Source: Leucobacter soli (GTDB lineage: Bacteria > Actinomycetota > Actinomycetes > Actinomycetales > Microbacteriaceae). Taken from it: 36,814 bases of DNA. A program made the translations under genes and the position numbers. The notes beneath the pieces were generated by a model. That model made no database searches, was not told where the DNA came from, and was given only the letters and a program-made list of their open reading frames with translations. The stretch is taken from assembly GCF_910593785.1 (NCBI RefSeq), contig NZ_CAJVAP010000030.1, positions 1-36,814 of the forward strand, given 5' to 3'. Of this stretch, positions 1 through 36,814 are shown piece after piece; position 1 is the stretch's first letter, and each line of letters begins with the position of its first letter.

Positions 1-42
1 AGCCGGCTCCCGGCATCGCTGGGACGACGGGAACCGGCTCCC

Positions 43-2463
43 ATGGACCGCGGGCGCTCCGGCTCTAAGCTGGGGCGTATGCTCCGAGCCCCGTCCCCGC
101 GCCGTCGGGACCGCCGTTTCGGCGCGGCCGCGGCGAGCGGGCGCAGCCTGCTCTCGGCGATGCTGATCGCCGGGCTCGTCTGGGCCCCCCTGGGCACGGG
201 GGCGAGCGCACCGCTGGACGGCACTCCCGCGCATGCCGAGACGGCGGGCGACGCACCGCGTGAGGCGGTGAGCGCCGCGGGCGAGCTCGACTTCGCGCCG
301 CAAGAGCCCGTCCTCGCGGCGGACGACGAGAGCTACATCTTCACCGCCCACCTGCGGAGCACCGGCGAGGATGCGCTCGCTGCCGGGCGGCTGGAAGTCC
401 GGCTCGCGGACGGTCGGATCGAGGATGCGGAGAGGCTCACCGCGCTGCTGTCCGGCGACGCTGCGACGGTCGGCCCCGATCGGGCGCTGCTCACCACCGT
501 CGAGGTGGGGGAGACCGCTCCGGGCGAGGGGCAGGAGCTGACCATCGCGATCCCGCGCGCCGCGATGCCCCTCGGCTTCCAGGACGACGCGGGCGTCTAC
601 GCGGTGCGCGCGGACTTCGTACCGGCGACGCAGACGGACGGCGACGCCGGCACGGACGGCGAGGGCTCGGACGGGGAGGGCACGGGCGACGACACGGGAA
701 CCAGGCCGCCATCGACCGAGGAGCCGCTCCTCAGCACGACGACCCCGGTGGTCTGGAGGGGTGTCACAGCCGGCGCCTCCGTTCGGCTGACCCTCATCGT
801 GCCGCTGCTGCTTCCGGGCGAAGTGACGGACATGCCTACGCAGGATCAGCTGAGCCAGACCGTTCCGAGGCTCTCGGCGCTGCTGGACGCCGCGGAGCGC
901 TGGGACGCCACGCTCGCCGTGGATCCGCGCCTCATCGCCGGCATCCGCGCTCACGGCGACGCCGCTCCTGCGGCGGCGCGCGAATTCCTCGATCGCCTCG
1001 CCGCGACCGCCCTTCCGCAGTTCCTGCTGCAGTTCGCGGACGCGGATCCCGCCGCGCAGGCGGCGCTCGGTTTCGAGCAGCTGCTGCAGCCGACCGGCCT
1101 GAGCTACGCCACCGCGAACGGCAGCTTCCCAGCCGAGCCGTCGGATCCGACGAAACCGACGGATCCCGGCGACGGCACGAACCCGGACGGATCCTCGGGC
1201 ACCTCCGATGTCGGAAGCGATGCGGAGGACGACGCGGAGGACGACGCTATCCCCGGAACCGGCGAGAACGACGGCGATGCCGACACAGACACAGACGCCG
1301 ACGACACCCCGGCACCCCCCACGCTCGAGCAGCTCCTCGACTGGCCCGCGGCCTACTCGGGGGCCTGGCCGGCCGAGGGCGAAGCGACGACCGCCACGCT
1401 GCAACTGCTCACCGGTGCGGGCATCGAATCACTCGTGCTCGAGAGCGGCAATGTGCGCGGCACGGCCGGACCCCGCGTCGCGCTCGGCGGCTTCGACACC
1501 CTCGTCGCCGATGCCGATCTCGGCGCCGCAGCACGGACCCTGCTGAGCGGCCCGAGCGAAACCTCGCGCACGGCGGGCGCCGCCGAGCTCGCGGCCCGTC
1601 TCGCTCTCGCCGCCGGACGGCCCGCTGCAGGCGCAGCGGAGATCGGCCGGGTGCTCGCGCTGGATCGCGGGACGGTCGCGGATGCCGGCACGGTCGAGGC
1701 CGTCTTCGCGACGCTCGACGCGCTGGCCTGGGTCGACCCGACGAATGCCGCCCTGCAGCCGTCCGCAGAGGGGACTCTCCGTGCCGGCGAGGTCTCCGAG
1801 ACGCGAGTGGAGCTGCTGCGCGAGGCCGTGTCCCGTTCCTCGGCCGTCGACGCGCTCGCCCCGCTGCTGCAGCATCCCGAGTACCTCACCGAGTATCAGC
1901 GCGTGGAGCTGCTCCGCACGCTCGGCACCCGCTTCGCGGCCCCCGACGCCGATCTTGCCGCGTTCGACCAGGGGTTGCGGGAGCGCGACGCAGCACTGCT
2001 CGACGGCGTGCAGGTCGTGCCCAGCGAGAACACCCAGCTCATCGGATCCTCTTCGCGCGTCCCGGTCCTCGTGCACAACGCGCTGCCGTTCGAGGCCCTG
2101 ATCGTGCTCAAGGTCGCCCCGTACTCGGCGGCGATCACCGTGCCGGAGCGACGCTTCGCCGACGAGGCCGTCGAGGCGGGCGGCAACTCCACGGTCCTCG
2201 TCCCGGTCGACAGCCGCGTCTCGTCGGGTTCCACAGCGCTCGTCGTGCAGGTCGCCGACACGGTCGACGAGACGGTCTTCTCCGAGGTGCGCCTGCCCCT
2301 CACGATCAGCAGCCGCTACGAGGCGATCCTGCTCACCGTGCTCGGCGTGCTCGCGGCGCTGCTCTTCGGCTTCGGCGTCTGGCGCAGCCTCCGGCGGCAT
2401 CGGCTGGTCGGCCGCGCGGATCGCGGCGAGGGCGGCCGCCGCCGCGGCGCCGCGGGGGAATAA
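43..2463 (+). CDS. DUF6049-type secreted, membrane-anchored protein
   Basis: This 806-residue protein has an Arg-rich N-terminus followed by a hydrophobic stretch at about residues 37-55, which reads as a signal peptide. A large extracytoplasmic body is interrupted by two low-complexity Asp/Gly/Thr/Ser/Pro linkers (about residues 197-225 and 362-425). A single C-terminal membrane segment (about 765-785) is followed by a basic tail. This layout, and the position just upstream of trxB near the origin, fit the DUF6049 family of actinobacteria, whose function is not known. The start is uncertain: the frame stays open to the left edge, so translation could begin at 43, at 79 (which removes 12 residues and gives a better signal peptide) or before the window. 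murJ often follows this family in relatives but is not between it and trxB here. Confidence 0.7.
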   Translation: MDRGRSGSKLGRMLRAPSPRRRDRRFGAAAASGRSLLSAMLIAGLVWAPLGTGASAPLDGTPAHAETAGDAPREAVSAAGELDFAPQEPVLAADDESYIFTAHLRSTGEDALAAGRLEVRLADGRIEDAERLTALLSGDAATVGPDRALLTTVEVGETAPGEGQELTIAIPRAAMPLGFQDDAGVYAVRADFVPATQTDGDAGTDGEGSDGEGTGDDTGTRPPSTEEPLLSTTTPVVWRGVTAGASVRLTLIVPLLLPGEVTDMPTQDQLSQTVPRLSALLDAAERWDATLAVDPRLIAGIRAHGDAAPAAAREFLDRLAATALPQFLLQFADADPAAQAALGFEQLLQPTGLSYATANGSFPAEPSDPTKPTDPGDGTNPDGSSGTSDVGSDAEDDAEDDAIPGTGENDGDADTDTDADDTPAPPTLEQLLDWPAAYSGAWPAEGEATTATLQLLTGAGIESLVLESGNVRGTAGPRVALGGFDTLVADADLGAAARTLLSGPSETSRTAGAAELAARLALAAGRPAAGAAEIGRVLALDRGTVADAGTVEAVFATLDALAWVDPTNAALQPSAEGTLRAGEVSETRVELLREAVSRSSAVDALAPLLQHPEYLTEYQRVELLRTLGTRFAAPDADLAAFDQGLRERDAALLDGVQVVPSENTQLIGSSSRVPVLVHNALPFEALIVLKVAPYSAAITVPERRFADEAVEAGGNSTVLVPVDSRVSSGSTALVVQVADTVDETVFSEVRLPLTISSRYEAILLTVLGVLAALLFGFGVWRSLRRHRLVGRADRGEGGRRRGAAGE

Positions 2464-2512
2464 ACCCCACCTACCATTGTTCTATCCAATCGGACCATCA
2501 GCAGGGAGCAGC

Positions 2513-3442
2513 ATGCACCAGATCATCATCATCGGCAGCGGACCGGCCGCGCTCACGGCGGGCATCTACGCCTCGCGGGCGGGCCTCGAGCCGCTGCTGT
2601 TCGCCAGCTCGGTGGAGCCCGGCGGCGAATTGATGAACACGACCGACGTCGAGAACTTCCCGGGGTTCCCCGAGGGGATTCAGGGCCCGGAGCTGATGGA
2701 GAAGATCCAGGCCCAGGCCGAGCGGTTCGGTACGCAGCTGCGCTACGACGACGTCACCGAGGTCTCGCTCGACGGCGATACCAAGCGGGTGACCACCGGC
2801 GACGGCACGGTGCACGAGGCGAAGGCCGTCATCTTCGCGACCGGCTCGGCCTACCGCAAACTCGGCCTCGCCGATGAGGAGCGGCTGAGCGGGCACGGCG
2901 TCTCCTGGTGCGCCACCTGCGACGGGTTCTTCTTCCGCGAGAAGACGATCGCCGTGATCGGCGGCGGAGACTCGGCGATGGAGGAGGCGACGTTCCTCAC
3001 CCGCTTCGCCACGAAGGTGTACGTGATCCACCGCCGCGACGAGCTCAAGGCGTCCAAGATCATGCAGCAGCGGGCGTTCGACAACGAGAAGATCGAGTTC
3101 ATCTGGAACTCGGAGGTCGCGGCGATCCACGGCGAGACGGAGGTGACCGGGCTCACCCTCCGCGACACCGTCGACGGCGCCGAGCGGGAGCTTCCGATCG
3201 AGGGCCTCTTCGTCGCCATCGGCAATGATCCCCGTACCCACCTGGTGCACGGCCAGCTCGACCTCACGCCCGAGGGGACCATCGCTGTCGACGGCCGCAG
3301 CTCGAAGACCTCGCTGCCCGGTGTCTTCGCCGCCGGCGACGTCATCGACCCGAGCTACCGGCAGGCCGTCACGGCCGCGGCATCGGGCACGGTCGCTGCC
3401 CTCGACGCCGAGCACTACCTCGCCTCTCTCGAAGACAACTGA
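2513..3442 (+). CDS. trxB: thioredoxin-disulfide reductase TrxB
   Basis: This 309-residue FAD/NADPH enzyme reduces thioredoxin in the cytoplasm. The N-terminal FAD-binding motif IIIIGSGPAALTAG starts the protein. The redox pair CATC lies at about residues 134-137. The NADPH-binding motif GGGDSAMEEA and the HRRDELKAS segment follow, and GVFAAGDV near the C-terminus is the second FAD motif. Length is normal for the low-molecular-weight family. I chose the ATG at 2513 because a purine-rich site (AGGGAG) precedes it; an in-frame TTG at 2477 would add 12 residues that look like leader. trxA follows 20 bp after the stop, so the two are probably co-transcribed. Confidence 0.97.
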   Translation: MHQIIIIGSGPAALTAGIYASRAGLEPLLFASSVEPGGELMNTTDVENFPGFPEGIQGPELMEKIQAQAERFGTQLRYDDVTEVSLDGDTKRVTTGDGTVHEAKAVIFATGSAYRKLGLADEERLSGHGVSWCATCDGFFFREKTIAVIGGGDSAMEEATFLTRFATKVYVIHRRDELKASKIMQQRAFDNEKIEFIWNSEVAAIHGETEVTGLTLRDTVDGAERELPIEGLFVAIGNDPRTHLVHGQLDLTPEGTIAVDGRSSKTSLPGVFAAGDVIDPSYRQAVTAAASGTVAALDAEHYLASLEDN

Positions 3443-3462
3443 AGACAACTAAAGGAGTCAGC

Positions 3463-3786
3463 ATGTCAGAGCCCATCAACATCGACGAGGGCACCTTCGA
3501 CAAGGTCGTCCTGCAGAGCGACATCCCGGTGCTCGTGGATTTCTGGGCGGCCTGGTGCGGCCCGTGCCGCGCGGTCGCGCCGGTGCTCGAGGAGATCGCC
3601 AAGGAGCACGACGGCAAGATCCTCATCGCCAAGCTGAACGTGGACGAGAACCCGAATCTCGCCGCCCGCTACCGCATCACCTCCATCCCGGCGATGAAGG
3701 TGTTCAAGGGCGGCGAGGAGGTGCACGAGATCATCGGGGCCATGCCGAAGCCCATGATCGAGAACGAGCTGACCGGGATCATCTGA
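3463..3786 (+). CDS. trxA: thioredoxin TrxA
   Basis: This 107-residue thioredoxin carries the classic active site WCGPC within WAAWCGPCRAVAP (about residues 29-41). The cis-proline segment is TSIPAMKVF, as in the family. It accepts electrons from TrxB and reduces cytoplasmic disulfides. The gene has a good ribosome site (AAAGGAG) before the ATG and follows trxB closely, so a trxB-trxA operon is likely. The stop is followed by a strong hairpin at 3802-3833. Confidence 0.97.
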   Translation: MSEPINIDEGTFDKVVLQSDIPVLVDFWAAWCGPCRAVAPVLEEIAKEHDGKILIAKLNVDENPNLAARYRITSIPAMKVFKGGEEVHEIIGAMPKPMIENELTGII

Positions 3787-3801
3787 TCGGTCGCCGGAAG
3801 A

Positions 3802-3833
3802 CGGAGGGGCGGGGCTGCGGCCTCGCCCCTCCG
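3802..3833. terminator. bidirectional terminator hairpin between trxA and the SRPBCC gene
   Basis: CGGAGGGGCG (3802-3811) pairs perfectly with CGCCCCTCCG (3824-3833) around a 12-nt loop. It lies between two converging stop codons (trxA ends 3786; the minus-strand gene ends 3839), the expected place for a shared terminator. There is no clean T run, so the call rests on the stem and the position. Confidence 0.65.
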
Positions 3834-3838
3834 CTGCT

Positions 3839-4288
3839 CTACCCCCGCTCCGCGAGCTCGGCGAGGCGGTCGATGGAGGATCGCAGGTTCTCGGCCGTGG
3901 TGCTCCGGGCGCGCGCCTCGCGCTTCGGGTCGTGGAGCGCGGTCCAGTCGTAGCTGTGCCGGACGCGGGTGCCCCCGCCGTCGAGCGGCTCCAGCTCCCA
4001 CCGCCAGAGATGCCCGGGAGGATCCTCGCCCGGGGGCGTCGGCAGCCAGGCGATGCGTCGGCCCTCCTCGAACTCGACGACCCGGTTCTCGCGTTCACCG
4101 CCCGTGGTGAGCCGCATGGTGAAGACATCGCCCGGGTGCCGCACGCGCTGGCCGGGGGCCGCCTCGGCGAGATTGTCGTTGCCGTCCCAGCGGGGCTGCT
4201 GCGCGGGGTCGGCGATCAGCTCGAATATCTCTGTGGCCGGTGCCGCGATGATGCGCTCGGCGCTGACGAATCTGGTCTCATCGGTCAT
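3839..4288 (-). CDS. SRPBCC (START/polyketide-cyclase-like) domain protein
   Basis: This protein of 149 residues begins TDETRFVSAERIIAAP, a typical start of the SRPBCC/polyketide_cyc2 fold. It contains PAQQPRWDGND, the usual helix-loop after the first strand, and ends with SYDWTALHDPKR and a C-terminal helix. These proteins form a hydrophobic pocket and bind small lipophilic ligands; the ligand here cannot be told. The ATG at 4288 is chosen because the domain starts there; an open frame continues 25 residues upstream but that stretch is unlike the family. The gene is monocistronic, convergent with trxA, and is not part of the usual origin-region order. Confidence 0.8.
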   Translation of the reverse strand: MTDETRFVSAERIIAAPATEIFELIADPAQQPRWDGNDNLAEAAPGQRVRHPGDVFTMRLTTGGERENRVVEFEEGRRIAWLPTPPGEDPPGHLWRWELEPLDGGGTRVRHSYDWTALHDPKREARARSTTAENLRSSIDRLAELAERG

Positions 4289-4442
4289 GGCGCCAGTCAA
4301 GCACGCAGGATCGCTCCCGTCGAGGGCCAGGAGGCCGGCGCCGCCGCGCGAGCACCCACGCACCCGAGGAACGGGAGCACCATGCCGGATCGCGTGCGCT
4401 TCGACGTGGTGCCCGCCGTAGGCGAGGATCCGGCAGAGGCGT

Positions 4443-5465
4443 CTAGTTGAAGCCGGGGTCTCCGAGCTCGGCGAGGATGCGCTTCAGATCCTGCACGGTC
4501 GCGAAGTCGACCGTGATCTGGCCTTTCTTCGCCCCGAGCTTCACCGACACCCGCGTGCTGAAGCGATCGCCGAGCCGCTCGGCGATCTCGTCGAGCTGGG
4601 CCTGCACGCCCCCGGCGCGCGCCCGATTGCGCAGCATCGCCTTCGGCAGTGCTCCGGCGGCCGCCTCGGCGTCGCGCACCGAAAGCCCCTCGTTCACGAT
4701 CTTGTCGGCCAGGCGCTGCATCGCCGACCCGTCGCCGTCGAGGGAGAGGATCGCGCGGGCGTGCCCGGCCGAGAGCACCCCGGCCGCGACCCGTGCTTGC
4801 ACCGGCTCCGGCAGCTTGAGCAGGCGGATGGTGTTCGAGATCTGCGGGCGGGATCGGCCGATCCGCGCCGCGAGCTGCTCCTGCGTGATGCCGAAGTCGG
4901 CGAGGAGCTGCTGGTAGGCGGACGCCTCCTCGAGCGGGTTGAGCTGCGCGCGGTGCAGGTTCTCGAGCAGCGCGTCGCGCAGCATGTGCTCGTCCGCCGT
5001 GGAGCGGATGATGGCGGGGATCTCGGTGAGGCCGGCCCGCCGGCTCGCGCGGAAGCGGCGCTCGCCCATGATGAGCTCGTACCGGGGAGCGCCTTCGCCT
5101 GCGCCGGGCTCGATCTCGCGCACGACGACGGGCTGGAACACGCCGAACTCGCGGATCGAGTGGGTCAGCTCTTCGAGGGCCTCCTCGTCGAACTCCGTGC
5201 GCGGCTGCGCCCGGTTCGGCACGATGTCGGCCAGCGGCAGTCGGGTCAGGGTCGCGCCCGGCACCTCGGCGAGCCCGGCGTCGGCAGCCGAATCCGCAGT
5301 GTCGGCCGCCGCAGCGGCCGCCGATCCGTTACGTCCTGCGTCCTTCGCCTCCGTGTCCTTCGCCTCCGCGGACGAGAAGAACACGTCGACGGGGCGATCG
5401 CCTTCCGTCTGGGGGATGAGCGCGCCGATGCCGCGGCCCAGGCCGCTCCGCTTCTTCGTGGCCAT
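4443..5465 (-). CDS. parB: chromosome-partitioning protein ParB
   Basis: This 340-residue CTP-dependent DNA clamp loads at parS and organises the origin region. Visible elements are the N-terminal basic KKRSGLGRGIGALIP segment that contacts ParA, an Ala/Asp-rich linker (about 30-70), the CTP-binding/ParB box GERRFRASRRAGL, the ENLHRAQLNP motif, and a helix-turn-helix (GITQEQLAARIGRSRPQISNTIRLL). The C-terminal dimerisation domain ends the protein. The start at 5465 sits 2 bp after the parA stop (5468), consistent with a parA-parB operon; the frame is open far upstream inside parA but that part is a shadow. Matching parS sites are at 7151, 13731 and 13821. Confidence 0.96.
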   Translation of the reverse strand: MATKKRSGLGRGIGALIPQTEGDRPVDVFFSSAEAKDTEAKDAGRNGSAAAAAADTADSAADAGLAEVPGATLTRLPLADIVPNRAQPRTEFDEEALEELTHSIREFGVFQPVVVREIEPGAGEGAPRYELIMGERRFRASRRAGLTEIPAIIRSTADEHMLRDALLENLHRAQLNPLEEASAYQQLLADFGITQEQLAARIGRSRPQISNTIRLLKLPEPVQARVAAGVLSAGHARAILSLDGDGSAMQRLADKIVNEGLSVRDAEAAAGALPKAMLRNRARAGGVQAQLDEIAERLGDRFSTRVSVKLGAKKGQITVDFATVQDLKRILAELGDPGFN

Positions 5466-5467
5466 CG

Positions 5468-6355
5468 TCAGGCTCCTTCGGTGATGGTCGCGCCGCGCTC
5501 CGCGATCTCGGCGGCGGCTTCGAGGTAGGCGAGGGCCCCGATGGAGCCGTGGTCGTAGGCGTGAACCGTCTGGCCGTAGCTCGGGGCCTCGGATATCCGC
5601 ACGGAACGGGGGATCACGGCAGAGAGCACCTCGTCGGGGAAGTGCTCGCGCACCTCGTGGGCGACCTCCTGGGCGAGGTTGGTCCGCGCGTCGTACATGG
5701 TGAGCAGGATCGTCGAGACCCGCAGCCCCGGGTTCAGATGCTTCTGGATCAGCTGAATGTTGCCGAGCAGTTGGCTCAGCCCCTCGAGCGCGTAGTACTC
5801 GCACTGGATCGGGATCAGCACCTCGTTCGCGGCGACGAAGGCATTGACCGTGAGCAGGCCGAGCGAGGGCGGGCAATCGATGAAGACGTAGTGGAACCGG
5901 ATGTCGCTCTCTTGCAGGAAGTCCGCGAGCGCCGTGCGGAGGCGCTGTTCGCGGGCCACCAGCGAGACCAGTTCGATCTCGGCTCCGGCGAGGTTGATCG
6001 TGCTCGGTACGCAGAAGAGCCGCTCGTGGTCGGTGGTCGGCTGGATGGCGGCCTCGATGCCCTCCTCGCCGAGCAGCACGTCGTAGACGCTCGTGACCTC
6101 GGGGCGATGCGGCACGCCGAGGGCGGTCGACGCGTTCCCCTGCGGGTCGAGGTCGATGACCAGCACATTCGCGCCCCGCCGGGCGAGGGCCGATGCGAGG
6201 TTGACCGTGGTGGTGGTCTTCCCGACGCCGCCCTTCTGGTTCGAGACCGTGATGATCCGAGTATCGTCCGGCAGCGGGGACTGCGTCTCCTCGAGCAGGC
6301 GGCGTCGCCGGATCTTGTCGACGATGTGGTTGCCCACGAGTGCGTCTTCAGTCAT
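5468..6355 (-). CDS. parA: chromosome-partitioning ATPase ParA
   Basis: This 295-residue ParA/Soj ATPase moves ParB-parS complexes and binds DNA non-specifically in its ATP form. The deviant Walker A motif NQKGGVGKTTTTVNLA lies at about residues 39-54. The Walker A' segment LVIDLDPQGNASTALG and Walker B FIDCPPSLGLLTVNA follow. The N-terminal extension (about 37 residues, basic RRRR) is usual for actinobacterial ParA. The gene precedes parB in the same operon; upstream, 117 bp separate it from rsmG. Confidence 0.96.
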   Translation of the reverse strand: MTEDALVGNHIVDKIRRRRLLEETQSPLPDDTRIITVSNQKGGVGKTTTTVNLASALARRGANVLVIDLDPQGNASTALGVPHRPEVTSVYDVLLGEEGIEAAIQPTTDHERLFCVPSTINLAGAEIELVSLVAREQRLRTALADFLQESDIRFHYVFIDCPPSLGLLTVNAFVAANEVLIPIQCEYYALEGLSQLLGNIQLIQKHLNPGLRVSTILLTMYDARTNLAQEVAHEVREHFPDEVLSAVIPRSVRISEAPSYGQTVHAYDHGSIGALAYLEAAAEIAERGATITEGA

Positions 6356-6472
6356 TCCTGCCTCGGTGTCGGGTGCTGGGTGTCGATGGCGTCCGTGATC
6401 CGGCTCGGCTCGCGCGAAACCCCGCCTGATCGGTGCGCTCGATGCGACCGCTTCGCCGCATCACGCGCACGA

Positions 6473-7141
6473 TCAACGGATCGTCGCCCTAAAGACTCTA
6501 GTCGTTTCGGCGAGCAGGCCGCCGCCGAGTTCTTCGACGGCGATATCGTGGGCCTTCGCCCGGCGGAGCTGCTTCTCGGCCGCCTCGATCTCCGCGTCGA
6601 CCGAACCGCCCTTGAGGAACAGCATCTCCCCGCCGTCGCGCAAGAGGGGGGCGGTGATCGGGACCAGCTTCTTCAGGGCGGTGACGGCACGCGCCGTCAC
6701 CTGATCCACCTCGAAGGCCCCGTGGAACTCCTCTGCCCGACCGCGCTTCACCTCGACGTTCTCGAGACCGAGGCGATCCACCTGCTCTCGCAGCCATGCG
6801 CAACGGCGCTCCATCGGCTCGATCAGCAGGAACCGCGCATCCGGCCGGACGATCGCAAGCACCAGCCCAGGCATCCCGCCCCCGGTGCCGACATCCGCGA
6901 TCCGCGATCCGCTCCGGAGCAGGGGAGCGAGCACCGCGCTGTTGAGCAGGTGCCGTGTCCAGAGTCGGGGCGGCTCCAACGGCCCGATGAGGCCGAGCGG
7001 CTCGCCGCGCGCGCCGAGATCCTCCGCGAACGCGCGCAGCACCTCGATCCGGTCGCCCGCGATCTCCGCGGCGGCTGCCGGTTCCGGCTCGATACCATCG
7101 GTCGGCTGCGGCTCGGCTGCAGGAGCGGGGTCGACGGTCAC
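6473..7141 (-). CDS. rsmG: 16S rRNA (guanine527-N7)-methyltransferase RsmG
   Basis: This 222-residue SAM-dependent methyltransferase modifies G527 of 16S rRNA. The SAM-binding motif is IADVGTGGGMPGLVLAI (about residues 82-98), followed by FLLIEPMERRCAWL. The conserved VTARAV block (about 150) and the C-terminal LFLKGG motif are present. The start is a GTG at 7141; the first 25 residues are Pro/Ala/Glu-rich and poorly conserved, so the exact start is uncertain. It lies in the jag-rsmG-parA order normal for the origin. A parS site sits 10 bp upstream of the start codon. Confidence 0.93.
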   Translation of the reverse strand: MTVDPAPAAEPQPTDGIEPEPAAAAEIAGDRIEVLRAFAEDLGARGEPLGLIGPLEPPRLWTRHLLNSAVLAPLLRSGSRIADVGTGGGMPGLVLAIVRPDARFLLIEPMERRCAWLREQVDRLGLENVEVKRGRAEEFHGAFEVDQVTARAVTALKKLVPITAPLLRDGGEMLFLKGGSVDAEIEAAEKQLRRAKAHDIAVEELGGGLLAETTRVFRATIR

Positions 7142-7150
7142 GGCGCTCGA

Positions 7151-7166
7151 AGTTTCACGTGAAACG
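7151..7166. promoter_or_regulatory. parS centromere site
   Basis: The 14-bp palindrome GTTTCACGTGAAAC occupies 7152-7165, giving 14 of 16 matches to the parS consensus TGTTTCACGTGAAACA. It lies in the short jag-rsmG gap, near parA and parB. ParB loads here. Confidence 0.93.
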
Positions 7167-7178
7167 GTGTCGGTCGGA

Positions 7179-7679
7179 TCAGGCGGCGCTCACGACGAGA
7201 CGGCGCTCGCGCCCCTCGCCGCGCGACTCCGAGTGGTAGCCGCGCTCGGCCACGACGTCGTGCACCAGCTTCCGCTCGTACGACGACATCGGCTCGAGCT
7301 CGACCTCGGTCCGGCCCGCCGCGATCTGGGCGATCGCCGCGTCGACGAGTCCGCCCAGTTCGGCCGCCCGGGCCTCGCGCGATCCGCCGATGTCGAGGAT
7401 GAGGCGCGAGAACCGCCCGGTGTCGCTCTGCACGGTGAGCCTCGTCAGCTCCTGCAACGCGTGCACGGTGTCAGGCATCGACAGTCGCTCGAGGTCGGCG
7501 CCGCCGCCCGTGATCGAGAGATACGCCCGGCCGCTCGCCACCGAGATGTCGAGATCGCCATCGAGATCGGCGATGTCGAGCAGGCCCTCGATGTAGTCCG
7601 CGGCGAGATCGCCCTCGGCCTCGAGCTCCTCGGTCGTCGGCTCGTCATGGCCTCGGCCGGTATCGACGTGTTCACTCAT
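7179..7679 (-). CDS. jag: Jag/KhpB-family RNA-binding protein (KH-II and R3H)
   Basis: The protein has 166 residues. After an acidic N-terminus comes a KH-II-like region (about 35-95). The C-terminal R3H domain follows, recognisable by YERKLVHDVVAERG, where the Arg-x3-His spacing gives the fold its name. The separate Jag-N domain of Firmicutes is absent, as usual in actinobacteria. It binds RNA and is linked to cell elongation and division in other bacteria. It sits directly after yidC, the conserved arrangement. I chose the ATG at 7679 because of the ribosome site GGTGGA upstream; ten more open codons precede it. Confidence 0.9.
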   Translation of the reverse strand: MSEHVDTGRGHDEPTTEELEAEGDLAADYIEGLLDIADLDGDLDISVASGRAYLSITGGGADLERLSMPDTVHALQELTRLTVQSDTGRFSRLILDIGGSREARAAELGGLVDAAIAQIAAGRTEVELEPMSSYERKLVHDVVAERGYHSESRGEGRERRLVVSAA

Positions 7680-7739
7680 GAATCCACCCTGTTTCTTCGC
7701 TGTGCGCATCGCTTCGAGCGGGGCTCCGCTGCTCGGCGC

Positions 7740-8714
7740 CTACTTCTTCTTCTTGGCGCGCTTGGCGCTCATCGGCTGCTGCCGCTGGCCCTGCGGGTCG
7801 GCGGTCCCCTCGATCCGATCGATCTCTGCGACCTCGTCGTCGCTGAGCTTTCCCTTGGCCTTCAGCCGGGCCTGCCGCGCGCGCCAGGCGTCGCTGCCGG
7901 GGGTCGGCATGTTGCGGATCACGATGTACTGCTGCCCCATGGTCCAGAGGTTCGAGGTGAACCAGTAGATGTTCAGGGCGAGCGGGAAGGCGACGCCCGA
8001 GAAGAGGAAGGCGAAGGGGATGATGTACAGCATGATCTTCTGCTGGCGGTACATCGGCGAGTTCTTGGTCTCATCGCTGACGTTCTTCGACATGATCTGC
8101 AGCTGCGTGAAGAACTGCGAGGCGATCATGAGCACCATGATCGTGCCGAGCAGGGTCACGACCATCCAGTTGCCCGACTCCCAGCCCTGGGTGAAGGTCA
8201 TCTTGATCGGCGCGCCGAAGATCGTGGCGGCGTTGAAGCTCGCCGTCAGCTCCTCCGTCATGAAGGCGATGCCGGCCTGACCGGTGCCGTCGCCGCCGCT
8301 GCCCATCGCGCCCGACGCATTTCGCAGGACGTAGAACAGTGAGAAGAAGATCGGCATCTGGATCAGGATCGGCAGGCACGACGAGAACGGATTGGTGCCG
8401 TGCTTCTTGTACAGCGCCATGGTCTCGCGGCTCATCGCCTCGCGCGAGAACTGATCGCTCTTGCCCTTGTACTTCGCCTGGATCTTCTTCATCTCGGGCG
8501 CCAGATCCATCATCCGGCGCTGGGCCTTGATCTGCCGCACCGTGACCGGAATGAGCGCCGAGCGCACCACGATCACGAGACCGAGGATCGAGAGCACCCA
8601 GGTGACACCACCGGCGGGATCCAAGCCGATCCAGGTGAAGAGCTGATGCCAGAGCATCAGGAACAGCTCGACGAGCCAACGCAGTGGCCAAAGGAGTGTC
8701 TCGAGGAATTCCAC
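7740..8714 (-). CDS. yidC: membrane protein insertase YidC
   Basis: The 324-residue YidC/Oxa1 insertase puts proteins into the inner membrane, alone or with SecYEG. Membrane segments are visible at about 10-28, 38-57 (holding the conserved groove Arg in VVRSALIPVTVRQI), 107-125, 180-200 and 225-250. The cytoplasmic hairpin MMDLAPEMKKIQAKYKGK and the NPFSSCLPILIQMPIFFSLF core are family hallmarks. The C-terminus is strongly basic (SAKRAKKKK), as in ribosome-binding YidC tails. Translation starts at a GTG 5 bp after the yidD stop, so the two are coupled. Confidence 0.95.
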   Translation of the reverse strand: MEFLETLLWPLRWLVELFLMLWHQLFTWIGLDPAGGVTWVLSILGLVIVVRSALIPVTVRQIKAQRRMMDLAPEMKKIQAKYKGKSDQFSREAMSRETMALYKKHGTNPFSSCLPILIQMPIFFSLFYVLRNASGAMGSGGDGTGQAGIAFMTEELTASFNAATIFGAPIKMTFTQGWESGNWMVVTLLGTIMVLMIASQFFTQLQIMSKNVSDETKNSPMYRQQKIMLYIIPFAFLFSGVAFPLALNIYWFTSNLWTMGQQYIVIRNMPTPGSDAWRARQARLKAKGKLSDDEVAEIDRIEGTADPQGQRQQPMSAKRAKKKK

Positions 8715-8719
8715 CTGGA

Positions 8720-9067
8720 TCAGGCCTTTCGGTGTTCTGGGCGAACGAATCCGCGCGAGTTGATGACGAAGTTCGGGTGTTCCCGCTCAGGAGCATCGTC
8801 GATGCCGCCCCGCGTGAACGGGTTGCAGCGCAGGAGCCGCCAGGCCGTGAGCACCACCCCGCCGACGAAGCCCTGACGCTGGAATGCCTCCACAGCGTAC
8901 CGGGAACAGCTGGGATAGTACCTGCAGACCTGACCATACAGAGGGGAGATCACTCGCCGATACCCGAGCATGACGGCGATGGCCGCGTTGCGGGGGAGCA
9001 ACCAGAGCTCCTGGAGAAGGGCGGGCACCGGCAGGGGCCCGCTGCGGGACTCAGTGGCGCTGCGCAT
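8720..9067 (-). CDS. yidD: membrane protein insertion efficiency factor YidD
   Basis: The 115-residue protein has the YidD signature RRVISPLYGQVCRYYPSCSRYAVEAF and the following CNPFTRGGIDD. It is a small membrane-associated protein that assists YidC. I take the ATG at 9067, which overlaps the rnpA stop by 17 bp; the open frame upstream is inside rnpA. The order rpmH-rnpA-yidD-yidC is conserved. Confidence 0.93.
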   Translation of the reverse strand: MRSATESRSGPLPVPALLQELWLLPRNAAIAVMLGYRRVISPLYGQVCRYYPSCSRYAVEAFQRQGFVGGVVLTAWRLLRCNPFTRGGIDDAPEREHPNFVINSRGFVRPEHRKA

Positions 9068-9419
9068 GGCCCGGCTCCCTCCTGCGGACGGCGCGGTCGA
9101 GCGCCCGGACGGTCTCGCGCTCGAGCTCGGCGAACGGTACGGCGGCACTGGCCGGCAACGCGCGGAAGACGACGTCGGCTCCCGTGAATCCTGCGGCCAG
9201 ACGGCGTTCGACGATGGATTTCAAACGGCGACGCACGAGATTCCGGGTGACGGCGTTGCCCACGGCCTTGGAGACGATGAAGCCGAAGCGCGCGGGGAGC
9301 CCTTCGTCGACATGCAAAACCGCGTGGGTGATGCAGGTCGCACCTCCCACGCGGTTGCCGCTTCGCACGATGCGTCGGTAGTCATCGCCCCGAGTGATTC
9401 GGTGCTGCCGTGCCGGCAC
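9051..9419 (-). CDS. rnpA: ribonuclease P protein component RnpA
   Basis: The 122-residue basic protein is the protein subunit of RNase P, which matures tRNA 5' ends. The family RNR box appears as NAVTRNLVRRRLKSI (about residues 54-68), and the N-terminus ARQHRITRGDDYRRIVR is typical. The start is a GTG at 9419, 16 bp after the rpmH stop, with no clear Shine-Dalgarno sequence, so it is probably translated by coupling to rpmH. Its end overlaps yidD. Confidence 0.94.
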   Translation of the reverse strand: MPARQHRITRGDDYRRIVRSGNRVGGATCITHAVLHVDEGLPARFGFIVSKAVGNAVTRNLVRRRLKSIVERRLAAGFTGADVVFRALPASAAVPFAELERETVRALDRAVRRREPGHAQRH

Positions 9420-9435
9420 GAGCGTTGAAGTCTGA

Positions 9436-9573
9436 TTAGGCGGTGAGCTTCGAGCGGCCCTTGCCGCGACGGGCCGCGACGATGGCGCGGCCGGCGCGGG
9501 TGCGCATGCGGGCGCGGAAGCCGTGCACCTTGGCGCGGCGGCGGTTGTTGGGCTGGAAGGTGCGCTTGCTCAT
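9436..9573 (-). CDS. rpmH: 50S ribosomal protein L34
   Basis: The 45-residue protein reads [17 protein letters not shown] and then a run of Arg/Lys ending GRSKLTA, the standard L34 sequence. A GGAG ribosome site precedes the ATG at 9573. It is the first gene of the rpmH-rnpA-yidD-yidC-jag block and is driven by the promoter at 9698-9726. Confidence 0.97.
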
Positions 9574-9941
9574 GGGAGAACTCCGTGATTCGATGGTGGA
9601 TCAGACGCCGTCCGACGGCTCGACCGTACTGGCCGGATATCGGAGAGCGGTGGCTGGTGAAGGCGGCATGCCGGAGCAGCGCCCATACAAGTTGACTATT
9701 CTACGCATTCGTGCACGCGGAGTCAAAGAGCGTCGGACCAGCCCATCATTACACCGCGAGGGCCGGGTGTTCGGCGTCATCCCGGCGGTGTGTCGCCAGA
9801 AAGCGACTTGCCTGTGGACAGATCTGTGAGTAGCGTTGTCGCTACTGTCCGGGGCGGCCCGGGCTTCTTCGCCGCGAGACGGATCGTAGGACCCGATACT
9901 CGGCGGTGATCAGGCGTTTTCAGCATGAGTCAGGTAGGCGA
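9574..9941. other. rpmH-dnaA divergent intergenic region
   Basis: This stretch separates the divergent rpmH and dnaA genes. It holds the rpmH promoter (9698-9726) with a leader of roughly 115 nt. One DnaA-box-like site, TGTGGACAG at 9813-9821, is one mismatch from the actinobacterial box TTGTCCACA read on the other strand, and may serve dnaA autoregulation. I see no coding sequence. The dnaA promoter is not obvious. Confidence 0.6.
9698..9726 (-). promoter_or_regulatory. rpmH promoter
   Basis: On the minus strand TTGACT (9726-9721) and TAGAAT (9703-9698) are separated by exactly 17 bp. Each matches the housekeeping sigma consensus at 5 of 6 positions. It points at rpmH, whose ATG is 125 bp downstream of the -10. 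Confidence 0.75.
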
Positions 9942-11381
9942 TTGACCGAAGAGGATGTGCAACGCATCTGGGCGCGGGTCACCCAGGCGGTGACGAGCGA
10001 CCCAGAAGTCGGTCCGGCGGGCGGCGCGCAGCTCGAGCTGGCGGTACCGCGCGGCGTCGCCGCGGGTACGCTCTACCTCGCGGTCGAGTACGACTTCACC
10101 CTCAAGCTGCTCGAGGGCAGGTTCCGTCCGGCCATCATGGCGGCCGTCGCCGGCATTCCGGAGGCGGCGGGCATCTCGAACTTCATCGTGATGGTCGACC
10201 CCGATATCGAATCGGTGAGCACGACCTCCGCGGAACCGATCGCGCAGGCCGCCGCGCCCGCGGTCGAGACGGATCCTCTGCTCACCCCGCTGCCGAGTTA
10301 CCGGCCGGCACCGGAGCCGATCGGCCGGCACGCGAGCCCAGCGGCATCCGAAAGCCGACTCAATGAGAAGTACAGCTTCGACACCTTCGTGATCGGTCAG
10401 TCCAACCGCCTCGCCCACGCCGCGGCTATCGCGGTCGCGGAAGCCCCGGCCCGCGCCTACAACCCGCTCTTCATCTACGGCGACTCGGGGCTCGGGAAGA
10501 CCCACCTCCTGCATGCGATCGGGCACTACACGCGCGAGCTGTACCCGGAGGTACGGGTGCGCTACGTGAGCTCCGAGGACTTCACCAACGACTTCATCAA
10601 CTCGATCACGAACAATCAGGGCGCCGCGTTCCACTCCCGCTACCGGAGCGTGGATCTGCTGCTGGTGGACGATATCCAGTTCCTGGAAGGCAAGGCGGAG
10701 ACGCAGGAGGCCTTCTTCCACACCTTCAACACGCTTCACGACCACAACAAGCAGGTCGTGATCACGAGCGATGTGCAGCCGAAGCAGTTGCGCGGCTTCG
10801 AGGATCGGATGCGCTCCCGCTTCGAGTGGGGCCTGATGAGCGACATCCAGACGCCGGATCTCGAGACGAGGATCGCGATCCTCCGCAAGAAGGCCCAGCA
10901 CGAGAAGCTCGACATTGACCACGACATCCTCGAGTTCATCGCGTCGAAGTTCACTTCGAACATCCGCGAACTTGAGGGCACGCTGATCCGGGTGACGGCG
11001 TTCGCCAGCCTGAACCGGCAACGGATCGACATGCCGCTCGTGCAGACGGTGCTGAAGGATCTCATCACGCTCGACGAGGACAACGAGATCCTGCCGACCG
11101 ACATCATCAGTCACACGGCGGACTACTTCAACATCGCCGTCGACGATCTCTACGGCCCGACGAGGGCGCACCAGATCGCCCAGGCCCGTCAGATCGCGAT
11201 GTACCTCTGCCGCGAGCTCACCCCGCTCTCGCTTCCGAAGGTCGGGCAGCTCTTCGGCGGCCGAGACCACACCACGGTCATGTACGCGCACAAGAAGATC
11301 GCCTCGCTCATCGCCGAGCGCCGTTCCGTCTTCAATCAGGTGACCGAACTCACCACCAGGATCCGCCAGAGCACGCGCTGA
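9942..11381 (+). CDS. dnaA: chromosomal replication initiator DnaA
   Basis: This AAA+ protein opens oriC. The N-terminal domain (about 1-85) is followed by a short Pro/Ala-rich linker. The AAA+ core contains Walker [12 protein letters not shown] and Walker [14 protein letters not shown]. The C-terminal DNA-binding domain carries the DnaA signature [16 protein letters not shown] prefer the TTG at 9942 (479 residues) because AGGTAGG lies just upstream; a GTG at 9906 would add 12 residues but has no ribosome site. The adjacent oriC boxes at 11472-11679 are its targets. Confidence 0.96.
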
Positions 11382-11860
11382 CCGCGCACCCCCATACGCA
11401 CCTCCGTCGATCCGCATTCCGGGTGATCCCGCCTGGCCCGGGACCTCCGTCCTTCATCCCTTCGGCGACGGTTCTCCACAGGCATTCTCCATACTGTGAA
11501 TAATTCCGGACAACCGGACTCGCCCTGTGGAGAATTCGGGCCATCCTGTGGAAAGTGCTCTCGGCGAGAAATCCGCGTCATCATGCGGATCTCGACTTAT
11601 CCAAGCCTCGCCCACAACTCACACGCGTGTAGTTTCCCCAAGCCGACTGGGATACCTCGAGTTATCCACACTTTCCACAGGACTTATTACTATTACAGTT
11701 CCCAATTCAAGGCGAGGGTGCTCGATCACACGATGCCGGGAGCGACATCTCGACGCCGGACCGATCCTCCTGCGGCGGCTGCGACGAGTGTGCAAAGATT
11801 GTCACGCTAGCACCGTGCAGCCGCGACGCCATCGTGCTGCACCTCGATCGAGGAGCCTCT
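11382..11860. other. chromosomal origin oriC
   Basis: This 479-bp gap between dnaA and dnaN holds no plausible gene. A perfect DnaA box TTATCCACA is at 11662-11670. Related boxes are at 11472-11480 (TTCTCCACA), 11495-11503 (TTATTCACA on the minus strand), 11526-11534 and 11547-11555 (minus strand), 11597-11605 (TTATCCAAG) and 11671-11679 (CTTTCCACA). Directly after the last box comes GGAC and then TTATTACTATTA (11684-11695), which fits four DnaA-trio units and sits in the most AT-rich part, the probable unwinding point. Confidence 0.9.
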
Positions 11861-13003
11861 ATGCGTTTCACCGTCAACCGCGATGTCTTCAGCGAGGCGG
11901 TGTCGTTCGCCGCGAAGCTCTTGCCGCAGCGACCCACGCAGCCCCTGCTGAGCGGTGTGCTGATCGAGAGCGCTGAGGGCGAGCTGACGGTGTCGTCGTT
12001 CGACTACGAGACCTCGGCACGGACCACGGTCGCCGCAGAGGTCTCGACGCCGGGTCGTGCGCTCGTCTCCGGCCGGCTGCTCGGTGAGATCGCGCAGCGC
12101 CTCCCCCTCTCCGATGTCGAGGTCACGCTCGATGAATCCCGGGTGCAGCTGCGCTGCGGCTCGGCATCGTTCAGCCTGCCGGCCATGCCGGTGGACGAGT
12201 ACCCGCAGATCCCTCGTATCGAATCGGTGTCGGGCGTCGTCCCGGCGGATGCGTTCGCCGAGGCCGTGTCGCAGGTCTCTCTCGCCGCATCGAAGGACGA
12301 TGTCACCCCGGTGATCACCGGCGTGCAGTTCGAGATCGCGGAGAACGCGCTGACTCTGACGGCGACCGACCGCTACCGGGTCGCGACCCGGCGCCTCGAC
12401 TGGGAGCAGCAGGGGAGTGCGGACGAGCTCTCCGCGCTCGTGCCGGCCAAGGTCGTCATCGAGGTGGGGAAGTCCTTCTCGGGGGCGGGCACCGTGCAGG
12501 TCTCGATCATCAAGGACGGGGAGCGGGAGCTGATCGCGTTCACCGGCGGGAACAAGACGGTCACGTCGCTGCTGATCAAGGGCAACTACCCGCCAGTCGG
12601 TCGGCTCTTCCCCGAGGGGATCGACAACTACGCCGTCGTGAACACCGCGGATCTGGTGGAGGCGGTCGGACGCGTCGGTCTCGTGCTCGAGCGCGAGGCG
12701 GCGCTCCGTTTCAGCTTCATCGAGGGACAGGTCACGCTTGAGGCGGCCGGGACCGAGACGGCGCAAGCCGTCGAGACGGTCGATGCGCACCTTTTCGGAG
12801 CCGACATGGTCGTCTCGCTCAAGCCGCAGTTCCTGCTCGACGGCCTGCGCTCCACCCATGCGGAGTTCGCGAGGATCGGGTTCACCCGCACGGAGAACGC
12901 GAGCAAGCCCGGGCCCGTGCTCATCACCAGCCAGCGGAGCCAGGACGATACGGGCGAAGAGAGCTTCCGCTACCTGCTGCAGCCGAACCTGCTCCTGCGG
13001 TAG
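11861..13003 (+). CDS. dnaN: DNA polymerase III beta sliding clamp
   Basis: The 380-residue clamp begins MRFTVNRDVFSEAVSFAAKLLPQRPTQPLLSG in pieces typical of DnaN, and shows the three repeated clamp domains of about 120 residues. LTATDRYRVATRRL is the conserved middle-domain segment. It tethers polymerase and other repair proteins to DNA. The ATG at 11861 has GAGGAG upstream; nine further open codons before it lack support. It lies after oriC and 14 bp before recF. Confidence 0.96.
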   Translation: MRFTVNRDVFSEAVSFAAKLLPQRPTQPLLSGVLIESAEGELTVSSFDYETSARTTVAAEVSTPGRALVSGRLLGEIAQRLPLSDVEVTLDESRVQLRCGSASFSLPAMPVDEYPQIPRIESVSGVVPADAFAEAVSQVSLAASKDDVTPVITGVQFEIAENALTLTATDRYRVATRRLDWEQQGSADELSALVPAKVVIEVGKSFSGAGTVQVSIIKDGERELIAFTGGNKTVTSLLIKGNYPPVGRLFPEGIDNYAVVNTADLVEAVGRVGLVLEREAALRFSFIEGQVTLEAAGTETAQAVETVDAHLFGADMVVSLKPQFLLDGLRSTHAEFARIGFTRTENASKPGPVLITSQRSQDDTGEESFRYLLQPNLLLR

Positions 13004-13017
13004 TCGGGGGTGCGCCC

Positions 13018-14322
13018 ATGCGGGTGATCCATCTCTCCCTCGCCGACTTCCGCAACTACGAGCGGGCCGAGGTCGGCTTCGAAGCGGGATCCAACCTGAT
13101 CGTCGGCCGGAACGGGCAGGGCAAGACGAATCTCGTCGAAGCGATCGCCTACTTCGCCTCCCTGCGCTCGCATCGGGTGACCGGTGACGCCGCCCTCATC
13201 CGCGCGGCAGCCGATACCGGTGTGGCGCGGATGCGCATCGCGGTCGGCGAGCGGGAGGCCCTCCTCGAAGTGGAGCTCAACCGTCAGGGAGTGAATCGGG
13301 CACGGGTCAATCGAAACGGCGTCAAGCCGCGGCAACTGACCCGCTGGTTCTCGACCGTCCTGTTCGCTCCGGAGGATCTGTCGATCGTGCGGGGCGAACC
13401 GGCGGTGCGCCGGCGCTTCCTCGACGACGCGCTCGTCGCGCGGAATCCTGCATTGGCGGGAGTACTGGCGGACTACGAGCGAGTGGTGCGTCAACGGACG
13501 GCGCTCTTGAAGTCGGCGAGGGCGAGCGGGGCTCGCTCGTCGCTCGATGCGACGCTGGGTCTCTGGGACGAGAAACTGGTCGAGCTCGGTGCACGGATCA
13601 TGGTGGAACGGCGACGCCTGGTCGAGGCGCTGTGTGCACCGTTGATCGAGAGCTACCGCGACCTGGCCGATGCGGATCACAGCCCGCGCCTGACCGTCGA
13701 AGAGAGCGTCGGCGCGGCCTCCGATCCGGATGTTTCACGTGAAACGGATCGCTCGGCTTCACCGCCCGCCGGCGGGGGAGATCCCTCGACGGCTCTGGGG
13801 AACGTGGAATCCGAGGTCGATGTTTCACGTGAAACGATCGAGCGCGCGTTCCGCCATGCACTGGCCGCCGTCCGTGCGCAGGAGGTCGAGCGGGCCGTCA
13901 CGCTCGTCGGCCCGCACCGGGACGACCTGGCACTCCGCCTCAATGATCTGCCCGTGAAGGGATACGCGAGCCACGGCGAGTCCTGGTCCTTCGCCCTCGC
14001 GCTGCGTTTGGCCGTCGCGGACCTCCTTCGACGCGAGTCGCCGGCCGGGGATCCCGTCATCATTCTCGACGACGTCTTCGCGGAACTCGATTCCGGTCGG
14101 CGATCCCGACTGATGGCTGCGGTCGGATCCTATGAACAGGTGATCGTCACCGCCGCCGTCGAGGAAGATGTCCCAGGAGAGCAGTCCTGGAACCGCATCC
14201 GCGTTTCCGGGGGCGAGATCGTCGAAGGCCCGAGCGACGCTGATGGACTTCGAACAGGTTCCGACTCGCCGGGAATCTCCGATTCGCCCAGTACGGTTCA
14301 CGAGGTCGCGGATGACTCCTGA
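13018..14322 (+). CDS. recF: recombination mediator RecF with an insertion carrying two parS sites
   Basis: RecF is an ABC-type ATPase that helps load RecA at gaps. Walker A is GRNGQGKTNLVEAI (about residues 31-44). The ABC signature is SHGESWSFALALRLA and Walker B is PVIILDDVFAELDSGR. The protein has 434 residues, longer than usual (about 360-400). The extra material includes a low-complexity stretch at about residues 222-275 where the peptide DVSRET occurs twice. Each copy is encoded by a parS palindrome (13731 and 13821). A Ser/Gly/Asp-rich C-terminal tail also adds length. The gene overlaps DUF721 by 11 bp. Confidence 0.95.
   Translation: MRVIHLSLADFRNYERAEVGFEAGSNLIVGRNGQGKTNLVEAIAYFASLRSHRVTGDAALIRAAADTGVARMRIAVGEREALLEVELNRQGVNRARVNRNGVKPRQLTRWFSTVLFAPEDLSIVRGEPAVRRRFLDDALVARNPALAGVLADYERVVRQRTALLKSARASGARSSLDATLGLWDEKLVELGARIMVERRRLVEALCAPLIESYRDLADADHSPRLTVEESVGAASDPDVSRETDRSASPPAGGGDPSTALGNVESEVDVSRETIERAFRHALAAVRAQEVERAVTLVGPHRDDLALRLNDLPVKGYASHGESWSFALALRLAVADLLRRESPAGDPVIILDDVFAELDSGRRSRLMAAVGSYEQVIVTAAVEEDVPGEQSWNRIRVSGGEIVEGPSDADGLRTGSDSPGISDSPSTVHEVADDS
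13731..13746. promoter_or_regulatory. parS site inside recF (copy 1)
   Basis: TGTTTCACGTGAAACG matches the parS consensus at 15 of 16 positions. It is read in frame as part of Asp-Val-Ser-Arg-Glu-Thr in a poorly conserved loop of RecF. Confidence 0.92.
13821..13836. promoter_or_regulatory. parS site inside recF (copy 2)
   Basis: The same 16 bases as copy 1 recur exactly 90 bp downstream, in the same reading frame and again encoding DVSRET. The two copies flank a Pro/Gly/Ser-rich segment. Confidence 0.92.
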
Positions 14323-14800
14323 GCCGGATTTCGCCTCGAACGCCTATCTGCATGCCAAGGCGCTGTGGAAGGGAGTGCCGCTTCGCAGGCGGACCCGGAT
14401 CCGTTCGGCAGAGGGGGAGGGGATCAGCGTGCCGTTCGGCAAGGGGCGAGAACCGCGAGCTCTCGGCGAGCTGCTCGACATCGCCGCCGCGGACATGGGA
14501 TGGACTGCGGAACTGGATCAGGCCCGGCTCATCTCCGAGTGGCATCGTTTCGTCGGCGAGGCGATGGCGGCGCACACGCAGGTGGTCGAGATCAGGAACG
14601 GCGTGCTGATGGTGCAGTGCGACTCCACGACCTGGGCCACGGAACTGCGGCGTCTCCGCGGAGAGATCCTCACCCGTATTCTCGACGAGTACCCGGAGGT
14701 CGGCGTCAACGAACTCAAGTTCCGCGCACCCGGGGCGCCGAGCTGGCGGCACGGACCCAGACGGGTTCAGGGCCGCGGCCCGCGGGATACGTACGGGTAG
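14312..14800 (+). CDS. DUF721 (DciA-like) protein
   Basis: This 162-residue protein has a basic N-terminal half and a C-terminal DUF721 domain (about 55-145) with LGELLDIAAADMGW, SEWHRFVGEAMAAHTQ and VQCDSTTWATELRRL. DUF721 proteins related to DciA take part in loading the replicative helicase in many bacteria; that role is inferred here from family and from the position between recF and gyrB. The ATG at 14312 overlaps the recF stop by 11 bp and has GAGG upstream; the longer frame is inside recF. Confidence 0.88.
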   Translation: MTPEPDFASNAYLHAKALWKGVPLRRRTRIRSAEGEGISVPFGKGREPRALGELLDIAAADMGWTAELDQARLISEWHRFVGEAMAAHTQVVEIRNGVLMVQCDSTTWATELRRLRGEILTRILDEYPEVGVNELKFRAPGAPSWRHGPRRVQGRGPRDTYG

Positions 14801-14935
14801 TCGGATCGGGTTCGGAGGAGCCTGCACGGATCCGGGGGACGATCCCAGGCGAAATGTGGCCCTGAATCGCCCGAAACGGCCACTTCAGACGCCGGGAATT
14901 GGTAGGCTGATGTTCGGAAATACCCGGCGGGATGA

Positions 14936-16978
<2,043 letters not shown>

Positions 16979-17064
16979 CGTCGCTCCCCTCAGGCGGCCG
17001 CGAGCGACGCGGTGAGCCCGGGCAGGACGATGGCAGCAGGACGCACCAGAGCGAAAGACGAGAT

Positions 17065-19693
<2,629 letters not shown>

Positions 19694-19701
<8 letters not shown>

Positions 19702-20101
19702 CACTGTTGCAGACAAGCTGGCCAGGAAGAGCCGCAAGAAGGCGCCGGCCAAGCAGGTCCGCCTGAAGCTGGTCTTCATCGACTTCTGGTCGGCCGTGAA
19801 ATTCTCCTTCCTGGTGTCGGTGTGCATGGCGATCGTCGGCGTCGTGTCGGCGATCCTGATCTACACGGTCCTGCTCTCGACTCAGGTGCTCGCCAAGCTC
19901 GACGAACTCTTCATGGACATCGTCGGCGACGGGCAGAGCCTGATGGGCATGATCGGGTTCCCCCAGGTGCTCGGCTTCTCGATCGTGGTCGGCATCCTGA
20001 ACATCATCGTCGGCACGGCGCTCGGCGCGGTGGCCTCGCTGATCTACAATCTCCTCGTGCGGGTGCTCGGCGGTTTCCAGCTCGGTTTCACCAGCAACTG
20101 A
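19694..20101 (+). CDS. DUF3566 transmembrane protein
   Basis: The 135-residue protein has a basic N-terminus ([14 protein letters not shown]) and two membrane segments (about 37-60 and 95-120), with a short loop between them. This matches the DUF3566 family that follows gyrA in actinobacteria. A role next to the divisome or membrane is suggested for relatives but not shown here. Start codon and gyrA stop overlap, so translation is coupled. Confidence 0.9.
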
Positions 20102-20146
20102 TGGAAGATCGTTCCGGGTTTCGACCGCGCCCGGCACGATTTCGAT

Positions 20147-20175
20147 TTCTGATTTCTCCGCAAATCCGGTAGAGT
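20147..20175 (+). promoter_or_regulatory. possible promoter for the tRNA pair
   Basis: TTCTGA (20147-20152) and TAGAGT (20170-20175) are 17 bp apart, and the -10 ends 14 bp before the tRNA-Ile 5' end. The -35 is a weak match. Confidence 0.35.
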
Positions 20176-20189
20176 CATTTTTTGGTCAC

Positions 20190-20263
20190 GGGGCTATAGC
20201 TCAGGCGGTTAGAGCGCTTCACTGATAATGAAGAGGTCCCAGGTTCAAGTCCTGGTAGCCCCA
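20190..20263 (+). tRNA. tRNA-Ile(GAT)
   Basis: A full cloverleaf can be folded. The acceptor GGGGCTA pairs with TAGCCCC. The anticodon stem CTTCA/TGAAG encloses CTGATAA with anticodon GAT. The T arm is CCAGG-TTCAAGT-CCTGG. The CCA end is not encoded. Confidence 0.97.
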
Positions 20264-20290
20264 CCGGTATCTCGCTACGGCGAGACCTCC

Positions 20291-20363
20291 GGGTCCTTAA
20301 CTCAGTTGGTAGAGTGCCTGCTTTGCAAGCAGGATGTCGGGAGTTCGATTCTCCCAGGATCCA
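20291..20363 (+). tRNA. tRNA-Ala(TGC), prophage integration target
   Basis: The acceptor GGGTCCT pairs with AGGATCC. The anticodon stem CCTGC/GCAGG encloses TTTGCAA (anticodon TGC), and the T arm is GGGAG-TTCGATT-CTCCC. The gene stays intact because the prophage supplies an identical 3' part from base 20322 on. The repressor gene runs antisense through almost the whole tRNA. Confidence 0.97.
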
Positions 20364-20667
20364 CGTCAATACGATCCCCGTTCGGTCCCACCGGGCGGGG
20401 ATCTTCTGTTTCCCCGAGCAGGTAGCTCGACGTAGTGCGCAGCACAGTCGCGAGGTTCACTAGCTCGATCAGCGCCCACTTGCGCTCTCCGCGCAGCTTG
20501 CGCCCGAACGTTCCGGGATCGATCCCGATCGACTTTGCTACCGCGTCCTGCGTCAGATGCGCGTCCCAGATGCGCGTGAAAACGCGCTTGCCGACTGCAA
20601 CGTCGAGTGACTTATCCGGCGTGGACCGCTTCCGCGGGCGGCTCGATTCTGCTGCTGCTGTACTCAT
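20302..20667 (-). CDS. phage immunity repressor, lysogenic form, spanning attL
   Basis: This 121-residue XRE-type protein has a basic N-terminus and a helix-turn-helix at about residues 38-66 (LTQDAVAKSIGIDPGTFGRKL). After ATVLRTTSSYLLGE there is no further domain. Residues 102-115 are encoded by the attachment core and 116-121 (SRHSTN) by host tRNA-Ala antisense. In the re-joined phage (core continuing into 36286-36243) residues 116-129 would be TGHLAEVIPMRSAA, ending in an ssrA-like Ala-Ala. Integration therefore swaps an apparent degradation tail for a neutral one. The start at 20667 has AAGG upstream. Diverging from it is the Cro/Xis-like gene, with paired operators between them. Confidence 0.88.
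   Translation of the reverse strand: MSTAAAESSRPRKRSTPDKSLDVAVGKRVFTRIWDAHLTQDAVAKSIGIDPGTFGRKLRGERKWALIELVNLATVLRTTSSYLLGETEDPRPVGPNGDRIDVDPGRIELPTSCLQSRHSTN
20322..20364. repeat. attL, 43-bp attachment core
   Basis: The 43 bases from the anticodon loop to one base past the tRNA-Ala 3' end recur exactly at 36287-36329. Left of it the six bases AGTGCC are also shared (20313-20318), separated from the core by three bases of which two differ. Confidence 0.95.
20373..20403 (+). terminator. phage-supplied terminator after tRNA-Ala
   Basis: GATCCCCG (20373-20380) pairs with CGGGGATC (20396-20403). An inner CGGT/ACCG stem (20383-20393) makes it longer, and TTCTGTTT follows. It can stop host tRNA transcripts before they enter the prophage. 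It lies within the repressor coding sequence. The host's own hairpin was pushed to 36336. Confidence 0.6.
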
Positions 20668-20689
20668 GCTGACACCTTACTCTAAAGCG

Positions 20690-20737
20690 GACATTTAAGC
20701 CATACCGGTCGAATGTGTCATGACTTGCTTAAATGTC
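20690..20737. promoter_or_regulatory. paired operators in the repressor/Cro-like intergenic region
   Basis: GACATTTAAGC at 20690-20700 and its exact reverse complement GCTTAAATGTC at 20727-20737 are 26 bp apart. The left copy lies in the probable repressor promoter (leftward -10-like TTTAGA near 20682-20687). The right copy lies between the -35 and -10 of the rightward promoter. These AT-rich words stand out in GC-rich DNA and are likely repressor and Cro binding sites. Confidence 0.7.
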
Positions 20738-20747
20738 GTGCTATGGT
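20720..20747 (+). promoter_or_regulatory. rightward early prophage promoter
   Basis: ATGACT (20720-20725) and TATGGT (20742-20747) are 16 bp apart. Transcription would start near 20754-20755, on the ATG of the next gene, giving a leaderless message. The right operator sits in the spacer. Confidence 0.5.
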
Positions 20748-20754
20748 CGCTGGC

Positions 20755-20952
20755 ATGACAAACAAGCGAGATCCAGGCACAGTGCCAATCGCTCCGCGCG
20801 AGGCTGCAGCACTGCTCGGCATCTCAACGCGCACAGTCGCGCGCTGGGCCGACACCGGCAAGCTCCACCCTGTCACCCTGCCGAGCGGCCACCGCCGCTA
20901 CCGGCGTGCCGAGGTCGAGGCACTCGTGAAGCCAGTCGAGGTCCACCGATGA
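20755..20952 (+). CDS. MerR/excisionase-type HTH protein (Cro- and/or Xis-like)
   Basis: The 65-residue protein contains the winged helix-turn-helix of the excisionase/BldC group: APREAAALLGISTRTVARWA, then the wing GKLHPVTLPSGHRRYRR. Small proteins of this type act as recombination directionality factors or as DNA-binding regulators. Being first in the rightward early operon and divergent from the repressor, it could serve as Cro, Xis or both. The ATG at 20755 coincides with the predicted transcription start; ATGs at 20713 and 20743 are upstream but would lie within the promoter. Confidence 0.8.
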   Translation: MTNKRDPGTVPIAPREAAALLGISTRTVARWADTGKLHPVTLPSGHRRYRRAEVEALVKPVEVHR

Positions 20953-21317
20953 CCACCCAAGCGGACCACAACCGCGCACCACCATGCCCGACCGGGGACA
21001 ACTGAACACGACGACGCTACCCAGGCCACCCATGGGAGACACGCGGGACGCTACCGCGGAACAAGTCGCGAGAACCGACCGACTCGGCGCACGTTCAAGG
21101 CAGGACCGACCGTGCAGGCCAGCCCACCACCTACCCCGAGTCGGGGCCCGTCACTGACGCACACCCGTGCGTGCCGTGCTGACGACCGACCGAGACACCT
21201 CGGCTCCGTCGAACAGTACGCGCCCTCCATATCCGCAATCGCGCGGATGGGAGGGGGCCAAACCTCCGACCTCCCTCGCCCCTCCCACCCTCGAACAGCA
21301 AGAACGGAGCCGCCCCG
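20953..21317 (+). other. early-region stretch without a convincing gene
   Basis: Only tiny frames occur: an 18-codon one at 20949-21005 that overlaps the previous stop as ATGA, and a 41-codon one from 21032 that resembles nothing known. An imperfect hairpin at 21223-21255 pairs CCCTCC and ATCCGC with GCGGAT and GGAGGG, and could be a terminator or leader structure before the next operon. Confidence 0.4.
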
Positions 21318-21563
21318 ATGACCGCCTCCAACCCCTACCGCTCCGGCAACTTCAACCCCTACCACCGAAAGAACCTCGCACGCCGAGCCGCCCTCGACAT
21401 GGCCGCATCCCGCACCCCCGCCGAACTCGACCGAATCGCCGAACTCCGCCGCGAGCCCTGCCCGACCGATCCCCGGTTCACGCACCTGATCCCGCCGTCC
21501 CTCGCCCGCTGCGCCCGCCCCGGATGCGCCGCCACCGCCCTCGACCAGGAGAACGCCGCATGA
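21318..21563 (+). CDS. small early phage protein, unknown
   Basis: The 81-residue protein has no family that I recognise. It is basic at the start (NPYHRKNLARRAALDMAA) and ends with a CARPGCAATALD segment, where the Cys-x4-Cys pair could bind a metal. Its stop overlaps the next start as ATGA, which argues that it is translated. It is first in a chain of overlapping early genes. Confidence 0.6.
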   Translation: MTASNPYRSGNFNPYHRKNLARRAALDMAASRTPAELDRIAELRREPCPTDPRFTHLIPPSLARCARPGCAATALDQENAA

Positions 21564-21814
21564 CACTCAAGACCCTCGTCTACCGCGACCGCCGCACCGG
21601 CGAATGGTGCGCCGATGTCGCACTCACCGACAACCAGGGACGCACCGACGGATCCACCTGGCTCACCCTCGCACCCTCGTGGGCCGAAGCCATGCAGGCC
21701 GCAGCCGCGATGCGCGCACTCCTCGCCCGCCTCCTCATGGATCAGGTCCACGCCGAACGCACCATCCGACGCTACGGCCCCATCGTCCACCCCACACCCG
21801 AACCCACCTGCTGA
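21560..21814 (+). CDS. small early phage protein, unknown
   Basis: The 84-residue protein starts with a beta-rich part (LKTLVYRDRRTGEWCADVALTDNQGR) followed by one long helix from about residue 39 (SWAEAMQAAAAMRALLARLL). I do not recognise a family. Start coupling (ATGA) to the gene before and the 14-bp gap to the gene after support expression as one unit. Confidence 0.6.
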   Translation: MTLKTLVYRDRRTGEWCADVALTDNQGRTDGSTWLTLAPSWAEAMQAAAAMRALLARLLMDQVHAERTIRRYGPIVHPTPEPTC

Positions 21815-21828
21815 ACGGAACACACATC

Positions 21829-22710
21829 ATGACCACCACCCCGCAGATCATCCCCGACCGCCTCGAAGACCTCACCCTCGGCTTCATCGACCTCGACGCC
21901 GGCAACCACTCCAACTTCACCGACGGGCACTGCGCCATGGAGGTCGTCGCCTGGCTCGCAGGCGAAGGCCACACCGACGCCCCCGAATGCGCATCCCCCG
22001 TACTCCGCCGCTTCACCATCCGCTGCAACGACAACTGGGACGACAACCAGCGGCAGAAGCTCGCCCCCTACCTGCCCCGCATGGTCGGCACCGCCAACGA
22101 CGGCCACGACCCCGCCCGCTCCTTCCTCGCCCTCGACTGGCTCATCCGCGTCTACACCCCCACCTGGCTCGACCTCCGCCCCGAACTCACCACCCACGCC
22201 GAAGCCCTCCGCGCACTCCCCGAGATCCGCACCAACGCCGACACCGAAGCCGCCGCCGACACTGTGCGCGCTGCACAACAGGCAGCCTCCGCCGCTCGGG
22301 CTGCCGCCGGGGATGCCGCTCGGGATGCCGCCGGGGCTGCCGCCTGGGATGCCGCTCGGGCTGCCGCCTGGGATGCCGCTCGGGATGCCGCCGGGGCTGC
22401 CGCCGGGGATGCCGCTCGGGATGCCGCCGGGGCTGCCGCCTGGGATGCCGCTCGGGATGCCGCCTGGGATGCCGCCGGGGCTGCCGCTCGGGATGCCGCC
22501 TGGGATGCCGCTCGGGATGCCGCCGGGGCTGCCGCCGGGGATGCCGCCGGGGATGCCGCCTGGGATGCCGCCGGGGCTGCCGCTCGGGATGCCGCCTGGG
22601 ATGCCGCTCGGGATGCCGCCCGGACCGCGCTCGCGCCCACCGTCGAACAACTCCAGGCATCCGCACTCGAACTCCTCGACCGCATGATCCAGCCCGAGGC
22701 CGGCGCATGA
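21829..22710 (+). CDS. phage protein with a 27-unit Ala-rich tetrapeptide repeat
   Basis: This protein has 293 residues. The N-terminal 135 residues form a domain seen in many actinobacterial and phage proteins of unknown function; the hallmark is HCAMEVVAWLAGEGHTDAPE, then LAPYLPRMVGTAND and LALDWLIRVYTPTWL. From residue 157 to 264 come 27 tetrapeptides of the form (R/G/W)-(D/A)-A-A, predicted helical, and then a short helical tail. The array is encoded by a 12-bp tandem repeat (22297-22620) that could change in copy number. The stop overlaps the methyltransferase start (ATGA). Confidence 0.75.
   Translation: MTTTPQIIPDRLEDLTLGFIDLDAGNHSNFTDGHCAMEVVAWLAGEGHTDAPECASPVLRRFTIRCNDNWDDNQRQKLAPYLPRMVGTANDGHDPARSFLALDWLIRVYTPTWLDLRPELTTHAEALRALPEIRTNADTEAAADTVRAAQQAASAARAAAGDAARDAAGAAAWDAARAAAWDAARDAAGAAAGDAARDAAGAAAWDAARDAAWDAAGAAARDAAWDAARDAAGAAAGDAAGDAAWDAAGAAARDAAWDAARDAARTALAPTVEQLQASALELLDRMIQPEAGA
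22297..22620 (+). repeat. 27 tandem copies of a 12-bp coding repeat
   Basis: The unit is (C/G/T)GG-G(A/C)T-GCC-GC(T/C). The last base of a unit covaries with the first base of the next: GCT precedes CGG, and GCC precedes GGG or TGG, throughout the array. This keeps every unit to Arg/Gly/Trp, Asp/Ala, Ala, Ala. Because 12 is a multiple of three, gain or loss of units keeps the frame. Confidence 0.95.
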
Positions 22711-23411
22711 GGCCGATCCTGCTGGATCTGTTCTGCTGCGAGGGAGGCGCAGCGATGGGCTACTCCCAGGCCGGTTTCGACGTGCTCGGAGTGGACAAGG
22801 ATCCGCAGCCGCTCTACCCGTTCTGGTTCCATCAGGGAGACGTGCTCGACGTGCTCGACCGTCTCTGGGCAGGCCTCGGCGTCGAGTTCGTGCACCCGGA
22901 CGGCCGCCGGCGGATGCTGTTCGCCGAGCAGATCGCGGTGCGGCACGCGTCTCCGCCATGCCAAGCGCTCTCGACGATCACACCGGACAAATCGGAGCAC
23001 GTGAACCTGATCCCGGATGTCCGTGAGCGGCTGCAGCGATCGCCACGACCGTACGTGATCGAGAACGTCGAGGGCGCCCGATCGGAACTGGTTGCACCCG
23101 TCCGACTGTGCGGCTCGTCGTTCGGGCTTGCAGTGCGCCGGCACCGGCTGTTCGAGTCGTCGGTGCCGCTCGCTGCGCTGCCGTGCGACCACGCCGCGCA
23201 GGGAACACCAGTCGGCGTCTACGGAGCACTCCGGTCGAGGCATTGGGCGCGTCCGGGCGGGAGTTCGCGCGGACGAAAGGCCACCTCGCTCGAGGAAGCG
23301 CGTGAGGCGATGGGGATGCCGTGGGCGTCGTGGCATGGCTGCACGCAGGCGATCCCGCCGGCCATGACCGAATTCATCGGACGGCAACTGACGAAGGACG
23401 TACGCGCATGA
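22707..23411 (+). CDS. C5 DNA cytosine methyltransferase
   Basis: The 234-residue enzyme shows motif I as LDLFCCEGGAAMGYSQAGF, motif IV with the catalytic Cys as SPPCQALS, and motif VI as ENVEGAR, the order of C5-cytosine methyltransferases. The target-recognition part is short and the C-terminal motif X region is TEFIGRQL. It lacks a partner restriction enzyme, so it probably protects phage DNA or alters expression. It is translationally coupled to genes on both sides through ATGA overlaps. Confidence 0.88.
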   Translation: MRPILLDLFCCEGGAAMGYSQAGFDVLGVDKDPQPLYPFWFHQGDVLDVLDRLWAGLGVEFVHPDGRRRMLFAEQIAVRHASPPCQALSTITPDKSEHVNLIPDVRERLQRSPRPYVIENVEGARSELVAPVRLCGSSFGLAVRRHRLFESSVPLAALPCDHAAQGTPVGVYGALRSRHWARPGGSSRGRKATSLEEAREAMGMPWASWHGCTQAIPPAMTEFIGRQLTKDVRA

Positions 23412-23509
23412 ACGTGATCACCGACACCGGCCTACTCCCCAACATCGCACTCTGGGGCGCAACCATCGCGATCATCTGCACCGCACACCGAGGACGGCGG
23501 CGGCGATGA
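23408..23509 (+). CDS. 33-residue membrane peptide
   Basis: It has one hydrophobic segment (LLPNIALWGATIAIICTA) followed by a basic tail HRGRRRR, suggesting a single-span peptide with a cytoplasmic C-terminus. Both ends overlap neighbours by ATGA, which supports translation. No family recognised. Confidence 0.5.
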   Translation: MNVITDTGLLPNIALWGATIAIICTAHRGRRRR

Positions 23510-23847
23510 GTCGGCACCATCGGGCGCAGCAGTGGTCGACGCACTCGCCGAAGCTGCGCGAGAAGCTGACCGCGATGATGCGCCGGTCAGGCGGTCAACT
23601 CCCGTGCGTCGAGTGCGGGAACCCGGTCGTGCTCGGCCTGCACAAGTGGCAGGTCGGGCATCGCCGGGATGCGGGCAAGGGTGGCAAGGCGACCCTCGCG
23701 AACGTCGGCCCCGTGCACTGCAAGTCGTTCGACCAGTCCGGCCGAACCGTGTGGCCGCGCAACTGCAACCAGATCGCGGGCGGCAAGGCCGGTGCGCGGG
23801 TCACGAATGGCCGTCGTCGAGCAGCGCAGGACATCCGGGCATGGTGA
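23506..23847 (+). CDS. HNH-type endonuclease-like protein
   Basis: The 113-residue basic protein has a zinc knuckle CVEC (about residues 34-37), the HKWQVGHRRDAGKGG segment with the HNH histidines, and GPVHCKSFDQ and RNCNQIAGGKAG later. HNH proteins beside terminase are common in siphophages and in some phages are needed for packaging. No small terminase is seen, so this gene occupies that slot. The stop lies 7 bp inside the terminase start. Confidence 0.75.
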   Translation: MSRHHRAQQWSTHSPKLREKLTAMMRRSGGQLPCVECGNPVVLGLHKWQVGHRRDAGKGGKATLANVGPVHCKSFDQSGRTVWPRNCNQIAGGKAGARVTNGRRRAAQDIRAW

Positions 23848-25589
23848 CCATGACCCCGACCGCCGCCGGCTCGACGGATCTCGTCGCCGATTCGTCGCCG
23901 TTTTTTGAGAGACCGGTCGAACCTCCGCATGGGGGCAGCACGGAATTCTCTCTCTACCTGTGGGATCTGGTGCGGGCGCGTGCGATCGCGCCGAAGTGGC
24001 ACGGACCGGCGTCGGAAGATGACGAGCTCCGGCTGGAGTTCCTGCGCGGTGCCCGGTCGATGGGGTACGAGCTCGTCGACCTCGACGACGCGGCGGAGCT
24101 TGCCCGGCTCGCGGCGATGAAGCCGCGCCGGTATCCGCTGCAACCGCAGCAGCTCCTCATCGCAGACCACCTGAACGCTGTCGATACTGACGGCGTATCC
24201 CTGGACGAGTACGTTGTGGAGATCCCGCGGCGAGCATCGAAGACGACGACGATCTTCTGTCTGCTCCACGGCCGTTGCCTCTCCAGGACGGACTACTTCG
24301 TGACGTTCTCCGCGCAGTCCGGCGTGAAGGGCGGGGCGCGGCTGCGCGAGTGGGCGACGCAGCTCGACCGGATCCAGCCGCCCGACGACGCCGACCTGCC
24401 GCCCTGGATGCGTGGCACCCGGCCGAAGCGTGCCCCGCAGGCGGTCGCCCTGTTCGGTCCCGACCAGCTCAGCGCGCCGGCCCCGGTCGGGCGCGGGTTC
24501 CGGATCATGCGCGGCGAGGTCGGGAAGGGGATCTACTACGACAACGGGTCCCGGTTCCTCGTGCTGAAGCCCGACGCCGAGTCGTACCGTGGCGAGGCCG
24601 GCGACGTGTCCTGGATCGACGAGGCGCAGGAGATCGACCCCGAGGAGGGCGCGGACCTCCTCGCCGGCATCATCCCGCTACAGGACACGCGCGAGGGTGC
24701 CGCGCTCATGGTGTCCGGCACCGCCGGCGAGGCCCGCATCGGGATCCTGTGGGAGCGCCTCGACCGGCTCCGCGCGGGCGACCCCGACATCGGCGGTGTC
24801 GACTACGCCGCCGCGGAGGATACCCCGTGGGAAGTGATCGAGGACGAAGAGCAAGCGATGCAGCTCCTCGCGTCCGTGCATCCCGGTATCGGGACGCTGA
24901 CGACGTTGGAAAAGATGCGGAAGAACTGGCGCAAGCTCCCCAAGCCGCAGTGGGCGCGCGAGTACCTGTCGATGTGGCCTGAGACGTACGGGCAGACCGC
25001 GGTGCCGGCGGACTGGTGGCAGCGGGCCGCGTTGCAGTCGAAGCCGCGCCGGCCCGGTCGTGTCGCGTTCGGGCTCGCGATCAAGCCTGGCGGGTCCGTG
25101 GCCGCGATCTGCGCGGCCTGGCGTACACCGGCCGGTGTCGCCTACGTCGAGGTCGTCGACCATCGGCCCGGCACGCTGTGGCTGCCGAAGCGGATGCAGG
25201 AACTCACGATGACCTACAAGGGTTCCACGATCGCGTTCGACAAGATAGGCGAGGCCGAGCAGACCGCGACCGAGGCGGCCGTGCTGAAGCCGAGGCCGGC
25301 GCTGCGCGTGCAGACGTACAACGAGAACGCGGCCGGCTGTATCCAGGTCCTCCGAGATCTCGACCGCGGCAACTTCCGCCACTCCGACCAGATCGGGCTG
25401 AGCGCCGCGGTCGAGATCGCCGCGAAACGTGAGGTGCGCGGCTCGGACCGGGGCGTGTGGCTGTGGACGCCGGCCGAGCGGGGCGGCGATATCACCTGCC
25501 TGGATGCGGCCACGCGGGCGCTCAGGAACTGGGACCAGCACTACGCCGGCCGCACCGGCGGCTACCGGCCCTCGAATGGAGACGACTGA
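23841..25589 (+). CDS. terminase large subunit
   Basis: The 582-residue DNA packaging motor has an N-terminal ATPase with an Arg-rich Walker A variant (EIPRRASKTTTI, about residues 130-141) and Walker B VSWIDEAQEI (about residues 257-266). The C-terminal nuclease domain starts near residue 410, with acidic residues in FDKIGEAE and DAATRALR. Length is typical. Translation may begin at 23841, at GTG 23844 or at ATG 23850. It is the first of the late structural genes. Confidence 0.9.
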   Translation: MVTMTPTAAGSTDLVADSSPFFERPVEPPHGGSTEFSLYLWDLVRARAIAPKWHGPASEDDELRLEFLRGARSMGYELVDLDDAAELARLAAMKPRRYPLQPQQLLIADHLNAVDTDGVSLDEYVVEIPRRASKTTTIFCLLHGRCLSRTDYFVTFSAQSGVKGGARLREWATQLDRIQPPDDADLPPWMRGTRPKRAPQAVALFGPDQLSAPAPVGRGFRIMRGEVGKGIYYDNGSRFLVLKPDAESYRGEAGDVSWIDEAQEIDPEEGADLLAGIIPLQDTREGAALMVSGTAGEARIGILWERLDRLRAGDPDIGGVDYAAAEDTPWEVIEDEEQAMQLLASVHPGIGTLTTLEKMRKNWRKLPKPQWAREYLSMWPETYGQTAVPADWWQRAALQSKPRRPGRVAFGLAIKPGGSVAAICAAWRTPAGVAYVEVVDHRPGTLWLPKRMQELTMTYKGSTIAFDKIGEAEQTATEAAVLKPRPALRVQTYNENAAGCIQVLRDLDRGNFRHSDQIGLSAAVEIAAKREVRGSDRGVWLWTPAERGGDITCLDAATRALRNWDQHYAGRTGGYRPSNGDD

Positions 25590-25594
25590 CCATC

Positions 25595-25822
25595 ATGGCG
25601 AACATCAAGATCGACGCATCCGACAGCCTCGTCGTGCTCGTCTGCGAGTCGTGCGCCGGCACCTGGCGCGCCTGCGCATGGTCCCGCGACGAAGCCCACG
25701 ACCGGGCCGTCGCGCACGAACAGCGCTGCCACCCCGGCGAGAACGACGCCTACCGGAAGCGCTGGGCGCACCTGAACACGCCGAAGGTCGGTAGGCCGCG
25801 CAGGAGCGCGACACGCCGCTGA
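25595..25822 (+). CDS. small putative zinc-binding phage protein
   Basis: The 75-residue protein has CESCAGTWRAC near the N-terminus and HDRAVAHEQRCH, so Cys and His could bind zinc in a finger-like fold. The C-terminus is basic (RPRRSATRR). It lies between terminase and portal, 5 bp after the terminase stop. Function unknown. Confidence 0.65.
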   Translation: MANIKIDASDSLVVLVCESCAGTWRACAWSRDEAHDRAVAHEQRCHPGENDAYRKRWAHLNTPKVGRPRRSATRR

Positions 25823-25861
25823 TTCGAGAAAACCTGATATGCCGGGTCGAGGGTTTCGGGT

Positions 25862-26899
25862 ATGGGAATCCTGGACCGGTTCGGCATCGGACGCGCAGCG
25901 AAGCTTCGCATCAACTCGCCCTACTCGGCCGGCACCACGCTCCCGCAGATGATCGTCACCGATCTCCTGAGCGAGGACCAGCGGGCGCAGCTCCCCATGA
26001 CCCGCGACATCGCGATCGAGATCCCGGCCGTGTCCAAGGCCCGCAACCTCCTCACGTCCGTGATCGCCGGGTTCCCCCTGCGCGCACTCTCCGGCGACAC
26101 GCTGACCAAGGAGCAGCCGCCGTTCCTGTACCGGTCGGACTCGATTGTGTCGCCCTACGAGCGGATGTTGTGGACCGTCGATGACGCGATATTCTACGGC
26201 GTCGCCCTGTGGAAGGTGACCCGCGGACAGCGCAGCGCCGAGGGTGCCCGCGGCCCGATCCTCGACGCCGAGTGGGTGCCGTTCGGGACCTGGTGGATCG
26301 AGGACGGCCGGATCGTGATCGACGGCGAGCCGGCCCGCAAAGACGACGTGATCCTGTTCAACTTCCCCTTCGAGGGGCTCCTGGGCGTCGGCCGCACCAC
26401 ACTGAGCGGTGCGCGCGCAATCGAAGCGGCATGGGTCGACCGTGCCAGCAACCCGGTCCCGGTGCTGGAGATGCACCTACTCGACGACACCATGACGCAG
26501 AAGGAAGTCGACGAGTGGGAGAAGGCGTGGGCGAAGAAGCGCCGCGCACCCGGCGGCGCGTTCGGCGTCACCCCGCCCGGCGTCGAGCTGAAGACACACG
26601 GCGAGCTGAAGCCCGAGCTGTACACCGAGGGCCGGAACTCGATCCGTACCGATGTCGGATCTCACCTGAACGTCCGCGCGTCGATGCTCGACGGCACCAC
26701 CGGCGTCGACTCCCTCACCTACACGACCAAGGACGGCGAGCGGAACCTGTTCTACGAACTCGACCTGCCGTTCTGGACCGGCACCATCGAGCACCGGCTC
26801 TCGATGGACGACGTGGTGCCGCGCGGCAGCCGCGTCCGCTTCGACAAGTACGAGCTGTACAACACCCCGACCCCGACCGGCCCGACCACGGAGGACTAA
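25862..26899 (+). CDS. phage portal protein
   Basis: The 345-residue protein has the beginning of HK97-type portals (MGILDRFGIG...) and the helical core with SKARNLLTSVIAGFPL. The region SNPVPVLEMHLLDD and the SLTYTTKDGERN stretch near the C-terminus are typical. It forms the ring at the packaging vertex. It is shorter than many portals (about 400-450), in keeping with this small genome. It is followed after 5 bp by the capsid fusion gene. Confidence 0.85.
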   Translation: MGILDRFGIGRAAKLRINSPYSAGTTLPQMIVTDLLSEDQRAQLPMTRDIAIEIPAVSKARNLLTSVIAGFPLRALSGDTLTKEQPPFLYRSDSIVSPYERMLWTVDDAIFYGVALWKVTRGQRSAEGARGPILDAEWVPFGTWWIEDGRIVIDGEPARKDDVILFNFPFEGLLGVGRTTLSGARAIEAAWVDRASNPVPVLEMHLLDDTMTQKEVDEWEKAWAKKRRAPGGAFGVTPPGVELKTHGELKPELYTEGRNSIRTDVGSHLNVRASMLDGTTGVDSLTYTTKDGERNLFYELDLPFWTGTIEHRLSMDDVVPRGSRVRFDKYELYNTPTPTGPTTED

Positions 26900-26904
26900 C
26901 CATC

Positions 26905-28629
26905 ATGACTGACATCATCATCGACGGCGGCACGCTCACCGCCAGCCGGCAGGACCGCGTCGTGCGCGGCCTGCTGCTGCCCTACCGCGAGGAGTGCCGG
27001 TCGAACATCGGCCGGTTCAGCTTCGCGCCCGGCGTGGTCGAGATCCCGCAGGACCTCACCGGCATGTCGCTGAACATCGAGCACGAGCGGGAGCGCGTCG
27101 TAGGCGCGGTCACCGAGCTGCGCGAGACACCCGCCGGGATCCTCGCGACGTTCTCGATCGCGAAGACCCCCGCCGGCGATGCGGCGCTCTCCGACATCGA
27201 GGCCGGCCGGCGCGTGCACCTGTCGGCCGAGGTCGCCGGCGTGAAGGTCAAGGACGGCAAGGGCATCGCCGGCAGCCTGTTCGCCGCCGGCCTCGTCGAG
27301 AAGCCCGCGTTCCCGTCCGCAACGCTCCTCGCCGCCGAGGACACGAGCGACGACGAGGACGACCCGCAGGGCGGCGACGACACCGAGACCACGCACTCCG
27401 AGAGCGAGTACGTCGACGAGGACGGCAACGTGTGGCGCATGGTCGTCGACACCGAGACCGAGACCGACGGCGACACGACCACCACCACGACGACCGTCGT
27501 CGAGGAAGTCACCGAGAACCCCGACGAGACCACCGATACCGAAGAGGAAGAGGACCCCATGCCCGCAACGCTCGCCGCGAAGGCCAAGACGCCCACGCCG
27601 CCCCGCGGCCGCACCCGCCAGCGCCCGTCGATCGCCGACGACCTGCCCACCCTGTACGCCACCGTCGCGCAGGCCCGCGCCGGCGACCAGCAGGCGCTCA
27701 CCCTGCTCGCCGCGCTGACCGACACGAAGATCTCCGGCACGGGCGCGCTGCCCGGTGCGGGCGTGCTCCAGGAGTCCTGGCAGGGGCAGCTCTGGCAGGG
27801 CAAGTCCTACGACCGGAAGTACATCAACCAGGGCACGCTCGGCACGAACATCTCGGCCGCGGGCAAGTCCGGGTTCAAGATGGCGCGCGGCACCAAGGCC
27901 AGCCCGAAGACCAAGCTCGGCGGCGACTGGGCCGGGAACAAGACCGAGCTGCCCACCGGCACCGCGAACGCGGAGAAGTTCGGTTCGACGCTCGCCCGAT
28001 GGGCGTTCGCCGGCGACATCGCCCGCGAGTTCTTCGACCTGCCCGGCGGTGCCGAGCTGATCGAAGCCATGTTCCGGCTCATCGCCGAGGACTACGCGAT
28101 CTGGTCCGACGAGAAGGCACTGGCAACGTTCCTGAAGCTCGCCGGCGCGCCGGTCGCGCCGAAGACGTACCCCTCCGAGTACAACGACTCGCTGGGCATG
28201 CTCCTCCAGGGGATCCTCGCGGTGAAGCGCGCCAAGGACGAACCGTCGTTCGCGATCGTGAACTCGACCGCGTACGAGCAGCTCCTGTACACGCCGCACG
28301 AGAAGGTGCCCGAGTTCGTGTCGTTCGACATCACGACCGAGCTGCGCGGCACCGCCGACGCCGGCAAGGTGTACGTCGTCGAGGCCGCGGACTCCTACTT
28401 CGTCGACGCCGACGACGATCCGCTCGTCGACGAGGGCGAGCCGGCCGTGCTCGTCGGCGCGAAGGCCGGCGTCGAGTTCGACGAGCTCGGCGAGGTGCCG
28501 TTCACGATCGACGCGCTGGAGATCGCGAAGGGCGGCGTGGACCGCGCCACCCACGGCTACCTCCAGACGTTCGAGATCCGCCCCGAGTCGTTCGTGCTCA
28601 TCGGCAGCGCCCCGGTCGTGGGAGGCTGA
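26905..28629 (+). CDS. fused capsid maturation protease and major capsid protein
   Basis: The protein has 574 residues. The N-terminal part (about 1-150) is an HK97-like prohead protease with a His in LNIEHERERVVGAV and a Ser in VHLSAEVAGV. An acidic Asp/Glu/Thr linker (about 150-215), which may act as scaffold, follows. The HK97-fold capsid protein starts near residue 219 (MPATLAAKAK) and runs to the end, with the shell core around FAGDIAREFFDLPGGAELIEA in pieces. GGAGG precedes the main start. An internal ATG at 27559 with its own ribosome site could make capsid protein alone (356 residues). Confidence 0.87.
   Translation: MTDIIIDGGTLTASRQDRVVRGLLLPYREECRSNIGRFSFAPGVVEIPQDLTGMSLNIEHERERVVGAVTELRETPAGILATFSIAKTPAGDAALSDIEAGRRVHLSAEVAGVKVKDGKGIAGSLFAAGLVEKPAFPSATLLAAEDTSDDEDDPQGGDDTETTHSESEYVDEDGNVWRMVVDTETETDGDTTTTTTTVVEEVTENPDETTDTEEEEDPMPATLAAKAKTPTPPRGRTRQRPSIADDLPTLYATVAQARAGDQQALTLLAALTDTKISGTGALPGAGVLQESWQGQLWQGKSYDRKYINQGTLGTNISAAGKSGFKMARGTKASPKTKLGGDWAGNKTELPTGTANAEKFGSTLARWAFAGDIAREFFDLPGGAELIEAMFRLIAEDYAIWSDEKALATFLKLAGAPVAPKTYPSEYNDSLGMLLQGILAVKRAKDEPSFAIVNSTAYEQLLYTPHEKVPEFVSFDITTELRGTADAGKVYVVEAADSYFVDADDDPLVDEGEPAVLVGAKAGVEFDELGEVPFTIDALEIAKGGVDRATHGYLQTFEIRPESFVLIGSAPVVGG
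27541..27561 (+). promoter_or_regulatory. possible internal ribosome site and start for free capsid protein
   Basis: The purine run 27541-27554 contains two AGGA words and ends five bases before an in-frame ATG (27559-27561), just at the linker-capsid junction. The same bases encode an acidic Glu/Asp run, so codon constraint alone could explain it. Confidence 0.45.
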
Positions 28630-28630
28630 C

Positions 28631-28987
28631 ATGCCCGAGGACGACGTCGAGTCGCCGGCCGCGCCGACCACCTGGCTGACGCCGGAGGAAGCGCGCGCCC
28701 GGTGGCTCGACGCCCCCGAGGACGAGGCGCAACTGGCCGAGCTGCTGGAGGCCGCCCGCGAAGCGTGCGAGGCGTACGCGCCGGCCGAGGACGATCCCGA
28801 GCGGCCCGGCTGGCCGGCGCTGCGCCGCGCCCAGGAGACCCATGTGCGGAACCTGTGGAACGCTGCACTCGCCGCCCCCTCGTCTGGGGACTTCGGGGAA
28901 GGCAGCTACACGGTCAGCACGCACCCGCTCGACTGGCATGTGAAGCAGATGCTCCGGCCGGCACGCGCCGTCCCGGTGGTCGGGTGA
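28631..28987 (+). CDS. head-tail connector protein
   Basis: The 118-residue, mostly helical, acidic protein starts MPEDDVESPAAPTTWLTPEEARARW. Its pattern (DEAQLAELLEAAREACEAYAP, then NLWNAALA) is that of gp6-like adaptor proteins that bind under the portal. Position right after the capsid gene supports this. It overlaps the next gene by GTGA. Confidence 0.7.
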   Translation: MPEDDVESPAAPTTWLTPEEARARWLDAPEDEAQLAELLEAAREACEAYAPAEDDPERPGWPALRRAQETHVRNLWNAALAAPSSGDFGEGSYTVSTHPLDWHVKQMLRPARAVPVVG

Positions 28988-29361
28988 CTCGCATGGCGGC
29001 CTCGATCAGGAAACAGCTTCAGGACGCGCTCGAACCGCACCTGCCGGGCATGAAGATCATCCCGGCGATGCGGAACGTGGACGTGCCGGATAAGCCGTTC
29101 GCGCAGCTCGCCCTCACCCGGCTGGAGCGGCTGCCGGCCGCACCAATCGGGAAGCATCGTGCGACGTTCGTCGTCACCGTCGTCACGCCCCTGTCCACTC
29201 CGCAGCGCGCCGAGGACGACCTCGACACCCTCGTCGGGGATCTCGTCTACGCGATCGACGGCATCGACTGGCTCGACTGGGAGACCGCGGAGAAGGTTAC
29301 CTACGGAGACCGGCATCTCGCCTATGACGTGACCGTGCACGCGGTCACCCGGAAGAACTGA
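28984..29361 (+). CDS. tail terminator or head-tail joining protein
   Basis: The 125-residue protein has SIRKQLQDALEPHLPG at the start and strands such as KHRATFVVTVVTPLSTPQRAEDDL and VTYGDRHLAYDVTVHAV, resembling tail terminator proteins that cap the tail tube. I take the GTG at 28984 because it overlaps the previous stop; an ATG at 28993 is possible. Confidence 0.6.
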   Translation: MTRMAASIRKQLQDALEPHLPGMKIIPAMRNVDVPDKPFAQLALTRLERLPAAPIGKHRATFVVTVVTPLSTPQRAEDDLDTLVGDLVYAIDGIDWLDWETAEKVTYGDRHLAYDVTVHAVTRKN

Positions 29362-29381
29362 CACAGAAAGAAGGAACCATC

Positions 29382-30047
29382 ATGACGCAGATCGACGTGA
29401 AGCCGCGCGTCTTCAAGAACTACCGGCTCAAGATCGCCGCCCACAATCTGGAGAAGCACGTCTCCGGCGTGACGTTCACGCCCACGACGAGCATCCAGAC
29501 GTGGAAGGGCGGCACCCCGGAGGCAGTGTTCTCCGACGCGACGAGCCCGACCTACGCCTGTCAGCTCGACTACGCGCAGGACTGGGAGACCCCCGAGAGC
29601 CTGGCCCTGTTCCTCATGGAGCACGAGGGCGAGCTGATCGAGGGCGTCGAGTTCCACCCGCTCGGCCCGACCGGCCCGCACTTCACCGCGGACCTGATCA
29701 TCGTGCCCGGCCAGATCGGCGGCTCGATCGACGCCTACGGCACCGCGACCGTGCAGCTCGGCGTGCAGGGCAAGCCGGAATTCAGCCCGGCCGCTCCGGC
29801 TGTGCCCGTGCTCCAGCGCCTCGACCCGGCCACCGGATCGACCGCCGGCGGCGAGCCCGTCGTGCTCACCGGGCACGGGTTCCTGGGCGCGACCGCCGTC
29901 AAGTTCGACGGGGCCGATGTCGAGCACCAGGTGCTCACCGACGGCACCGTCGTCGCGGTCGCACCGGCGGACGCGGCCGGCAGTGTGGACGTGACCGTGA
30001 CCACCCCGGCCGGTACGTCCGCGCCGGCGTCCTACACCTACGCGTAG
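29382..30047 (+). CDS. major tail (tube) protein with C-terminal IPT/TIG domain
   Basis: The 221-residue protein has a tube domain (about 1-135) with VSGVTFTPTTSIQTWKGG and YACQLDYAQDWETPESLALF, the pattern of siphophage tube subunits. An Ala/Pro linker follows. The C-terminal 80 residues read as an Ig-like IPT/TIG fold (DPATGSTAGGEPVVLTGHGF and TPAGTSAPASYTY). Such domains decorate the tail surface and may bind the cell envelope. AAGGA precedes the ATG. Confidence 0.85.
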   Translation: MTQIDVKPRVFKNYRLKIAAHNLEKHVSGVTFTPTTSIQTWKGGTPEAVFSDATSPTYACQLDYAQDWETPESLALFLMEHEGELIEGVEFHPLGPTGPHFTADLIIVPGQIGGSIDAYGTATVQLGVQGKPEFSPAAPAVPVLQRLDPATGSTAGGEPVVLTGHGFLGATAVKFDGADVEHQVLTDGTVVAVAPADAAGSVDVTVTTPAGTSAPASYTYA

Positions 30048-30050
30048 GAC

Positions 30051-30560
30051 GTGCCCGTGATCCGGATCTCAGCGCACTCCTCCCGCGAGCTTCAGGCGGT
30101 GATCCTCGCGACGAAGAACGTCGACCGGGAGCTGCGCGCACAGATCCGGAAGCACACCCGGCAGATGATCCTTCCCGAGTGGCAGCGTGCGACCGCCGAG
30201 CATGCTGCCACTCGGCTGGAGCATCGCGTGCTCGCGCAGACCGCGCGGGCCGCGGTCTCCGACCAGAACGTGACATTGAAAGCCGCGCAGATCGGTCGGG
30301 CGCTGCAAGGCGGACTGAAGCCGTCCGAGCTGTGGTGGGCGGTCGAGTTCGGTGCGGACGGGAAACGCCTCGACTACACCGGCCGGCGCGGCAGCCGCAC
30401 CTTCCCCGTGAAGAACCGTCGCACCACGCAGCAGCTCCGGCCCCGCAACCAGCGTGGGTACGTGTTCCATCCGGCGGCGGCCGCGATCATCCCGCGCCTC
30501 GCGTCGCTGTGGACGCAGACCGCGGCCCGCACCATCCATGAAGCATTCGAAGGGAAGTAA
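30051..30560 (+). CDS. tail-associated protein, unknown
   Basis: The 169-residue basic protein starts at a GTG three bases after the tail tube stop. It has a helical N-terminus (KNVDRELRAQIRKHTRQMI) and ends with PAAAAIIPRLASLWTQTAARTI. It sits where tail assembly chaperones usually lie, but has no frameshifted partner. It somewhat resembles HK97 gp10-like neck proteins. Not sure. Confidence 0.6.
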   Translation: MPVIRISAHSSRELQAVILATKNVDRELRAQIRKHTRQMILPEWQRATAEHAATRLEHRVLAQTARAAVSDQNVTLKAAQIGRALQGGLKPSELWWAVEFGADGKRLDYTGRRGSRTFPVKNRRTTQQLRPRNQRGYVFHPAAAAIIPRLASLWTQTAARTIHEAFEGK

Positions 30561-30563
30561 CCC

Positions 30564-32195
30564 GTGGCAAAGGGCATCAGCCTGAGCATCGCGTCTGACA
30601 CGCGCGACTTCGCATCCGGGGTAGCGCGTGGCGTGGTCGAGCCCCTCGAAGACGTTTCGGACGTACTCCAGGAGGTCGTGAAGGACGGCGACAAGGCCGG
30701 CCGCGAGCTGGAAGACGCGATGAGCGATGCCCGGCAGGATACGGCGAAACTCGCCAGCGAATACGAGGACCTGAACCGGAAGATCCGCGAGGCCGGCAAG
30801 GGAAGTCGCCGCCTCGGTGACGACGTCGAGGACGGCACCACCCGAGCGAAAGAAGACCTTGGCGAGCTGAAAGACGAGGCAATCCAGAACGCGTCCGAAA
30901 CGTTCTCCAGCTTCGACGGCTCGATCGACTCCCTCGTCGACGGCATCCAGGGCACGCTCGGCGGCGTCGTGTCGAACATCGGTCCGCTCGGTGCCGCGGC
31001 CGGCGCGGCCGCCGCTATCGGTGTGGGACTCATCACCGCCGAGCTGCAGAAGTCGGCCGAGCGTGCGGCCGAGATCCGCGAAGAGACCTCAGCACTCGCG
31101 CAGGAGCTGATCGACGCCGGCGGCCAGCTCGACGCCGAAGCGATCGCGGCGAAAGTCCACGAGTGGAGCCTGGAAGTCCAGGACAATAAAGAATGGTGGG
31201 AGCTGTGGCAAGAGTCGGCCGTCACCAACCTGGACAAGGTCAACGACATCGCCGGGAAGACCGGCGTCAATATGCGCGACCTGTTCGACGCGATGAGCGG
31301 GCAGGACTCCACCAAAGCGCTCGACATGCTCGACGACATGCAGGGCCGAGCCGACGAGCTGGACCGGCAGCTCGCCCAGCTCTCGCAGGCGCGCGCCGGC
31401 GGCACGAAGCGCGCTCAGGAACTGCGCACCGAGCGCGACGCGCTCAACGACGGCACGAAAGCGATCCGGGAACGCCTCGATATCCAGGAAGGCGCGGAAG
31501 ACGACTACCGGCAACTGACCGCACTTACGGCCGAGCTGACCGCCGAGGCCGAGGCTGCCACCGCCGCCGAGGAAGCCCACACCGACGCCGTGGGCGCGCT
31601 GCAGCGCGGCCTCGATAGCGCGGTCGGATCCTGGACCGACTACATCGACAAAGAGACGCAGGCCGCGGACCCCGAGGCCTATCTCAAGGGCATGCGCGAG
31701 CGCATGGAAGCGACCGTCTCATTCAACGACAACGTGCAGCAGCTCGCCGACGATTTCGGTCTGACGCAGGACGAGGTGCAGGCGATCCTCGACCAGGGCA
31801 TCGACTTCGCGCCCATGCTCCAGGCGATCATCGACGGCGGCCCGAAGATGCAGGAGAAGTACGCCGAGCAGATGCGCGCCATGCTCGACGGCGGCGAAGC
31901 GATCCTCGACGGTCAGGAGATCTCCGCGACCGTCACCACGAAGGCCGACACGAAGGACGCCGCCCGCGACCTCGACAAGACCGCGACCCAGAAGCGCACC
32001 GCCCGTATCGGCACCAAGGCCGACACGAAGGACGCCGGCCGGGAGATCGACACCGTCGCCGAGAAGGACCGCACGGCCACTGTGAAGGTGGAACTCGACT
32101 GGACAGATGCCGACCGCGAGATGCAGGCGTTCCTCACGAAGACCCGGAACGTGACCGTGGACGTGCAGACCCGCGCAGGGAAGAGGACCCCGTGA
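30564..32195 (+). CDS. tape measure protein
   Basis: The 543-residue protein is long, mostly coiled coil, and has one hydrophobic segment (about residues 146-165, GPLGAAAGAAAAIGVGLI) that may become the DNA channel in the membrane. The C-terminal part repeats TKADTKDA twice. It sets tail length. At about 1.5 angstrom per residue, the rule known for other siphophages, the tail would be near 80 nm. Start GTG at 30564 with AAGGGAAG upstream; it ends in a GTGA overlap. Confidence 0.85.
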   Translation: MAKGISLSIASDTRDFASGVARGVVEPLEDVSDVLQEVVKDGDKAGRELEDAMSDARQDTAKLASEYEDLNRKIREAGKGSRRLGDDVEDGTTRAKEDLGELKDEAIQNASETFSSFDGSIDSLVDGIQGTLGGVVSNIGPLGAAAGAAAAIGVGLITAELQKSAERAAEIREETSALAQELIDAGGQLDAEAIAAKVHEWSLEVQDNKEWWELWQESAVTNLDKVNDIAGKTGVNMRDLFDAMSGQDSTKALDMLDDMQGRADELDRQLAQLSQARAGGTKRAQELRTERDALNDGTKAIRERLDIQEGAEDDYRQLTALTAELTAEAEAATAAEEAHTDAVGALQRGLDSAVGSWTDYIDKETQAADPEAYLKGMRERMEATVSFNDNVQQLADDFGLTQDEVQAILDQGIDFAPMLQAIIDGGPKMQEKYAEQMRAMLDGGEAILDGQEISATVTTKADTKDAARDLDKTATQKRTARIGTKADTKDAGREIDTVAEKDRTATVKVELDWTDADREMQAFLTKTRNVTVDVQTRAGKRTP

Positions 32196-32566
32196 CCGAC
32201 ACCATCGCCTCCAGCAACCCCGCGACCGCGGACGTGCACCCGCGCCTCATCATGGACTGGCAGCCCGCACGCCCCGCCCGCACCGTCGTGCACGAACTGC
32301 TCTACGACCCGACGCCCGCGGTCAGCCTGGCAGACCCCGGCCCGCGCCGTGGCGTGCTCCGCTACTTTTTCGAGACCGCATCGCAGGCGGACGCCTGCTG
32401 GGCGATGCACGCCGAGAAGGCCGTGCTCACGCTCACGGCCGCGATCTCGGACCACACGGAGACGCTCCGCTACGTCGTCGCCGGCGGCGATCTCGTGCAG
32501 CGCCTCGACCCCGAGAGCGCGCTGCGCACCATCATCGAGGTCCCCTATCTGGAGGTTCCCGCGTGA
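32192..32566 (+). CDS. minor tail protein, small
   Basis: The 124-residue protein follows the tape measure with a GTGA overlap. It reads as beta-rich (GVLRYFFETASQADACWAMH, TETLRYVVAGGDLVQRL). It takes the slot of a distal tail protein but is shorter than usual Dit proteins. Not recognised beyond that. Confidence 0.6.
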   Translation: MTDTIASSNPATADVHPRLIMDWQPARPARTVVHELLYDPTPAVSLADPGPRRGVLRYFFETASQADACWAMHAEKAVLTLTAAISDHTETLRYVVAGGDLVQRLDPESALRTIIEVPYLEVPA

Positions 32567-33672
32567 CCATCGACCAGCACACCATGACCGCGACCATCGC
32601 CGGCCAGCCCGTGACCGTGCTCGCGGGCTCCACTACCCTGGACCGTGCCTGGTCGCCGTACGCGCAAGGCACCCTCCAGATCCTCGCCCCGGACGTGCCG
32701 GGGCTCCTCGACCCTCGCCGCCGCCCCCAGGTCATCGTGCATCACCGGCGCCGGTTCTCCGACTCCGAGACGGTCGGCTACGTGTCGGCCGATCACGCCG
32801 GGATGACCGTCGGGCAAGTCTCGACCGAGTATGCCGGGATGACCGTCGATGAGATGTCGGCGCAGTACCGGACGCGCTGGAACGGGATCGGCGGCCCGTA
32901 CGGTGCAGGGCCGGGCGTCACCCTCGTCGGTTGGCTGTCCGCCGCCCGACGGTCCCGCACGGACCCGGACGTGTGGGAGATCGAGTGGAACGGGGACGAG
33001 ATCCGCGCCCAATCCAGCGTCGCGCTCGCGCTGACCCGCCCGCAGATCCCGACCGTCCGCGAGCTTGTCGCCCGCGTGCTCGCCTCCGCCGAGCTTGGCA
33101 CCCTCACCCCCGGCCCGACCGGCAGCGAATCCGTGCTCGATGACGAGGGCGAGTACCCCGAGTGGACGCCTGGCACGAACGCCTGGGACTATCTGGAACC
33201 CATCGTGACCGCGCACGGCTACCGGCTCTACGCCGACGAGCTGGCCGCCTGGCATCTCGCATCCGACACCACCCCGACCGGTGCCTGCACCATCGGTGCC
33301 GAGGCCGTCGAGGTCGAGGACGACTGGGCGGTCGACAACGGCCGGTTCTTCGACACCGCCGTGCTCGTCTATCAGTGGCAGACCGCCGCCGGCGTCACCC
33401 GCACCGAGATCGATTCCTACCGGGCCGGGAACGTGTCCGCCTACGTCGAGCGGATCGACGGGCGTCTCACGAAGCGGGGACGTGCACGCCGGATCGTCGA
33501 GCGCGCCATGCAGCGTGCCCTCGCCCAGTCGTGGGAGACCGTCGCCGACTACAGCATCCGCCCCGGCCAGACCGCGACCATCACCCCCGACAGTACGACC
33601 GGGATCGTGGACGCGGTCACCTGGCAGTATCCCGACGCACGCTCCACCGTCACCCTCATCGACATCACCTGA
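32563..33672 (+). CDS. minor tail / baseplate protein
   Basis: The 369-residue protein resembles tail proteins that follow Dit in small actinophages: PYAQGTLQILAPD, then NAWDYLEPIVTAHGYRLYADE, and a C-terminal RPGQTATITPDSTTG with strand-rich ends. A 12-residue unit containing YAGMTV or HAGMTV is duplicated at about residues 74-100, encoded by a repeated 16-bp word (32797 and 32833). Start GTG at 32563 overlaps the gene before. Confidence 0.65.
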   Translation: MTIDQHTMTATIAGQPVTVLAGSTTLDRAWSPYAQGTLQILAPDVPGLLDPRRRPQVIVHHRRRFSDSETVGYVSADHAGMTVGQVSTEYAGMTVDEMSAQYRTRWNGIGGPYGAGPGVTLVGWLSAARRSRTDPDVWEIEWNGDEIRAQSSVALALTRPQIPTVRELVARVLASAELGTLTPGPTGSESVLDDEGEYPEWTPGTNAWDYLEPIVTAHGYRLYADELAAWHLASDTTPTGACTIGAEAVEVEDDWAVDNGRFFDTAVLVYQWQTAAGVTRTEIDSYRAGNVSAYVERIDGRLTKRGRARRIVERAMQRALAQSWETVADYSIRPGQTATITPDSTTGIVDAVTWQYPDARSTVTLIDIT

Positions 33673-33686
33673 AAGGACACCCACCG

Positions 33687-34172
33687 ATGACTACCCCCAT
33701 CGACCCGGCCGAACCGTTCGACCCGCTGCACGATCTCCTGAACTCCCGCTACGGCGAGATCGACGCCGCCGATGCCGCGCTCGCGGCCCGCCTCGTCGCG
33801 ATCGAGAACCGGCACCTCGTCGAGGACAGCATCCTCTCCCGCCCGATCATCGCCACGCACGCGCAGGTCGGGATCTCCACGAACAACGTGCAGCGCCGCG
33901 GGAACGTCGTGGACGTCGGCGTGATCTTCACCATCAACACGGCGAACACGATCAGCACCGGCGCATCGTTCACCCAGATTGGGCAGCTCGTCGACGACGT
34001 GCGCCCGCCGTTCAACATGTACGCGCTCGGCTACCACGCGAACGGCACTTGTCAGCTTGAGTTCCGTCCGTCCGCCGGCGCGGTCCTCGCCCGCTACTGG
34101 AACGGCACTCAGCCCGCCGCGACCGATCTGCGCGTGTCGTCGTGCTGGTGGACGGATCAGCCGCTGCTATGA
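33687..34172 (+). CDS. minor tail protein, possible receptor-binding
   Basis: The 161-residue protein has a helical N-terminus (DPLHDLLNSRYGEIDAADAALAARL in parts) followed by a beta-rich domain (HAQVGISTNNVQRRGNVVDV, SCWWTDQPLL). The last tail gene before the endolysin is often the receptor-binding or tip protein, so this is a candidate. The stop overlaps the endolysin start by ATGA. Confidence 0.55.
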   Translation: MTTPIDPAEPFDPLHDLLNSRYGEIDAADAALAARLVAIENRHLVEDSILSRPIIATHAQVGISTNNVQRRGNVVDVGVIFTINTANTISTGASFTQIGQLVDDVRPPFNMYALGYHANGTCQLEFRPSAGAVLARYWNGTQPAATDLRVSSCWWTDQPLL

Positions 34173-34765
34173 GCCTCACCCTCACCCACCCGCTCCCCGA
34201 GGGCGAGAAGACCGACGGCTTCGGCTGGCGGGCGGCGATCCCCGGCGTGCGCCCCGCCGAGCTGCACGACGGCCAGGACTGGGCGGCCGCCGCGGGTACG
34301 CGGATCCGTGCCGCGCACGCCGGCCGGATCACCTATGCCGGCTGGGATACGACCGGCGGCGGCTGGATGGTGAAGATCGGCTCTGCCCGCTGCACGACCC
34401 TCTACCTGCACATGCAGGACCACCCACCCGTGCGCGCCGGCGACACCGTGAAGGCCGGCCAGACGATCGGGCATGTCGGATCGACTGGGAACAGCACCGG
34501 CCCGCACCTGCACTTCATCCTCCGCATGCCCGACGGGACCCCCGTCGACCCGATCCCCTACCTGAAAGACGCGGACGCCATGACCAAAGACGAAATGAAC
34601 GAGCTCGCCGACATCGTCGCGCGCCGGATCCTCGACTACCCCGTCGCCCGAGCCGACAAGCCGAAACAGACCACGAGCCTGCGCGCGATGCTCCGCAACC
34701 GCGGGAAGTACATTATCGAGTTCCGCGGCCAGCTCGCCCGCCTCGTCAAGAAGACCGGCGCATGA
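34169..34765 (+). CDS. endolysin, M23-family peptidase
   Basis: The 198-residue protein contains a zinc endopeptidase fold of the M23 (LytM) family: ELHDGQDWAAAAGTRI gives the first His and Asp, and GNSTGPHLHF gives the His-x-His pair. AGDTVKAGQTIGHVG is typical. It would cut peptide bridges in peptidoglycan at lysis. The C-terminal 55 residues, basic and helical, may bind the cell wall or membrane. It overlaps the holin-like gene by ATGA. Confidence 0.88.
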   Translation: MSLTLTHPLPEGEKTDGFGWRAAIPGVRPAELHDGQDWAAAAGTRIRAAHAGRITYAGWDTTGGGWMVKIGSARCTTLYLHMQDHPPVRAGDTVKAGQTIGHVGSTGNSTGPHLHFILRMPDGTPVDPIPYLKDADAMTKDEMNELADIVARRILDYPVARADKPKQTTSLRAMLRNRGKYIIEFRGQLARLVKKTGA

Positions 34766-35007
34766 CCGGCACGATCTGGGCGTCGCTCATCACCGCAGCC
34801 GCGCTGCTCGGCTCCGGCCTGATCGCTGCGCTCGTCACCGTCGGACTCGCCGTCTGGCGGTCCGTGCAGCGGGCGCGCAAGACGAACGAAGCGCTCTGGC
34901 TGTACACCCGCGACCTGATCGACCACATCTACCGGGGCGGACTCGGGCCGCCCCCGGCCCCGCCCGAATACATCCGCCACATCTACGAACCGGGAGACGA
35001 CCAATGA
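34762..35007 (+). CDS. holin-like membrane protein 1
   Basis: The 81-residue protein has one strong membrane segment (WASLITAAALLGSGLIAALV to VGLAVW, about 6-32) and a charged, Pro-rich C-terminal tail. Next to the endolysin and another membrane protein, it is likely part of the lysis cassette. Overlaps the next gene by ATGA. Confidence 0.65.
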   Translation: MTGTIWASLITAAALLGSGLIAALVTVGLAVWRSVQRARKTNEALWLYTRDLIDHIYRGGLGPPPAPPEYIRHIYEPGDDQ

Positions 35008-35186
35008 ACTACACGCCCGCGCAGCTCGCGCGCTTCATCGCCTACATCGCCGCCGTGCTCGCCGGCCTGTTCCTGATCGGGCTCGGCGCGCTCCGCTCGG
35101 ACGCCCACCTGATCGGGCTCGGGATCCCGCTACTCGGGTACGCGCTCCCCGCCGCCAACGTTAAGGACAGCAGCGACACCGACTAG
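35004..35186 (+). CDS. holin-like membrane protein 2
   Basis: The 60-residue protein has two hydrophobic segments (FIAYIAAVLAGLFLIGLGAL and LIGLGIPLLGYAL) and an acidic end (KDSSDTD). It fits a small two-span holin. Its stop codon TAG shares bases with the integrase stop on the other strand (35183-35186 reads CTAG). Confidence 0.65.
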   Translation: MNYTPAQLARFIAYIAAVLAGLFLIGLGALRSDAHLIGLGIPLLGYALPAANVKDSSDTD

Positions 35187-36070
35187 GCCGCTAGGCGTAA
35201 CGTCGGGAGTGCTTCGACCCCGTCCCGCTTCCGACGCTCTGACACCGCCGTGTAGATCTCGGTCGATTGGATCGTCTCGTGTAGCAGGATCTCCTGGATC
35301 ACGCGGAGATCGACCCCGGCCTCGCCGAGTTCGGTCCCGCACGAGTGCCGCAGTGAGTGCGGCGTCAGCTTCGGGTCCGTGATCCCCGCGCGCCGTTTCG
35401 CCTTGCTGATGATGTCCGTCACCGAGGCCCCTTGGATTGGCGTGTCGGATCCGTCGCGTGCGGGGAACCACCAGCCAACGCGCGGCATGTCGAGCGCGAG
35501 TTCGGCGATCACCGGATGCAGCGGCACCCACCGCACCTTGTCGCCCTTCGCGACCGTGCGCAGCCGACCCGACAAGAGATCTACGTCATCGCCCCGCACG
35601 CGCGCGATCTGGGACACCCGAAACCCTTGGTAGTAGCCGAGGAGGATCATCGCGCGTGTACGCCGCCTGACCCCGGACGAGAGCAACGCTTCAATCTGCG
35701 CGACCGAGAACGGCCGCGCGACGTTCTTCGGCACCCGCACCGGTTTGAGCGCCGCAGACGGATCGACTGTCAGGTAGCCGTCCTCGACCGCGAACCGGTA
35801 GAACGCTTGGAGCGCGCCGCGCTCGGTGCGGATCGTGCCGGGCTCGACGCCCTCGCGCGCGAGATCCGCGCGGAGATCCTGCGTGGTCGCCTGGAGCAGC
35901 GGGAGGCTCGCGCGCCGGGAGAACCCGTCGAGCAGGTGGCGGCGATTCTTGATCGTGGTGAGGGCGAGACGTTGGGAGCGCTGATAGATCGCGAAGGCGT
36001 CGAGAATGGCGTCGTTCATGTCCGCAGCGTGCCAGCGGAACTGGGCACGCTCGACGGCCGACACGCTCAC
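35183..36070 (-). CDS. int: tyrosine integrase with ssrA-like C-terminus
   Basis: The recombinase has an N-terminal SAM-like domain (AIYQRSQRLALTTIKNRRHLL) and a catalytic domain. Active-site residues are Arg in GFRVSQIARV, Lys in TVAKGDKVRWVPL, His and Arg in TPHSLRHS, His in LLHETIQS, and the nucleophile Tyr in TEIYTAV. It inserts the phage into tRNA-Ala. The last residues are PTLRLAA, an LAA end like ssrA tags, suggesting rapid breakdown. Start GTG at 36070 overlaps the previous stop (GTGA) and gives 295 residues; ATG at 36019 would give 278. In the circular phage it would be third in a repressor operon. Confidence 0.92.
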   Translation of the reverse strand: MSVSAVERAQFRWHAADMNDAILDAFAIYQRSQRLALTTIKNRRHLLDGFSRRASLPLLQATTQDLRADLAREGVEPGTIRTERGALQAFYRFAVEDGYLTVDPSAALKPVRVPKNVARPFSVAQIEALLSSGVRRRTRAMILLGYYQGFRVSQIARVRGDDVDLLSGRLRTVAKGDKVRWVPLHPVIAELALDMPRVGWWFPARDGSDTPIQGASVTDIISKAKRRAGITDPKLTPHSLRHSCGTELGEAGVDLRVIQEILLHETIQSTEIYTAVSERRKRDGVEALPTLRLAA

Positions 36071-36246
36071 TCGCCGCCGCGCTCCCATGCGTCCGCTGTG
36101 CAGCCCTCGCAGAAGTCGTGCCCTCGCTCGTGCACCCAGCCTTCGATCTTTGCCCGACGCCTGGCCTCTGAGACGTACCAGAATGAATCCTCCTGCCGGT
36201 CGAGGCAGTGATCGCAAACGAGATAGATCTCCTTGGTGACGCTCAC
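36067..36246 (-). CDS. 59-residue zinc-ribbon protein between repressor and integrase
   Basis: Two Cys pairs, CDHC (about residues 11-14) and CEGC (about 46-49), make a likely zinc ribbon; between them is YVSEARRRAKIEGWVHERGH. The start is a GTG at 36246 with AGGAG six bases upstream. In the re-joined phage this GTG overlaps the repressor stop (GTGA), and its own stop overlaps the integrase start in the same way. So repressor, zinc ribbon and integrase would be one coupled unit. In the lysogen it loses that promoter. Function unknown; a helper of integration, excision or repression is possible. Confidence 0.7.
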   Translation of the reverse strand: MSVTKEIYLVCDHCLDRQEDSFWYVSEARRRAKIEGWVHERGHDFCEGCTADAWERGGE

Positions 36247-36286
36247 GCTGCACTCCTCATCGGAATGACTTCGGCCAAGTGCCCGG
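36243..36286 (-). other. detached 3' end of the viral repressor gene at attR
   Basis: Read leftward in the repressor frame, these bases plus the last core base encode TGHLAEVIPMRSAA and a TGA stop. They are separated from the rest of the repressor by integration and rejoin it on excision. The AGGAG for the zinc-ribbon gene is embedded in the codons for the MRS residues. Confidence 0.85.
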
Positions 36287-36329
36287 TTTGCAAGCAGGAT
36301 GTCGGGAGTTCGATTCTCCCAGGATCCAC
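36287..36329. repeat. attR, 43-bp attachment core
   Basis: This is an exact copy of 20322-20364: the 3' half of the original host tRNA-Ala, cut off by the insertion. It lacks the acceptor 5' strand and D arm and is not a working tRNA. Confidence 0.95.
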
Positions 36330-36335
36330 CCACGG

Positions 36336-36367
36336 AAAGCCTCCAACTCTTGAAAGGTGGGGGCTTT
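36336..36367 (+). terminator. original host terminator of the tRNA-Ala transcript
   Basis: AAAGCCTCCA (36336-36345) pairs with TGGGGGCTTT (36358-36367) with one G-U pair and a 12-nt loop. It begins seven bases after attR, the normal spot for the tRNA terminator before the phage came in. Confidence 0.65.
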
Positions 36368-36814
36368 CGGCCTGTGCGGGGTATGGTCTCGGTTGTTAAG
36401 GATGCCGACTGCGCACGGCCCGTTGACAGTGCCGATTGAGGCGGGGAACTGCAGCGGGGGTTCGAGCGGATGAGCGCTCTAAACCCCGCATTGTTACTAC
36501 ATATCGCGACAGTGCTTGCAGAGCGGCCAACCGGTGGTCCCAGATCGTCGGTTGTAAGCCGGGATCTGTTGGCCGCTCGGGCAGTTGTCGTGGACGTGAT
36601 GGACATCCGGGTCGGTGGGGTTGATCGAATGGTAGGCGGCTACTCGCAAGGAAGACTCCTTTGTCTCGGTGTGGATGTGTCGGATGACACACTCTCAAGG
36701 GTAGGGACTACCACTGACGTTGATACTGATAAGTACCTCGTTCGGGTCTGACTCAGCCACTGACTGGCTTCGTGCCTTTGCAATGATCCGTCGACTCGGG
36801 CGAGGTATTACAGG
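36368..36814. other. chromosomal flank without a clear gene
   Basis: Right of the prophage I see no protein that I can support. The base composition is less GC-rich than in the core genes. An open frame of 93 codons from 36470 has no recognisable family and no good ribosome site. A long hairpin at 36521-36578 has a 10-bp perfect outer stem (GAGCGGCCAA with TTGGCCGCTC), an inner CAGATC/GATCTG stem and a small CGG/CCG tip; it could be part of a structured RNA or a regulatory element. Confidence 0.4.

What the first reader, a model, noticed from the sequence alone, without database searches (positions are those of the whole stretch)
20302..20667. Integration-dependent immunity switch: attP lies inside the repressor gene and integration swaps its C-terminus
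Seen: the repressor frame crosses attL and stops inside antisense tRNA-Ala, giving a 121-residue protein ending SRHSTN. Joining attL-right to attR-left through the 43-bp core keeps the frame open to 36243 and gives a 129-residue protein ending TGHLAEVIPMRSAA. Known: in mycobacteriophages such as BPs and Brujita, attP lies inside the repressor gene and the viral form carries an ssrA-like degron removed by integration. Inference: the same logic works here, with the free phage making an unstable repressor and the lysogen a stable one. Differences are that the host tRNA gene supplies a new tail and stop, and that the phage is a minimal siphovirus in a different actinobacterial family.
Basis: partly seen in the sequence, partly recalled or inferred. 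Interest (0 to 1): 0.95.

Follow-up and report, generated by a model that had tools for sequence, protein, structure and literature searches.

The report
Phage repressor re-tailed by chromosomal integration
A 16-kb bacterial prophage carries its insertion site inside its own repressor gene, so inserting into the host chromosome swaps the end of the repressor protein, which likely turns a short-lived repressor into a lasting one; this kind of switch is already known from related phages, but here the same gene also contains a hairpin predicted to end transcription of the host tRNA gene that the phage inserts into.

Summary
Confirmed: the 43-bp core (20322-20364 = 36287-36329) lies inside the repressor frame. 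The prophage form ends CLQSRHSTN (121 aa); the form joined through attP ends CLQTGHLAEVIPMRSAA (129 aa). Int ends LRLAA. The host is a Leucobacter. The mechanism is integration-dependent immunity, already described for mycobacteriophages, minimal Gordonia phages and minimal Bifidobacterium prophages. Two additions: (1) just past the tRNA, inside the repressor gene, lies a near-perfect hairpin with a T-rich tract on the tRNA strand (11 of 14 prophages, 5 of 5 minimal Gordonia phages with an integrase, 2 of 379 other ORF ends), a likely replacement terminator for the tRNA; (2) DNA-binding domains and viral tails appear to be shuffled independently. Protein stability and termination are untested.

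The parts
20302..20667 (-). repressor gene, prophage form, 121 aa, XRE/BetR-like HTH
   Evidence: phrog_2328 'transcriptional repressor' E 6.8e-08; BetR 21.0 bits, just under the Pfam cut-off of 21.6
20291..20364 (+). host tRNA-Ala(TGC), intact at attL
   Evidence: ARAGORN
20322..20364 (+). attL copy of the 43-bp core, inside the repressor frame
36287..36329 (+). attR copy of the 43-bp core
20302..20321 (-). host tRNA antisense DNA that ends the prophage form (SRHSTN, stop; the first S codon shares one base with the core)
36243..36286 (-). viral tail and stop of the repressor (TGHLAEVIPMRSAA)
   Evidence: join
36067..36246 (-). 59-aa ORF between viral repressor and int; GTGA overlaps at both ends; no Pfam hit
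35183..36070 (-). tyrosine integrase, 295 aa, ends ALPTLRLAA
   Evidence: Phage_integrase 94 bits
20755..20952 (+). divergent MerR/HTH_17-type small protein (65 aa), Cro-like or excisionase-like
   Evidence: HTH_17 E 1.2e-11
20690..20737 (.). perfect 11-bp inverted repeat GACATTTAAGC in the 87-bp rep/HTH intergenic region, operator candidate; only 2 places in the window at up to 1 mismatch (0.09 expected)
20373..20413 (+). 14-bp hairpin (3-nt loop) followed by TTCTGTTTCC on the tRNA strand, inside the repressor gene, starting 9 nt past the tRNA; predicted terminator
   Evidence: z -4.55
36335..36368 (+). hairpin (13 of 14 pairs, poor T tract) that followed tRNA-Ala before integration, now at attR
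   Evidence: score 18.2
23532..25589 (+). terminase large subunit of the prophage
   Evidence: phrog_9 E 6.2e-27
25862..26899 (+). portal protein
   Evidence: phrog_12 E 4.8e-10

Best explanation
In this 15,965-bp Leucobacter prophage the attachment core lies inside the repressor gene, so integration exchanges the viral C-terminal tail (HLAEVIPMRSAA) for one read from the antisense strand of host tRNA-Ala (SRHSTN), which likely converts a rapidly degraded repressor into a stable one that holds lysogeny. Shown by sequence: the two C-termini, intact tRNA-Ala at attL, the overlapping rep-orf59-int starts and stops in the joined form, and the LAA end of int. Inferred: rep and int are co-expressed in the free phage; a ClpXP-type protease that reads A/S-terminal tails keeps both low; an integrase molecule that escapes makes the prophage, which at one stroke removes the degron from the repressor and cuts int off from the repressor's expression signals. 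Also inferred: the hairpin inside the repressor gene ends transcription of the tRNA operon in the lysogen, replacing the host terminator that integration moved 16 kb away, and keeps antisense transcription out of the repressor gene.
For: Window anatomy. 14 prophages reconstructed from 32 integrase loci, each with a repressor frame through the core; int ends AA in 14 of 14. Rep-frame tails end in [ASTG][ASG] in 9 of 14 against 1 of 27 in the other two frames of the same joins (that class was chosen after seeing the tails); 0 of the 14 prophage-form tails end so. Natural homologues (120 listed of 224, all 120 classified with core peptides I wrote by hand): 71 viral-type, last residue A or S in 66, AA in 32; 29 prophage-type, none ending in A or S; 20 unclassified. 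P0004 (84% identical over 96%) ends CLQTERFAEVIPLHIHRAA without any joining. IMG/VR contig L066 holds rep (ending PVTPINRKAA) directly upstream of int; int ends AA in 16 of the 19 IMG/VR loci. Host tmRNA tag is ANAKRTDFALAA. The BPs system works this way by experiment (PMC4557955, abstract and passages).
Against: No stability, immunity or transcription was measured. 5 of 14 reconstructed viral tails do not end in small residues: G016, G050, G040 end AR, G015 SV, G276 RV. Integrases ending in AA also occur in 9 of the 18 loci where I could not reconstruct such an arrangement, so AA on int is not diagnostic alone. Exact host flanks of the empty site are not conserved across species; outside the window's own genome the matches are mostly the tRNA itself, a few running some 14-40 nt past it.
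Confidence: 0.85

Rival explanations
1. The prophage-form end is a mere consequence of attP lying next to the repressor; the frame crossing has no regulatory role, and the repressor works alike in both forms.
For: RIELPTSC-type peptides arise whenever a frame reads antisense through this tRNA; the open frame after the core is short; 5 of 14 viral tails lack a small-small end.
Against: Natural viral-type tails end in A or S in 66 of 71; 31 of 64 distinct tails against 5 of 454 other ORF ends carry [LVFM][AP]x[VIL]x(1-3)[PD][LIVM] (pattern made after seeing the tails); in 14 tails third codon positions differ about twice as often as the others (0.575 against 0.321 and 0.260).
Confidence: 0.08
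2. The prophage is a defective remnant and the cassette no longer switches.
For: 16 kb is small; several of the ORFs scanned have no PHROG or Pfam match.
Against: Terminase, portal, integrase, repressor and HTH genes are open, and size and gene order match isolated 15.9-17.6 kb phages such as GMA5, Coeur, EricDab and SallySpecial; the core copies are identical.
Confidence: 0.07
3. The hairpin in the repressor gene is a DNA-binding site (Int or excisionase) rather than a terminator.
For: It starts 3-23 nt from the core in the 11 prophages that have it, where accessory sites of attP may lie.
Against: Its sequence changes between relatives while the pairing is kept (each was picked as the best hairpin, so pairing is partly built in); a T-rich tract of 5-7 T in 10 follows on the tRNA strand in 11 of 11, more than on the other strand (my score rewards T, so this too is partly built in).
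Confidence: 0.2

Closest known systems
Mycobacteriophage BPs integration-dependent immunity (gp33, 136 to 103 aa)
   Same: attP in the 3' part of rep, rep and int on one strand in viral order, tRNA attB, viral form with an ssrA-like end, int with such an end, divergent HTH gene (PMC4557955, PMC9262239, passages)
   Different: Here the prophage form gains six residues from host DNA before its stop (BPs stops at the base next to the core); a 59-aa ORF lies between rep and int; a terminator-like hairpin is present. The BPs record could not be fetched, so its gene was not checked for one.
Gordonia minimal phages of the cluster CW kind (GMA5, Coeur, EricDab, SallySpecial, Rahul; only GMA5 is named as CW in the passages I saw, the rest are grouped by size and gene order)
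   Same: 15.9-17.6 kb, same gene order where I saw the table, Rep ends in AA in 5 of 5, hairpin with T-rich tract beside the core in 5 of 5; GMA5 has an extra ORF between rep and int. A sixth, Schiebs, has no integrase and was left out.
   Different: Host family and tRNA target; the extra ORF of GMA5 does not look like the 59-aa one (by eye, not compared by a tool); GMA5 int ends IVA, not AA; TerL of the window about 27% identical to that of GMA5 over 64%
Bifidobacterium prophages Bb423phi2 and 689b-1
   Same: Minimal prophage, rep and int at opposite ends, viral form gains 18 residues with an ssrA-like tag by in-silico joining (PMC6109161, passages)
   Different: tRNA-Met site, different host family; not compared by sequence here
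Arthrobacter cluster AN phages (Maggie, Azathoth)
   Same: Small genome, related HTH protein (35-41% identity) and TerL
   Different: No integrase, so no attP in the gene; seemingly lytic (PMC5513430, PMC5559632, passages)

Membership tests
Integration-dependent immunity (BPs/Brujita type) | attP core inside the repressor frame | tested here: met
Integration-dependent immunity (BPs/Brujita type) | rep and int co-directional and close together in the viral form | tested here: met
   join (one 59-aa ORF between them, as in GMA5); natural example L066. Co-transcription itself not tested
Integration-dependent immunity (BPs/Brujita type) | viral repressor ends in an ssrA-like tag (AA or similar) | tested here: met
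   RSAA; relatives mixed (9 of 14 small-small, 4 of 14 AA)
Integration-dependent immunity (BPs/Brujita type) | integrase ends in an ssrA-like tag | tested here: met
   LRLAA
Integration-dependent immunity (BPs/Brujita type) | attB overlaps a tRNA gene that is restored at attL | tested here: met
Integration-dependent immunity (BPs/Brujita type) | integrase without arm-binding domain | tested here: inconclusive
   Only the catalytic domain and a sub-threshold SAM-like domain were found in 295 aa
Integration-dependent immunity (BPs/Brujita type) | no recombination directionality factor | tested here: inconclusive
   The 65-aa MerR-type protein could be Cro-like or an excisionase
Integration-dependent immunity (BPs/Brujita type) | viral form degraded, prophage form stable and immune | not testable with these tools
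   needs half-life and immunity assays
Intrinsic (rho-independent) terminator for tRNA-Ala | GC-rich stem-loop followed by a T-rich tract, downstream on the tRNA strand | tested here: met
   found once; such patterns are common, 0.7 expected in shuffles of the region; 0 of 60 shuffles reach its score; 0 of 200 fold as well
Intrinsic (rho-independent) terminator for tRNA-Ala | tRNA transcripts end there | not testable with these tools
   needs 3'-end mapping

The most novel reading that the evidence does not exclude
The repressor gene is a composite with four stacked jobs: an exchangeable DNA-binding domain that sets immunity, a linker that is also a transcription terminator for the host tRNA gene, the antisense 3' half of that tRNA as recombination core, and a degron tail that belongs to the integrase module. 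Integration cuts between the last two, and because the terminator-core-tail stretch is shared, phages swap immunity domains at this joint while keeping their integration module.
Probability: 0.5. Interest if true: 0.65.

Novelty: new variant of a known kind. Interest (0 to 1): 0.5.

Why it matters
It places integration-dependent immunity in Microbacteriaceae and gives many natural pairs of viral-form and prophage-form repressors. A search for the term with repressor, attP and Microbacterium listed four papers; the passages I saw of three of them do not describe it in that family, the fourth (PMC7194413) I saw only as a listing. It points to a feature not mentioned in the 19 held papers that use the term 'integration-dependent immunity': the repressor gene carries a likely terminator for the very tRNA gene the phage invades, which would explain how such phages avoid antisense transcription through their repressor and keep the tRNA operon ended. 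It also gives a simple route by which immunity types could be exchanged, and a clade (tRNA-Thr, tails ending AR) where the standard AA degron account needs testing.

Tried and rejected
Rejected or weakened: a shared bipartite tag on int and rep. The rep motif is in 0 of 20 distinct int tails; a looser pattern, written after looking, hits 5 of 20 int, 18 of 64 rep and 4 of 454 other ends, and I leave it as a lead. AA ends as a universal rule of viral repressors: not met in the tRNA-Thr clade. The tail motif as a Microbacteriaceae feature: Babsiella (ADVIPLRP) and Fishburne (APVIPLRQ) have it too. The hairpin as a feature of all such systems: below the score of 23 in 3 of 14 prophages (G032C11, G287, G434, all tRNA-Val) and in 6 of 7 larger phages (Charlie, Babsiella, Obliviate, Rem711, Bunker, Dogfish; Fishburne scores 26.8 with 4 T in 10); of two cluster AN phages without integrase one (Kels, 26.9, 2 T in 10) reaches it; of 15 IMG/VR repressor loci scored (17 looked at; many tRNA-Val or cut at the contig end) two (L112, L155) reach it; L066 scores 11.8. 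On the sense side 4 of 385 ORF ends reach 23. An exact DNA pattern of core plus hairpin found nothing in viral contigs. The first scans of the divergent gene used the wrong frame and were redone. An AlphaFold job for the repressor never finished and is not used. 18 of 32 integrase loci gave no reconstructed tail-swapped repressor: two had a repeat with no repressor frame by eye (G342, G241), one showed only the int side (G006, tail ending VNAR), and in fifteen I found no core. For six of the fifteen (G011, G005, G239, G206, G252, G142) I held only 5-30 kb, so absence there proves little; G239 showed a 28-bp repeat beside a tRNA-Ser gene that I did not follow. G118 was not fetched because it lies at a contig end. 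Of the five named loci, three are G026, G032 and G047 again; L064 and L065 (the G206 contig) were read on the int side only.

Full report
What is there. The window is contig C30 of a 2.87-Mb genome. A 15,965-bp prophage lies between two exact 43-bp copies of the 3' part of tRNA-Ala(TGC). The tRNA is intact at the left end. A leftward HTH gene (repressor) starts inside the prophage, crosses the left core and stops inside antisense tRNA: 121 aa, ending CLQSRHSTN. At the right end, leftward, lie a 59-aa ORF and a 295-aa tyrosine integrase ending ALPTLRLAA. Joining the two inner flanks through the core gives a 129-aa repressor ending CLQTGHLAEVIPMRSAA, whose stop overlaps the GTG of the 59-aa ORF, whose stop overlaps the GTG of int. 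Thus rep, orf59 and int would be one coupled unit in the free phage, and integration splits it. Between rep and a divergent 65-aa MerR-type gene (20755-20952) lie 87 bp with a perfect 11-bp inverted repeat, an operator candidate.

Is it more than chance. In the genus, 15 of 54 genomes gave 19 integrase matches; I fetched all 18 besides the window. In the family (398 genomes drawn), 8 further matches of one integrase alignment and 5 of 6 new matches of another were fetched. Of these 32 loci, 14 could be reconstructed at both ends with a repressor frame running through the core: window, G047C1, G026C8 (tRNA-Ala); G032C11, G018C1a, G287, G434 (tRNA-Val); G015, G016, G050, G040, G018C1c, G184, G276 (tRNA-Thr). 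G342 and G241 had a repeat without a repressor frame (by eye); G006 was cut off and shows only the int side; in 15 I found no core, six of them held over 5-30 kb only. In the 14, integrases end in AA 14 times; in the other 18, nine times (for G241 the ORF read may not be int). Viral repressor ends, in the order listed above: SAA, GAA, VSA, RTA, AAA, RAS, RAG, VSV, VAR, NAR, VAR, TAS, AAA, GRV. Strictly AA: 4 of 14; [ASTG][ASG]: 9 of 14, against 1 of 27 in the other two frames of the same joins (one frame left out because it is int itself; class defined after the fact). Prophage ends: SRHSTN, SRRSTN, TSTV, YE, YEGTALPLS, QLS. These phages are related, so none of these counts is of independent events.

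Natural viral forms. A profile search with six repressors gave 224 proteins, 120 listed, all 120 read. Using core peptides that I wrote out by hand, 71 extend at least 9 residues past the core (viral-type), 29 end at or just after it (prophage-type), 20 were not classified. Of the 71, 66 end in A or S and 32 in AA; of the 29, none ends in A or S. All 16 viral forms with the tRNA-Ala core carry [LF]A[EPL]V[IT]P and end AA (15) or AS (1). P0004 is 84% identical to the window's repressor and is such a viral form. Among 64 distinct tails 26 end AA against 22 of 454 other ORF ends, and 60 end in A or S against 119 of 454. So the joined form is not an artefact of my joining. Babsiella and Fishburne viral tails carry the same AxVIPLR piece, so it is not confined to these hosts; its role is unknown. 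A looser pattern, [LVFM]Ax[VI], is in 54 of the 71.

The exception. In tRNA-Thr prophages of this genus the viral tails end AR (G016, G050, G040, and G006 on its int side; natural P0129 and P0130), SV (G015) or AS (G018C1c), while their integrases end LAA. Outside the genus the tRNA-Thr forms G184 and the free contig L112 end AA, and G276 ends RV. Either a different degron is read in the AR forms, or the repressor of these phages is not controlled by degradation.

The hairpin. Starting 9 nt past the tRNA, inside the repressor gene, the tRNA strand reads a 14-bp stem with 3-nt loop followed by TTCTGTTTCC (20373-20413; a pattern scan alone would find 0.7 such sites by chance in the region). The 60-nt piece folds at -30.8 kcal/mol, z -4.55, 0 of 200 shuffles as good. 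With one scoring rule of mine (stem, GC, T tract), 11 of 14 prophages score 23 or more, the hairpin starting 3-23 nt past the core; each of the 11 beats all of its 60 mononucleotide shuffles. Of 385 ORF ends in 12 of the loci, 8 reach 23 on the antisense side, and 6 of these are this very site in six of the prophages, leaving 2 of 379. The stems differ in sequence; in 17 hairpins, chosen as best hairpins so that pairing is expected, 206 of 209 stem positions pair. The T tract is richer on the tRNA strand in 11 of 11 (5-7 T in 10 against 0-4), partly built into the score. Five of five minimal Gordonia phages with an integrase have it. By the same score the host flank that followed the tRNA before integration holds a hairpin of 25 or more in G047C1, G026C8, G015, G016 and, 50 nt on, G018C1a; in the window it scores 18.2 (13 of 14 pairs, poor T tract). 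These now lie 15-17 kb from the tRNA. The simplest reading is that the phage brings its own tRNA terminator, hidden in its repressor gene and oriented so as not to stop the repressor's own transcript. The codons for the linker (ETEDPRPVGPNGD here) are then set in part by RNA structure. Against a tidy story: the three prophages without it (G032C11, G287, G434, tRNA-Val) have no strong hairpin in the host flank, but G040, G184, G276 and G018C1c have the phage hairpin with none of 23 or more in the host flank, and the G050 host flank is itself another such prophage. None of the 19 held papers that use 'integration-dependent immunity' mentions a transcription terminator: the one that holds the word means a tail terminator. 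Searches listed 14 and 9 papers on phages, tRNA genes and terminators, of which I saw passages of one (PMC8022706) and only listings of the rest, so a description elsewhere is not excluded; two searches listed none.

Shuffling. Over 2485 pairs of the 71 viral-type proteins, N-domain identity and tail identity are not positively correlated (Spearman -0.11; pairs are not independent). P0004 and P0023 share an identical 16-residue tail with N-domains 36% identical; P0004 and P0005 share N-domains at 91% with tails at 44%. Window and G047C1 are 56% identical in HTH DNA (window and G040, from different clades, align at 54% by the same method), 86% in the linker, 100% in the core and 75% in the tail; G050 and G018C1c show the reverse, 79% in HTH and 57% in the tail. 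The joint therefore probably lies at the linker or core; other pairs are less clear.

Known or new. The core mechanism is established by experiment in BPs (PMC4557955; review PMC9262239; passages read) and predicted for Gordonia and Bifidobacterium minimal phages (PMC5559632, PMC6109161; passages read). A Streptomyces phage is also proposed to have it, by synteny (PMC12243558, passages). I did not read Broussard 2013 itself. By the defining features that gave a result (five met, none failed, two inconclusive, one not testable here) the system is of that kind; the embedded terminator-like hairpin and the domain shuffling make it a variant worth testing. That ClpX reads C-terminal AA and that variants such as ASV or DAS change degradation rates is recalled, not taken from a call.

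Noticed in passing
window 22291-22620: Array of 12-bp units (27 copies in register; 24-bp period, 13.8 copies) inside a prophage reading frame, coding a four-residue repeat; no function assigned.
   Followed up: partly
window 22707-23411, plus strand: Frame reading MRPILLDLFCCEGGAAMGYSQAGFDVLGVD, which looks (recalled motif) like a small C5 cytosine methyltransferase of the prophage.
   Followed up: no
L039 (G050), right of attR: The sequence to the right of the attR core reads like the linker of another repressor of the same type with its own hairpin, which suggests two such prophages in tandem at one tRNA-Thr gene.
   Followed up: partly
L028 (G047C4), L031 (G039), L032 (G011): Related integrases lie beside a tRNA-Arg(TCT) gene on the prophage side, as in Arthrobacter phages Elesar and Nandita; possibly the tRNA-dependent lysogeny type (PMC10865867, seen in a listing only).
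   Followed up: no
L117 (G184): Only 8.2 kb between the two cores, with viral-form repressor ending YGAAA and integrase ending TLAA: a very short element or remnant.
   Followed up: no
L112 (IMG/VR contig of 15,901 bp): Apparently free minimal phage with repressor (ending TRKAA) upstream of an integrase ending RRAA, and a hairpin beside the core.
   Followed up: partly
L069, L081, L077, L064: Tails read from the int side end VS, AS, AS, AS (LRSVS, LRDAS, ARAS, LRDAS): serine-ended variants of the tag.
   Followed up: no
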